From: Providencia vermicola
Lineage (GTDB): Bacteria; Pseudomonadota; Gammaproteobacteria; Enterobacterales; Enterobacteriaceae
Assembly (NCBI RefSeq): GCF_010748935.1
Contig: NZ_CP048796.1
Span: forward strand, 127,001-191,000
Length of the DNA stretch: 64,000 bases
Direction of reading: 5' to 3'
Part shown: in pieces, positions 1 to 64,000 of the stretch
Numbering within the stretch: position 1 is the stretch's first letter
How the letters are laid out: each line of letters starts with the position of its first letter
Notes under the pieces: generated by a model
Databases searched by the model: none
What the model was told of the DNA's origin: nothing
The model's input: the letters and a program-made list of their open reading frames with translations, nothing else
Translations under genes and position numbers: made by a program

Positions 1-710
1 CAGATAAAGTCTATTATCATCAACTCGGTTCTACTCATATCACCCAATTAAGGCTGTTTGTTAGGGAGGCATTTAGATATAGTCTATTTTGCACCCCGAA
101 ATTCTTATTTCGCGTTCTTAATAGCTCAAGAGTTGCCATATTTTCTAAAAAATTTAGCAGGTTACACAGATAATATGATCACCAAAACTGCGACTAAAAT
201 TATTTTGCTAACGGCTGTTCGACCGCAAGAACTCCGCTTTGCCCATTGGCAGGATATTGATTTAGAAAAAGGAATTTGGGAGATACCTGCTGAAGTCATG
301 AAAATGAAGCGAGCGCATGTTGTACCGTTATCAAAACAGCCGAACGAGCTATGTAATTCACTTAAACCGCTGTTTGGGCATTATGAATTTGTGTTGATCG
401 ATTGTAACGACCATAGAAAGCCGATCAGCAAAGAAAGCGTGAATCAGGTTATTGAGTTGCTGGGATATAAAGAAAGGCTAACAGGGTACGGCTTCCCGAC
501 ACAATGAGTACGATTCTGCATGAAAAGGGATTTCATTCAGCATGGATTGAAACCTAGCTTGCACATATCGATAAGAATGCGATCCGTGGTACGTATAATC
601 ACGCTTAGTATATGAAAAGGTGCAGGGAAATGATGTAGTGGTATGCCGACTACATGGGGGGAGTTGGAGGGGAGTTTGATAATGTGGCCAGTGTGAGTTT
701 TAAGTCATGA
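1..710 (+). pseudogene. Decayed tyrosine-type integrase (C-terminal part), cut by window start
   Basis: An open stretch at 58-507 encodes the catalytic-domain half of a P4/phage-type integrase: the 'TAVRPQELRFAHWQDID' segment carries the first catalytic Arg, followed by a 'VPLSKQ' strand. At about 502 the reading frame breaks exactly where GFRHT would be expected (it reads GFPTQ and stops). The rest continues in another frame with recognisable integrase sequence (STILHEKGF, then LAHIDKNAIRGTYNHA) but contains three in-frame stops before ending at 710. The part before position 58 has the look of integrase sequence out of frame. I see a frameshifted, stop-ridden pseudogene. That it marks an old island boundary is inference. 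Confidence 0.85.
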
Positions 711-785
711 TTGGTCGTCTTTACTTATGGATATAAAGACGACCATATTAATTAGAGATTGCAAATAATATTTAATATATTATTT

Positions 786-812
786 ATTCTTAACATTATG
801 GTTTATTTATAA
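786..812 (-). terminator. Possible AT-rich terminator hairpin at end of lyase gene
   Basis: The arms AACATTAT and ATAATGTT pair around the stop codon of the lyase gene. On the minus strand they are followed by an A/T-rich tail. It is weak as an intrinsic terminator because the tail is not a clean U-run. Confidence 0.35.
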
Positions 813-2173
813 TGTTGTTGAATCTTTTGCACAGTCGCAAACCCACGTTTTGCTTCTTTCTCGGCAATTTCAACAGACAAACCAATGTAAGCTCGAGGGT
901 CTAACATTTCTTTGATTTCATCATTGCTAAATGTGGCTGAAATGATCTCATTCTTAGTTAAGTTCGTATAAAAATCCTCACCATCAGCAGCGGTTTTAAT
1001 CGCTTCGTCATAGAGTAGTGAGTGAGCTTTATCTTTACCCAATTTTTCAGCCATTTTCATCATAACGTATTCAGTATTATCTAATCCTTTATTTCTGAGG
1101 GCGTTATGTAGCATTCTTTCTTCATGAGGCACAATAGTTCTAGACAGCTCTTCGGTTCTCAACAAGATCTCCGTAGTGAGCTCTAATGCTTCTTCAATCA
1201 GGCCATCAAACAGCATGTATGAACTGCTATCCCCTTCATATGGTCTTACCGCAGAGTACATACCCACACTTGGCAAGGAATACAATTTCTGTGAGTTAGC
1301 AATGATCCCTTTGGCTAATTTAGGGTTAATTTTATGTGGCATAGTACTGCTACCCACGGTGCCTTTAGTAAACCCTTCAGAAACCTCAGCGATTTCTTCC
1401 AATGTTGTGCTATAAACTTCTTCACCAATCTTATGACAGATGTTAGCCATCAACGCTAAGTTAGCCATATATTCTAACTTATGGGTACTAAGGTTTCTTG
1501 ATGGTACTTCCATCGCTTCCATGCCCACTAACTCGGCAACCCTTTTTTGTACCTTTAAGCCGACACCCGGCATTGAGTTAAATGCCCCAACAGCACCACC
1601 CATCATGATAGTAAATACACGCTTTTCACATTCTTGCATGCGTTGATAACAATCAATGAAATCACTGATCCAGACAGAAACCTTATATCCATAGGTAATC
1701 GGGATCGCATGGCGGCCATGGGTTCTTCCTGGCATTACCATCGATTTGGTTTTCAATGCTAAATTAGATAAGTTTTCAATGATCTCGCCTAACAGCAACA
1801 TAAACTTATGATGTACCGTCTTCATCATATACAGCTGTGAACTCTGCTGTATATTCTGCGTGGTAATTCCATAATGGATATATTTACCGCTCTCTTCGGA
1901 ACAAGCATTTACCAGTACTTTTAAAAAAGGTACAAAGCCATGACCGATTTTTTGATAAATACGGTTCATTTCTTCGAAATCAATATTTTCGATGACGGCT
2001 TTTTCTTTAATTTCATCCGCTGCTGATTGAGGAATAAAACCAAGTTCGGCCTGAGCCTGAGCTAGCATTGATTCAAACATTAACCAAGTTGAATATTTGG
2101 CTTCATTCGATAACAGGTCTTTTATTCCACGGTCATCAATCGTTTTACTTTTAGAATCGTATAACGCTCTCAT
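803..2173 (-). CDS. Fumarase/adenylosuccinate-lyase superfamily enzyme
   Basis: This 456-residue cytoplasmic protein is full length for the aspartase/fumarase superfamily, whose members are tetramers that eliminate fumarate (or a muconolactone) from a substituted succinate. It shows the family signature GSSTMPHKINP at residues 274-284, the TH dyad in GRTHGRHA near 149-156, and YGITTQN near 101-107. It resembles PurB-type adenylosuccinate lyases and carboxymuconate cycloisomerases, but its position 14 bases behind a PTS permease argues against purine synthesis. The start has a good GAAGGGA ribosome site. I infer that it cleaves an imported, phosphorylated succinyl/aspartyl conjugate. The substrate is unknown, so no symbol is given. 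Confidence 0.85.
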   Translation of the reverse strand: MRALYDSKSKTIDDRGIKDLLSNEAKYSTWLMFESMLAQAQAELGFIPQSAADEIKEKAVIENIDFEEMNRIYQKIGHGFVPFLKVLVNACSEESGKYIHYGITTQNIQQSSQLYMMKTVHHKFMLLLGEIIENLSNLALKTKSMVMPGRTHGRHAIPITYGYKVSVWISDFIDCYQRMQECEKRVFTIMMGGAVGAFNSMPGVGLKVQKRVAELVGMEAMEVPSRNLSTHKLEYMANLALMANICHKIGEEVYSTTLEEIAEVSEGFTKGTVGSSTMPHKINPKLAKGIIANSQKLYSLPSVGMYSAVRPYEGDSSSYMLFDGLIEEALELTTEILLRTEELSRTIVPHEERMLHNALRNKGLDNTEYVMMKMAEKLGKDKAHSLLYDEAIKTAADGEDFYTNLTKNEIISATFSNDEIKEMLDPRAYIGLSVEIAEKEAKRGFATVQKIQQHYK

Positions 2174-2187
2174 TTTGTATCCCTTCT

Positions 2188-3744
2188 TTATTTCTTCATT
2201 GCTTCATCAACAGCATTACGAACAAACTCAACTTTTGGACCATAGACAACATGGACATGGTTTGCCGATGGGAAGAAGAATGCAGTGCAACCAGATTCCA
2301 GCATTAACTCTTTATCAATTTGATTCACTTCTGCGACGTCAATACGCATACGGGTAATACAGTTATCAACATTACGAATATTTTGTTTACCGCCTAAAGC
2401 GTTAATCAGTTTTTCTGCAATCTCGCCATAGCGTTTTTCTTTAATTAAGGTATTTTTCAAATTACTTGATTCTTCTCTGCCTGGTGTTTTGATATCAAAT
2501 TTGATGATCGCCCAGTAGAAGATAAAGTAAGTTACAACAGCTAAACAGCTTCCAATAATAACTAAGAAGATCCAGTTCGTGTGTTCATACAGCAAGCCAA
2601 AGATAGTAAAGTCAAACACCGTTCCTCGGATATAGCCGATTGCAACACCTGCTAAAGAGAGTAAAACTGCACCAATACCAACAATGATTGCATAAACTAA
2701 ATATAAAAGAGGTGCGATAAAGACGAAGGTAAATTCTAATGGTTCGGTCACGTTACCTAACATGGCTGTTAAGACCATGGTCACCAGCATTGATTTAACT
2801 TCAGCACGGTTCTCTTTTTTGGATGTCTTATAGATGGCTAAGGCAATAGCAGGGAATAAGAACAAGGTCACTAACATCTGCTGTTGAGCCATAAAACGAG
2901 TCAGGCTTGGCATCATCGCCCAGTATTCACTGTTTGGTCCTTGTTTGAATAACACTTCCGTCATGGCAGGAACAACACCGACAAACGTCTGTCCATCAAT
3001 AACGTAAGAGCCACCTGCTTCTGTAAATCTAAATAAAACGTTCCAAACATGGTGTAAGCCAAATGGAATAAAGAGTCGTTCACCACCCGCAGTAAAGAAT
3101 GGTCCGACAGGGCTGAGGATCACGGCGGATAATTTCATCAAGCCAAGAACCAAAATTTCCCAAATAAAAGGTAAGACAGCACCCACTGCGATCATTAAAC
3201 CAATCATAATAATCGAGACAGATTTTTTACCTGAGAAGAAGGCAAATGCAGTCGGTAACTCAAGGTTATAGAATTTATCGGTCGCCCAAGCAGCAATTAA
3301 TCCAGTGATTATCCCGCCTGCGGCGCTAATATTCATGGTTTGTATGCCTAACACCTTAATTTGTCCAACCTGAGTCATAATGGCAGGGTCAGCAAGCTTA
3401 CCTGTCAGTACTAGCCAGACATTAATGGTTATGATTAATGTTAGGTAGCCAACGACAGAGGCAAAAACAGCAATGCCTTTATCTTTTAAGCTCATGCCAT
3501 AAGCCACCCCCATTGCGAAAAGGAGCGGGATGTTGTCAAAAATAACACCTGCAATTGAACGAATACTGACTAATAACGCATTAACGGTCTCATTCCCCAG
3601 AAAAGGAAACCGAGCTATCATGTAGGTCTGAACTAAAGCACCGCTGATACCCAAAATCATACCAATGGGCGCCAAAACACCGATTGGAAGAAGTAAGGTT
3701 CTCCCAAAACGTTGAATTGATTCACCAAACTTTCTTTTGGCCAT
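2188..3744 (-). CDS. PTS glucose/maltose-type EIICB permease
   Basis: This 518-residue protein has an N-terminal EIIC membrane domain of about ten hydrophobic segments (residues about 15-430), including the conserved GGERLFIPFGLHHVWN and GNVTEPLEF motifs of the Glc family. A C-terminal EIIB domain follows, with the phosphoryl-accepting Cys at about 462 (NCITRMR). No EIIA domain is fused, so a general EIIA (such as Crr) would be needed. It is the first gene of a leftward two-gene operon with the lyase, with an AAGGAA ribosome site before the ATG. The family imports and phosphorylates hexoses or glucosides. The actual substrate cannot be read from sequence. Confidence 0.9.
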   Translation of the reverse strand: MAKRKFGESIQRFGRTLLLPIGVLAPIGMILGISGALVQTYMIARFPFLGNETVNALLVSIRSIAGVIFDNIPLLFAMGVAYGMSLKDKGIAVFASVVGYLTLIITINVWLVLTGKLADPAIMTQVGQIKVLGIQTMNISAAGGIITGLIAAWATDKFYNLELPTAFAFFSGKKSVSIIMIGLMIAVGAVLPFIWEILVLGLMKLSAVILSPVGPFFTAGGERLFIPFGLHHVWNVLFRFTEAGGSYVIDGQTFVGVVPAMTEVLFKQGPNSEYWAMMPSLTRFMAQQQMLVTLFLFPAIALAIYKTSKKENRAEVKSMLVTMVLTAMLGNVTEPLEFTFVFIAPLLYLVYAIIVGIGAVLLSLAGVAIGYIRGTVFDFTIFGLLYEHTNWIFLVIIGSCLAVVTYFIFYWAIIKFDIKTPGREESSNLKNTLIKEKRYGEIAEKLINALGGKQNIRNVDNCITRMRIDVAEVNQIDKELMLESGCTAFFFPSANHVHVVYGPKVEFVRNAVDEAMKK

Positions 3745-3785
3745 ATTTTTTTCCTTATGACTTCGAATATGAAATATATTCTAAA

Positions 3786-3871
3786 TAATTCGAGATGCAG
3801 TTAAGCGACAAGCAAAAAAATCGCTATGTGCTTAGAAAACGCTGCAACTAGAAGTATGACGAGTATAAAAG
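3786..3871. repeat. Dispersed intergenic repeat, copy 1
   Basis: It begins AATTCGAGATGCAG and ends GAAGTATGACGAGTATAA, with GCTGCAAC (partly complementary to the start) in the second half. The same start/end pattern recurs at 5592-5672 and, weaker, at 4126-4206. It resembles an intergenic repeat family that I associate with Photorhabdus/Providencia genomes (from memory, not checked). Confidence 0.6.
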
Positions 3872-3930
3872 GGATACTAGCATCGGAGATCGAGTAAAAT
3901 AAATGATGTTGCGGTTTTAAATATTATCTT

Positions 3931-3949
3931 AGGTCATTAATTATGACCT
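3931..3949. promoter_or_regulatory. Candidate operator for the RpiR-type regulator
   Basis: AGGTCATTAATTATGACCT is an inverted repeat with perfect 7-bp arms around TAATT. It is followed by a further half-site, GGGTCAT, at 3950-3956. It lies about 190 bases upstream of the PTS start, between that operon and the regulator gene. Confidence 0.5.
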
Positions 3950-4125
3950 GGGTCATTTTATTTTTTACAATATGAAAAAAATTTACTTTAAATAGTCTAG
4001 GGATAATATTGTTGCTCAGATTAAATAATGGTTAAAATTATTTAAGTTAAGTGGATATAATAAAAAGTACATAGGCAACTTCTGTAGATGAAAAAATTTT
4101 CGTTTAACTTTATTGATACTTTAGC

Positions 4126-4206
4126 AATTCGAGATGTCGATAAGTAACAAATCAACGTAGTCACCATATTTTAACGAAAAGCAGGATATTTTGAAATATG
4201 ACAAGT
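4126..4206. repeat. Dispersed intergenic repeat, copy 2 (decayed)
   Basis: It shares AATTCGAGATG, AAGTAACAAATCAA (compare copy 3) and a terminal GAAATATGACAAG with the other two copies. It is the most divergent of the three. Confidence 0.45.
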
Positions 4207-4216
4207 GCAGCTTATT

Positions 4217-4957
4217 TTAAAGCAAATACTCTAATTCATTGATCAATAAGTCAACTAAAATAAAAAAGCCAGTTCTGGATTTAGTATCATCGATCTTCGT
4301 GTCATAACTATCTGAAAAACAAAATAGAGTATTATCTGCATAGCTAGTAAGCTCATTGGTATGAAATGCAGTCATACTAATGATATTTGCCTCTTTTAAC
4401 TGCACAATCTTCGCGGTTTCAATGATTTTTTTTGTTCCCCCAGACAGAGAGATAAAAATCACTGTATCGTCCTTGGTCACTAAGCGTGTGAATGAATCAG
4501 AGAGGTTGTAATCATTAATAAAAAAGCAATGAAGTCCCAGTGCAAACAACATATGTTCAAGATAAAAACCTACCGCTTTACTTGTTCCCCTAGCAACAAT
4601 AAAAATGTTCCTAGAATGACGCAACGTTTTGGCACAATTAGCAATTTGCTCCTCATTGATCAATGTAAAACTTTTATTAATGTTTCTTTCTAGTTGTTTT
4701 TTATAAGATGACGGGGTTATTTTTTCTGTTTTATTCTTACTGAGAATATAATTATTAATTTGAAATTTAAGCTCTTTAAAACCACTAAACCCTAATTTTT
4801 GCGATAAGTTAATGATCACCGTTTTTGAGACAAAGGTTTTAGCCACTAATTCATTAATATTTAAATAAGGGATATCAGTAATATTATCGGTAAGATATTT
4901 TAAGACTTTTTTTTCGCTAATTGTTAAGTTATCGTAATTTTTTAAAAATTCCAACAT
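4217..4957 (-). CDS. RpiR/MurR-family transcriptional regulator
   Basis: This 246-residue protein has an N-terminal helix-turn-helix of RpiR type (residues about 1-75, containing KTVIINLSQKLGFSGFKELK). A C-terminal SIS sugar-phosphate-binding domain follows (about 105-230, with ARGTSKAVG and the loop ISLSGGTKK). RpiR proteins sense phosphosugars and usually control adjacent sugar catabolism genes. It lies upstream of and on the same strand as the PTS-lyase pair, separated by 472 bases, so it probably has its own promoter. The natural inference is that it senses the phosphorylated PTS substrate and acts at the palindrome at 3931-3949. Confidence 0.85.
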   Translation of the reverse strand: MLEFLKNYDNLTISEKKVLKYLTDNITDIPYLNINELVAKTFVSKTVIINLSQKLGFSGFKELKFQINNYILSKNKTEKITPSSYKKQLERNINKSFTLINEEQIANCAKTLRHSRNIFIVARGTSKAVGFYLEHMLFALGLHCFFINDYNLSDSFTRLVTKDDTVIFISLSGGTKKIIETAKIVQLKEANIISMTAFHTNELTSYADNTLFCFSDSYDTKIDDTKSRTGFFILVDLLINELEYLL

Positions 4958-5000
4958 ACCTTACCGCCCTATTCAGTATAAAAACAGCATCAAAAACCGG

Positions 5001-5480
5001 TTACTTAATCAATTTTACCGTTTCATCAATATCTATTTCATCTTCTGAGAAGATCAGCGTTGTGCCATGTAACGTGGTGATCGCCAATTTTTTTAATGAG
5101 CGCATATCACCCGCTTTAATCTCTGATTTTGGCCTAATACTATTCATTAAAGCACCTACAGATAATACGGTATTTTCTTTATTAATTCCTGTGTCAGCAG
5201 GGACTTCTTCACTGTAAACCTTATAAGACTTAATAGATGTCAGCTTAATACGTTCACCAGCAATATAAATATACTTGCTTTCAGGTATCACTTTAACAGC
5301 GTAAGCCGATAACCCTTTATTATTTGTTGTTGGCTCAAAGGTGACCGCTGCATTTTTCTTAATCAAATCAGGATTGGCGACCTTAATCACATGAAAATAG
5401 CGGTTATCGCCGTTTTCATCTTTGATAAACCCAAAACCTTTATCTTCAAACCACGTTGTGATTTTTCCATTCATCGCCAT
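5001..5480 (-). CDS. Cold-shock-domain protein with C-terminal extension
   Basis: Residues 1-70 form a cold-shock domain with the RNP1-like KGFGFI (14-19) and the RNP2-like RYFHV (27-31), which bind single-stranded RNA or DNA. At 159 residues it is about twice the length of CspA-type proteins. The extra C-terminal 85 residues are mixed and contain a repeated hydrophobic/charged pattern but no domain that I recognise. The gene ends 44 bases upstream of the RpiR-type gene. The start is uncertain between the first and third codons (MAM). A regulatory RNA-binding role is inferred from the domain only. Confidence 0.75.
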   Translation of the reverse strand: MAMNGKITTWFEDKGFGFIKDENGDNRYFHVIKVANPDLIKKNAAVTFEPTTNNKGLSAYAVKVIPESKYIYIAGERIKLTSIKSYKVYSEEVPADTGINKENTVLSVGALMNSIRPKSEIKAGDMRSLKKLAITTLHGTTLIFSEDEIDIDETVKLIK

Positions 5481-6134
5481 TACCGCCTATTTAATGATGT
5501 CATTACAGCTTGCAGTATAAAGCACAATGAGAGTGCAAACTATGCCTTTAATTTAGCTTGTTACCTAAAAATTAGTTATTTTAAGCTAAATAATTCGAGG
5601 TGCAGCTGAGTCACAAATCAATGTATTACCATCGCTTAACAAAACACAGCAACGTGAAGTAAGACGAGCATATCCATCCTCATACTTCGATTAGGCCGTG
5701 AAATCTTCACAATTATCGATACCCTTATTGCCCTACAATACCATACTGAAATAGAGCCTCTCTACCAAGACGATCAACAAATTCGGTGTTACTCAGAACC
5801 TTGGCTGACGTTAGTTAGAAGAAGCGAAAGGGGCAGGGTGAATATTACGGCACTGCAAGATTGACTGAAAAGAGGCTAATGAAAAAGTAGCTGTTTTGTT
5901 ATTTGATTTAATATCAGCTTAATCATGAAAGTCCACGTTGTGCCAAATGTGGAGATTGTCTCTCTATATGGTTCTATTCAATGTTATTGTGCTTTATATA
6001 ACTCACCTGAGTGTGATGAAAAATCACCCATGTTATTATTGCTGAATTAACTCCAGCGCTATGTGACACGTTGCCCCTGATTTTATACTACCGCTGACCT
6101 GCAACAGAGGATCCCGACAGAAGAGAGTGACACC
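5481..6134. other. Intergenic region with repeat copy 3 and a possible gene fragment
   Basis: It contains the repeat at 5592-5672. From about 5690 to 5863 the plus strand has an open frame without a start (reading LGREIFTIIDTLIALQ and on to a stop), which may be a gene remnant that I do not recognise. The last 200 bases are the presumed promoter of the large regulator. Confidence 0.4.
5592..5672. repeat. Dispersed intergenic repeat, copy 3
   Basis: It begins AATTCGAGGTGCAGCTGAG, has an internal CACAGCAACGTGAAG, and ends AGACGAGCATA. The layout matches copy 1 at 3786-3871. Confidence 0.55.
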
Positions 6135-8861
6135 ATGAAAGCTACCGATGAAATCCGCTTCGCTGAGTGGCAAATTTGGCCTCAATTGAGGATCCTACTG
6201 CATCGCGGTAAACCGGTTAAAATTTCTGCTAGAGCCTTTGATGTGCTGGTTGTTCTGGTCAGTGCAGAAGGTGAAGTCGTCAGTAAAGACAGGTTGCTTA
6301 CTCAGGTATGGGGTAATGAAATTGTTGAGGAAAATAATCTTCAGGCGCAAATTTCCGCAATTCGCCGCGTGCTTGGCCGTGATCGTCATCTTCTAACGAC
6401 CGAATTTGGTTCCGGATACCGCTTTAATCTTTCATCCAGACCTCCAGTAATATTGCCAGAGCCAGCCAGAAAATCTCCCGTTGTTTTCCCCTTCCTGACA
6501 TCAATTTTAGGGCGTGACCAAGCTGTACAGGCGGTCAGCGCCTTAATACGTCAGCATCCTCTGGTCACCATCACGGGTCTAGGCGGCGTGGGTAAGACAC
6601 GTCTTGCATGGGAAGTCGTTAATCGGGTCCGCACAGAGTATCCCGATGGTGTGTGTGTGGCTGAACTGGCACACATCACCGACGCCTCCGGTCTTCTCTC
6701 TGTTTTCTCGCAGGCCTTGCATCTACCATTGGCTGCTATTCATAACGACCATGATTTATCTCACCAGCTTGCTCGACGCGAATGCTTACTGATGATTGAT
6801 AATGGCGAACATGTGATTAAAGAATTAAAACCGGTGATTGCCCTGCTACTGAATGCGGCACCGAATATTACTATGTTGCTTACCAGTCAGGTGGCAACAG
6901 AGATGGCAGGTGAGCAACAGTACCTCTTACCGCCACTTCAGGTTCCGGAAAAAGAAGAGACCGATTTTCAACGTTTGTTGCTGTTTCCCAGCGTCCGCCT
7001 GTTTATTGAACGGGCTCAGGCCCAGCGATTTGATTTCCATCCGTCAAATGCGGAACTCTCTGTGATAGGTGAATTATGCCGTCATCTTGACGGGCTCCCC
7101 CTAGCAATTGAACTTGCTGCCTCTCGGTTGCCCATAATGAGCGTCAGTGAGATTTATCATTGTTTGGAGGATCGCTTTCAGCTTCTGAGTAACAGGCAAA
7201 GCGTTCGGGTATCCCGACATCAAAAAATCAAGACTACGCTGGAGTGGACTTATCAATTACTCAATCCACGTGAACAGAAATTATTCTGCTCTTTGGGGAT
7301 TTTTACCGATATGTTCACGGTAAATGCGGTTATCGACTTCTTGCAGTCCCCTGAAGAAAATGGTTGGCAGATTGTCGACGATCTCCAACGATTACTCTCC
7401 TTGTCACTGATTCAGGTCAGTACTCAGGTACCCGTTACCCGTTTTCGTTTACTGGAAACACTCCGCCAGTTCGCTTGCGATAAACTCAGGCAGCAAGGCG
7501 AATACCCAAGGTTTGCCGCCCAACTTGCTGATTATTGCCATCGCCAAGCGGAGCAAGCTCAGCTTGATTGGTATAAGCTGCCAACGAAACAGTGGCGAGC
7601 ACGTTATGACTCTGTCCTTAATGATTTACGCAGTGTTTTGCAGCACACCTTAACTGAAGGGGCTGATCAAGCAAAAGGGCTTGAGATATTACAGGCCATG
7701 ACGCCGTTCTGGATTGAATATTCACTTTATAATGAATGCCAGCGTTATATTTATCCGTTGCTCGGTGAAGCGCCTTTAACATTACAGCAGAGAATGAATC
7801 TCAACGCAGCAGCGGGCAAAGCGTCTACTTGGGCAAAAGGGCCTACTCCTGAAACTTGCCTCACTTGGCAAACGGCGCTGACACTTGCAGAACAACTCGA
7901 CGATAACGAGATCCGCTTACAGGCTTACTACGGACTATGGTTGTATAACTTGCGAACCGGAAAACTGGATCAATCGCTTCACCATGCGCAGTCAATGTGC
8001 ATGCTTGCGCGAACGATTAATGATACTAACGCGCTGGCTACAGGGTTGCGAATCTTGGGGGTATCTTGGCATTTTTTGGGTCAGCATGCTCTCGGTCGCG
8101 ATTATCTGCAACAATCTCTGGACAGGTTTGCCATTGACGGTTCCGGTCACACTTTCCGTTTTGGACTCGATCAGGAAACCGCCGGTGAGGCATTTTTATC
8201 CCGTGTACTCTGGGTACAGGGGGAGTATAGAGCCGCTAAGCAGGTGGCATGGCGAGCAGTGAAAAAAGCGGCACGTTTGCAACATATTTGTTCGCTGTGC
8301 TGCGCACTGGCTGAAGGTGCCTGCATGACAGCCGCGCTGGATCGTAATCCACGTTGGGTAAGAAAGGCCGCTATCTGGCTTATTGAACTGGCAGAAAAGC
8401 ACGATCTCTATTTTTGGAAAACCTACGGTGAGTTGTTTCTCCATTGGGCTGAGCAGTTCAGCCATCCCGCTGTCAAGCAAACGACATTGTTTAACTCGCT
8501 GCGTGCTATGGGATTAGACTGGCAGTACTCCCCTTTATTATCAGAAATGGACACCAGACTGTTACAGCAAACCCCGCATGAAAATTGGTGTACGCCCGAA
8601 CTGATACGTCTTGCCGCCACACACTTACCTATCTACGCCCAGCGCCAGCAATTGGAACTGGCGCTGAATAAAGCACACCAGCAACAGGCATATGGGTGGG
8701 CTTTGCGCATCGTTTGTTCGCTGGCGACGCTACAGGCTGAAACGGGTGACAACGTGGGGGCAAAACAGTTAATCATGGAGGTGCTAAGCCATATTGATGA
8801 TTCTCAACACTCGACAGATATCAGAAATGCGGTCGCGCTATGTACTCGTCTGGGGGGATGA
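6135..8861 (+). CDS. Winged-helix / P-loop ATPase / TPR transcriptional regulator
   Basis: This 908-residue protein has three parts. Residues about 5-100 form an OmpR/CadC-type winged helix. Residues about 130-400 form an NB-ARC/AAA-like ATPase with P-loop GLGGVGKT at 148-155, LLMIDNGEH as the Walker B-like strand, and GLPLAIELAA. Residues about 500-900 are helical and TPR-like. This is the architecture of predicted ATPase activators related to AfsR/SARP-like and MalT-like STAND proteins. Such proteins are thought to switch on a target promoter when the sensor repeats bind a ligand. It converges on an MFS exporter gene, with ends overlapping by 24 bases, and belongs to a G+C-richer cassette with that gene and the SDR. 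Those two are the likely targets (inference). Confidence 0.85.
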   Translation: MKATDEIRFAEWQIWPQLRILLHRGKPVKISARAFDVLVVLVSAEGEVVSKDRLLTQVWGNEIVEENNLQAQISAIRRVLGRDRHLLTTEFGSGYRFNLSSRPPVILPEPARKSPVVFPFLTSILGRDQAVQAVSALIRQHPLVTITGLGGVGKTRLAWEVVNRVRTEYPDGVCVAELAHITDASGLLSVFSQALHLPLAAIHNDHDLSHQLARRECLLMIDNGEHVIKELKPVIALLLNAAPNITMLLTSQVATEMAGEQQYLLPPLQVPEKEETDFQRLLLFPSVRLFIERAQAQRFDFHPSNAELSVIGELCRHLDGLPLAIELAASRLPIMSVSEIYHCLEDRFQLLSNRQSVRVSRHQKIKTTLEWTYQLLNPREQKLFCSLGIFTDMFTVNAVIDFLQSPEENGWQIVDDLQRLLSLSLIQVSTQVPVTRFRLLETLRQFACDKLRQQGEYPRFAAQLADYCHRQAEQAQLDWYKLPTKQWRARYDSVLNDLRSVLQHTLTEGADQAKGLEILQAMTPFWIEYSLYNECQRYIYPLLGEAPLTLQQRMNLNAAAGKASTWAKGPTPETCLTWQTALTLAEQLDDNEIRLQAYYGLWLYNLRTGKLDQSLHHAQSMCMLARTINDTNALATGLRILGVSWHFLGQHALGRDYLQQSLDRFAIDGSGHTFRFGLDQETAGEAFLSRVLWVQGEYRAAKQVAWRAVKKAARLQHICSLCCALAEGACMTAALDRNPRWVRKAAIWLIELAEKHDLYFWKTYGELFLHWAEQFSHPAVKQTTLFNSLRAMGLDWQYSPLLSEMDTRLLQQTPHENWCTPELIRLAATHLPIYAQRQQLELALNKAHQQQAYGWALRIVCSLATLQAETGDNVGAKQLIMEVLSHIDDSQHSTDIRNAVALCTRLGG

Positions 8862-10025
8862 AGTGTTGCGTCTGATGGCGATTAACATACCCAATATCAC
8901 CAGCCCCGCCCCAGCAGCAACGATCAACGTCCAGTTATGCGTGCTCTCCCATAGCCAGGTGGCTGTCAGTGAGCCGCATGCACCACCTATAAACATGACG
9001 CACATAAAGAGTGTATTAAGACGGTTTCGGGCATCGGGGGACAAAGAATAAATGGTGTGTTGATTGGCGATCAGGACACATTGTTCTCCCGCATCCAGTA
9101 ACAGAATCCCCACCACCATACCGGCTATACTGTTCCAGCCCCAGAAAACAGCCCAAGCCAGCAGCATGAGTACCACGCCTAAGATAACCATTCGGAAAGG
9201 GCCTTGACGATCGCTGACACCTCCTGCCAGAGGCGCGCACAGAATTCCGATTAACCCCAGTGCTGCCAGCGATCCCGTTATACCCGCACCGTAATGGTAG
9301 CGATGAGCTAGCCAGAAAGGCAGTGCCGTCCATAGCACACTGAAGGAAGCAAATAATAGGGCCTGTGTCAGTGTGGCATTCCGCAGCAGTGGCTCGCTTT
9401 TCCACAGCAGCCTTAAGGAACGCAGTACCGCGAGGTAGTTAAATTTCGGGGTGGGCAACGACTGAGAAGGCAAAATACGGGCGATGAAAAATATCGCCAG
9501 CAGTGTCATGATCGCGCCCGATAAAAAGACCCCCCGCCAGTCGAAATACTGACCGATAAAACCGCCAATAGCCCGTCCCGCGAGAATTCCAGCCAGAACA
9601 CCGCTCATTACCGTGCCCACCGTTTTACCGCGTGATGAACTTTTCGATAGCGAAGCCGCAAGCGGTACGATTTGTTGGGCGACGGTTGCTGCAACGCCCG
9701 TCAGGAAGGAAAAAAACACCAGTACTGATGCTGTTGGAGACAGTATCATGCCGATCAGTGCCAGAAACAGAACTTGTGCCTGACGCAGGATAAGTCGTTG
9801 ACGTTCTATATAATCGCCCAGAGGGATCAGTAAGAACAAGCCAGCTGCATAACCTAACTGGGTGGCCATGGGGATCAACGAAACCGCTTTCCATTCATTA
9901 GGAAAAGAGCCGGCAATCAGATTCAAAACGGATTGATTAAAATAAATATTAGCGACAACAATACAGCAGATAATTGCCAGCATTAGGATCCTGACTGAAG
10001 AAAGCTCGTGGCTATCACGACACAT
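8838..10025 (-). CDS. MFS efflux transporter (DHA1-like)
   Basis: This is a 395-residue protein from the chosen start. It has about twelve hydrophobic segments and the MFS loop motif GDYIERQRLILRQ between segments 2 and 3, plus a second version, GGVSDRQGPFRMV, between the halves. An open frame extends upstream to 10124, but that extension is charged and not membrane-like. The ATG at 10025 has an upstream GAGG at normal spacing, so I chose it. It resembles drug or arabinose exporters of the YgaY/AraJ type. It diverges from the SDR gene over a 169-base region that carries a paired direct repeat. The substrate is unknown. Confidence 0.85.
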   Translation of the reverse strand: MCRDSHELSSVRILMLAIICCIVVANIYFNQSVLNLIAGSFPNEWKAVSLIPMATQLGYAAGLFLLIPLGDYIERQRLILRQAQVLFLALIGMILSPTASVLVFFSFLTGVAATVAQQIVPLAASLSKSSSRGKTVGTVMSGVLAGILAGRAIGGFIGQYFDWRGVFLSGAIMTLLAIFFIARILPSQSLPTPKFNYLAVLRSLRLLWKSEPLLRNATLTQALLFASFSVLWTALPFWLAHRYHYGAGITGSLAALGLIGILCAPLAGGVSDRQGPFRMVILGVVLMLLAWAVFWGWNSIAGMVVGILLLDAGEQCVLIANQHTIYSLSPDARNRLNTLFMCVMFIGGACGSLTATWLWESTHNWTLIVAAGAGLVILGMLIAIRRNTSSPQTST

Positions 10026-10098
10026 GTTCACACCTCGTTCTAAACTCAATGTTGTCCACTCTATGCAATGCCAATCTTCGATTCTTTGATCACTTTTT

Positions 10099-10133
10099 TC
10101 AGACGTCTGAATTTTGCTCCCCAAGCGTCTGAA
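10099..10133. promoter_or_regulatory. Candidate operator: two CGTCTGAA direct repeats
   Basis: CGTCTGAA occurs at 10104-10111 and 10126-10133, exactly 22 bp apart start to start (two helical turns). The first copy is also half of the palindrome TCAGACGTCTGA at 10099-10110. It lies between the divergent MFS and SDR genes. Winged-helix regulators of OmpR type often bind spaced direct repeats, so the adjacent regulator at 6135-8861 is the obvious candidate. Confidence 0.5.
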
Positions 10134-10194
10134 ACAGAAATTTGCGACTAATGTTGTTCACATTAATCATGGGTCATCATGTAAGGAGCAGAAA

Positions 10195-11001
10195 ATGGAT
10201 TTAAAACTGGCAGGAAAAGTGGCTCTAGTAACCGGGGCCCGAACCGGTATTGGTTTCAGTATTTGCGTAGAGCTGGCGGCGAATGGCGTGCATCTGGTCA
10301 TGGTTGCTAGACAAAAAGCGGAATTGATATTAGCAGCACAAAAAATTGCAGATAAATACGGTGTAACGGTTCTGCCTATTGCTGGGGACGTCACGGATCC
10401 TGAACTGCCTGAGCTGGTGGTCAAACAGGCCGAAAGTGTTTTTCAGCACATTGATTTGCTCGTAAATAATGCAGGAAGAGCCCATGCGGGCACGCTGCTG
10501 ACCACATCAGAAGAAGAGTGGCAGTCGATGACAGAAACTAAATTTTCTGCAATGCGACGTTTTTGTAAGGCCGTGATCCCCAGAATGCAGGCCCGAAACT
10601 GGGGACGGATTGTGAATATTTCCTCTATTGGCGGGATCTATCCAAACCCGCAACTGACGGTTTCGCATGCTCTGAGCGCGGCAATCAATAACCTGACCCG
10701 TAGTCTGGCACTGAGTGTTGCACCTAATGGAATTTTGGTCAATGCAGTGGGGGTGGGCGCTGTCACAACCGATAATTGGGCCCAGAATATGCTGCCGAAT
10801 GTCCGCAATCGTCGTCCTGAGCTGGCTGACAAAACGGATAAGGAGGTCATGGCATTACTGGGTAAAGAAAAAACACCTGTAGGCCGTTTTGGATTGCCGG
10901 AAGATATTGCGGCAATAACCGCATTCTTACTGTCTGATCGGAATCAGTTTGTTACCGGTCAGACCATTGAGGCTTCAGGCGGGGCTGACCGATTTATGTA
11001 A
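10195..11001 (+). CDS. SDR-family protein lacking the catalytic Tyr and Lys
   Basis: This 268-residue protein is of classical short-chain dehydrogenase length. It has the nucleotide-binding TGARTGIG (13-20), the NNAG motif (VNNAGRAHAG), the active-site Ser strand NISSIGG, and the C-terminal LLSDRNQFVTGQTIEASGG. Where YxxxK should follow the Ser strand, the sequence reads SHALS, so both the catalytic Tyr and Lys are Ser. It is therefore either a non-classical enzyme or a binding protein. The ATG at 10195 follows AAGGAG, so the longer frame starting at 10114 is not used. It diverges from the MFS exporter. The substrate is unknown. Confidence 0.8.
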   Translation: MDLKLAGKVALVTGARTGIGFSICVELAANGVHLVMVARQKAELILAAQKIADKYGVTVLPIAGDVTDPELPELVVKQAESVFQHIDLLVNNAGRAHAGTLLTTSEEEWQSMTETKFSAMRRFCKAVIPRMQARNWGRIVNISSIGGIYPNPQLTVSHALSAAINNLTRSLALSVAPNGILVNAVGVGAVTTDNWAQNMLPNVRNRRPELADKTDKEVMALLGKEKTPVGRFGLPEDIAAITAFLLSDRNQFVTGQTIEASGGADRFM

Positions 11002-11733
11002 TATGCAGGATGCCTCTTATACAGACGCTGGTGGATTCATGAGTATTTTCGGATTCGCCAGCGTGGTAGATTTTTCAAACAAAGTGCATAGGAAGCTAAG
11101 CTTGCCAGTCAAAGAGCAGTAAGCACAGACGGATAGCGGTGAAAGTGTACAAACTAAAAAGCCTTAATTGTGAACCTTCCACTAATGGCCGGAAAGGGGG
11201 TTCAAGCCATCTACATCATATGGCTGCAATATAAGAGGATGAAATATCGTTTTGTCGGTAAAGGAAAAAATACTTTCGATAGGGGAAAAACCCTCCGTGT
11301 CTGCTCTGCTTAAACTGCATGAGTTATACGAATAAAGCGGACCCAAAGCGTTTTTTTATCTCTTCTTCACCTATTTAATAAGCCTTTTTAAATACCCAGT
11401 CATGGTTCAATCTACCGAAAATGTTCAATGGTTAGATTATTCAAACATGTTTTTGAATAGGGCAGCACGATAACATTGACTCATAAATCAGCTTACCTCT
11501 GGAAGCCAAATCAAAAGATATATTTTATCTTTCAATTACGTCATTCTTTTGGCTTTTTTTCGCTTTTTAATCCGATTTAAGAGTATAAAAAGTCGCCATG
11601 CTCAAATACGTGTATTCAGGTATCATCACGTATTTTTCTGGCATATTATATCTAATTTTCTGAAAATTAATTATTTTTAGTTAATTTATTGTTGGTATAT
11701 AGCGAAATGTAACGAGGTATAAATGAGATCATA
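11002..11733. other. Scar region between the G+C-rich cassette and the fimbrial locus
   Basis: There is no intact gene. It holds the integrase remnant at about 11190-11335 and, after 11340, AT-rich sequence that must include the promoter of the recombinase gene. Base composition drops sharply here from the cassette to its right flank. Confidence 0.6.
11190..11335 (+). pseudogene. Probable remnant of an integrase N-terminus (DUF4102-like)
   Basis: One frame reads WLQYKRMKYRFVGK. After a one-base shift it continues KILSIGEKPSVSALLKLHEL. Together this matches the usual N-terminal strand pattern of P4-type integrases (W-x-KYRF-xGKEKxLSIG-xYPxVSL). It is short and frameshifted, with no intact start. 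The assignment rests on pattern memory and is tentative. Confidence 0.45.
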
Positions 11734-12300
11734 ATGACTAAACGTAAATTTATTACACGAACAGAAGTGAATTCCCTATTAAAAGCAACACAGCAAGGTC
11801 GCTATCCCAACCGCGACTATTGCTTGTTATTAATGAGTTTCCTACATGGTCTAAGGGTTAGCGAGCTTACTCATATCACTATGTCGGATATTGATTTTAT
11901 ACAGAAAGTTATCTATATCAGGCGATTAAAAGGGGGGCTATCCACTGTTCAACCGATAATCCCAGAAGAATTTACCGCGATAGAAAGATGGTTAATTGAG
12001 AGAGACTCTTGGAAAACTTCTGGCTCAGATTGCTTATTTATCTCTCAGAAAGGGAGCCAAATCTCTCGCTATCAAATCTATCGTCTATTTGAGCAATACG
12101 GCAAAATCGCCGGACTTCCTGTCAAGCTCCACCCGCATATGCTAAGACATGCATGTGGATATGCATTAGCTGATCTCGGTAGGGATACTCGATTAATTCA
12201 AGACTATTTAGGCCACCGAAATATAGCCCATACTGTCATTTATACCGCAAGTAATGAAAAACGCTTTAGTGGTATTTGGTCTAATCAAGAGACGGCTTAA
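11734..12300 (+). CDS. mrpI: Fimbrial phase-switch tyrosine recombinase (MrpI/FimB type)
   Basis: This 188-residue protein has the size of FimB/FimE/MrpI, single-domain relatives of lambda integrase that invert a promoter-bearing DNA element. Catalytic residues are visible: R41 (HGLRVSEL), H135 and R138 (HPHMLRHA), H161 (LGHRN) and Y170 (HTVIYTA). It sits upstream of a fimbrial operon, as in the Proteus mrp locus, and a 311-bp segment with inverted-repeat ends lies 510 bases downstream. Function as the switch for that element is strongly suggested. Which direction it favours (ON to OFF or both) cannot be read from sequence. Confidence 0.9.
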   Translation: MTKRKFITRTEVNSLLKATQQGRYPNRDYCLLLMSFLHGLRVSELTHITMSDIDFIQKVIYIRRLKGGLSTVQPIIPEEFTAIERWLIERDSWKTSGSDCLFISQKGSQISRYQIYRLFEQYGKIAGLPVKLHPHMLRHACGYALADLGRDTRLIQDYLGHRNIAHTVIYTASNEKRFSGIWSNQETA

Positions 12301-12357
12301 TGAGCGATGTCAGCATGAAACCAAAGCTCAATATTATAAAATGAATTAAATATCAGG

Positions 12358-12405
12358 AACACCACAGTTATTCAGCTGATTGGCTTTATGGCTGAGGTGT
12401 TTTTA
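12358..12405 (+). terminator. Terminator after the recombinase gene
   Basis: The arms AACACC and GGTGTT enclose an inner CAGC/GCTG helix and are followed by a short T-run (TTTTTAT). This would separate recombinase transcription from the switch. Confidence 0.5.
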
Positions 12406-12810
12406 TAAAGAAGTTGAGATCACTATTCCTCAAATAGAGCGGTAGATACATTATATTAAAATATGGTTAGTTAATTATTTTACTTATTTTTCTTTAACCA
12501 ATTATCATCATTTAAATACTCTAAATATGAGTATTTATACTTACGTGTAAAATTAACAATATATTATCAATAAAAATACATAAGAATTACACAGATGATC
12601 TTATTGAGATTGTCATATAAAGATAATTTATAGACATAAAAAACTGATTTAATATTTTCCGGTGTTTAATGCTAAAGTGGTTATTTTACGCAATTTAAAT
12701 AACTGAAAAATAAAATTATAAAGCAAAAAATAAGATGAAAATATAAACAAAATAAAACAATGCATATAAATCAATGGTGTATATCAAATGCCGTTTAAAA
12801 TCAAATGGTA

Positions 12811-13121
12811 ACGCAACATAATAAATCAAAATGTTTAAAATGCTTAATAAGTATAATTCTGAGACTAACCAAAATCAAACAGCATAAAGTTCTGTTTGCA
12901 TAATACTTTTTAGCTATTATCAGCAATTAATGTATAAATTTGTTATCTACAACAAAAAGTTACCGACTGCGGTGTGTTTATCAAAAAAAAATAACTAGTC
13001 AAATGATCTATCCTTACTATACATATACGCAAATTAAAGATTTTAATTCTAAAAAATACAATATATAAAACAAATTTGCTAAAACCTATTTTACGCAACA
13101 TTTTGATTTATTTTGTTGCGT
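12811..13121. repeat. Invertible DNA element bounded by 24-bp inverted repeats
   Basis: The left repeat at 12811-12834 (starting ACGCAACATAATAAATC) and the right repeat at 13098-13121 (ending TTTTGTTGCGT) are inverted copies that match at 23 of 24 positions. The element they bound is about 311 bp. It lies between a MrpI/FimB-type recombinase and a fimbrial operon, the position of known fim and mrp switches. The internal promoter at 12850-12878 faces left, away from the operon, so the drawn orientation is OFF. Confidence 0.85.
12850..12878 (-). promoter_or_regulatory. Sigma-70-like promoter inside the invertible element, facing left
   Basis: On the minus strand, TTGATT (12878-12873) and TATACT (12855-12850) are separated by exactly 17 bases. 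It is the best promoter match that I see in the element. In this orientation it fires toward the recombinase. After inversion it would fire into the MrpJ-like gene and the pilin operon from about 13054-13082. Confidence 0.65.
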
Positions 13122-13207
13122 TTATTGATTGCAAGATAATCGAATTATTTGCTTTTTAGGCGGGATTGATTATGTAGCCATATTACATAAAGCTTTATTG
13201 GTGAGAT

Positions 13208-13597
13208 ATGAAAAATAATAAGTTAAAAACCAGTATAGATAATTTTCAGAAAATAATAACTGAACAAATTGGTTTGGAATTATCCCATCTTAGAAAAGAA
13301 AAAGGACTAAGTGGTAAAGATCTAGCTAAAAAATTAAAGATATCACAACAGCAAATTTCTAGATATGAAAGAGGAGTCTGTAGCATTAATTGTGGAATGC
13401 TATTTTCAATCTTATTTTATCTAGATACTCATCCTAGTAAGTTTTTCGAAAATATAATATCTAAAATAAATGAAGAATATCCTGATGCTAATTCATTTAT
13501 TCATAACAATGAACATTTTTCAGATGAGCAAGATGATTTTCATTATATTTTCAATCGACAAACAGAAATTATATTAAATTCTGTATACAGTAAGTAG
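13208..13597 (+). CDS. MrpJ-like XRE-family regulator
   Basis: This 129-residue protein has a Cro/CI-type helix-turn-helix at residues about 22-80. It contains SQQQISRYERG (46-56), the recognition-helix motif that I know from the MrpJ family of fimbria-linked motility repressors. In P. mirabilis mrpJ is the last gene of the mrp operon. Here the gene is first, between the invertible promoter element and the major pilin, 82 bases before the pilin start. If the switch turns ON, this regulator would be made before the pilins. Repression of flagella is inferred from the family. Confidence 0.8.
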   Translation: MKNNKLKTSIDNFQKIITEQIGLELSHLRKEKGLSGKDLAKKLKISQQQISRYERGVCSINCGMLFSILFYLDTHPSKFFENIISKINEEYPDANSFIHNNEHFSDEQDDFHYIFNRQTEIILNSVYSK

Positions 13598-13679
13598 TTA
13601 TTAAAAAAACATACAGTTTTAACTATGCTCACTTAATTGTTGAGTAACCATCACTTTGTTATATATCAATGAGGTTCAA

Positions 13680-14243
13680 ATGAAAAAAGTATTTGTAGCA
13701 GCACTTGTTTCTGCCGCTATCGCTTCTCCAGCACTCGCTGATCAAGGGCATGGTAAAGTGACCTTTAAAGGTGAAATTATCGATGCACCTTGCTCAATTA
13801 GCGCTGACTCTATTGACCAAACAGTATGGTTGGGCCAAATTGCTAACTCTGTTTTAGCAAATGGCGGAACTTCTAGTGCTAAACAATTCAATATTGAATT
13901 GGAAGACTGTGTATTCCCTAAAGATGCAGAAGACAAAGTCTACAATGACAAGGTCAACATCACATTCTCTGGCGCTAGTGCTGCGTTTAACCCTAAATTA
14001 TTAGGTGTAACAGGCTTAGATGCAACGGACCCAACTAGCGCTGGTAACGTTGGTATTCAATTAATTGATACAAACGGTGTTGCATTAGATATGGGTGTTG
14101 CTACAGCACAAGAACATCAATTACAAGCGGGTGATAATATTCTGCGCTATAGCGCTTACGTACAAGGTGCAAACGTTGCAGTAGATAAAATCCCCCTAGG
14201 TAAATTCGAAGGTGTGACTAACTTTACCTTAACTTATAACTAA
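13680..14243 (+). CDS. Major fimbrial subunit (MrpA-like pilin)
   Basis: This 187-residue precursor starts with a signal peptide cut after about residue 20 (ASPALA, then DQGHGKV). The mature pilin has the conserved Cys pair (DAPCSIS and LEDCVF), the GKVTFKGEI start typical of MR/P-type pilins, and a C-terminal beta strand with penultimate Tyr (FTLTYN) used for chaperone capture and donor-strand exchange. The ATG at 13680 follows GAGG and is preferred over the one at 13656, which would add eight residues before the signal peptide. It is the first structural gene of the fimbrial operon, consistent with the major rod subunit. Confidence 0.9.
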   Translation: MKKVFVAALVSAAIASPALADQGHGKVTFKGEIIDAPCSISADSIDQTVWLGQIANSVLANGGTSSAKQFNIELEDCVFPKDAEDKVYNDKVNITFSGASAAFNPKLLGVTGLDATDPTSAGNVGIQLIDTNGVALDMGVATAQEHQLQAGDNILRYSAYVQGANVAVDKIPLGKFEGVTNFTLTYN

Positions 14244-14309
14244 TTGATTAGTTAAAGAGGAGTACTTTCGTATTCCTCTATTAATCACCAAATTAAGTCA
14301 GAGGCTAAA

Positions 14310-14855
14310 GTGAAAGGATTTATCTATTTCCCAAGAAAAGTATCTTCCCTATTTCTGCTAACATTATTTCTTTCGCCACAAATGGCGGCATCACCTCATG
14401 GATGGGGGAAAGTCACAATGGGCGGCGAAATAGTCGATACTGCCTGCGCAATAGATATCGGGTCAAGGGATCAGACCATTAATATGGGGGTACTTCCAAC
14501 AAGCTATATTCGTGAAGTTGGGAAAGGCCCCATAAAAGAGTTCAATATTAAACTTGTTGATTGCCGTTGGGAAAAATACTCAAAAGAGAATAACGAATGG
14601 AATTCATTTGAAGTCACTTTTGATGGTCCATCAGAAGGGGGTTTTTTCACCCTTTCGGGTGAGGCAAAAGGAGTGCAATTGGCATTGCATGATCTCTCCG
14701 GATATTCCATTACACCAGGAAAGCCATTGCCTGCATTAGGAATGACTCCCGGCACAATGATACTGAAATATCAAATGCAATTAGTCACCAACTATCATCC
14801 TGTTAAAGCGGGTAATTACCAAACCTTATTAAGGTTCAAGGTCGATTATTATTAA
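14310..14855 (+). CDS. Minor fimbrial subunit (MrpB-like)
   Basis: This 181-residue pilin-family precursor begins with GTG after AGAGG. Residues about 1-28 form a signal peptide (ending QMAASPHG). The mature part repeats the pilin pattern GWGKVTMGGEIVDTACAID and LVDCRW with a Cys pair, and ends in the alternating strand LLRFKVDYY. It lies between the major pilin and the usher, the place of the termination or anchor subunit MrpB in the mrp operon. The specific role is inferred from order. Confidence 0.8.
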   Translation: MKGFIYFPRKVSSLFLLTLFLSPQMAASPHGWGKVTMGGEIVDTACAIDIGSRDQTINMGVLPTSYIREVGKGPIKEFNIKLVDCRWEKYSKENNEWNSFEVTFDGPSEGGFFTLSGEAKGVQLALHDLSGYSITPGKPLPALGMTPGTMILKYQMQLVTNYHPVKAGNYQTLLRFKVDYY

Positions 14856-14883
14856 TTCTAGAAGTTATATTGGTGTTTTAGGG

Positions 14884-17415
14884 ATGTTTTTTATGTTTTT
14901 TAAACAAGACAAAATAAATATAATAACGACAATGATAATGATTACTTTTGGGTCATTATCAACCCAGTTATATGCCGCCGATACCATACAGTTTAATACG
15001 GCATTATTTGATTTAGAAGACAAAAAAAACATCGATATTAAGCAATTCTCACGTGCTGGCTATATTATGCCTAGCACTTATCCGCTAAAAGTCCAATTAA
15101 ATAAAGAAACTCTGCCTGAGCAACGATTTTCATTTTATGCACCTGAGGATGACCCTGAAGAAAGTCTTGTGTGTATTACTCAAGAACAAGTTCAACAGTT
15201 AGGGTTAACGGCGGATGCTTTGAAGAAAATAACGTGGTGGCATAATAATGAGTGCCTTGATTTAAACAGCTTACCCGGTTTCAAAGCTCATGGGGATTTA
15301 TCTGACTCAACATTATATTTGAGTATTCCTCAAGCCTATCTTGAATATAGAACTACGAATTGGGATCCGCCTTCTCTTTGGGATGAAGGGATTTCAGGGG
15401 CTATTTTAGACTACAACATTAACGCAAGAGCTAATAAGCCTCATGACAACAATAGCAACTATAATATGACGGCAAATGGTGTTATTGGTGTAAACCTTGG
15501 CGCATGGCGCTTTAGGGGAGATTGGCAAGGAAATGCTCAACGAGAAACTGGCTCAAATAGTAAAAGTGAGCATAATTTCCAATGGAGCCGACTTTATATT
15601 TATAAAGCATTAACCAGTATCAAAGCAAAATTGACCTTGGGTGAAGATTATCTAAACACGGATTTATTCGATAGTTTTCGATTTACAGGTATAAGTCTAC
15701 GCTCTGATATTTTAATGCTCCCACCTAATTTACGTGGATATGCACCTGAAATAACAGGGGTTGCGACAAGTAATGCGACGGTCATTGTTAGCCAACAAGG
15801 CAGAATTATTTACCAAGAACAAGTCGCTGCTGGGCCTTTTCGCATCCAAAATTTAAGTGATGCGACGACAGGTAAGCTGGATGTTCGCATCGAAGAACAA
15901 GATGGCTCGGTTCAAGAATATCAAGTTGAAACGGCTAATATTCCTTATTTAACCCGCCCAGGCAGCGTTCGGTATAAATTAGCCATGGGGCGTCCTACAG
16001 ATATGGATCACCATGTCAATGGCGATACATTTGCAAGTGGTGAAATGTCTTGGGGGGTTACCAACGGCTGGTCGTTATTCGCAGGTTCATTAAATAGCCA
16101 AGACTACAATGCATTTAACGTGGGTGTAGGGCGAGATTTATTAGCATTTGGCGCCTTGTCTTTCGATGTTACGCATTCCATTGCAAATATTCCTAACCAT
16201 CAAAAACTGACAGGTAATTCTTATCGAATAAACTATTCGAAACGTTTTGATGATTATGATAGCCAAGTCCAATTCGCAGGTTACCGTTTCTCAGAACGTA
16301 GTTTTATGACGGTGACTGATTTTTTAGCGGCTAAAGATTCAGGTGAGCGTCAAGGCAGTAATAAAGAAATGTATGTGATTTCCTTAAATAAAAATTTTAG
16401 GGAATCAAAAATTACAGCGTATTTAAACTATTCGCATCAAACCTATTGGGATAAGCCAGAAAGCAATCGCTACAACCTCATGGTGACAAAAACCTTAGAT
16501 TGGGGAAGCTTGAAAAATATTAATATTTCGTTATCAGCTTATCGCAATAAATATAACGAAACAAATGATGATGGCCTTTATATCTCAGCATCAATGCCTT
16601 GGGGAAATGGTGCCAATATAGGTTATTCATTACAAGCAACGCGGGATGATACCGTTAATCGAGCAACCTATTATGACAAGCTGTCAGATAGAGCCAATTA
16701 TCAAGTCAGTGCAGGTTCAACCAACAAAGGCGGAACCGCGAGCACCTACCTTACCTATTATGGAGATAGTGCTAAATTAACCGCGAATGCGAGCTATATT
16801 CACAACAATTACACGTCATTTGGGTTAGGGGCTCAAGGTGGAGTCACCATGACCTTAAATGGTGCTGATACTCACCGTGTATCAAATATTGGCGGCACTC
16901 GCTTACTGATCGACACCGACGGCGTAGCTAAAATTCCCGTGTCAGATCGTGGGATCCCTATTGCATCGAATGCATTCGGTAAAGTTGTTGTCCCTGACCT
17001 GAATAGCTATTACCGCAGTAAAGTTAAAGTCGATTTAAACGCATTACCCAATAATGCCGAAATTACTGACTCCATTGTTCAAGCGACATTAACAGAAGGA
17101 GCAATTGGTTACCGTAAGTTTAATGTGTTATCGGGCGAAAAAATGATGCTTTCAATGCGCATGTCTGACGGTTCTGTACCGCCATTTGGTGCTCAAGTTA
17201 CCAATTTAAAAGGAAAAGAAACAGGAATCGTCACTGATAATGGATATGCCTACATCAGTGGTATCAACCCAAATGAAATGATGATTATTCATTGGGGTGG
17301 TGAAGCGCAATGTGAAATTCATTTTCCTGAGAACTTAGAAACAATTAATCAAGGCTTATTTATTCCTTGTAAACCATTATCGAATAAACGTAATGAAACA
17401 GATAATAATCTGTAG
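14884..17415 (+). CDS. Fimbrial outer-membrane usher (PapC/MrpC family)
   Basis: This 843-residue precursor has the normal usher length, with a signal peptide through about residue 32 (TQLYAAD). The order is periplasmic N-domain (FNTALFDLEDKKNIDIKQFS), a beta-barrel core (about 150-660) with the plug domain around residues 230-320 (LRGYAPEITGVATSNATVIV), and C-terminal domains with a Cys pair (GEAQCEIHFP, FIPCKP). Ushers form the secretion pore that receives chaperone-pilin complexes and polymerises the fibre. It is followed five bases later by the chaperone frame. Confidence 0.93.
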   Translation: MFFMFFKQDKINIITTMIMITFGSLSTQLYAADTIQFNTALFDLEDKKNIDIKQFSRAGYIMPSTYPLKVQLNKETLPEQRFSFYAPEDDPEESLVCITQEQVQQLGLTADALKKITWWHNNECLDLNSLPGFKAHGDLSDSTLYLSIPQAYLEYRTTNWDPPSLWDEGISGAILDYNINARANKPHDNNSNYNMTANGVIGVNLGAWRFRGDWQGNAQRETGSNSKSEHNFQWSRLYIYKALTSIKAKLTLGEDYLNTDLFDSFRFTGISLRSDILMLPPNLRGYAPEITGVATSNATVIVSQQGRIIYQEQVAAGPFRIQNLSDATTGKLDVRIEEQDGSVQEYQVETANIPYLTRPGSVRYKLAMGRPTDMDHHVNGDTFASGEMSWGVTNGWSLFAGSLNSQDYNAFNVGVGRDLLAFGALSFDVTHSIANIPNHQKLTGNSYRINYSKRFDDYDSQVQFAGYRFSERSFMTVTDFLAAKDSGERQGSNKEMYVISLNKNFRESKITAYLNYSHQTYWDKPESNRYNLMVTKTLDWGSLKNINISLSAYRNKYNETNDDGLYISASMPWGNGANIGYSLQATRDDTVNRATYYDKLSDRANYQVSAGSTNKGGTASTYLTYYGDSAKLTANASYIHNNYTSFGLGAQGGVTMTLNGADTHRVSNIGGTRLLIDTDGVAKIPVSDRGIPIASNAFGKVVVPDLNSYYRSKVKVDLNALPNNAEITDSIVQATLTEGAIGYRKFNVLSGEKMMLSMRMSDGSVPPFGAQVTNLKGKETGIVTDNGYAYISGINPNEMMIIHWGGEAQCEIHFPENLETINQGLFIPCKPLSNKRNETDNNL

Positions 17416-17428
17416 ATGAGTGATTGCT

Positions 17429-26317: not shown

Positions 26318-26331
26318 TTCTATTCTCTTGA

Positions 26332-26805
26332 TTATAAAATAGTGCGGTTAAATACCTTATTGAAAAAACATTGAACATAAGAATATATCCCTTTCTTTTG
26401 AGGGTTGAACATTGAGCGATTAGCTTCTGATTTTGTGCCTGTATATAGGATACCAACCCTAGGTAGGGTCATGATTAAATTTTCATCAAGCTCTATTTTT
26501 TTAAATGATAAGCGAAGCTGTCTGACTAACTTATAATAGCTGCTTTCAGTCACAATCGTTCCGCGTTTTTCCCAAATCTCATACATAATTTCGCGCTTAC
26601 TACTGGTTTTATTCAGTAATAGTTTCAATAAGCATGACTCATTCTCTGAAAGATTAATCGTTTTCTTACCGCGAGAGAGCGTTCGCTTGAGAGGGTTGTA
26701 AACAACATATTCCGATAAAATAATAAGGGGTTCTTGCTCAATTTGATCTGTCTTATTCATATTATTTTTCCATATATATAATTTCATCGACAAGTTATTT
26801 GCCAT
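26332..26805 (-). CDS. Short winged-helix (OmpR/CadC/HilA-type) regulator
   Basis: Residues about 25-120 form an OmpR-type winged helix: LSEYVVYNPLKRTLSRGKKTINLSENE is the N-terminal sheet, then helices leading to YKLVRQLRLSFKK, and LPRVGILYTG is the wing. At 157 residues it lacks a receiver domain, a membrane segment, and the long C-terminal part of HilA. Its place beside the prg/org-like operon and ahead of the lipoprotein suggests control of the T3SS. The start could be an internal ATG at about 26760 with a better ribosome site. It could be a HilA-like regulator reduced to its DNA-binding domain. Confidence 0.75.
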   Translation of the reverse strand: MANNLSMKLYIWKNNMNKTDQIEQEPLIILSEYVVYNPLKRTLSRGKKTINLSENESCLLKLLLNKTSSKREIMYEIWEKRGTIVTESSYYKLVRQLRLSFKKIELDENLIMTLPRVGILYTGTKSEANRSMFNPQKKGIYSYVQCFFNKVFNRTIL

Positions 26806-27104
26806 ATCCTAACGTTCAAGATAGTGTGCCACAATATAAAAAAACGACACACAATAAGATTTTTATAAAAAAAAGACGATTTTTAATAAATCCAGATGAT
26901 TTTTTAGGATGGCTTAATTTATCGCTATGCGCTCAGTTATATATATCAATTTAGTATATTTATTTTTTATATTTTATTGAGCGGGGTGTTTGACTAAGAC
27001 TTAGCATGATAAGAAATATGCTAAGTCTATAAATTTCGAATAGGATTCTTATCAAATCTTTGTGAAGAAAGGAAAAAACGATAATATATTAAAAATACGA
27101 TAGA
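26806..27104. other. Gap between the org-like genes and the winged-helix gene
   Basis: Nothing coding is seen. A stem-loop lies at 26997-27028: AGACTTAGCAT pairs with ATGCTAAGTCT around a 10-base loop, just downstream of the orgC-like stop on the minus strand. It is followed by AT-rich sequence that should hold the promoter of the winged-helix gene. Confidence 0.55.
26997..27028 (-). terminator. Stem-loop after the prg/org-like operon
   Basis: Perfect 11-bp arms AGACTTAGCAT and ATGCTAAGTCT lie about 80 bases past the last gene of the operon. There is no U-run, so this is a probable 3' end or processing hairpin. Confidence 0.45.
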
Positions 27105-27599
27105 TTAGACGAATGAAAGCTCATCATCACCATCATCTTCTAGTTTGTTATGGCCTATCTGATTATTCATTTGTTCTGTCAGTGGTTGGAGCATAAATTT
27201 TACCGCATTAACACGATAAAATGCGTGATTGAACGTTTTCTTGAGTAATTCTTGATTATCAAAGGTATCGGGCTTTCCGAGTAATTGTATGGCGCCAGCA
27301 ATAAACCTTTTTTTTTCTTCAGAAGAGAGTCTATTGAGTTTTTTACAAAGCGCTAAGAAGTTTGTTTTATGATCTTCCGAGTTTTTAATATCTTTTGGAT
27401 CACTGACTCTCAATGTTGTAAAAAATGTTTTAATATTTTCAATCTCTTGAGTCGTTAGCTTAAGCTGCTTGGTATTTTCGATTGTTTTAGCTTGCCATGT
27501 ATTTTTGACTTTATTGACTAACGTTGAGCTGTCGTGATTTGTGGGTAGTGTATGCTCTGATGGTGTTTTTAAATGATTATTTTTTAGCGGCGTAATCAT
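27105..27599 (-). CDS. orgC: OrgC-like T3SS protein
   Basis: This 164-residue soluble protein starts with an AAGGAG site and overlaps the orgB-like gene by 23 bases. There is no signal peptide or membrane segment, and the charged C-terminus ends EDDGDDELSFV. Its place directly after orgA-orgB equivalents matches orgC of Salmonella SPI-1, a secreted protein reported to help needle assembly. I recognise it by position and size more than by sequence. Confidence 0.6.
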   Translation of the reverse strand: MITPLKNNHLKTPSEHTLPTNHDSSTLVNKVKNTWQAKTIENTKQLKLTTQEIENIKTFFTTLRVSDPKDIKNSEDHKTNFLALCKKLNRLSSEEKKRFIAGAIQLLGKPDTFDNQELLKKTFNHAFYRVNAVKFMLQPLTEQMNNQIGHNKLEDDGDDELSFV

Positions 27600-28227
27600 T
27601 GGTTTCTCCTTGATTAAGGTTATTCCTCATCGTTTGGTAGGCTATTTTTCGTTCTGCTAATACTTGACAGCGGCTTGGAATCGATAATAGTTGTGGTAAT
27701 AGATGTTTTACGGCGATAGAAGGCGAAAAATGAATAATTTCATTGCCTATTTCTAAGGCGATATCCTCATTTTGACTTGGTATAAATTTAATATGAGCGT
27801 TTTTTTGAGGGGAGTTCTCTTGTAATGAACTCGGTAAATACAAAATAGCGGGTTCCATATTCGATTGTTGAATGAAATGTTCAGCAATGATTGTTTGTAA
27901 TAGTTTATCGTGGAAAAATTCAGAGAGTTGATGTAAAAGTTGTTCTTTACTTTGACTTAATTGTTGCTGAAAGCGTTTCTCGCTCATCTCAATACTTTCA
28001 ATCATATTCGAGAGTAACTGTTTTAATCCATCTTGATAACCTTGTTGATAAGCAACATGACGGATATGCTCTATTTCTTGCTGAGCTTTCTGATAGTTTT
28101 CGGTTACTTGCTTGTGAGCTTGTTTTGTTATGTGTTTTGCATAGCGAAAGGCACTAATTGTATTATGTTTTATGAGTACTTTTTCTCTTGCGGTTTGTTG
28201 AATATCAGGCTGCATTTTTTCGGACAT
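27577..28227 (-). CDS. orgB: T3SS stator SctL (OrgB-like)
   Basis: This protein of about 216 residues has an N-terminal coiled-coil of FliH/SctL type (residues about 25-100, rich in Q/E/K: AHKQVTENYQKAQQEIEHIRHVAYQQGYQDG). A C-terminal globular part follows that would bind the ATPase. SctL links the InvC ATPase to the cytosolic sorting platform. It overlaps orgA-like upstream and orgC-like downstream, so translation is coupled. The frame is open six codons further (28245), but ATG 28227 gives a more usual overlap. Confidence 0.8.
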   Translation of the reverse strand: MSEKMQPDIQQTAREKVLIKHNTISAFRYAKHITKQAHKQVTENYQKAQQEIEHIRHVAYQQGYQDGLKQLLSNMIESIEMSEKRFQQQLSQSKEQLLHQLSEFFHDKLLQTIIAEHFIQQSNMEPAILYLPSSLQENSPQKNAHIKFIPSQNEDIALEIGNEIIHFSPSIAVKHLLPQLLSIPSRCQVLAERKIAYQTMRNNLNQGETNDYAAKK

Positions 28228-28759
28228 AGTGACAAGTCTCTTCAATAATATTCCAAGGTAATATTGCTTTTACGGCGGAAGGGATGAGTTGGCGCGTTTT
28301 ATAGCTAAACATATGTTTTAACCTGTCGGTATATACTGCACCGAATGGAATTAATTGAGCAAAAAGTTGTTCTGCTCCGAGAGCCAGTAGTCTCTGTGGT
28401 GAGGGAATATTTACTCCACTCACTTGCCAAAGCGGGTTAGCAAACTGTTGGCGTAAATCTGAGTAAACGGTGAGTTTTCCCCACCAAGGAAGCTCTTCCT
28501 TATAGAGAATTGTGCCTAATCCAAGCGCAACCTTCGGGAGGTTCGCCCATTCTTGTAAGAGAATATTTGGCAATATCATCGTGGTACGATCCGGCCAAGG
28601 CATCGGGTATTGTCGAATTAATCGATGGTTATGTATTTTCTTTAATATTGGAGGCAATTTATGGTAATGAATATTACTATATTCAGGATGAAAATAGCTT
28701 CCTGGCGCTAAGAAAATATCCGTTTTTAAAAGCAATGATATATTACTCTCCGACGCCAT
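28205..28759 (-). CDS. orgA: T3SS sorting-platform adaptor SctK (OrgA-like)
   Basis: This 184-residue cytosolic protein has the low-similarity but typical OrgA/MxiK layout, with a conserved-looking W/P-rich part (RQYPMPWPDRTTMILPNILLQEW). SctK joins the ring protein PrgH to the SctQ-SctL pods. It overlaps the prgK-like gene by 17 bases and the orgB-like gene by over 20. The call rests on gene order together with length (Salmonella OrgA is about 199 residues). Confidence 0.75.
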   Translation of the reverse strand: MASESNISLLLKTDIFLAPGSYFHPEYSNIHYHKLPPILKKIHNHRLIRQYPMPWPDRTTMILPNILLQEWANLPKVALGLGTILYKEELPWWGKLTVYSDLRQQFANPLWQVSGVNIPSPQRLLALGAEQLFAQLIPFGAVYTDRLKHMFSYKTRQLIPSAVKAILPWNIIEETCHYVRKNAA

Positions 28760-29501
28760 GGGTTTTTACCTCAGTCATATTATTTGTATCTGCCTTAGTC
28801 TTGAAAAATGGCTGCCGACGCCAAACAAATATTAATAAACCAATCACCATGATGACTGACAAGGAAATGACCGTAACCCAAACTGGATTCAACAGAGTTT
28901 TAGGTTGATGGCGTGTTTGATGTTGCAGTGGTGGTCGTTTAACGACGACAACAGACACATTGTCATAGCTGGTTTCTGCGAAACTATTGGTTAGGAATAA
29001 TTTGATTTTATTCATCATGAGTTTGGGGTCTTCATTACCTGAATAGGTCACCAGACTGGATACTTTTTGTATTTGTTTTGTGGCGCTATTGCTGCTTAGA
29101 GGATAGCTAACATGTACTCTTGCATTGACAATATCAGGGATGGTTAATAATGATTGCTCTAAACGTTGTTCTATTAATGATAATAGTCGGGTTCTCTCTG
29201 CTTGTGGTGACGCCACTAAAGAATCTCCAGGAAAAGCTTGGATAATCTCAATGGGATCTTTGGATGGCAAATGATATTGTCGTAACAAATCAACGGCGAT
29301 AACAAAGTCATTAGGCGCGATTCTAATTGAGTCTCCTTGCTTATTATCTTGTTTACGTGAAGCATCAACGCCGTGTTCTTGTAACACAGCGAGGACTTCG
29401 TTACTTTGTCGCTGGCTAAGGTGGCTGAGTAATAATTGATCATCACAACCGACCAAGAATCCAATCATGCCAACCAAGAGCAGTTTTTTGACTATATTCA
29501 T
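28743..29501 (-). CDS. prgK: T3SS inner-ring lipoprotein SctJ (PrgK-like)
   Basis: This 252-residue lipoprotein has lipobox LVGC (Cys 19). The YscJ/FliF ring-building domain covers residues about 20-190 (VLAVLQEHGVDASRKQDNKQGDSIRIAPND and RVHVSYPLSS), followed by a C-terminal membrane helix (about 205-225, VWVTVISLSVIMVIGLLIFVW) and a cytosolic tail. It forms the inner of the two inner-membrane rings with PrgH. Length equals Salmonella PrgK. It starts three bases after the rod gene ends. Confidence 0.92.
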   Translation of the reverse strand: MNIVKKLLLVGMIGFLVGCDDQLLLSHLSQRQSNEVLAVLQEHGVDASRKQDNKQGDSIRIAPNDFVIAVDLLRQYHLPSKDPIEIIQAFPGDSLVASPQAERTRLLSLIEQRLEQSLLTIPDIVNARVHVSYPLSSNSATKQIQKVSSLVTYSGNEDPKLMMNKIKLFLTNSFAETSYDNVSVVVVKRPPLQHQTRHQPKTLLNPVWVTVISLSVIMVIGLLIFVWRRQPFFKTKADTNNMTEVKTHGVGE

Positions 29502-29504
29502 GGC

Positions 29505-29798
29505 TTATTGGGCTTTTAATAATGTATCAATGGCATTGGTTGCTTTGTGGGTGAGTGTGGAGACAAAATTGAGCTCTAATGCATATTGTCCAATGGCATC
29601 CTGCATTTTCAACATCTCCACGGGATTGCTGACATCTAGACTATTTCCCTGAATAATCAGTTGCTGCTTTTTATTTTTTACCTCAACAGAATATTGTGCA
29701 TATAACTCTTTCACTTTATCTTCAAGTGATTGGCTTGAAGTATTGTCTGAAATGTTATCTGGTGTTGGTGGTAACATAGTATGGTTGGTGATTTGCAT
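29505..29798 (-). CDS. prgJ: T3SS inner-rod subunit SctI (PrgJ-like)
   Basis: This 97-residue protein starts at an ATG with AGGA upstream. The frame is open ten codons further, without need. The C-terminal half has the helical pattern of PrgJ/MxiI (NPVEMLKMQDAIGQYALELNFVSTLTHKATNAIDTLLKAQ). The rod connects the export gate to the needle. It lies between the needle and ring genes, as in Salmonella. Confidence 0.88.
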   Translation of the reverse strand: MQITNHTMLPPTPDNISDNTSSQSLEDKVKELYAQYSVEVKNKKQQLIIQGNSLDVSNPVEMLKMQDAIGQYALELNFVSTLTHKATNAIDTLLKAQ

Positions 29799-29852
29799 GA
29801 TATTAGTTCCTAAAAAGTAGAGCATCACTTAACTGATGCTCTTCGATATAAA

Positions 29853-30182
29853 TTAAATATTACGAATAATCGCTGAGGCTGTATCTTTAATAGATTTCAT
29901 TAAGCTACTTTGTAATTGACGTGCCATATTATAGTTACCGCTTAAAGCCGTAATTTTTCCGAGTACTAATGGGTTATCGACTTCTAATTTTTCACTTTTA
30001 CCATCAAGCATATTTTTTAATTCGTCAGCTAATTCCTTAGCGCGAATACTGACATTCGCACTACTGCGATACATCATCCCCCAGTTATGATCACCTTTAA
30101 CTGGTGTTTCAAACGCGGATGAATCCCAATTACCGGTGGCACTATTAATACCTAAAATATCTGATGTAGATCCATCTGACAT
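29853..30182 (-). CDS. prgI: T3SS needle subunit SctF (PrgI-like), N-terminally extended
   Basis: This 109-residue protein has C-terminal residues about 60-109 (VDNPLVLGKITALSGNYNMARQLQSSLMKSIKDTASAIIRNI) that match the second helix and tail of PrgI/MxiH needle proteins. Those are usually 80-83 residues, so this one carries about 25 extra residues at the N-terminus (SDGSTSDILGINSATGNWD and on). The ATG has GAGG at good spacing, so the extension is probably translated. It lies between the prgH- and prgJ-like genes. Confidence 0.88.
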   Translation of the reverse strand: MSDGSTSDILGINSATGNWDSSAFETPVKGDHNWGMMYRSSANVSIRAKELADELKNMLDGKSEKLEVDNPLVLGKITALSGNYNMARQLQSSLMKSIKDTASAIIRNI

Positions 30183-30193
30183 ATATCACCTCA

Positions 30194-31390
30194 TTAGTTA
30201 AGAGTATTTGAATTAAACGACCAATGGTTATGACCTAAAATAATGAAGCCTTGATCGTTACGGATAAATGATTTTCCTGCTAACTGATTAGTCGCCAAAG
30301 ATACTGAAAACTGAATATACTTATTTCCCCATTTATGAGAAAAACGTTCAGCTAGCTGAACAATTGAAGACGTTTGCTTATCATTAAGATTTCCCTGAAT
30401 AATAAAAATAACGTGATTATCTTTATTTATTTTTTTCCATGGAACGTTACTTTCAGTCAAACCAAGTTCAGCTATCTGGATTAATGCTTTTGACTCTATT
30501 TCTATCACCTTACTATCGGTATAACAGGCAAGATGGCTTTTTATTATATTATCAATAATTTTCCTATCTTTAGATAAGGCTTGTTCTTTGATTATACGTA
30601 TAACGGGTTGGCAAGGATTGGATAAATCTACTTTTAAAAGGTTAGGTATATAATCATAAATGTGGTTTTCAATCTCACTTTCAAGATCATTGATTTTTTT
30701 TATGTGATATTTATCAGCATAATTTTCTTTATTTAAACGCTGTACACTCCAATCGGCATCACGCTGTGTTTGTACGAGAATTAATGCATCCCCTTGTCCA
30801 TCTCGAGTGGCGATGATGGGGTAATGGCTATCTTGTAGTATGTTTTCTAGCATATTTATTTTTTTTTCTGAATTATTTGTAGGGTATAGATAAATACCCA
30901 CAAAAGAAATAAACAATAGAAAAGTACAGATAAAAATGGTTTTGCGTTTTTCAGTCAGAGACGTTAAGTTATTTTTTTTATCATCACAAAACGCGCTATG
31001 CGGTATACTTTCTTCTATATCGGTTAATTTCCATGGCATATCAAGTGCTTTAAAAGCAATCGGGAATATATCAGCAAGCATTAATTCTTGATAAACAATG
31101 GGAATAGTAAATGATTTAATCCCATCATTAATATTCAGGCTAAATATTTTTTCTTGTATGTTATCACTGCTGTTTGTTGGGTCTTGTTCTGTCACGACAG
31201 CGAGTTCATAATGCTCGGCAGCACTAGGAATATAATAGGTGGTAAAGCCATTATCATCGACTTCTGCTCTGTATTGAATATTGGGGTCGATAACAATAAG
31301 ATGAGCATCTGCTGTTAATACCAACTCATGCCCACTCATAGGGCCGCTAGCAATTTTCATTATACAAGCGCGGCTATTTGTATCTGTCAT
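30194..31390 (-). CDS. prgH: T3SS outer inner-membrane ring protein SctD (PrgH-like)
   Basis: This 398-residue protein is close to Salmonella PrgH (392). It has an N-terminal FHA-like cytosolic domain (about 1-140), one membrane helix (about 151-172, TIFICTFLLFISFVGIYLY), and a periplasmic domain with three small ring-building modules. It is the first gene of the leftward structural operon and diverges from the AraC-type regulator gene across 197 bases. It forms the basal body ring with PrgK and anchors SctK. Confidence 0.88.
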   Translation of the reverse strand: MTDTNSRACIMKIASGPMSGHELVLTADAHLIVIDPNIQYRAEVDDNGFTTYYIPSAAEHYELAVVTEQDPTNSSDNIQEKIFSLNINDGIKSFTIPIVYQELMLADIFPIAFKALDMPWKLTDIEESIPHSAFCDDKKNNLTSLTEKRKTIFICTFLLFISFVGIYLYPTNNSEKKINMLENILQDSHYPIIATRDGQGDALILVQTQRDADWSVQRLNKENYADKYHIKKINDLESEIENHIYDYIPNLLKVDLSNPCQPVIRIIKEQALSKDRKIIDNIIKSHLACYTDSKVIEIESKALIQIAELGLTESNVPWKKINKDNHVIFIIQGNLNDKQTSSIVQLAERFSHKWGNKYIQFSVSLATNQLAGKSFIRNDQGFIILGHNHWSFNSNTLN

Positions 31391-31587
31391 AAAATGAATT
31401 CCACGGATAAGAAATTAGTATCAGTAAAAAGTATTACTTCATTTTTGTCAGTAGAATTTATCTTAATCATTCTGACTGATTGATTTGTTTATTAGGTATG
31501 AGTTATTCCGGAATATTCCCTTGTATAAAAAGTGCATTTTCTTCAATTTAGCTATATCGAATCTTTTTAAATAAAAGTATAAGCATC
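31391..31587. promoter_or_regulatory. Divergent T3SS promoter region with a 12-bp palindrome
   Basis: This single region serves both T3SS arms. Near its middle, TATTCCGGAATA (31504-31515) is a perfect palindrome with a GC-rich core in AT-rich surroundings, a likely regulator site. No HilD/HilA-type box can be named with confidence. Confidence 0.5.
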
Positions 31588-32367
31588 ATGATTGATACGA
31601 ACATTGCTGCACTACTCGAAAATAAAGAGTGTTGTTTTTCTTTGCAGGATAAGTTGGTTTTGGCTGTTCCTCATTCAGCTGAAATGGGGATAAGTTTCAA
31701 TTCATCGTATTCAGGGAAGAGAATTAATATTGAAGAGCAGTCTTTATTTGTTTGTTCGCAATTAGAGTTCGATTCTATTATTAGCAGAAAAGATTGGTTA
31801 ATTTATTCATTAGAGCTTTCAGAGGTAGTGGAGATCCTTGCTGTTATTGATTCTGCTATGAAGCAATCATTTCTCTTAGAAAAGGAAATGATGGAACCGG
31901 GGAGCAAAAATAGTGATGTTATCTATATTTCTAATGATTATATTTATGATCTTACAATCAAAGATATTGTTATTGGCTTAATTATTCAGCAACAGCCTGA
32001 ATTCAATTTATGGTGCAACATATTAAGGCGTTATGAAGCATACGGCATTATGCGATTTTTACTTTCCGCCGCCGAAAAAGATAAAAATGCCAATATTAAT
32101 CAATTGTGTAAACAGTATGGCATATCGGCCTCTTATTTTAGGCAACTGTATCGAGAAAACTTTAATAAAACAGCAAAAAGAAAAATTATGAGTGTTCGTA
32201 TGGCCTCAGCCATCTTAAAGCTTATTGAAAGTGATAATTCTATATTAGATATCGGCCTTGAAGCAGGTTATTGCTCAGCCTCTCATTTTACGAATGATAT
32301 AAAAAAAGAATTAGGGTTAACCCCTTCAGATATTAGGCATCTTGGAGTGAAACTATATGAAAAGTAA
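31588..32367 (+). CDS. invF: AraC-family T3SS regulator (InvF-like)
   Basis: This 259-residue protein has a poorly conserved N-terminal domain and a C-terminal AraC double helix-turn-helix (about 165-255: NINQLCKQYGISASYFRQLYRENFNK and SILDIGLEAGYCSASHFTNDIKKELGLTPSDIR). In Salmonella, InvF needs the chaperone SicA as partner to activate effector promoters. A sicA-like gene is present downstream. The coding end overlaps the secretin start by 11 bases, exactly the invF-invG arrangement. Confidence 0.88.
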   Translation: MIDTNIAALLENKECCFSLQDKLVLAVPHSAEMGISFNSSYSGKRINIEEQSLFVCSQLEFDSIISRKDWLIYSLELSEVVEILAVIDSAMKQSFLLEKEMMEPGSKNSDVIYISNDYIYDLTIKDIVIGLIIQQQPEFNLWCNILRRYEAYGIMRFLLSAAEKDKNANINQLCKQYGISASYFRQLYRENFNKTAKRKIMSVRMASAILKLIESDNSILDIGLEAGYCSASHFTNDIKKELGLTPSDIRHLGVKLYEK

Positions 32368-34054
32368 AAGAAGTGGGATGATATTAGTATCGCTACTTTT
32401 ACTCAGTGTAAATGTTTTTTCAGCGCAAACTGAAATTATCATGGCTGAACCTGTTCAGCAGGAGATGAATCAAGAAACGTTTGTTGCAAATAATATTATG
32501 GTCGGCAAAGTTTTTGATGCTATAGCTGAGCGACTTAATAAACCGATTATTCTTAGCAAACTCGCGGCACAAAAGCGGATAACGGGTAATTTTAATTTGG
32601 CACATGCTGATGAGATGTTTAAGGCGTTAACGCGCCGTATCGCATTGGTTTGGTATGATGATGGTGCCGCTATTTATGTTTACGATAATAGCGAGATGCG
32701 TAGTGCTATTATTCCTATGAATAATGCCAGTAGTCATCAAGTTCTCAATTATATTAAAAAAAATGGTATCTATGACCAGCGCTTTCCTGTTCGTACTCAA
32801 GGAGGAAACAGCTTATTGTTTGTTTCTGGCCCTCCTTTATATGTTGAATTGATACAAGCCGCGACAGCCTATCTTGATGAGCAAGTAAAACAAGAAGCTC
32901 TTTCGGGTGGGGAGCTTGCCGTTATTGCGGTCAAATATGCTTCGGTGACAGATAGAACTTATTCATTACGCGGTAATAATATTACTGTTCCAGGTATGTT
33001 ATCAGTCATCAGTGAATTATTTAAAAATACCCCTGTAGGGACTGTACCAACGCAAAAAATTGCATCGGCACCAAAAGATAACATAGGAGATGACATTGAT
33101 GCCTTGATGGATGCGCCGATTGGTGAGGCTGTAGAGCCCATGCCTGCATTCAATGGTACTCGTAATCCATCTAATGTTCCTTTTTCATTAGTGGCACATC
33201 CAGATAGTAACAGTTTAATTGTTAAAGGTTCCCCTGAACAAATTCGTTATGTTCGCCAATTAGTCAGGACATTAGATACTCGGCGCCGACAAGTTGAATT
33301 GTCGTTGTGGATCATTGATATCACACGTAGTGAATTAGATAACTTAGGTGTTAATTGGGAAGTTGGCACCATTAATACCGGTAACAGTTCGTTTTCTTTT
33401 AACCGCAGTACACTGTCTGATAGTACAGATTTCTTATTGCGTATTGATGCGCTAAGTAAAAGTGGCAATGGGCATATTGTGTCTCGCCCCGTGTTATTAA
33501 CTCAAGAAAATATTCCTGCTTTATTTGATAACAACACCAGTTTCTACGCTAAGTTACAGGGTGAACGTATCGCCACTTTAGAGCAAGTCACCTACGGCAC
33601 GATGGTCAGTGTGATGCCACGCATTTCAGCGGGTAACCATGTAGAAATGGAAGTGAATATTGAGGATGGTGCTGAAAAACAATCAAAAAATGGTGAAACG
33701 TCTAATGTTGAAGGGCTCCCTTCGGTCAATCGAACAACGATTAATACCGTTGCTCGTATCGCTCAAAACAGTAGTTTATTGATAGGCGGATATACTCGAG
33801 AACAGATTGTAGAAAATGAAAGTCATATTCCTTTATTAGGCGATATCCCATTGGTTGGTCGTCTATTTAGCCATTCATCAATGAATAAACAAAAAATGGT
33901 ACGGCTATTCTTAATCCAACCTCGTTTGTTGGATGAAAATGAAGTATGGGATGGCCGACAATTTTCTGAAAACCTTCGCATCAAACAACATGACAAACAG
34001 TTACATAGCACCATCCAATTTTTAAAAACCTATATGGGGGAATCATGGCAATAG
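32357..34054 (+). CDS. invG: T3SS outer-membrane secretin SctC (InvG-like)
   Basis: This 565-residue precursor (InvG 562) has a signal peptide ending near VFSA (about 23). N-terminal periplasmic domains N0/N1/N3 follow (VGKVFDAIAERLNKPIILSKLAA; VPFSLVAHPDSNSLIVKGSPEQI). The secretin core from about residue 300 includes VSRPVLLTQENIPA and LLIGGYTREQIVENESHIPLLGDIPLVGRLF. It forms the outer ring. It would need a pilotin, and the lipoprotein at 25883-26317 is the only local candidate. It overlaps invF- and invE-like genes by 11 and 10 bases. Confidence 0.93.
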   Translation: MKSKRSGMILVSLLLLSVNVFSAQTEIIMAEPVQQEMNQETFVANNIMVGKVFDAIAERLNKPIILSKLAAQKRITGNFNLAHADEMFKALTRRIALVWYDDGAAIYVYDNSEMRSAIIPMNNASSHQVLNYIKKNGIYDQRFPVRTQGGNSLLFVSGPPLYVELIQAATAYLDEQVKQEALSGGELAVIAVKYASVTDRTYSLRGNNITVPGMLSVISELFKNTPVGTVPTQKIASAPKDNIGDDIDALMDAPIGEAVEPMPAFNGTRNPSNVPFSLVAHPDSNSLIVKGSPEQIRYVRQLVRTLDTRRRQVELSLWIIDITRSELDNLGVNWEVGTINTGNSSFSFNRSTLSDSTDFLLRIDALSKSGNGHIVSRPVLLTQENIPALFDNNTSFYAKLQGERIATLEQVTYGTMVSVMPRISAGNHVEMEVNIEDGAEKQSKNGETSNVEGLPSVNRTTINTVARIAQNSSLLIGGYTREQIVENESHIPLLGDIPLVGRLFSHSSMNKQKMVRLFLIQPRLLDENEVWDGRQFSENLRIKQHDKQLHSTIQFLKTYMGESWQ

Positions 34055-35157
34055 CGCCTTTGGGTGGTGGTGCCCGCATGTTAGGAGGGGCACAAGAAAA
34101 GAGTCGTTCATCCAAAACGGGTGATGATTCGGATGAGGTATTACGTGGGCAAGGGGTGATTGATAGCTCCGGAGAATATGCGTCGATGTCGATGTTAGCA
34201 GCGAGCCATGTAAAAAGAAGTAGTGGTAAGCAAGATGACACGGAAGATTGGATGCAGTTTGCTGAACGTATCCTTGATGAGAATGCGGATGAAACTATTT
34301 TAAATGTTGAGGGCATACTCAATCGTCAATTTATGACACCTAAAGAGTTAAAAGCATTTTTATTGCGTTTTTTCTCCGACCCCAGCGATTTATTAATGGC
34401 GTTGGCAGCATTAATTAATCGTGGAAAACTTAAGCAAGAGCAGCTTGAACAACTCAAAAAACTGGAAGAGCAACTTCACCAAGAAGATATCGATAGAAGT
34501 ACGCAAGCTGGCGTGAATATCGCCCTTATTGCAAAGGCTTTTGCGCAAAAAATAAAACAGTCGGCGGGAAACTTGCGTATGTTATACCGTGAGTTTTTGG
34601 CTTATGAAGGTCCTGTTGTTTATTTATATGAACAATGGGTGGAAGAGATGGAAAGCCAAGAACGTGAAAATATTATGCGTTATTTAAGTCGTGCATTGGC
34701 TTGTGATCTGCAAGCGCTTCCCTTAGGTGACATTAATATGGGTGAGTTCGGTAACTATTTTATTCGTGTAGGACGATTAAGAGAGTTACAGTCATTAGAC
34801 CATGTATTTATCCAACAATTTTTTCAATCAAATCTATTTAAGCACCATCGGCAATTTATTAACGAAAAATTTGAAAAAGAGCTTAGTAAATTATTTACGG
34901 CAGGTATTCGAAATCACACTAATTTCAATGAAGGTTTATTATTATTTATTTCTTCCCAGTTAAGCATGATGAGTACTGATTTGCGTGCTCGATTTTTGCA
35001 ATTATTAATTTTGGCATTTGCAACAATACCCGTTAGCGTCTTTCAATCATTGGAAGCGCGCGATGAATTAATAAATCAATTGAAAGATTGTATGCATTAT
35101 GTGATGGCACAAGAAGAATTAATGATGCGTAACTATTTTCAAAGGGAGGATTTTTAA
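34045..35157 (+). CDS. invE: T3SS gatekeeper SctW (InvE-like)
   Basis: This 370-residue cytosolic protein (InvE 372) has the helical HrpJ/YopN-MxiC layout. The N-terminal third is charged and flexible and probably binds chaperones. Later parts contain FAERILDENADETILNVEGILNRQF and the TyeA-like C-terminal region. It controls the switch from translocator to effector export. It overlaps the secretin gene and is followed four bases later by the export-gate gene. Confidence 0.87.
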   Translation: MAIAPLGGGARMLGGAQEKSRSSKTGDDSDEVLRGQGVIDSSGEYASMSMLAASHVKRSSGKQDDTEDWMQFAERILDENADETILNVEGILNRQFMTPKELKAFLLRFFSDPSDLLMALAALINRGKLKQEQLEQLKKLEEQLHQEDIDRSTQAGVNIALIAKAFAQKIKQSAGNLRMLYREFLAYEGPVVYLYEQWVEEMESQERENIMRYLSRALACDLQALPLGDINMGEFGNYFIRVGRLRELQSLDHVFIQQFFQSNLFKHHRQFINEKFEKELSKLFTAGIRNHTNFNEGLLLFISSQLSMMSTDLRARFLQLLILAFATIPVSVFQSLEARDELINQLKDCMHYVMAQEELMMRNYFQREDF

Positions 35158-35161
35158 TCAA

Positions 35162-37231
35162 ATGAATAAGTTTACTGGATTTCTTTTAGCGATCCGTAAT
35201 CGGCCAGAATTGATGGTATTAGTGATTATGGTGATGGTCATCGCGATGCTCATTATTCCGTTACCGACGATATTGGTCGATTTACTGATTGGCTTGAATA
35301 TTATGATCTCAGTACTTATTTTTATGAGTTCTTTTTATATTACTCGGATCCTCAATTTTCAATCCTTTCCCTCAATTTTATTAATCAGCACATTATTTCG
35401 CCTTGCTTTATCGATTAGTACTAGTCGACTGATCCTATTAGAAGCTGACGCTGGGGAAATTATTGCCACCTTTGGTGAGTTTGTTATTCAAGATAACTTG
35501 GTTGTTGGGATGGTCGTATTTGCGATTGTAACCATCGTACAATTTATTGTTATTACTAAAGGTTCTGAACGTATCGCGGAAGTGGCTGCCCGTTTTTCGC
35601 TTGATGCGATGCCCGGAAAGCAAATGAGCATTGATGCTGACTTACGGGCAGGAGTTATTGATGAAGCAACGGTCAAAGAGCGCCGAGGTGATTTAGAAAA
35701 AGAGAGTCAGCTATTTGGTTCTTTTGATGGTGCGATGAAGTTTATTAAAGGAGACGCAATAGCTGGGATTGTCATTATTTTTGTTAACTTAATCGGTGGG
35801 GTTTCCGTTGGTATGGCACAACAGGGAATGGATATCTCTTCTGCGCTGAACACGTTCTCATTATTAACCATCGGTGATGGACTTGTTGCGCAAATCCCTG
35901 CGTTACTTATCTCTATCAGTGCTGGTTTTATTGTCACCCGAGTGGGTGGCAACGATAAAAACTTGGGACAGAATATTGTTTCTGAGTTATTTGCCAATGA
36001 TTTTACGATCCTCATTACCGCACTCATTGTTTTATTTATGGGGTTCTTACCTGGGTTTCCGACAGCGATATTTATTTTCTTATCAGCGCTCTTATCGATA
36101 ATATTTTTTGTCCGTTTTTGGAAAAAACGTAAAGATAAAACTTATCAGCAGACACAAGCTGAGCGCGTTAATGTGGGTACAGAGATAACTGAAGGAGAAA
36201 CACAAAGGGAAAACAGTGCTATTGAGGAAGAGTATATTCCTGAAACGCTACCCATTATTATTTCTGTCAACCAACAATATAAAAAATCACTTGAAGAGAA
36301 AAATTTCTTAGCGCGTTTTAAAAAGGATGTGTTTATTCGCTATGGCTATCGAATACCCGATATTGCCATTAATTACTCACCGATTGTACCTAATAATAAA
36401 ATTATCATTTTAATAAATGAAGTCAAAGCAGGTGAGTATGATATCTGTTTTGGCGGTCATCGTTTATTAACAGTGAGTGATGAGCTGGAATATTTAGGGA
36501 TCGAGCTAATACATTTTACGGATGAGTATGGTGCAGTGAGTTCTTGGATTATTAATCAAGATATCGAGCAAGTTGAACAATTAGGATTGATGATACGCGA
36601 TGATGTAACAGAAATGATTGATTGTGTTAGCACGCTTTTATTGCGTCATATTAATGAGTTTTTCGGTATTCAAGAAACTAAAAATCTACTTGATGATCTA
36701 GAAAACAAATATCCGGAGTTATTAAAGGAGTGCTATCGGCATTCAACAGTGCAAAAAGTCACGGAAGTTTTTCAACGTTTATTAATGGAAAAAATTTCAG
36801 TTCGTAATATGAAATTAATCGTTGAAACCCTTGTCCAGTGGGCGCCAAAAGAAAAAGACAGTTTGATGTTAGTCGAGCATGTTCGAACGTCGATGTCGCG
36901 TTATATCTCTTCCCGTTTCGCTGTTGAAGGCCGCTTAAATGTATTAATGGTGAATTCTGTATTTGAAGACACCATTCGCCAAGGTATTCGGCAATCGGCA
37001 GGCGGGGTTTACTTGCATCTCGAACCCGAAACAACCAATGAATTAATTCAATCTGCGGAATTAGCCCTTGAAAACAGCTATCTCTCAGCTCGGGATATTA
37101 CGGTATTGGTTCCTGTTGATATCCGCCGTTTTGTGAAAAAAATCCTTGAAGGACGCTTTCCTGAGTTAGAAGTTCTCTCATTTAATGAGGTTTCTGACAT
37201 GGTGAAAGTGAATATTATTAAGACAATATAA
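35162..37231 (+). CDS. invA: T3SS major export-gate protein SctV (InvA-like)
   Basis: This 689-residue protein (InvA 685) has eight hydrophobic segments in residues about 18-325, with the conserved FHIPEP-family loop (RFSLDAMPGKQMSIDADLRAGVID, about 140-165). A C-terminal cytosolic domain (about 360-689) forms a nonameric ring that receives chaperone complexes. It sits between invE- and invB-like genes. Confidence 0.95.
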   Translation: MNKFTGFLLAIRNRPELMVLVIMVMVIAMLIIPLPTILVDLLIGLNIMISVLIFMSSFYITRILNFQSFPSILLISTLFRLALSISTSRLILLEADAGEIIATFGEFVIQDNLVVGMVVFAIVTIVQFIVITKGSERIAEVAARFSLDAMPGKQMSIDADLRAGVIDEATVKERRGDLEKESQLFGSFDGAMKFIKGDAIAGIVIIFVNLIGGVSVGMAQQGMDISSALNTFSLLTIGDGLVAQIPALLISISAGFIVTRVGGNDKNLGQNIVSELFANDFTILITALIVLFMGFLPGFPTAIFIFLSALLSIIFFVRFWKKRKDKTYQQTQAERVNVGTEITEGETQRENSAIEEEYIPETLPIIISVNQQYKKSLEEKNFLARFKKDVFIRYGYRIPDIAINYSPIVPNNKIIILINEVKAGEYDICFGGHRLLTVSDELEYLGIELIHFTDEYGAVSSWIINQDIEQVEQLGLMIRDDVTEMIDCVSTLLLRHINEFFGIQETKNLLDDLENKYPELLKECYRHSTVQKVTEVFQRLLMEKISVRNMKLIVETLVQWAPKEKDSLMLVEHVRTSMSRYISSRFAVEGRLNVLMVNSVFEDTIRQGIRQSAGGVYLHLEPETTNELIQSAELALENSYLSARDITVLVPVDIRRFVKKILEGRFPELEVLSFNEVSDMVKVNIIKTI

Positions 37232-37242
37232 GGAAATTTCTT

Positions 37243-37650
37243 ATGAAGTATCGTTTTGTTGAAGCATTAAATTCATTTTTAAATGACATGGGGCGTAGTG
37301 ATTTAATTAATCCTCAATTAGATTGTCATTCAAATATTCAATTAGAAATGAATGATGCACCAGCGATTAATATTGACCTTTCTAGTGATGACGTAATTAT
37401 TTGGTGTCATTTAGCGGAGTATAGTGCAGCAAGGTTTGATTCTGTCAGTCAGAATTTGCTAAATATGATAATTCAATATCCACCACGTAATTTTCAACCA
37501 GGTCAACCGGCATTAAATCTTGTCGATGATGTTTTCGTTCTGTCCGCGGTCATGAAAGAAACGGCATTAAGTCATGCACAGCAGTTTGCTGATAGTTTCG
37601 AGGAATTTTTTGAACGTAGCAATTTGTTCAGAACAGCATTAGTTGGCTAA
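37243..37650 (+). CDS. invB: T3SS effector chaperone (InvB-like, class IB)
   Basis: This 135-residue acidic protein has the mixed alpha/beta pattern of class I secretion chaperones (CesT/InvB/Spa15). It lies between the export gate and ATPase genes, as in Salmonella and Shigella. InvB serves several effectors including SipA, and the SipA-like protein at 49817 is the likely client here. Confidence 0.85.
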   Translation: MKYRFVEALNSFLNDMGRSDLINPQLDCHSNIQLEMNDAPAINIDLSSDDVIIWCHLAEYSAARFDSVSQNLLNMIIQYPPRNFQPGQPALNLVDDVFVLSAVMKETALSHAQQFADSFEEFFERSNLFRTALVG

Positions 37651-37652
37651 CC

Positions 37653-38945
37653 ATGAAACTATTTGATTACTGCGCGCACCCAGCGCGCATTCATGGCTGT
37701 TTGATGGAGGCACCGTTACACGGTGTTTTTATTGGCGAAATTTGTATTGTTGAACGTTCTTTAGCCTCAAGTGAATGTCTCGCAAAAGCACAAGTTGTCG
37801 GCTTTAAAGAAGGGCTGACAGTGCTGAGCTTAATTGGTCGAATCCAAGGATTAACTCGCGAGGTTGTTATCCGCCCAACAGGACAATCTTTTGTGTTTGC
37901 AATGAATGAGCAACTGTCTGGCAAAATCTTTGATGCTGCCGGTGAGCAGGTTGGCACACTCGGTGAACCAGCAAAGGAAAGTGTGTTAAATGAATCCAAG
38001 TTAATGCGTATTGATAGCCCACCTGTCAGTGTTACCTCAAGGCGCGCTATTGATGAACCTCTCATTACTGGAATTCGAGCTGTCGATGGTTTATTAACTT
38101 GTGGGTTAGGGCAACGCATTGGTATTTTTGCGGCCGCAGGCAGCGGCAAAACATCGTTAATGAATATGATCATTAACCACGCTGAAGCGGATATTCATGT
38201 GATGGCTTTAATTGGGGAGCGTGGTAGAGAGGTTATTGAATTTATTGATGAACTGCAAAACTCACCTCATGCAGGTCAGACTATTTTAATATACGCGACC
38301 TCAGATAGTCCTCCAATTGAACGCTGTAATGCCGCTTTACTGGCGACAACAATTGCGGAATATTTTCGTGACCTTGGACGCAATGTATTGCTTTTTGTGG
38401 ACTCCATGACTCGTTATGCAAGAGCCTTACGGGATGTTGCATTAGCTGCGGGTGAATTACCTGCTAGACGAGGTTACCCCGCATCTGTTTTTGAACAACT
38501 TCCCATGTTGCTTGAGCGACCCGGACGTCTCCAAAAAGGGTCGATAACCGCGTTTTACACGGTGTTACTCGAAAGTGAAGATGAAGCAGACCCTATTGGT
38601 GATGAGATCCGTTCGATTTTAGATGGGCATATTTATTTAAGTCATAAGCTAGCCGGAAAAGGGCATTATCCCGCTATTGATATTCTGCATAGTATTAGCC
38701 GCGTCTCCTCGAAAGTAACAACAGAAAAACATCAACAATTCGCGATTAAAGTCCGTGAGCGGTTATCGCGATTAGAACAAATCCAATTGTATTTAGAGCT
38801 TGGAGAATATCAGCGTGGTGAAAGTATCGATAATGATAATGCGTTAGATAAAAAAGAGGAAATAGAGCAATTTTTAAAACAAAAAATCAATGAAGCAGAA
38901 CATTTTGATGCAATGTTAAATCAACTCAGTCATTTGGCATCCTAA
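37653..38945 (+). CDS. invC: T3SS ATPase SctN (InvC-like)
   Basis: This 430-residue protein (InvC 431) belongs to the F1-ATPase beta-like family. It has Walker A FAAAGSGKTSL (K at about 166), a Walker B strand NVLLFVDSMTRYARA (about 243-256) and the LPARRGYPASVFEQLP segment. It removes chaperones and unfolds substrates at the base of the machine. Its last base overlaps the next start. Confidence 0.96.
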   Translation: MKLFDYCAHPARIHGCLMEAPLHGVFIGEICIVERSLASSECLAKAQVVGFKEGLTVLSLIGRIQGLTREVVIRPTGQSFVFAMNEQLSGKIFDAAGEQVGTLGEPAKESVLNESKLMRIDSPPVSVTSRRAIDEPLITGIRAVDGLLTCGLGQRIGIFAAAGSGKTSLMNMIINHAEADIHVMALIGERGREVIEFIDELQNSPHAGQTILIYATSDSPPIERCNAALLATTIAEYFRDLGRNVLLFVDSMTRYARALRDVALAAGELPARRGYPASVFEQLPMLLERPGRLQKGSITAFYTVLLESEDEADPIGDEIRSILDGHIYLSHKLAGKGHYPAIDILHSISRVSSKVTTEKHQQFAIKVRERLSRLEQIQLYLELGEYQRGESIDNDNALDKKEEIEQFLKQKINEAEHFDAMLNQLSHLAS

Positions 38946-39400
38946 TGATTAAAGACCTCCTTGCACTCAATGAAAAACGGTTTGAAAGCGTTTTGCAGGA
39001 GCAATTGAAATTGCAATCATTCATGAATGCATTGCAACAACAACGTACAGACATTCAATCACGAATTAATGTGTTGAATACACAAACGGGTTTATATGAA
39101 TTATCGGCGGAATTAAACAAAGTTGCTTTTTGGGAGCGTCAGCGACTAAAAGCCGCCTTGTTAGCTGAAATTGCCCACCTTGAATATCAAATTGAATCGA
39201 TGAGTGCCGAGTTAACCAAATATGAACAATCACGAAAACATCTTGTTCAGCGTATGTTCACTTTACGTAACAAGTGCGAAAAATTCCGAAATTATCTCAA
39301 GCAGCAACGAATTGCTCGGTGTTTAAAATTAGAACGTCAGCAACAAAATGAAATTGAGGAGTTGTCCGTTTATGACAACAATAAAATTGGAACTGAATGA
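38945..39400 (+). CDS. invI: T3SS stalk protein SctO (InvI-like)
   Basis: This 151-residue protein is almost wholly alpha-helical and charged, with two long coiled-coil arms (about 5-65 and 70-135), like FliJ/YscO. It bridges the ATPase and the export gate. It sits between the ATPase and needle-length genes, and its 3' end overlaps the next coding start by about 29 bases. Confidence 0.82.
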   Translation: MIKDLLALNEKRFESVLQEQLKLQSFMNALQQQRTDIQSRINVLNTQTGLYELSAELNKVAFWERQRLKAALLAEIAHLEYQIESMSAELTKYEQSRKHLVQRMFTLRNKCEKFRNYLKQQRIARCLKLERQQQNEIEELSVYDNNKIGTE

Positions 39401-40760
39401 ATCTAATGTGGTACCGATAGATAAGCAAACGATGCCAGCCGGCAATGGAAAGCCGCTCGATAATCTATCCGTACTCAAAAAACAGATGAAAGCATTGGCA
39501 GCGAAGCACGCTCACCGTTCGACACCGAAAAAACACCGTAAAAAGCAGGCTGAAGAGTGTATCGTGCCATTATTGATGCAGTTGCCTATTCACTTACGCC
39601 ATACGGAAACAGCCGAAAAGCTTATGGCGTTTTGCCAATTAGGATTAAATGTCGAGAAGGGGGCTGACGAAACCTTTCAGGGAGAACACTTAGCGGCAGA
39701 GATATTACCGGTAGCAACGGTCAGCATGTTGCAGAAGGACGGCGGTGGAATATTCGGGAATTTCAATAACACTCAACAGCATCATTTCCCCAAAAGCCAG
39801 TTAAAAGCCACCCCAGAGAAACAGGCGCTATTCGGTGAAACCATCAATAAAAATATTGCCGACAGTTTGCAGCCTTCTTTAGCGACACAACAAGCCAAGC
39901 CACAACGTAGTGTTCAGCAATTGGCCTCGTCAAACTTGCTATCGCCGATAAAATCCCGAGATATACCACAGTCTAATATTGATTTGACCCATGTTGAGAC
40001 GTCACAAGTGCCTGTTCAACCTTCGGTCATCACGCCTAAAATACACCATGGTATTCAATCTTCCTCCCTGTTATCTGAAATACAGGATGGCGTTCAGTGG
40101 CCTGTCACCTTATCTGAAACTGCTCCCACGACTCAGTCATCGACAACACTGCCTGACACTCAGCATGCCTCTTCATTGGCTTTCGCAGAGGCTCATCCAA
40201 CAGAAAATGTCACGTTAAATACGTTCACTGTGCCTTCTCTGTCGCTTGAAAAACAACGAACAGCGGTAACTGAACAGCCGATTAATGTGCCAATGGATAC
40301 CGAGAGTACTCAGTCTACGCCAGTGTCTCAGGTTCAGTCGCTGGCAGAGCGCCTTGATGTACTTGAACAACAAAATGGGACTTTGCCTGCACCGATGAAT
40401 GCAAACATACAGGTTCATACAACAGCTCAAGCGCGGCAATCCACAACAGTGGCGATGAATACGGCACAAGTTAGGGCTGAGATGACTGAGCAAATGACGG
40501 AAAAAGTCGCAAAAATTGAAGGACGCAGCCTCACTTATACCTTTAGTCGATGGCAAAGTAGTCCCGCGGTGACGTTTGAATTGAATCCGCATGGTGGAGA
40601 GTTACTCGCCAGTACAACTAGTCAGGAAGTTCATCAAGTATTACGTGAAAACCAACACCTTTTTCGTGGTGAGCAGCCTTTATCGATTCGTTATGAAGGT
40701 CAGCAGCATGAAAAGCAACGCCAACAGCAGCAAGAACACACTGAGCCAGAAGATAACTAA
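39372..40760 (+). CDS. invJ: T3SS needle-length regulator SctP (InvJ-like)
   Basis: This protein of about 462 residues is low-complexity and rich in Q/S/T/P through the middle (about 150-400). A more compact C-terminal domain (LTYTFSRWQSSPAVTFELNPHGG, about 390-440) would be the substrate-switch part. It is longer than Salmonella InvJ (about 336) and could imply a different ruler length. The start at 39372 has GAGGAG upstream. The frame is open eight codons further into invI. The call rests on position and composition. Confidence 0.75.
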   Translation: MTTIKLELNESNVVPIDKQTMPAGNGKPLDNLSVLKKQMKALAAKHAHRSTPKKHRKKQAEECIVPLLMQLPIHLRHTETAEKLMAFCQLGLNVEKGADETFQGEHLAAEILPVATVSMLQKDGGGIFGNFNNTQQHHFPKSQLKATPEKQALFGETINKNIADSLQPSLATQQAKPQRSVQQLASSNLLSPIKSRDIPQSNIDLTHVETSQVPVQPSVITPKIHHGIQSSSLLSEIQDGVQWPVTLSETAPTTQSSTTLPDTQHASSLAFAEAHPTENVTLNTFTVPSLSLEKQRTAVTEQPINVPMDTESTQSTPVSQVQSLAERLDVLEQQNGTLPAPMNANIQVHTTAQARQSTTVAMNTAQVRAEMTEQMTEKVAKIEGRSLTYTFSRWQSSPAVTFELNPHGGELLASTTSQEVHQVLRENQHLFRGEQPLSIRYEGQQHEKQRQQQQEHTEPEDN

Positions 40761-40762
40761 TT

Positions 40763-41692
40763 ATGTTGAATATTCGTCGTATTAGCCCACGAGAAGTGCA
40801 AATGCGCGCTTGGCAGCAGCGTTATCAACCTGATGCCGATGTCGTTGTACCTAAATCAGGGGAGCGTTATTTTCGTCTGACGTTAGGGGGCGAGAAGGAA
40901 ACCGTACAGGTGCTCGTGCATGTCGGTGAATGGTGTGATTATCGTTGGCCAACATTGATACATTATGCATGGGATGCCCTTAATGAGGCCGATTTGGTTA
41001 GCTTGTTTCATTCTGAATACCCTAGGACTCTTTTTTTCTCCGAACGTTTCCGTTGCCGAAATATTGAAATTATTGATGATGAGAGTGTCACTCAGCATTG
41101 GTTATGTGTGCATGAGTCTCACCTAGGAAAAGTGTTGCTGTCCTCTCCAATTAATGGGGTAGCACGGCAACCAGTCGAAAATCGTTTTATAGAATGTTTG
41201 CGATTACAAGCAGATTGGATATTAGGCCATAGCGATATCAGCGTGAAGCTGTTGCAATCCATCGAATTACACGATGTGTTGTATATCCAAAAATTACAAC
41301 TGCATATGTCAATTGCAGGGCGTCTGTTTGCCCGTTTTCAAAAACAACAAGAAGGCCAATTTATGATTGAGGAAATGATTGATTCGGAGACTGAAAATAA
41401 CACTGAGGCGTCAACGGAAGCACTGATTGATGAAGTCGTGCAACCATTTGATGTAAATACGTTATCGGTCAAACTGACATTTGTATTAGGTCACAGTGAA
41501 ATCACGATTAATGAGTTAGCGAATATGCAGCTTGGCTCAATATATTCCATTGGTGAGAATAAAGAGCGCGAAGTTAAAGTTTATGCAAATAAACAGTTTA
41601 TTGCGGAAGGGGAGCTAATCTATATTGGCGATAGTGATGAGTTAGGTTTAGAAATCACTCGTCTTGGCAATTTAGGCGATAGAAGGCTTTAA
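40763..41692 (+). CDS. spaO: T3SS cytosolic sorting-platform protein SctQ (SpaO-like)
   Basis: This 309-residue protein (SpaO 303) ends in a SpoA/FliN domain (about 220-305: LSVKLTFVLGHSEITINELANMQLGSIYSI). SpaO forms the six pods under the basal body and sorts substrates. Many SctQ genes also make a short C-terminal product from an internal start, and Met codons exist near residues 201-206 (FMIEEM), which may serve. This is not proven here. Confidence 0.85.
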   Translation: MLNIRRISPREVQMRAWQQRYQPDADVVVPKSGERYFRLTLGGEKETVQVLVHVGEWCDYRWPTLIHYAWDALNEADLVSLFHSEYPRTLFFSERFRCRNIEIIDDESVTQHWLCVHESHLGKVLLSSPINGVARQPVENRFIECLRLQADWILGHSDISVKLLQSIELHDVLYIQKLQLHMSIAGRLFARFQKQQEGQFMIEEMIDSETENNTEASTEALIDEVVQPFDVNTLSVKLTFVLGHSEITINELANMQLGSIYSIGENKEREVKVYANKQFIAEGELIYIGDSDELGLEITRLGNLGDRRL

Positions 41693-41693
41693 T

Positions 41694-42359
41694 ATGTCTA
41701 TCGTATCTAATGAAATTCCGCTATTAGCTGTTATTTCTCTTGCTACATTACTGCCGTTTCTTATTGCGGCAGGTACCTGCTATCTCAAAATATCTATTGT
41801 ATTAATTATGGTACGTAATGCGATGGGGGTACAGCAGGTACCGTCAACGATGGCATTAAACGGTATTGCAATGCTGTTATCTTTATTTGTCATGATGCCG
41901 GTTGTTCAAGATATTAATCATTATATGCGTGAAGAAAAGGTGGATTTTACGCGTGTGGAATCGGTCGATAATTTTGTTGAAGGTGGATTAGGCCGTTATA
42001 AAGCATATTTACTAAAATATTCCGATCCTGAACTCATCAATTTTTTTGAGTCCGTACAAAAAGGCACGAATGAAGAAATTAATTATATAGAAGAGGGTCA
42101 GACAACACTTTTTTCATTATTACCTGCTTATGCATTAAGTGAAATTAAATCTGCATTTGAAATTGGTTTTTATATCTATTTGCCTTTTGTGGTCATTGAT
42201 CTGGTGATCTCTAGCATTCTTTTAGCACTCGGTATGATGATGATGAGCCCTGTCACTATATCAGTGCCGGTAAAATTGATTTTATTTGTAGCTATTGACG
42301 GGTGGTCACTCATTTCCAAAGGACTAGTGATGCAATACTTTGAATTAGCACAACAATAA
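41694..42359 (+). CDS. spaP: T3SS export-apparatus protein SctR (SpaP-like)
   Basis: This 221-residue inner-membrane protein has the FliP/SctR pattern: helices at about 8-30 and 55-75, a soluble loop, then two more helices. Conserved text includes FLIAAGTCYLKISIVLIMVRNAMGVQQVPSTMALNG and the late VIDLVISSILLALGMMMMSP. Five copies build the start of the export channel. It begins one base after spaO-like ends. Confidence 0.95.
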   Translation: MSIVSNEIPLLAVISLATLLPFLIAAGTCYLKISIVLIMVRNAMGVQQVPSTMALNGIAMLLSLFVMMPVVQDINHYMREEKVDFTRVESVDNFVEGGLGRYKAYLLKYSDPELINFFESVQKGTNEEINYIEEGQTTLFSLLPAYALSEIKSAFEIGFYIYLPFVVIDLVISSILLALGMMMMSPVTISVPVKLILFVAIDGWSLISKGLVMQYFELAQQ

Positions 42360-42371
42360 TGAGGAAATGCC

Positions 42372-42644
42372 ATGGATGCAATTATTTATAGTAGCAATAA
42401 GGCGATGTTACTGATTGTTATATTATCGGCACTTCCTATTATTGTTGCGACGGTTGTCGGCTTATTTGTTGGCCTGATTCAAACGGTGACGCAACTTCAA
42501 GAGCAAACATTACCTTTTGGTATTAAGTTACTGGCAGTGTTTGGCTCTTTATTTATGATTTCAGGTTGGTTGGCTGATAAAGTCATGAGCTATGCGCTAG
42601 AAGTATTCACAATGGCAATTCCTGCCATAGGATCGTTAGGATGA
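42372..42644 (+). CDS. spaQ: T3SS export-apparatus protein SctS (SpaQ-like)
   Basis: This 90-residue protein has two membrane helices (about 12-38 and 48-70) and the family loop FVGLIQTVTQLQEQTLPFGIKLL. Four copies wrap the SctR/SctT channel. It overlaps the next gene by four bases (ATGA). Confidence 0.95.
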   Translation: MDAIIYSSNKAMLLIVILSALPIIVATVVGLFVGLIQTVTQLQEQTLPFGIKLLAVFGSLFMISGWLADKVMSYALEVFTMAIPAIGSLG

Positions 42645-43441
42645 ATCAAGATATATTGTCTTTTTATTCATCGCTCTATTTTACGTTTCAACAGCAATTA
42701 ACCATCGTCGCGATTGCTTGGATACGAATTGCGCCTACCCTTTTTTTTCTGCCATTTCTCAGTAATAAGTTACTGAATAGCAGCGTGATTAAAAGCTGTG
42801 TCACGATTTATATTGCATTAGGATTATGGCCTTTTTTATCTGCCCATGAATTTCAATGGGAGAATGTCAGTGTTGTTGAGGTGGTTGTTTATGAATTGAC
42901 GATAGGGGTCGTGATCGCGTTTATGTTAGCGTTGCCGTTTATGATTGCGAGTGTTATCGGTGAGCTAATTGATACGCAACGCGGTGAAACAATCAGTAGT
43001 ATTGTTGACCCTGCAAGCGGTAGTGAATCATCTGAGCTGGCTGTCTTCATCAGTTATATCATCTGTATGATCTTTCTATCGCAGGGGGGAATGGTATTAT
43101 TAGTCAAAACGTTTGCTCAAAGTTATCAAACCCTTCCTTTCGCGGCTGGATTCGCTCAATTTAATAGTTTACCTATAGGGGAATGGATTAATCAGATGGT
43201 GGTGAAAGGGGTTACATTAGCATCCCCTATTTTAGTCACCCTATTTATTAGTGAAGTTGCGCTGGGGTTATATTCCCGATTCTGCCCTCAACTTAATGCC
43301 TTTTCTTTATCATTAGCAATCAAATCAATTATCGCATTTATTGTCTTTTTACTCTATTTTCAAAATGAAATACCAGAAATTTTAGTCAATTTAATTTCAC
43401 TTTCGACACTGAATGAAATTTTCAATTCTTCGATGCCATAA
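42641..43441 (+). CDS. spaR: T3SS export-apparatus protein SctT (SpaR-like)
   Basis: This 266-residue membrane protein (SpaR 263) has about six hydrophobic segments and FliR-family text (IGVVIAFMLALPFMIASVIGELIDTQRGETISSIVDPASG). One copy completes the export channel. Start and stop overlap spaQ-like by four bases, indicating coupling. Confidence 0.94.
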   Translation: MNQDILSFYSSLYFTFQQQLTIVAIAWIRIAPTLFFLPFLSNKLLNSSVIKSCVTIYIALGLWPFLSAHEFQWENVSVVEVVVYELTIGVVIAFMLALPFMIASVIGELIDTQRGETISSIVDPASGSESSELAVFISYIICMIFLSQGGMVLLVKTFAQSYQTLPFAAGFAQFNSLPIGEWINQMVVKGVTLASPILVTLFISEVALGLYSRFCPQLNAFSLSLAIKSIIAFIVFLLYFQNEIPEILVNLISLSTLNEIFNSSMP

Positions 43442-43456
43442 TCGAGAGAGTATAAG

Positions 43457-44560
43457 ATGGCAGAAAAAACCGAACAGCCTACTGAGAAAAAAATTAAAGA
43501 CTCTGCCAAAAAAGGGCAAAGTTTTAAAAGTAAAGATAGTGTTGCCGCATTAGTTTTAGTTGTGAGTGCCTATGTGATTTCAGGCGCCACCAGTTTATTT
43601 GAAATTGGGGGCTTGATGAGGCGTCTTTTATTATCACCTAATGACATTAATATTGATAAGCTATTTTCAGAATTTATTGGTATTTTTTTTGTGATTGTTT
43701 CTCCGGTGCTATTAGCGAGTTTTCTTTCAGGTTCAATAATCTCCTTATTACAGAGCCGCTTTCGTTTAGCAACAGAGGCAATAAAAATTGATTTTTCTAA
43801 ATTAAACCCTATTTCTGGGATAAAAAAGATATTTTCGCTCAATTCACTTAAGGAGTTGGTTAAAGCCTTTCTATATCTCATTGTTTTTTCAATTTCTGCG
43901 AGTGTCTTTTTTTTCTTATGGCGACACGATATTTTTTTACTTTATCGGACCACAATAAATGGCATGATTTATCAGTGGGTTGATCTCTGTATGAGTTTTG
44001 TTGTGGTTTTTTTAGCCGTAGCGTTACTGATCATTATTATTGATGTCATTACCGAGTTTTTCCTATTTATTAAAGGCTTAAAGATGGAAAAACAGGAGGT
44101 AAAAAAAGAGTATAAAGATAATGAAGGTGACCCTCATTTAAAAAGCGCGCGTAAAGGTTTGCATCATGAAATACTGTCTGAAGAAGTAAAAGCAAATGTC
44201 CGTAATTCAACCTTTGTTATGGCAAATCCAACCCATATCGCGATGTTAATTTATTATGATGATAATATAGCGCCATTACCTTTTTTATTATTTAAAAGTC
44301 GTGGTCTACAGGCCAAAATGATTATTAAATATGCAGAGCAACAAGGAATACCGGTTGTCAGAGATATTCCATTAGCACGAAAAATATGGCGTTATTATCG
44401 AAAAGACAGTTTTATTGATGAACATTGCTTACAAGATGTTATGCAAATCATTAATTGGTTATTACGTATTGAATTAGAAAAAATGGGAATATTTGTTGAT
44501 GACGAATTGATGAGATTAATTAATGAAGAGGAAGTGACTCAAGAAAATAACCAAAATTAA
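43457..44560 (+). CDS. spaS: T3SS autoproteolytic switch protein SctU (SpaS-like)
   Basis: This 367-residue protein has four N-terminal membrane helices (about 30-210) and a cytosolic domain with the self-cleavage motif NPTH at 257-260 (FVMANPTHIAMLI). Cleavage between Asn and Pro enables the change from needle to translocator export. The cleavage motif is intact. It is the last gate gene. A 109-base gap with a hairpin follows. Confidence 0.95.
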   Translation: MAEKTEQPTEKKIKDSAKKGQSFKSKDSVAALVLVVSAYVISGATSLFEIGGLMRRLLLSPNDINIDKLFSEFIGIFFVIVSPVLLASFLSGSIISLLQSRFRLATEAIKIDFSKLNPISGIKKIFSLNSLKELVKAFLYLIVFSISASVFFFLWRHDIFLLYRTTINGMIYQWVDLCMSFVVVFLAVALLIIIIDVITEFFLFIKGLKMEKQEVKKEYKDNEGDPHLKSARKGLHHEILSEEVKANVRNSTFVMANPTHIAMLIYYDDNIAPLPFLLFKSRGLQAKMIIKYAEQQGIPVVRDIPLARKIWRYYRKDSFIDEHCLQDVMQIINWLLRIELEKMGIFVDDELMRLINEEEVTQENNQN

Positions 44561-44610
44561 TTGTTTGCTAATAATATCGTTTTTTATAAGAGAATTAAAC
44601 ATTGATTAAT

Positions 44611-44641
44611 TAAGATGCAACTATCACTGTGGAGCATCTTA
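44611..44641 (+). promoter_or_regulatory. Hairpin upstream of the sicA-like gene
   Basis: TAAGATGC and GCATCTTA pair around a 15-base loop in the gap between spaS- and sicA-like genes. In Salmonella a separate InvF/SicA-driven promoter lies here. This hairpin may mark a partial terminator or the leader of that promoter. Confidence 0.4.
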
Positions 44642-44669
44642 TATCTTCAATAACTTATGGGGTTAATAT

Positions 44670-45185
44670 ATGAAGAGTGAAAAAGAGCAACAACCCGTTG
44701 ATATGGATGAGTTACTTGAAAGTATTACGTCTGCTTTAATGAATGGCTCAACATATAAAGATATTCATGGTATTTCACAAGATATGATGGATGGAATTTA
44801 TGCCTATGCATATGAATTTTATCAGCAAGGTAAATTAAAAGAAGCGGAGACTTTTTTTCGTTTTCTCAGTATTTATGACTTCTATAATACCGATTATGTC
44901 ATGGGATTAGCGGCTGTTTATCAATTAACTAAACGTTATGAAAAAGCCTCTGAATTATATGCGTTAGCATTTGTTTTAGCGAAACATGACTATCGACCAT
45001 TATTTCATGCAGGCCAATGTAATTTAATGTTGAAAAAGAGTAGTGCTGCTTTGCATTGTTTTGAGAGTGTTTGTGACAGTAGTACCGATAGTGAGTTAAA
45101 AGCCAAATCGCAGGCTTACCTTAATGCATTGAAAAAGAATCTTGAAAAGACTGATTCAGCGCAGGAAGACTCTTCAATAAAGTAG
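44670..45185 (+). CDS. sicA: Translocator chaperone / InvF co-activator (SicA-like)
   Basis: This 171-residue class II chaperone is made of TPR repeats (about 40-145: QGKLKEAETFFRFLSIYDFYNTDYVMGLAAVYQLTKRYEKASELYALAF). SicA/IpgC binds the two membrane translocators until export, then frees InvF to activate late genes. It directly precedes the sipB-like gene. Length is close to SicA (165). Confidence 0.92.
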   Translation: MKSEKEQQPVDMDELLESITSALMNGSTYKDIHGISQDMMDGIYAYAYEFYQQGKLKEAETFFRFLSIYDFYNTDYVMGLAAVYQLTKRYEKASELYALAFVLAKHDYRPLFHAGQCNLMLKKSSAALHCFESVCDSSTDSELKAKSQAYLNALKKNLEKTDSAQEDSSIK

Positions 45186-45195
45186 AGGAAATAAT

Positions 45196-47391
45196 ATGGC
45201 ATCAATGACAAATATAACATCTGACAGAATAGGTTTAGTTAAAGCCTTTCAACAAGGTGTTAATCCATTAGAAATGGGGGAAAACATCGCTAAAGCGGTG
45301 TTAAGTATGGAGGTTGCATGCGAAGAATTAACATCCAATGAACAAATGAAACGCAGTAAGCTAGAAAGCCAGCCACAACTGCAAGAACCGAAAAAAGGGG
45401 TGAATGCCAGAGTCTCCATGTTGGAGGCCTTCTCGTCGATACGTAAGATATTAGGTGAAAATAATATCAATGAATTACGTAATCAACTGCACCAATTAAA
45501 TATTGAATCGGAAGCACTAAAACAACAAGGGGAATCCTTATTTAATTCGTTTTCAGAGAGTACCAAAAAACTGGAAACAAAAAAACAAGAAGTCGCGTCG
45601 ATTAAACAAGCAGTAGAAAAAGTTGAAACTCGGTTAAATAAGCTGACAGTAACCCAAAATCAGCTACAGACCGATATTGATGATAATACTCAGCAACAAA
45701 ACGCAGTGAATAAGGAATTGGTCACGGCACAATCAAACCTATCCTCATTAGCAAAAGAACCTAGAACAGCAGAGACATTGTCAAAGTTTCATCAATTAAC
45801 GCAGTTAGTTAACACGCTAACATCCGAACTGGCTCATTTACAGGAAAAAGGGCAACAGCTTATTTTGCAGCGGAATGATGTGACCGCGCAAATGAGTCAG
45901 GTAGAAGCTGAACTCGCGGTACTTAGTCCACAACTTGAAGATGCGTATAAGGTTCTCACTGGGCTTGCTCAGAGTGCCGATAGTGATCGAAGTGTATTAA
46001 ATAATTTTATTGATACCGCCCCTCGCCCTGTTGAAGTGGATGGTGAGAAGTGGGAAAACACCCTTGCGTTATTAACGATGTTGACCGCATCGCTGAAAAA
46101 AGCGATGAATGAAGACTCTATTCGTAGTATGAAAGAGCAGGAAGAGGTGATGGCTAAGATCAGCGAAGCCTCTCGTAAAGATTCAGAAAAAAAAGCCAAA
46201 GAAGCTGAAGAGGCTCAACATAAAGCTGACGCTGCGAATAAAGCGGCATCATGTGCCAGTAAGATTTTTAGCTACGTCATGTTAGCAGTATCGGTTATTG
46301 CGACAGTTGCAACATTCGGCGCGGCTGCCCCATTAACACTCGCTGTTGCTGCCATCGGTATCGCAATTTCGGTCACTGATATCGTGTTGGAAGAGACGGG
46401 TAATGCCAGTTTAATGCAGATGCTAGCAACGGAAATTTCAAATGTTGTCACGGATATGCTGGTGTCGTTTGGAATGTCTGTGGAAGAGGCGAAAAAGATT
46501 GGTAGCATTGTTGGCATGGTAGTTGCCGCTGTCGCTTTTCTGGCTCTCTCTTTGGTTTCTATGTCCTCTTTTGTGAAAAACATCGCCAATACCGTAAAAA
46601 CAGTCGCCAAAGTGGCGGCAAATTCACTTAAAACGGTCGTAAAAAGCACAGTGAAGGCGATAACGAATACGATCATCAACCTCGTTAAAAAGCTACTCAG
46701 CAAAATAAAAACGTTAGGTAAAGCCGCGGATGACATGGTGGTATTAACGAAATTGACTAAATTGACGGATGCGGCGGAGGAGTTGCAAAGTACAGTCAAA
46801 ACCGCCAATCAGGTCGCGAAGAAAGCTCGTGATATCAAAAATATTGCGAAAGCAGCCGATAGAACGCATGAACAGGCTGACAGTGCAAAAAGTGCAGCGA
46901 AAAACGTAAATAAGATCAATGAACAGACTGACGGCATCAAAGATACGGTGAAAACGGTTGATAAGATGCATCAGCAAGCAGATAGCGTCAAAGATACGGT
47001 GAAGGTGGTCGATAATGCCGCTGATCGAATTGATGATGTTGCTGATATCGTTGATACAGGGAAAAAACTTGGAAAACAGAGTCTATTAGCGTCACGCGTA
47101 GAGGTCGGTGCGAAAGGGGCTGGCGTTGCTACGTCAGTAACAAGCACGGTCACTGTTGGTGCATTACGTTTAGAAGGGGCGGCACAATTACGAGAGCTTA
47201 AGAAGTTATTCGCCAAAATGATGATGAATGATGAAATTATTAAAGTTCTCGATGAGTTGCTGGAGTCCCTGATTAAGATGCTGTCAAAGCAATACGAAGT
47301 GTTTAATCACCTATTCACTGACACGCTGACATCACTGAAACAATCCAACGACCGTAAAGCCAGTGCAATCAGTCTCTCTAATTATGCCTAA
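45196..47391 (+). CDS. sipB: Major hydrophobic translocator (SipB/IpaB-like), enlarged
   Basis: This 731-residue protein is well above SipB (593) and IpaB (580). It has long N-terminal coiled coils (about 95-260) and the hydrophobic membrane-inserting segments of the family (about 355-400, FSYVMLAVSVIATVATFGAAAPLTLAVAAIGIAI, and about 435-460, KIGSIVGMVVAAVAFLALSLVSM). A C-terminal helical part follows. Between residues about 553 and 620 it carries four imperfect 17-residue repeats (types DKMHQQADSVKDTVKVV). With the SipC-like protein it would form the host-membrane pore. Confidence 0.9.
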   Translation: MASMTNITSDRIGLVKAFQQGVNPLEMGENIAKAVLSMEVACEELTSNEQMKRSKLESQPQLQEPKKGVNARVSMLEAFSSIRKILGENNINELRNQLHQLNIESEALKQQGESLFNSFSESTKKLETKKQEVASIKQAVEKVETRLNKLTVTQNQLQTDIDDNTQQQNAVNKELVTAQSNLSSLAKEPRTAETLSKFHQLTQLVNTLTSELAHLQEKGQQLILQRNDVTAQMSQVEAELAVLSPQLEDAYKVLTGLAQSADSDRSVLNNFIDTAPRPVEVDGEKWENTLALLTMLTASLKKAMNEDSIRSMKEQEEVMAKISEASRKDSEKKAKEAEEAQHKADAANKAASCASKIFSYVMLAVSVIATVATFGAAAPLTLAVAAIGIAISVTDIVLEETGNASLMQMLATEISNVVTDMLVSFGMSVEEAKKIGSIVGMVVAAVAFLALSLVSMSSFVKNIANTVKTVAKVAANSLKTVVKSTVKAITNTIINLVKKLLSKIKTLGKAADDMVVLTKLTKLTDAAEELQSTVKTANQVAKKARDIKNIAKAADRTHEQADSAKSAAKNVNKINEQTDGIKDTVKTVDKMHQQADSVKDTVKVVDNAADRIDDVADIVDTGKKLGKQSLLASRVEVGAKGAGVATSVTSTVTVGALRLEGAAQLRELKKLFAKMMMNDEIIKVLDELLESLIKMLSKQYEVFNHLFTDTLTSLKQSNDRKASAISLSNYA
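46852..47062 (+). repeat. Four imperfect 17-residue repeats in the SipB-like protein
   Basis: Successive units read ADRTHEQADSAKSAAKNV, NKINEQTDGIKDTVKTV, DKMHQQADSVKDTVKVV and DNAADRIDDVADIVDTG. They form an amphipathic helical region not expected from the family length and probably account for part of the extra size. Confidence 0.75.
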
Positions 47392-47412
47392 TTCTCATCA
47401 AGGAGCCCTATT

Positions 47413-48720
47413 ATGACGACAATTTCATCACCAACGCAGTTTTCTATGCCAACTCAAAAGTTAGACAATCTTGAGGGGGGAGCTGTTTTGACGGGTCGTG
47501 ATACTCAAACGCTGTCAACACCAGCCGCTGCACCGCAAGTCTCTATCAGAGATGCCGTTGAGATTACGGTACCAAGATCACAAGATAAGCCGTTATTAAA
47601 GCGCCCTGAGCAAGCGACTGTTAACCCATCGTTTCTGTTTGATGCGAAAAACATGAATAAGGCGGAGCTTGAAGAAACATCGAAAGTGATCAGTGGTTTT
47701 TCATCGGCTTACGCCAACCTTCAAGCGCATATTGCGGTAACGGCAACCAAAGTTGAAAACGCCGTAAGAGAAGTGATCGCGGAAGAAAATAGCAAGTTGG
47801 AAAACATGTTTCCAACGATAGCGAATTTGGACGAAAGTGAGATCAAGCAATTATCTCAAGGGGTTAACTTAATGCTGGCGGCATCTGCAATTAAAGATGT
47901 GCAAGTGGCTCAAGCAAATAGTGAAGATGTAAAACCTGGAATTCAGTCTTTTGATGCAATAAAAGATAGCCAATTTATCGGCATTATGAGTAGCGATATT
48001 TTAATGGAGCTACGTAATCTATTGAGTCAGATTAAGTCGATCATTAATACGACAGACCGCCAACTGCAAGCCGATTTTTTAAAGTTAAAAGCACAAATGG
48101 TGCAGAGCGCGGCAGATACGACGATCAAAGAAGGTGAGAAAGCGTTTCTTGGCGCGGTATTAGGTTTTGCGGTATCGATGGGGGTCACGCTGGCGGGAGC
48201 GGCATTACAAACTAAGCAGTTAGTGAAGCAAACGAAAGCGATCAATATGCATGGTGTGGCAAGAAATCAGCATACTTCGAGCGCGCAGGATTCGATTGAA
48301 TTGAGTCGTGCATCAACCATCAAAACGACGAATAAGGCCCTGAATCAGCAAAATGATTTGGCAAGTTTACGTCACCAAGATGCCGGAAGACGTAGTCAAC
48401 TAAAAGCAGATGAGCATCAAACAAAACTGGATAAAATCACCAATCAAACACAAAAGAAATCCAGCATTATTGAGAGTGTGACTCGTCTATCTGATAACGC
48501 GGGGCAGCTAGTGACATCTGCTGTACAAATGGATGTGAAGGCATTGGAAGCACAAAAAATGGTCTTGCAAGATATTGGTGATACTGCACGGTCTATCGCC
48601 AATGATAAAGAGAAGCAGATCGATACGGTTTTGGATCTGATGAAAAAAGTATTCGATATCCTTAAAGACGTTATTGAAGGGCAGATCAGAACTTTCCAAG
48701 CTGTTGCAACGAGGGGTTAA
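47413..48720 (+). CDS. sipC: Minor translocator (SipC/IpaC-like)
   Basis: This 435-residue protein (SipC 409) has a disordered N-terminal region, a single hydrophobic stretch (about 238-262, FLGAVLGFAVSMGVTLAGAAL) and a coiled-coil C-terminal half (about 330-435). SipC pairs with SipB in the host membrane and in Salmonella also nucleates actin. Whether that activity is kept cannot be read. It follows sipB-like and precedes the tip gene. Confidence 0.87.
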   Translation: MTTISSPTQFSMPTQKLDNLEGGAVLTGRDTQTLSTPAAAPQVSIRDAVEITVPRSQDKPLLKRPEQATVNPSFLFDAKNMNKAELEETSKVISGFSSAYANLQAHIAVTATKVENAVREVIAEENSKLENMFPTIANLDESEIKQLSQGVNLMLAASAIKDVQVAQANSEDVKPGIQSFDAIKDSQFIGIMSSDILMELRNLLSQIKSIINTTDRQLQADFLKLKAQMVQSAADTTIKEGEKAFLGAVLGFAVSMGVTLAGAALQTKQLVKQTKAINMHGVARNQHTSSAQDSIELSRASTIKTTNKALNQQNDLASLRHQDAGRRSQLKADEHQTKLDKITNQTQKKSSIIESVTRLSDNAGQLVTSAVQMDVKALEAQKMVLQDIGDTARSIANDKEKQIDTVLDLMKKVFDILKDVIEGQIRTFQAVATRG

Positions 48721-48724
48721 ATCG

Positions 48725-49717
48725 ATGAGTATGAGTGAAATTAATCCAATGCTCCCACAGTGTAATCCCATAACCACTTCCGCTAACAGACTCACGGCGC
48801 AGAGCAATTTACAGCTCAGCCCAGTAGGGGGGAATTTTGTGGTCGATAGGGCAACGAACCCAGAAGAGCAAGCAGAAGCAGTCTTAAAACATCATGATGT
48901 GCATGTACCCGAAAAAATTTACCAATACACAGATAGGCAAGAAACGGAGGAAGACATTAAGGTAAAATCCCGCTTAGTTGAGCGCGAATTAAAAAATACC
49001 ACAGATTTCTATAATAGTGCTTCCACTAAAATTGCAGCAGAGGTTATTCAAGACGGTCGATCTCATATAACCAGTATTTTTAATGTCATTAACGATGTGA
49101 ATTTAGATTATCAGAAAAGTTTTGGTGAAATTACTAAAGCGGCAACCCAGTTTATGGAAAAAGTTAATAAGGGGTTGGGCGCGATTAGCCAATGTTTAGA
49201 TAGTGGTAGTAATGGTTATATTAAGTTTAATAAGCAAAAGTTTTTTAATTTACTAAAGGATAGTTTGCAAGATTATACTTATGCGCACACTAAAAATTTT
49301 TGGGATCACAATTTAAGCATAGATAACATTGATAATGTGATTAAGCCAATGGCTCGCTTTGATAGCAAACCGGGTATGTTAGCTTTTTGGCAAAAAAAAT
49401 TGAATGGGCAAGGCTTTTTAGTTAAAGAAATAGACCATGTTATCTATATTTATCCTGATATGCAGCCGATAAAAGATATTTATGAAACCGTTAATCCAAT
49501 CATGGGGGCGAGTACGCCAGAAGGGGAGATGATGGTGCAGACTTTCCAAAGTATGCAAACGGCGATAGATAGTAAAAAGAATGCGGTTAATAATAGCGTA
49601 TCGCGTTTATTAGAAACCTTTCGACAAGATAATAGCCATTTTGAGACACTGACTCAGTTGTTAATTCAATTATTAAAAGACCTATTTCAATATAATGTTG
49701 CTTTTGCCAATACCTAA
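48725..49717 (+). CDS. sipD: Needle-tip protein (SipD/IpaD-like)
   Basis: This 330-residue protein (SipD 343, IpaD 332) starts at an ATG five bases after the sipC-like stop, with GAGGGG upstream inside that gene. It has an N-terminal self-chaperoning helical part and a central coiled coil flanking a mixed domain (about 175-265). The C-terminal helix (about 285-330: SRLLETFRQDNSHFETLTQLLIQLLKDLFQYNVAFANT) would insert into the needle tip. It caps the needle and controls translocator release. Confidence 0.88.
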   Translation: MSMSEINPMLPQCNPITTSANRLTAQSNLQLSPVGGNFVVDRATNPEEQAEAVLKHHDVHVPEKIYQYTDRQETEEDIKVKSRLVERELKNTTDFYNSASTKIAAEVIQDGRSHITSIFNVINDVNLDYQKSFGEITKAATQFMEKVNKGLGAISQCLDSGSNGYIKFNKQKFFNLLKDSLQDYTYAHTKNFWDHNLSIDNIDNVIKPMARFDSKPGMLAFWQKKLNGQGFLVKEIDHVIYIYPDMQPIKDIYETVNPIMGASTPEGEMMVQTFQSMQTAIDSKKNAVNNSVSRLLETFRQDNSHFETLTQLLIQLLKDLFQYNVAFANT

Positions 49718-49742
49718 TTAGTTTTAATTTTCCCATTATTTA

Positions 49743-49771
49743 AATGAGATATAATCATATTATATCTCATT
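49743..49771 (+). promoter_or_regulatory. Perfect 13-bp stem-loop between tip and effector genes
   Basis: AATGAGATATAAT and ATTATATCTCATT are exact complements around CAT, in the 99-base gap before the SipA-like gene. No U-run follows, so it is more likely an RNA-processing or attenuation hairpin that sets effector levels than a full terminator. Confidence 0.6.
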
Positions 49772-49816
49772 ACCTTCAGATATTAATGATAGAAATATAA
49801 TGAAGAGTAATATTCT

Positions 49817-51931
49817 ATGCGACCAAATTCATTAGCGCCTTTCAATAGCTATATAGATACACATTCGACTAAAAGAGTGGGTGTCACTAGCCAAAATATG
49901 TTCATGGCAAATCATATTGGGAATGTTTCTAGTGTAGCAGAAACCTCGCCTCTAGAAGCTAAACAAACTATGGCTATTCAAGCGGATAGTATCGCGTTAC
50001 ATCGACAACTGAATGATGTTAAAGCGAATAAAATAGCAGAGATGTTAGGCAGTGAAGCCTTAAAGTATCATATGACTCCTGAGAGTATTCATCATATCTT
50101 ACAGGAAGATAGAAATCATATTAATGCCGTATTAACCTCCTTTTCATTATTAAATAGAGAGGAAATAACCCCCGCCTTAATCAAGCATACGGCAAAAGTG
50201 GTTTCAGCTGCATCGGAGAAGTCAAAAGCAGTAGCAAGTCAATCTCTCAGTAAAGAGTTACAAAATATCTTAGCTAAGTTGCCCAATCAGGCCAATACCC
50301 TTAAACAGCGCTTTTTAGCTGAGTATGTTACACCTGCTATCAAGGCAAAGCTGAATGAAAATTACACGGATAGCCAACTAAAATCGATGGCGGGGCTGTC
50401 GCCTGAACAGTCTGTTGATGATGCAACATTGGTCACTCATTTTTTAACGGGCTCACTGCTGCAAGGCAAAACGGCGCGCTTTGATAACGCGATGCAAGCT
50501 TATCAAAAACATAATCTCTGGGCAGATAAAAATGCCTGCTTGGAACAAGGATTTCGTGCCTTAGAGGAGCATATTGAGACAATCGGTTTGAATGTGTCAA
50601 CGACCCCAGCCGCATTGTCGTCACCTGAATCAAAAATGACCGAAAAGCCTCCGGTCACTCAGCGAAATGTCCCGCTATCTTCTGCTGCCTCACCGCAGCC
50701 AGATGATGTGGATGGTATGCCGTATCGTACCAGCGATCAAGCATCAGCACCGGTCATCAATAATTATTATATAACCAATAACTATGCATGCCCTCATTGC
50801 ATTAATAAGGTCTCTGATACGCCGAGTCATTATGCTAATGCGACAGCAACGGTAACCATTGACGGTGTCACCACGTTACCGACAGCCCAGAGTCAAACCG
50901 TTACGTCCAAAAGTGCAGCATCGGCGGCAGATGCGCCGACAAGCTACCGAACTGAATTGCATGTTCAGCTCAACGATGAAGGAAAAACGGTTAAAGGAAG
51001 TGGCTCGTTACCACAGAATAATGTGGTTCAGACTGACTATAACGCGCCTTCTCAGCAGCCGTTAAAAGATAAACCGAGTGATGAACTATCAGAGACGACA
51101 CGGCAGCCAGTAGAGGGTAAGGCAGCGCCTTTGCTGCAATCCAACCAAGAAAAACAAGCACCGGTGTCCTCTTCTCGACAGCAACAAGTGGGGGGATATA
51201 CACGTACAGCGGAGGGAAAATGGCTATCAAACACCCAAAAAATCAACCCGTTTGTGCTCACCAGTCGGGGATTTAACCAAAGTACAAATCCTTTGGAAAG
51301 GCAGCGGTATCGGGCGGGTGACTCGAATACTGAGAGTACAAAACTGTTTGCTCAAAACCCGAAGGAGCCACCGCAGAAAGCCGTGGATGGCATTGACGAC
51401 CAGCTGTTGGAAGAACATGTGACACAACTTACCGATCACCTCTTTGATGCTCATATACAAACGGTGAGCAATTCACGCTTGGTGGATACGGCCAAACAAG
51501 TGGTCGTTGAATTAAGCAATATGCTTGATGTCGCGAAGGGTTCTGCCATGGAGCTGAAAAACAACGCATTAGATCCTGAATTAGACACACAAAAATCGTT
51601 AGGCAATAAACAGCCGTTGGACGAGCAATCGACAGCAAGTACGCCATTAAAGGGGCATATCAGTGGAGTCTATCACGCGAAGGTGGCACAGGTTGTAGAG
51701 GAGCAGCCAATGACAGCTTCTGAGATTGAAAAGGCGCCTGCCGAACCTATTCGAGAGATAGCGCCCTCGAAGGAAAAATTAGATGGTGATACGACGGAGA
51801 AGAAATATCGTTGGCAGGTTAATACGGATAATAGGGTATATACGACGTCAGGTGGTCAGGCGAGAGATTTGTCACGGAAAAAACACTATATCGGCAATGA
51901 CCAGCGGTTTAAATTAGGAAGTGGGTCATGA
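49817..51931 (+). CDS. sipA: SipA-like secreted effector
   Basis: This 704-residue protein (SipA 685) has no signal peptide. Residues about 40-260 are helical and similar in layout to the chaperone-binding N-terminal region of SipA/IpaA (ANKIAEMLGSEALKYHMTPESIHHILQEDRNHINAVLTSF). The middle (about 265-520) is low-complexity, rich in S/T/Q/P, with a CPHC motif at 325-328. A helical stretch lies at about 530-590. I cannot confirm an actin-binding C-terminus. Gene order (sipD, this, iacP) is the main support. Confidence 0.7.
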   Translation: MRPNSLAPFNSYIDTHSTKRVGVTSQNMFMANHIGNVSSVAETSPLEAKQTMAIQADSIALHRQLNDVKANKIAEMLGSEALKYHMTPESIHHILQEDRNHINAVLTSFSLLNREEITPALIKHTAKVVSAASEKSKAVASQSLSKELQNILAKLPNQANTLKQRFLAEYVTPAIKAKLNENYTDSQLKSMAGLSPEQSVDDATLVTHFLTGSLLQGKTARFDNAMQAYQKHNLWADKNACLEQGFRALEEHIETIGLNVSTTPAALSSPESKMTEKPPVTQRNVPLSSAASPQPDDVDGMPYRTSDQASAPVINNYYITNNYACPHCINKVSDTPSHYANATATVTIDGVTTLPTAQSQTVTSKSAASAADAPTSYRTELHVQLNDEGKTVKGSGSLPQNNVVQTDYNAPSQQPLKDKPSDELSETTRQPVEGKAAPLLQSNQEKQAPVSSSRQQQVGGYTRTAEGKWLSNTQKINPFVLTSRGFNQSTNPLERQRYRAGDSNTESTKLFAQNPKEPPQKAVDGIDDQLLEEHVTQLTDHLFDAHIQTVSNSRLVDTAKQVVVELSNMLDVAKGSAMELKNNALDPELDTQKSLGNKQPLDEQSTASTPLKGHISGVYHAKVAQVVEEQPMTASEIEKAPAEPIREIAPSKEKLDGDTTEKKYRWQVNTDNRVYTTSGGQARDLSRKKHYIGNDQRFKLGSGS

Positions 51932-52188
51932 GTACCCGTCATTTAATTCATCAAACATGGCTTACCGAGCAAATAAAAGCGATCCGCACCTATTCGGGTA
52001 TCGATAAACCCATTGAGATGGATTCAGCATTAATTTTAGACTTGCATATCGATTCGTTGGAAATGCTCGAGTTAATTACGGCTATTGAAAATTATACTGG
52101 CCAACCATTAAACGATAGTATCTGGGTAAAATGGTATCGATTACAGGATATTGTCGACTACCTTTCTCAAGGGAATACCTTGAAATAG
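51928..52188 (+). CDS. iacP: Acyl carrier protein (IacP-like)
   Basis: This 86-residue protein has the phosphopantetheine attachment motif DSLEMLE (Ser about 43) and the four-helix ACP pattern. It overlaps the effector stop by four bases. In Salmonella, IacP follows sipA and aids secretion of SopB/SopA/SopD and virulence. No acyltransferase is encoded nearby. Confidence 0.9.
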   Translation: MSTRHLIHQTWLTEQIKAIRTYSGIDKPIEMDSALILDLHIDSLEMLELITAIENYTGQPLNDSIWVKWYRLQDIVDYLSQGNTLK

Positions 52189-52771
52189 CGTGTATATAAT
52201 GGCCTGAATGACAAGGATGTCCGGGTCATATTAGCGATGAACCACGCGCGCTATCAATAATGAATATCAAGTTTTTTCTAATTAATATTAAATTTTAACC
52301 ACATTAAACTGCTTATTTATTCTATTAAAAAATATTTTTAGTATTGATAGTAAAAAATAGCTCCCTACTCGCATTTTCACAACATTAGCAGTCACAAAAT
52401 AAATCCTATTTAGCCGGTTAAAGATCATTTAATCAAAACTCAAAAGACAGTCATGCTATTGGTGAATCGTTATCAAAGGGCGAGTTAATTTTACGAATGG
52501 AAGTGGGTGTCAGGTCATCATAAAACGATGTGTTTTTCAGGATTTAAATGAAAAATTTATTTTAAAATAATAAAAAATAGAAAATGAAAAATAACGACCT
52601 CAATTGAGTAATTTTATTTATGTTCTTTATATAACAATAAGTTGATAACAATAAAATATATTTTATAAAATAAAAATTACATTAATTTATCATCTCATGA
52701 AATCGATCGCGGAATATACGATTCGTTAAATATATATTTCGAAATATTAATTTCATTATCTGGAGATGGGA
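52189..52771. other. AT-rich gap after the T3SS locus
   Basis: No gene is seen. It marks the end of the T3SS block and must contain the promoter for the phosphatase-transporter pair. A TTGATA followed 17 bases later by ATAAAA near 52640-52670 is possible but unremarkable in such AT-rich sequence. Confidence 0.6.
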
Positions 52772-53560
52772 ATGAATGCGATTTCAGCGAGATATACTTT
52801 TATTCGCCAAGTTGCTCTTGAAGCCGGCAAATTAGCGGTATCCTACTATTATGACCGAAACCAACTCAACATTGAAAAGAAAAAAGAGGATGGGCAGGAC
52901 TTAGTCACTATTGCGGATAAAAATACTGAACAATTTATTCGTGAGAAAATTCACCAACAATATCCCCTCGATACTTTATTTGGTGAAGAAGGGGGTTATA
53001 CACAAGGTGCATCAGAATATACTTGGGTCGTTGACCCTATTGATGGTACTAGTGCATTTATTTTTGGGTTGCCTTCTTGGTGTATTTCGATAGCCCTCTT
53101 GGATGAACAACAAAATACACAAATCGCGGTTGTTTATGACCCCGTACAGGATGAATTATTTCATGCAATGGCGGGTCATGGGGCTTATTTAAATCAATCA
53201 CCTATCAAAGTTAATGCGGTTCAATCCTTGAATGAAGGTTTGCTTGGTGTCGGGATTTCAACTCGCATATCACCTAAATACATTATTCCTTTTTTAGATA
53301 AATTACTTCATGAAAAAGGGATGTTTGTCCGCAATGGTTCTGCTGCATTAATGTTGGCTTATGTAGCCGCAGGCAAGCTAATTGGTTACTACGAACCTCA
53401 TCTAAATTCATGGGACTGTCTTGCAGGCTTATTGTTAATTCAAGAAGCCGGAGGGGTTATGAATAATTATAGAGCGAAAGATAATTTTCTCCTTAAAGGA
53501 AATTATGTATTGGCATCGAGTCCAAAGATATATCAGCAACTCGAATCATTTAGAGAATAA
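52772..53560 (+). CDS. Inositol-monophosphatase-family phosphatase
   Basis: This protein of about 262 residues has all metal-site motifs of the family: GEEGG (about residue 69), WVVDPIDGTSAF (about 90-101) and WDCLAGLLLIQEAGG (about 212-226). Such enzymes remove phosphate from inositol phosphates, sugar phosphates or 3'-phosphonucleotides in a Mg-dependent way. ATG 52772 is at good distance from GGAG. The ATG two codons earlier abuts it. It is followed 29 bases later by an organophosphate transporter, suggesting the two use the same phosphorylated substrate. Confidence 0.85.
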   Translation: MNAISARYTFIRQVALEAGKLAVSYYYDRNQLNIEKKKEDGQDLVTIADKNTEQFIREKIHQQYPLDTLFGEEGGYTQGASEYTWVVDPIDGTSAFIFGLPSWCISIALLDEQQNTQIAVVYDPVQDELFHAMAGHGAYLNQSPIKVNAVQSLNEGLLGVGISTRISPKYIIPFLDKLLHEKGMFVRNGSAALMLAYVAAGKLIGYYEPHLNSWDCLAGLLLIQEAGGVMNNYRAKDNFLLKGNYVLASSPKIYQQLESFRE

Positions 53561-53589
53561 AATAATAAAACCACGAAAAGGCTAATAAC

Positions 53590-54990
53590 ATGAGTTCTAA
53601 ATTTTCTTTTTTTGATATAAAAAGGCTACCGACAGGAAAAATCCCCCTCTCTGTACAACGCGATTTATGGTTAAGAAAGTTTATGGAGCCATTCTTTGTG
53701 ATGTGTTTGGCTTATACAGGGATCTATTTTCTTCGCTATAATTTTAAAGCCGCTACCCCGTTTATTATTGAACAAACAGATTTCACTTTGAGTGATTTGG
53801 GCACGGTGGGTTTTGGTTTCTCTATTACTTATAGTCTAGGCCGTGTGCTCCTTTCCTATTATATTGATGGCAAAAATACGAAGAAAATACTCAGCTTCTT
53901 ACTTATGCTGTCTTGTGCATCTTCATTTGCGATCGGCATGTTTTTACTGTCATCAGGGCATTCTCTTGGTATTTTTATTTTCTTATGGGCACTCACGGGG
54001 TTATTTCAGGCTCCTGGAGGTCCTTGCTCTAACTCAACCATTAACCGTTGGACACCCAGAAAAAATCGGGGTCGGTTTATCTCTTGGTGGAACGCATCAC
54101 ACAATATAGGTGCTATTTTGGCTGGGCCAATCGCCTTATTCGGGATGGAGTATGCTTTTAACGGTAATGTGGCAGGGATGTTTATTTTCCCGATTTTATT
54201 TGCGGGTGTCATTGCTACATTTGGGATGTTTTTTGGTAAAGATGACCCATCAGAATTAGGTTGGAACACACCAGAAGAAATTTTTGACGAGCCAGTTTCT
54301 AAAGATGATACCGCCGCAGAAAGTATGTCAAAGTCAGAAATTTTCATCAAATATGTTCTGAAAAATCCGGCAGTTTGGTTTCTATGCTTAGCTAACCTCT
54401 GTGTGTATACCATTCGTATTGGTGTCGATAACTGGAGTGTCGCCTACGTTAAAATGGCACTTGATTGGGATGATATCTCTGCTATTGGTACGATTACAGC
54501 GCTCGAATTAGGGGGATTTTTAGGCTCACTCACTTGGGGGTATGTCTCCGATAAAATGGGGGGACGCCGTGCATTACTCGGTATGTTATGTATGATCTCC
54601 GTCATCTTCCCATTAATTGCTTACCAAAATATGTCCAGTGTCTGGGGCATTTATATTGCACTCTTTTTTGAAGGCTTCTTTATTTTCGGACCTGTGATTT
54701 TGATTGGTATTTCAATCATTGGCTTTGCACCTAAGTGTGCAACGGCGGTGGTTAACTCAATTCCGGGCTTTTTTGGTTACTTATTCGGTGATGGGATGGC
54801 TAAAGTCCTAGTTTCTCGTATCGCAGACCCAACTGGCAACGGTATCTCGGTTGGTGGATTTACACTTCATGGCTGGTCGGATACTTTCTATCTGTTATTT
54901 GCTGCAACCGCAGTAGGGATAGTGATGCTGGGTGTCGTGGCTATCTATGAAGAACGCAAGATCCGTCGCGATAATCGACTCATTCAGTAA
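53590..54990 (+). CDS. OPA-family (UhpT/GlpT/PgtP-like) organophosphate antiporter
   Basis: This 466-residue MFS protein has 12 hydrophobic segments. Family marks are YFLRYNFKAATPFIIEQ after helix 1, GLFQAPGGPCSNSTINRWTPRKNRGRFISWWNASHNIGAILAGP around helices 4-5, and WGYVSDKMGGRRA. OPA carriers swap sugar phosphates, glycerol-3-phosphate or phosphoglycerates for Pi. Paired with a phosphatase, it may import a phosphorylated compound that is then dephosphorylated. There is no two-component system of the Uhp/Pgt type nearby. Confidence 0.87.
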   Translation: MSSKFSFFDIKRLPTGKIPLSVQRDLWLRKFMEPFFVMCLAYTGIYFLRYNFKAATPFIIEQTDFTLSDLGTVGFGFSITYSLGRVLLSYYIDGKNTKKILSFLLMLSCASSFAIGMFLLSSGHSLGIFIFLWALTGLFQAPGGPCSNSTINRWTPRKNRGRFISWWNASHNIGAILAGPIALFGMEYAFNGNVAGMFIFPILFAGVIATFGMFFGKDDPSELGWNTPEEIFDEPVSKDDTAAESMSKSEIFIKYVLKNPAVWFLCLANLCVYTIRIGVDNWSVAYVKMALDWDDISAIGTITALELGGFLGSLTWGYVSDKMGGRRALLGMLCMISVIFPLIAYQNMSSVWGIYIALFFEGFFIFGPVILIGISIIGFAPKCATAVVNSIPGFFGYLFGDGMAKVLVSRIADPTGNGISVGGFTLHGWSDTFYLLFAATAVGIVMLGVVAIYEERKIRRDNRLIQ

Positions 54991-55003
54991 AAGTGTGGTG
55001 ACT

Positions 55004-55032
55004 CCCCCATCGATAAGATGGGGGCGTTTTTT
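55004..55032 (+). terminator. Intrinsic terminator after the transporter gene
   Basis: CCCCCATC and GATGGGGG form a perfect 8-bp GC-rich stem around GATAA, followed by CGTTTTTT. It ends the phosphatase-transporter operon just before the convergent GntR gene. Confidence 0.9.
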
Positions 55033-55040
55033 GATCAATG

Positions 55041-55757
55041 TTATTCGATGTTGAAGAAACATTCATAGACATGCTGTAAGTGGTCATGCATGCATCTTGC
55101 TGCTTCTTTTGGATTTCTATCTAGAATCGCATTGACGATTAATTGGTGATCTTCGTTCATCGTTTTGGGTAAATCAATATCGGCATAGTGAGATTCCATG
55201 CGGATAAAACGTGTTGATTGGCGCATATCCCACAGATGTTCCATCATACTATGCAACACTTCATTTCCTGTCATTTCACTGATCAGCAAATGAAAACGTT
55301 TATCTTCGCGCAAAAAGTTTTCGTCATTGTCTTTCTGCTTGATGAGATCTTTCATTATTTCTTGTAATTCAGCGCATTGCTCATCTGTTGCATTACGAGC
55401 TGCGAGTTCTGCAATCATAGTTTCGAAAGATTGCCTCGCTTTCAACAAATCACGTAAGCTGAATTCGGTTTCATCTTTTTCTGGTGTTGCACTGACGGTT
55501 TCTTTTTTAGATTCAACCTGTGGTAATGGATTGGCGACATAAACACCATTTCCAACTCGAATTTCAATCCAACCTGTCATTTCTAATGCAATAAAGGCTT
55601 CACGGATGGATGATCGGCTGACTTCCATCTGTTTTGCAAGTTCTCGCTCAGAAGGCAACGGCTCTCCTGCGTTGAAATCGCCACGTTTTATACACTCAAT
55701 AATAAGGTTTGAGATCTGGCGGTACAATCGTTCAACTTTCAGTGGGGCTAATGCCAT
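55041..55757 (-). CDS. GntR-family (FadR/UxuR subgroup) regulator
   Basis: This 238-residue protein has an N-terminal GntR winged helix (about 10-75: GDFNAGEPLPSERELAKQMEVSRSSIREAFIALEMTGWIEIRVGNGVYV) and a C-terminal all-helical FCD ligand domain (about 95-230), with metal-site His residues near KRFHLLISEM and MHDHLQH. UxuR/ExuR relatives sense sugar acids. It diverges from the MFS-uxuA pair and is its likely repressor. TATCATAC occurs twice between them (55792-55799 and 55935-55942) and may be part of its site. Confidence 0.87.
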   Translation of the reverse strand: MALAPLKVERLYRQISNLIIECIKRGDFNAGEPLPSERELAKQMEVSRSSIREAFIALEMTGWIEIRVGNGVYVANPLPQVESKKETVSATPEKDETEFSLRDLLKARQSFETMIAELAARNATDEQCAELQEIMKDLIKQKDNDENFLREDKRFHLLISEMTGNEVLHSMMEHLWDMRQSTRFIRMESHYADIDLPKTMNEDHQLIVNAILDRNPKEAARCMHDHLQHVYECFFNIE

Positions 55758-55844
55758 GTTAATTCCTCGGTATTCTCATCCTATCGCCACATATCATACG
55801 CTCTAATCGCTGTTAGCTACTAATCTGAATGATAAAAAAACAGA

Positions 55845-55864
55845 TTTGTGAGCCATATCAAGTT
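55845..55864. promoter_or_regulatory. Candidate CRP site between the GntR and MFS genes
   Basis: TTTGTGAGCCATATCAAGTT has one perfect TGTGA half and a partial second half (TCAAG for TCACA) at the right spacing. It fits carbon-catabolite control of the mannonate genes but is a weak match on one side. Confidence 0.4.
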
Positions 55865-55972
55865 AATTTTTTTCAAATTCAATAACTATAATACCGGCCT
55901 GACCACCTGACAATCGAGCCACCAGTCATTCAGGTATCATACAATTATAATTACTTTTTTGAGGATGTAACT

Positions 55973-57283
55973 ATGCAGAGTTCAGCATCTGACATAACAC
56001 CCGATAATATTGCAAAAACCGCCAGGATTAAGAAAATTCAACGTATCTCGTTACTGCTGCTGTTTTTGGCAGGGATCATTAATTTCCTTGACCGAGGTTC
56101 GCTTTCGGTTGCTAACGAAGCGATTCGTGCTGATTTAGGGCTTTCAGCAACTCAATTCGGTGTCTTATTATCTGCTTTTTCATTGTCTTACGGTATTTCA
56201 CAGCTACCATCAGGTTTATTACTCGATAAATTTGGACCTCGTATTGTTTTAGGCGCAGGGTTGATTTTTTGGTCAACAATGCAAGGCATGGCGGGTTTGA
56301 TCCAAAACTTTTGGCAATTTATTGCATTACGAATTGGCCTCGGAGTGGGTGAAGCGCCCTTTATGCCGAGTGGTGTAAAGGTCGTTAATGATTGGTTTAG
56401 TGCGAAAGAGCGAGGTATTCCGATGGGAATATTTAACTCCTCTACGACGATTGGCCAAGCTTTTGCTCCACCAATCTTAGTTGCGCTCATGTTGGCTTTT
56501 GGCTGGCGAATGATGTTTATCATCATCGGGGTTGCAGGCATTCTGATTGGTATTTGTTGGTATGCGTATTATCGCAACCGTGAGTCATTAAAGCTGTCAG
56601 AAGACGATTTGAAATATCTCAATTCCGGCCGTGATGAAACCCCAAAACAGAAAGTGACGCTTAAAGAGTGGGGCGCCTTGTTCAAAAAGCGTACTGTTTG
56701 GGGAATGATTTTAGGTTTCAGTGGTGTGAACTATACGGGATGGCTATATCTTGCTTGGTTGCCGGGGTATTTACAGGCAGAACGGGGATTAAGTCTCGCG
56801 AATACGGGATGGGTTGCCGCAATTCCATTCTTATTCGGTTCGCTCGGTATGTTAGTCAATGGCATGGTGGCAGACCGCTTAGCAAAAAAAGGTTATTCAT
56901 TAATGAATAGCCGCAAAATTTTAATCTGTTTAGGACTGATTTGTTCCGCGGCTTGCACGCTCTTAGTTGTGCAATCGACTTCCACCACTATGGCGGTCGC
57001 ATTTATCAGTTTAGCGCTGTTCTTTGTGCATTTTGCTGGCACTTCTTGCTGGGGATTAGTGCAAGTGGTGACGCCTAGCAAAATGGTCGCTTCCGTCAGT
57101 AGTATTCAAAACTTTGGTAGCTTCATTTTTGCGTCATTCGCACCGATTGTTACTGGTTGGGTATTAGACACCACGGGTTCATTTAATTGGGCGCTAATCG
57201 TTTGCTCTATGGTGACATTCGCGGGCGCATTAGCTTACTTCTTCATCGTTAAAGCACCGATCGAAGAAACTGTTACACAATAA
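55973..57283 (+). CDS. MFS sugar-acid transporter (ExuT/anion:cation symporter family)
   Basis: This 436-residue protein has 12 hydrophobic segments. Family text includes [56 protein letters not shown], typical of hexuronate and galactonate carriers of the ACS group. It precedes mannonate dehydratase by about 44 bases in one operon, with a GAGG ribosome site. Uptake of a hexonate or hexuronate such as D-mannonate is the likely role. The exact substrate is inferred. Confidence 0.87.
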
Positions 57284-57327
57284 ATTTAAGGGCACGATAC
57301 GGTGCCCACATTTTTGAGGTGAGTGAT

Positions 57328-58518
57328 ATGGAACAAACATGGCGTTGGTATGGCCCTAATGACCCGGTTTCTTTGAGTGATATACGTCAAGCAGGGGCTA
57401 CAGGCATCGTGACAGCACTGCATCATATTCCGAATGGTCAGGTGTGGAGTATTGAAGAAATTCAAAAGCGTAAAGCAGAAATTGAAGCGGCGGGCCTTGT
57501 TTGGTCTGTCGTGGAAAGTATTCCTGTTCATGAAGAAATCAAAACACACAGTGGCGATTATGAGCAGCATATTGCGAACTACCAACAATCGATTCGTCAT
57601 TTGGCCGCCTGTGGCATTGATACCGTGTGTTATAACTTTATGCCCGTGCTTGATTGGACTCGCACAGATTTAGAATATGAATTACCAGACGGTTCAAAAG
57701 CATTACGTTTTGACCAAATTGCATTTGCCGCATTTGAGCTGTATTTGCTACAGCGCGAGGGGGCAGAACAAGATTACAGTCAAGAGGAAATCGCTCAAGC
57801 GAAAGCCTATTATGAAGCGATGAGCCAAGCCGATATTAATAAACTGGTTGGAAATATTATTGCGGGCTTACCTGGGGCGGAAGAAGGCTATACTCTTGAA
57901 CAATTTAAAGCCCATTTGAAAACATATGCGGGTATTGACAAGGCGAAGCTACGTGAAAATATGGCGTACTTCTTAAAGGCGATTATCCCCGTCGCTGAAG
58001 AAGTGGGTGTGAAAATGGCTATTCATCCGGATGATCCACCACGTCCAATTTTAGGGTTACCGCGGATTGTTTCTACCATTGAAGATATGCAATGGCTGAA
58101 AGATACAGTGGATAGTATTCACAATGGTTTTACCATGTGTACCGGTTCTTACGGTGTAAGAAGTGATAACGATTTAGTTAAAATGATTGAGCAATTTGGT
58201 GATCGTATTCATTTCACTCATTTGCGTTCAACCTGTCGGGAAGATAATCCGAAAACCTTCCATGAGGCCGCTCACCTAGGGGGGGATGTGGATATGTTTG
58301 CCGTCGTGAAAGCGATTTTAACAGAAGAAAATCGTCGCCAAAAAGCAGGTAACATGCGTCGTATTCCAATGCGTCCTGACCACGGTCATCAAATGTTGGA
58401 TGATCTGAAAAAGAAAACCAATCCAGGTTATTCTGCGATTGGACGTTTGAAGGGATTGGCAGAGGTACGTGGTGTTGAATTAGCGATTAAACGCGTGTTT
58501 TTCCCCGATTTAAAATAA
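57328..58518 (+). CDS. uxuA: Mannonate dehydratase
   Basis: This 396-residue enzyme has the usual UxuA length. It dehydrates D-mannonate to 2-keto-3-deoxygluconate. Recognisable parts are [16 protein letters not shown] at the start, [14 protein letters not shown], the metal-binding [30 protein letters not shown] and [13 protein letters not shown] 57328 lies eight bases after GAGG, while GTG 57319 would overlap that site. Its partner uxuB (fructuronate reductase) is not within the window. Confidence 0.95.
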
Positions 58519-58534
58519 TTGCATTTGCTAGGAA

Positions 58535-58556
58535 GGTTGGGCAGGCTAGCCCAACC
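58535..58556. terminator. Hairpin between convergent uxuA and hypothetical gene
   Basis: GGTTGGGC and GCCCAACC form a perfect 8-bp stem around AGGCTA, followed on the plus strand by TCTTTAG. It is a probable terminator for uxuA, with a weak U-tail. Confidence 0.6.
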
Positions 58557-58569
58557 TCTTTAGTAACAA

Positions 58570-59397
58570 TTAAATTATCCCTTCTTCCTGCAACACATTA
58601 TGAAAATGCTGCACTTCTTCAGGGGTTGCTTGAATACGCTGCATCGGGAAATCAAGTACATAAGGAATATTCTGCTGGGCACTGGCCACCGCGAGCACAT
58701 AAGTTTTACCATTTGATTCTAAAACGATAGGTGCACTTGTTTTCTTGCCTGAATAACCTGTCGATATTTGTTTCCCATTCAATTCACGCTGATAAGTGGC
58801 AATGATTTGTCGATTGGCATTAATGACCTTGGCAGGGATAGCCATCAGTTGCAAAGGCTGGCTCCCGACAGATAATAACTCTTTTCTTATTTTGCTGATG
58901 CGTATTTGGGCACGAATAAAAAAGAAGATACAAAAAATAAATAAGCCAATTAATGCAATAGTGGTAACAAAGCGAAGCATGACATTATCGACAGCAACAT
59001 CTACGGTTAGCTTTGACGGATCTGTCGCATCCATGAGTGGCATGACTGCAATGTCTCCACCGTTCAATCCTACGAAAGTGAAGTCATGGGAGACGACATT
59101 GTGTTTATAACGCAACTCAACTTTACAGTTGGTGATCACCAATAAGTTCGTTTTGCAGGAGCCATCAATATCCGCATCAACGGGAACGGCATTCTGGCCA
59201 ATTTTATAGTCATAAGCGATGTTAGGTAGCTGATACGCACTGAATGCGGTTAATACGACTAGGAACACAATCAAAAATAGCGAACGAATCATGCCGCCAT
59301 CGCCTGATAGTGGTGTTAATTTTAGTGATCGTTGTGGGAAGGCGTTTAAAACTTTATCTGAAAGTTGAAGATTATTTTGCACAGGTAAAATATCCAT
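58570..59397 (-). CDS. Hypothetical two-helix membrane protein
   Basis: This 275-residue protein has membrane helices at about 37-57 (IRSLFLIVFLVVLTAFSAYQL) and about 142-163 (VTTIALIGLFIFCIFFFI). Between them lies a roughly 85-residue domain with two Cys (DGSCKTNLLVITNCKVEL), probably periplasmic and disulfide-bonded. The C-terminal about 110 residues are cytosolic. I do not recognise the family. It stands alone, convergent with uxuA and divergent from the hydrolase gene across 161 bases. Confidence 0.7.
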   Translation of the reverse strand: MDILPVQNNLQLSDKVLNAFPQRSLKLTPLSGDGGMIRSLFLIVFLVVLTAFSAYQLPNIAYDYKIGQNAVPVDADIDGSCKTNLLVITNCKVELRYKHNVVSHDFTFVGLNGGDIAVMPLMDATDPSKLTVDVAVDNVMLRFVTTIALIGLFIFCIFFFIRAQIRISKIRKELLSVGSQPLQLMAIPAKVINANRQIIATYQRELNGKQISTGYSGKKTSAPIVLESNGKTYVLAVASAQQNIPYVLDFPMQRIQATPEEVQHFHNVLQEEGII

Positions 59398-59558
59398 TTA
59401 TGTTAATTTTTAGAGAATTATAAAGATTTGCTGAATAATAATAATGAGATAATTACCAAAAAACACATCAGGTTTACCTGAAAACGTTTTAGTATAGATG
59501 GTCTTTATTTGACGCTATCTTAATGTACAGCCTACTCAGTACTGATAAAAGGAACCGA

Positions 59559-60149
59559 ATGATGAGTGGTGAAAATCTTCAGCATGAAAATTTAAACAAT
59601 AAAAAAGTCATTATTGTGCATGGTTATACGGCATCGCCTGAGAAAAATTGGTTTCCTTGGTTAAAAGCACAGCTTGAGCAGTGTGGGGCTAGCGTATTCG
59701 TTCCTGCTATGCCTGATCCACAAGCGCCTGATCCCCAACGATGGTTGCAGTTTTTACTGGATGCAAATATTAAATTGGACACAAATACGGTGTTGATCGG
59801 TCATAGTCTTGGTTGTGTTAGCGTATTACGTTTCCTCGCGGAGCAGCGACAGCGGGTAGGTGGTTATATCTTCGTTTCTGGTTTTACTGATGAGCAAAAA
59901 ACATTGCCTGAATTGAAACCTCATACTGAGTTTATATTCGATTACCCTTATTTGAAATCATTAGCTGACTATCGCGTTTCTGTGATCTCAAATAATGATC
60001 AGATTGTTTCCCCGCAGTCATCGAGAACATTAGCGGATAATTTAGAAACAGAGGTTATTACGGTGGAAAATGCAGGACACTTTCTCGATAGGGAAGGGTT
60101 TTGTGAGTTTCCACTGATATTGGCACTGTTAAAAAATTGGCGTTGCTAG
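59559..60149 (+). CDS. RBBP9/YdeN-type alpha/beta hydrolase
   Basis: This protein of about 196 residues has an early VIIVHGYTASPEKNW strand/oxyanion region, nucleophile elbow GHSLG, an Asp in ISNNDQIVSP and a terminal His in ENAGHFLDREG. This is the full Ser-Asp-His triad order of the RBBP9 family of small serine hydrolases. The ATG at 59559 follows AAAAGG. The frame is open to 59523. The substrate is unknown and there is no operon partner. Confidence 0.85.
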   Translation: MMSGENLQHENLNNKKVIIVHGYTASPEKNWFPWLKAQLEQCGASVFVPAMPDPQAPDPQRWLQFLLDANIKLDTNTVLIGHSLGCVSVLRFLAEQRQRVGGYIFVSGFTDEQKTLPELKPHTEFIFDYPYLKSLADYRVSVISNNDQIVSPQSSRTLADNLETEVITVENAGHFLDREGFCEFPLILALLKNWRC

Positions 60150-60164
60150 CGATGCCCAACCAGT

Positions 60165-60197
60165 AAGACGGCGGGAGTTGAACCCCCGTCTTTTTGG
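60165..60197 (+). terminator. Intrinsic terminator after the hydrolase gene
   Basis: GACGGCGGG and CCCCCGTC pair, with one bulge, around AGTTGAA, and are followed by TTTTT. It lies between the convergent hydrolase and amidohydrolase genes. Confidence 0.75.
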
Positions 60198-60205
60198 ACA
60201 AACAG

Positions 60206-61582
60206 TTAGCCTACTCTCTTCTCAATTGAGCCGGAAGCTAAGTTCCCTTTGTGGAAGCTGGCTTGCCTTGGTGAAATGCGTGCAACCGCTTCAGCAGAAC
60301 AAGAAGCATCCACGAGGACAAAGCTGGCATCGTCGCCTGCAACTGGCCACACTTGCTTGCCTTTGTTATCCAATGGCAATGTATTCCCCGTCGCGATTGC
60401 GAGTGAACGTGATAGAGCATGTTCATCTGGGCGCGTGTAAAGTTGAGCGTATAAATTGGCTTTTTCTAACATGTCGCCTAGGCCAAAAGGAGACCAATGG
60501 TCAATAACGCTATCGGTTCCAGACATCACAAATACACCGTGTTCATTCAGTATTTTCAATGGCATATGTAATGTACCGATAGGAACCGTAGTGGCGATGC
60601 TAATCTGTTGCTCAGCAAGGCGCTGCGCTGTGGTGTTGGCTTGCTCTGGTGTCAGCGTTGCGAGAGCAAAGGCATGGCTGATAGTGACTTTACCGCGTAA
60701 ACTGCGGTTTTTATCCACAGTATCAATCATATAATTAATGGCGGCTAGGCCCGCAGGGCTGGTTTCATGAAGATGAATATCAACGCCTTTATTGTAATCC
60801 AATGCAATTTGGAACAGGGTATCGAGTGATTTTTCCATCGCACCATCGACGTGAGTTGGATCGAGTCCACCAACATAATGTGCCCCCGCTTGCATTGCTT
60901 CACGCATTAAAGGTTCTGATTTGGATAATAGCAAGCCATGTTGTGGGAAAGCGACGATTTCACAGGTTAGGTCCTGCTGATGTTTATCAAGAACCTGTAT
61001 GAGAGCCTCAAGATTTTTAAGCCCTGAAACGGGTTCGATATTACAATGGCTACGCGCGATAGTTGATCCCTTAGATTGGATCAAGCTGATCAGCGCGTGA
61101 GCACGCTCTTGTGTGTAAGGTTGTAACTCAGGGAGTAATTTTTGCTCCAGTGCAATCATATCCAGTATGGTTTTGCCTTCACGTGATTCAGGAGCCTGCC
61201 AAGGACCACCATAAAAAGTTTTATCAAGGTGAATATGCATATCGCGAAAAGCGGGGAGCATAAGCTTATTATTCGCACTGTATGCGGCTAATTGGCTATT
61301 CTGATGTTGTGTATTTGGCAGGATAGCCACGATTTTACCTTGCTTGATCTCGAGCGTGTGTAACGCTGTTTTCGTGCCGACGACAGTATTATCACGATAG
61401 TTAAACCCTGTCTCAAGTAACACATTATCAAGATAATAGTGGCTATCTGTAATCTTTGACGTCGTGCTTGATGGGACTGAATCGGTTTCAGCGATAGCAA
61501 TACCTGACATCGCACCAAATAGCGTGCAAGTCGCAGCCAGTTTTGCACTCGTAGAAAGGAACTCTCTTCTGTTGGATTGCAT
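60206..61582 (-). CDS. Tat-exported amidohydrolase (cytosine-deaminase-like)
   Basis: This 458-residue precursor has a twin-arginine signal, SNRREFLSTSAKLAA, with a hydrophobic stretch to about residue 31 (GIAIA), so a folded, cofactor-containing enzyme is sent to the periplasm. The amidohydrolase core shows the metal and active-site motifs HIHLDKTF (about 115-122), VDIHLHETS, KVTISHAFAL and MSGTDSVIDHWSPFG. CodA-type relatives deaminate pyrimidines or related ring amides. It lies 62 bases behind carbamate kinase on the same strand, in a likely operon with a purine-like permease. The substrate is unknown. Confidence 0.82.
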   Translation of the reverse strand: MQSNRREFLSTSAKLAATCTLFGAMSGIAIAETDSVPSSTTSKITDSHYYLDNVLLETGFNYRDNTVVGTKTALHTLEIKQGKIVAILPNTQHQNSQLAAYSANNKLMLPAFRDMHIHLDKTFYGGPWQAPESREGKTILDMIALEQKLLPELQPYTQERAHALISLIQSKGSTIARSHCNIEPVSGLKNLEALIQVLDKHQQDLTCEIVAFPQHGLLLSKSEPLMREAMQAGAHYVGGLDPTHVDGAMEKSLDTLFQIALDYNKGVDIHLHETSPAGLAAINYMIDTVDKNRSLRGKVTISHAFALATLTPEQANTTAQRLAEQQISIATTVPIGTLHMPLKILNEHGVFVMSGTDSVIDHWSPFGLGDMLEKANLYAQLYTRPDEHALSRSLAIATGNTLPLDNKGKQVWPVAGDDASFVLVDASCSAEAVARISPRQASFHKGNLASGSIEKRVG

Positions 61583-61644
61583 AGAAACTCCTTAATTAGG
61601 CAGTTTTCAGGTTGCTGAACGTCGCAACCTGAAATGGTGTGAAG

Positions 61645-62595
61645 TTAGCCTTGAATAATATGAGTACCTGTTTCGCCGCGTAAGGCTTGTGGCAATTTTT
61701 CAGGTGAGGTAATAATCACTCGCTTGCCACCGTTGGCGAGAAACGACAGGCTAGCTTCTATTTTCGGTAGCATACTTCCAGCGGGGAAATGCCCTTCACG
61801 CATATAGCGTTGCATCGCGGTTGTCGTGGTTTCTCCAAGTTCCTTTTGTTCTGGTGTTCCAAAGTAAATACAGACTTTTTCAACCCCTGTTGTGATGATC
61901 AAAATATCGGCTTGTAACTCTTTTGCGAGTAGCGTTGTGGATAAATCTTTATCGATAACGGCATCGACACTTTGAAAGCCTCCATGGCCATTTTTGACCA
62001 CAGGGATCCCACCACCACCAGCGGCAATAACAACATAGTCATTTTCAGTTAATGTACGGATAGCCGCGGATTCGACGACACTTTTGGGCTCGGGTGATGC
62101 GACTACACGGCGGTATCCACGTCCTGAGTCTTCAACAAAATGCCAATCAGGGTTTGCTTGTTGCAATTTCTCGGCCTGTTCAGCGCTGAAAAATGCCCCT
62201 ATAGGCTTGGTTGGCGATTGAAAATTGGGATCATTTTTGTCGACTTCAACTTGAGTGACTACAGTGACCGCTTGACGATTATGGCGCGTCACCAATGCGT
62301 TAGTCAGTGCTTGTTGGATTAAATAACCAATTCCCCCTTGGGTATCGGCGACACAATTGGCTAATGGTGTCAAAGGTAGCCCTTCAACGGTATGTGCGAT
62401 TTCGGCGCGGCGTAAATCCAATCCGACTTGTGGCCCATTTCCATGAGTTAAAACGATATTATAGTTTCCTTCAAGCATGTCACAGATATGGGTAGCCACT
62501 TCTTGTACGGCTTTTTCTTGAGAATCAATCGACTGGCTGTTGTTATCTTTGATAATACTGTTGCCCCCGATGGCAACAACCACGAGTTCTTTCAT
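61645..62595 (-). CDS. arcC: Carbamate kinase
   Basis: This 316-residue enzyme of normal family length shows AIGGNSI (8-14), LTHGNGPQVG, AAGGGGIPVV and DKDLST. It makes ATP and carbamate from carbamoyl phosphate and ADP in degradative pathways. No arginine deiminase or ornithine carbamoyltransferase gene is adjacent. Its neighbours are a purine-like permease and an amidohydrolase, so a ureide, purine or related catabolic route is more likely than the arginine deiminase pathway. The missing carbamoyltransferase may lie beyond the window. Confidence 0.9.
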   Translation of the reverse strand: MKELVVVAIGGNSIIKDNNSQSIDSQEKAVQEVATHICDMLEGNYNIVLTHGNGPQVGLDLRRAEIAHTVEGLPLTPLANCVADTQGGIGYLIQQALTNALVTRHNRQAVTVVTQVEVDKNDPNFQSPTKPIGAFFSAEQAEKLQQANPDWHFVEDSGRGYRRVVASPEPKSVVESAAIRTLTENDYVVIAAGGGGIPVVKNGHGGFQSVDAVIDKDLSTTLLAKELQADILIITTGVEKVCIYFGTPEQKELGETTTTAMQRYMREGHFPAGSMLPKIEASLSFLANGGKRVIITSPEKLPQALRGETGTHIIQG

Positions 62596-62666
62596 TGTTA
62601 TTGTATCCTGATACAGAGTGTTAGAGTCGGTGTGCTAGGCACACCGACAATCGGAGGTTAGTGGCA

Positions 62667-64000
62667 TCACACTGATTTACTGATTTTTTCAGCTTTTTCA
62701 GGTTGTTGCTCTTCTGTTGTTTTGCCTTTATCCAAAAAGTATTTCATGACAAATAAGCCCGCCATCATGAGGTAAGCGTATACAAACATCAAGGCTGAGC
62801 CTTGTGCTATTCCTACCATTGGCGAATGAATGATTCCGAAGAATACGAGTAGTGCGCCGACGGCAGCAGCAATTGCACCACGTAGTGGTTGATTAAGAAT
62901 GGCGAAGATAGCAATACAGCCCCACAGCATACTGGCTAGCGGTGCACCATTGCCGAGGTGTACGAGACCTTGGTAATACACCCCTTTGCTCAACAATACA
63001 TCGGTTCCGATCTGCGCCGCTGAAGTCCCTGCTGCTCCCATCATGCTATTCATCATGGTCAGTGCCCAGTTGGCAATCCAAGGGAATAAACAAATAAAGA
63101 TAACGGGGACTTCAATCTTGGGTGTTTCTCGCACCACTTGGTTCGCCGTAACAACCCCGATAAATACCAGAATAGGTACGATCGCTGTCATTGGAATAAT
63201 GGCTAACATGAAAGCCCCCAAACCAAATAACGGAACGATGAACATAGTGATCCCAGAAGCTAACGTATAGCCAATACTGGCTCCCATGGCTTTCCAACCC
63301 GCATGACCTACGTACACCGTCACGGGGAATGGGTTCCCCATAAAGCAACCTACAGTTGATGATAAACCATTGGCTAGCATGACCTTACGTGTATTGTATT
63401 CATCACCAGCAGCGTGGGCACTTTCAATATTTTCGAGGTCAAAGATATAGTTTGCTAAGCCTAATGGAACCGCGGAAGCTAAGTAAGGCAGCGCGTGCGG
63501 TAGACCTTGTAAAAAGCTATCAATATGGATGCCTGGTGGGTTAAATCCAAATGACTCGACGGAGGATTTAATCGCAGCAGGGCTTTGTAATCCTGAAATC
63601 CATGCCAATACGGTACCTGCGATCAGAAGCAATAAGCCTGTTGGTATACGGGCAAAGATCGGTTTTTTACCAAACCAGTTGATAAAGATGAGCAGTAAAA
63701 CGATAAATGAGACAGTCGGGGCTTCAAATGCTTGTAGCATTGGGTTCATGGCCAGTAACAGCAAACCTAGCCCAGATAAACAGGAAAGCAAGACAGTGCG
63801 AGGGATCATTTTACGGATCGTTTCACCGAGGAATGAGCCACCAACAAGGATCATTGATTCCACAAAACACCAAACCAGCGCAATCTGAATGGCAAACTCC
63901 GCATTTTGCGTAGTTTGATAGACTGGCATGATGACTAAAAAGGTGACGGTAAAAATAGAGGGTGCACTTGGGCCAGACGGTAGTGCGGTAACATCGTCGC
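62667..64000 (-). CDS. NCS2-like purine/ureide permease, N-terminus cut by window end
   Basis: The frame stays open to the last base, with in-frame text DDVTALPSGPSAPSIFTVTFLVIMPVYQTTQN before the ATG at 63929, so the gene is partial. The visible 440-plus residues hold about ten or more hydrophobic segments. NCS2/AzgA-like elements include GNPFPVTVYVGHAGWKAMGASIGYTLASG in the binding region. A short charged tail (KGKTTEEQQPEKAEK) ends the protein. It is upstream of carbamate kinase by about 70 bases on the same strand. Transport of a nucleobase or ureide is inferred. Confidence 0.8.
   Translation of the reverse strand, partial: DDVTALPSGPSAPSIFTVTFLVIMPVYQTTQNAEFAIQIALVWCFVESMILVGGSFLGETIRKMIPRTVLLSCLSGLGLLLLAMNPMLQAFEAPTVSFIVLLLIFINWFGKKPIFARIPTGLLLLIAGTVLAWISGLQSPAAIKSSVESFGFNPPGIHIDSFLQGLPHALPYLASAVPLGLANYIFDLENIESAHAAGDEYNTRKVMLANGLSSTVGCFMGNPFPVTVYVGHAGWKAMGASIGYTLASGITMFIVPLFGLGAFMLAIIPMTAIVPILVFIGVVTANQVVRETPKIEVPVIFICLFPWIANWALTMMNSMMGAAGTSAAQIGTDVLLSKGVYYQGLVHLGNGAPLASMLWGCIAIFAILNQPLRGAIAAAVGALLVFFGIIHSPMVGIAQGSALMFVYAYLMMAGLFVMKYFLDKGKTTEEQQPEKAEKISKSV

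Follow-up and report, generated by a model that had tools for sequence, protein, structure and literature searches.

The mechanism considered here, phase variation of a fimbria by inversion of a promoter, is already well known. The MR/P element of Proteus mirabilis measures 251 bp (PMC5903667) or 252 bp (PMC9820224), its recombinase MrpI is reported to work in both directions (PMC9820224) and the element is typically OFF in the laboratory (PMC7444556), all according to the available excerpts of these papers. The type 1 fimbrial switch of Escherichia coli, fimS, is a 314-bp element between recombinase and operon with the repeat TTGGGGCCA, as given in the available part of PMC9820224. For Providencia itself, excerpts of PMC5903667 (2018) describe a fimbrial invertible site in P. 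stuartii. Like the locus studied here it adjoins a fimbrial locus, in the same genus; it is built differently, however: the element is 844 bp long, contains the recombinase gene and has imperfect repeats of 14 bp. This was the one Providencia fimbrial inversion found in the literature, as far as its text was available, and no description of the switch reported below was found in the same material.

We analysed a window of 64 kb (the whole stretch of Providencia vermicola DNA, to which all positions refer). It contains a pair of inverted repeats between a recombinase gene and a fimbrial operon. This arrangement is very probably a promoter-inversion switch that makes a Providencia chaperone-usher fimbria phase-variable. 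The features of the locus are as follows.

11734..12300, + strand: FimB/MrpI-type tyrosine recombinase, 188 aa (NCBIfam PRK09870/PRK09871 above cut-off)
12359..12400, + strand: conserved stem-loop 3' of the recombinase gene (8/8 intact orthologous loci, -12.9 to -19.2 kcal/mol)
12810..13122, no strand: putative invertible element, 313 bp repeats included, promoter toward the recombinase (OFF)
12810..12835, + strand: left inverted repeat (24/26 columns invariant across 8 loci)
12850..12878, - strand: predicted sigma-70-type promoter, TTGATT-17-TATACT (same place and hexamers in 8/8 intact loci)
13093..13121, no strand: right recombination site, full dyad ACGCAACA - 13 nt - TGTTGCGT (predicted from the sequence)
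13097..13122, - strand: right inverted repeat (26/26 columns invariant across 8 loci)
13208..13597, + strand: MrpJ-like helix-turn-helix regulator, first gene past the element (Pfam HTH_3, 1e-9)
13680..14243, + strand: major pilin (Fimbrial domain)
14310..14855, + strand: pilin-like subunit (no Pfam family at E 0.001; weak NCBIfam fimbrial matches under the cut-off)
14884..17415, + strand: outer membrane usher
17420..18178, + strand: periplasmic chaperone
18186..18803, + strand: minor pilin (start codon picked within a longer ORF from 18102)
18843..19409, + strand: minor pilin
19402..20424, + strand: tip adhesin with a match to the FimH-type mannose-binding domain (Pfam FimH_man-bind 1.3e-10, Fimbrial 1.8e-12)

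The recombinase shares 62% identity with the enzyme encoded next to an MR/P-type operon of Proteus mirabilis, and 53% and 52% with FimB and FimE, respectively. Its active-site residues Arg, His-x-x-Arg and Tyr align with those of FimB and FimE (residue list from the available part of PMC9820224). It is the sole FimB/MrpI-type recombinase in the genome, where four other matches are 24-40% identical. The nearest named relatives, from P. rettgeri YPR31 and RB151 and P. vermicola DSM 17385, are 94-95% identical, among five loci found in a comparison that possibly omitted records close to the window's own genome. A family-wide search at E 1e-60 matched 65 of 392 genomes, and a PHROGs scan returned generic integrase, DNA-binding and repressor families only. 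The stem-loop behind the gene was located by a pattern taken from the locus alignment and is absent from the list of a mechanical terminator scan. It is possibly a terminator that insulates the recombinase gene from the element.

The two repeats are 26 nt long, complementary at 25/26 positions and separated by 261 nt. The preliminary description had placed repeats between an MrpI/FimB-type recombinase and a fimbrial operon, and gene families and order agree with it. Its 24-bp repeats (23/24) exist but are longer than stated, and its element of about 311 bp at 12811-13121 is in the right place with each end one base too far in. With a scoring of match +1/mismatch -2 and an exact 9-base seed, the pair reached a score of 23 and was the sole one of at least 14 at a spacing of 100-1000 nt in the window. 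This score was reached by 0/300 dinucleotide shuffles of 11601-15000 (maximum 16). Allowing up to 3 mismatches, no further copy of the repeat was found in the genome, which comprises 4.43 Mb in 2 contigs. A chance repeat pair was excluded on the grounds of the shuffles and the absence of other genome matches.

The left site differs from the full dyad on the right: its outer arm is ACGCAACA (12811-12818), whereas the inner arm is degenerate (TGTTTAAA at 12832-12839). This inequality is kept in 8/8 intact orthologous loci. A 19-nt site with an intact inner arm occurs once per genome in eight genomes and in 0/16 other Providencia genomes (at most 1 mismatch). The same pattern gave 0 matches in viral_contigs; it is present in the OFF state too and so is not diagnostic of ON. 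The sole mismatch of the pair, at position 12819 (T in the left repeat, A in the right), is identical in 7/8 loci. In the eighth, G021, both repeats carry A, a state that could arise by exchange between the sites.

The predicted promoter lies on the - strand with its -35 hexamer at 12873-12878 and its -10 hexamer at 12850-12855. Its consensus score of 9/12 is not significant, as 12 such sites occur in 11600-15000 versus a shuffle mean of 16.8. Consensus score alone was discarded as promoter evidence, these sites being no commoner than in shuffles, and conservation was used instead. TTGATT-17-TATACT is the only site that has the same position and hexamers in 8/8 intact orthologous loci; its sequence and its direction toward the recombinase are those given in the preliminary description. 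The window's element holds no right-facing promoter of at least 9/12. Right-facing candidates of 9-10/12 occur in six of the seven other intact copies, none of them common to all. The element promoter would thus face the operon in one orientation only, as judged from sequence.

The following course of events is proposed. The recombinase would bind the half-sites at both repeats and flip the 313-bp element. In the present orientation the promoter would point to the 3' end of the recombinase gene and leave the operon silent. Reflection through the element moves the -10 hexamer to 13077-13082. Its distance to the start codon of the first operon gene (ATG at 13208) is then 125 nt, close to the roughly 130 bp predicted earlier. 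By this geometry, regulator and pilins would be transcribed after inversion. No second recombinase of this type was found in the genome, so this one would have to work in both directions, as reported for MrpI, if switching occurs.

The OFF orientation also allows for a different role, in which the flip would mainly control the recombinase, the promoter in its present orientation making RNA antisense to the recombinase gene. The promoter does face the 3' end of this gene, and paralogous loci of the genus (class 2, see below) have the same geometry with an element only 22-41 bp past the aligned recombinase end. In the window, however, about 510 bp and the conserved stem-loop intervene, and the divergent recombinase of MR/P-type loci argues against a general requirement for such a transcript. 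We consider antisense control highly improbable.

The operon past the element was correctly announced as fimbrial; its first gene codes for a helix-turn-helix regulator (HTH_3) and not for a pilin. This protein is 35% identical over 100 aa (E 2e-13) to the product of the helix-turn-helix gene that closes the MR/P-type operon of P. mirabilis, i.e. kinship to MrpJ is present. The fimbria-linked MrpJ family is further defined by repression of motility, a possible role of this regulator. With the regulator gene in first position, the flip would act directly on what may be a regulator of motility, and the locus as a whole probably turns a Providencia adhesin with a FimH-like domain on and off. A family-wide search with the regulator at E 1e-20 found only its own genome among 198, the threshold being too strict.

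The pilins might instead be transcribed from a promoter of their own at 13598-13679, in which case the flip would mainly switch the MrpJ-like regulator and reach the pilins indirectly. The gap between regulator and pilin contains a TATATA stretch and, together with the adjoining gene ends, is conserved in 85/110 columns across eight loci, 46 of them in the last 50. These last columns correspond to a stretch at the pilin start (about 13643-13692, with about 37 nt before the gene and about 13 coding), which at 46/50 invariant columns is more conserved than the element interior (148/261). Yet no good -35 hexamer was recognized by reading, and a transcript from the TATATA would begin approximately at the ribosome-binding site. 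On visual comparison, class 2 loci do not share the gap, G004 shares it only partly, and a plasmid copy of the operon (pR33-1, see below) shares it no further than the ribosome-binding site. A separate pilin promoter is, in our judgment, improbable, and we retain the element promoter as the predicted source of both regulator and pilin transcripts.

For comparison with MR/P we used a P. mirabilis locus (L073, NZ_OL790812) that was deposited as a plasmid yet measures 4.09 Mb, lies in a stretch without annotation and was called MR/P-type by its anatomy and the published size. Its perfect 21-nt repeats span 293 bp and enclose 251 bp; the recombinase is divergent, and a helix-turn-helix gene lies at the distal end of the operon. 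The element of a second P. mirabilis strain (L075) is identical. The window site matches the MR/P-type repeat at 16/21 positions, which was equalled by 2/3000 shuffles. The two systems further share a single recombinase (62%), a small promoter element and an MrpJ-like regulator in the operon (as far as described in the available parts of PMC9820224 and PMC7444556). They differ in layout: the MR/P recombinase is divergent and the regulator last, whereas the window's recombinase reads toward the element and the regulator comes first. By a strict definition of mrp (divergent recombinase, MrpJ-type gene last) the window locus falls outside this system. The regulator-first, co-directional layout is what differs from MR/P; the recombination-site pattern common to both may prove useful for detecting and interpreting further switches.

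The E. coli system resembles the locus in other respects. Its recombinase genes are upstream and co-directional (fimB-fimE-fimA in K-12), its element likewise lies between recombinase and operon, and the window's adhesin has a FimH-like domain. However, fim has two recombinases and 9-bp repeats, while the window has one recombinase, 26-nt repeats and a helix-turn-helix gene. The FimB plus FimE pair and the repeat sequence that define fim strictly are replaced here by one recombinase and a different repeat.

Orthologous loci were compared in 24 Providencia genomes, one per species and including the window's own. These contain 23 recombinase loci at E 1.1e-54 or better, all of which were inspected, the window plus 22 others that were fetched. 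Identity is 24-43% for the weaker matches (E 1e-20 and above). Ten loci are orthologous to the window (class 1, at least 85% identity). An intact repeat pair spanning 312-313 bp is present in eight of them (the window, G018, G005, G008, G014, G009, G012 and G021), and the promoter faces the recombinase in all eight. In the ninth, G019 (L057), the element is interrupted from about 560 bp past the recombinase by what reads as an insertion sequence; the left repeat and some of the common promoter stretch survive before it, oriented as in the intact copies. Its 16.5 kb gave no match to the regulator, the first two pilins, the usher or the chaperone; the adhesin and two pilin genes persist, partly or whole. 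In G004 a single run of 333 N (L058 2806-3138) covers the element's place almost exactly. It may be an assembly gap, perhaps from mixed orientations, or masking.

The assemblies examined show the OFF state only at this locus. The preliminary reading of a promoter-bearing OFF element stands as the best one, but the inverted state that it predicted was seen neither in the eight intact copies nor in the readable part of the ninth, at one genome per species. For a 50:50 switch the probability of the same orientation in all would be about 0.004-0.008. The uniformity reflects either a strong OFF bias in culture or a loss of flipping. In the latter case the element would be fixed OFF, with the recombinase kept for other reasons and the repeats conserved because it binds them. 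A dead switch, too, would show one orientation in the eight intact copies and the readable ninth, and the left inner half-site is degenerate in all eight. The constraint on repeats and recombinase speaks against it. The repeats are near-invariant while interior and flank diverge (148/261 invariant columns in the interior and 34/85 in the leader to the first gene). The recombinase gave dN/dS values of 0.018-0.044 against the seven other intact loci and 0.038 against G019 with its broken element; these ratios are rough, several dS values being above 1, but the gene appears to be under strong purifying selection, with no other repeat copy in the genome (at most 3 mismatches) for its product to act on. 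Furthermore, the regulator and all fimbrial genes are present in the window and in 8/9 fetched orthologous loci, G019 being the exception, and a paralogous switch was seen inverted. We therefore regard a permanently fixed element as unlikely.

This paralogous switch (class 2) is represented by five loci (G005, G006, G007, G012 and G020) with a recombinase 50-51% identical to the window's. Its repeats match at 25/25 positions and span 338-356 bp, and two helix-turn-helix matches precede the pilin. Four loci are oriented alike and G012 is inverted: its interior aligns to the other four only as the reverse complement (82-86%). In the four, a promoter TTGACG-TAAGAT (9/12, spacer 17) is found near the left end, at a distance of about 44 nt; in G012 (spacer 16) it is about as far from the right end. 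Elements of the class 2 layout evidently do invert in Providencia, judging by these assemblies. G012 holds its class 1 element OFF and its class 2 element ON at once. The G012 class 2 element (L067) is also about 75% self-complementary over 292 alignment columns, forming a long imperfect palindrome, and given this self-complementarity its flip may change little.

Because this paralogous switch is inverted in one of five genomes, inversion with a strong OFF bias is the best explanation for the window's element. The one-sided orientation also fits the laboratory OFF state of MR/P, as stated in the available part of PMC7444556. Against this explanation, the class that inverts has a site not significantly like the window's (453/3000 shuffles as good). 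Recombinase family and residues, repeats, conserved promoter, MR/P-like site and a paralogue in both orientations together make an invertible element the best reading; the inversion itself and the start site that it would bring to the operon are what we infer from them.

Five further Providencia loci (class 3: G011b, G004b, G007a, G017 and G019b) have a recombinase divergent from the operon, with a helix-turn-helix match at the operon's far end in G017. A like repeat pair in the gap between recombinase and operon was found in only two of the five (G011b, score 13; G004b, score 11); G007a has two weak other pairs, and the gaps of G017 and G019b have none. The class 3 repeat matches the window site at 15/22 positions (12/3000 shuffles as good). 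The recombinase loci G011a and G016 have no repeat pair of score 14, and a search of both with four short site motifs gave no pair near the recombinase. G022 has one pair with a score of just 14, about 1 kb past the gene. In the recombinase tree, classes 1, 2 and 3 each fall on one side of a branch (100/99, 100/99 and 95/94); branches are long and the deeper order is unsafe.

Plasmids were covered by a query of 2510 bases from the locus against a plasmid collection, which returned 28 records; among the 20 listed none holds 80% of the query. The P. mirabilis and plasmid loci compared here come from this search. The P. rettgeri plasmid pVCSW10.1 (L074, NZ_CP082352) has a 22/22 repeat pair spanning 324 bp, and its repeat matches the window site at 19/22 positions (0/3000 shuffles as good). 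It has the same order of invertase, repeat pair, helix-turn-helix gene and fimbrial operon, but the operon is another one (with three genes annotated as chaperones) and is plasmid-borne.

A more tentative reading, possible but rather doubtful, is that the switch is built to rest OFF and turns on a motility/fimbria regulator before the pili. It would draw on the unequal sites in eight loci, the OFF promoter toward the 3' end of the recombinase gene and the MrpJ-like protein as the first ON product. The module of invertase, element, regulator and fimbrial operon moreover fronts different operons, one of them on a plasmid.

A second copy of the window's fimbrial operon was observed on plasmid pR33-1 (L072 10025-16773, NZ_CP072454), with a pilin 85% and an usher 91% identical. 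In the 20.6 kb examined of this plasmid there is no recombinase match and none of the site motifs, and the operon is not immediately preceded by a regulator gene reading the same way. The copy is divergent from another fimbrial operon, which has helix-turn-helix genes of its own.
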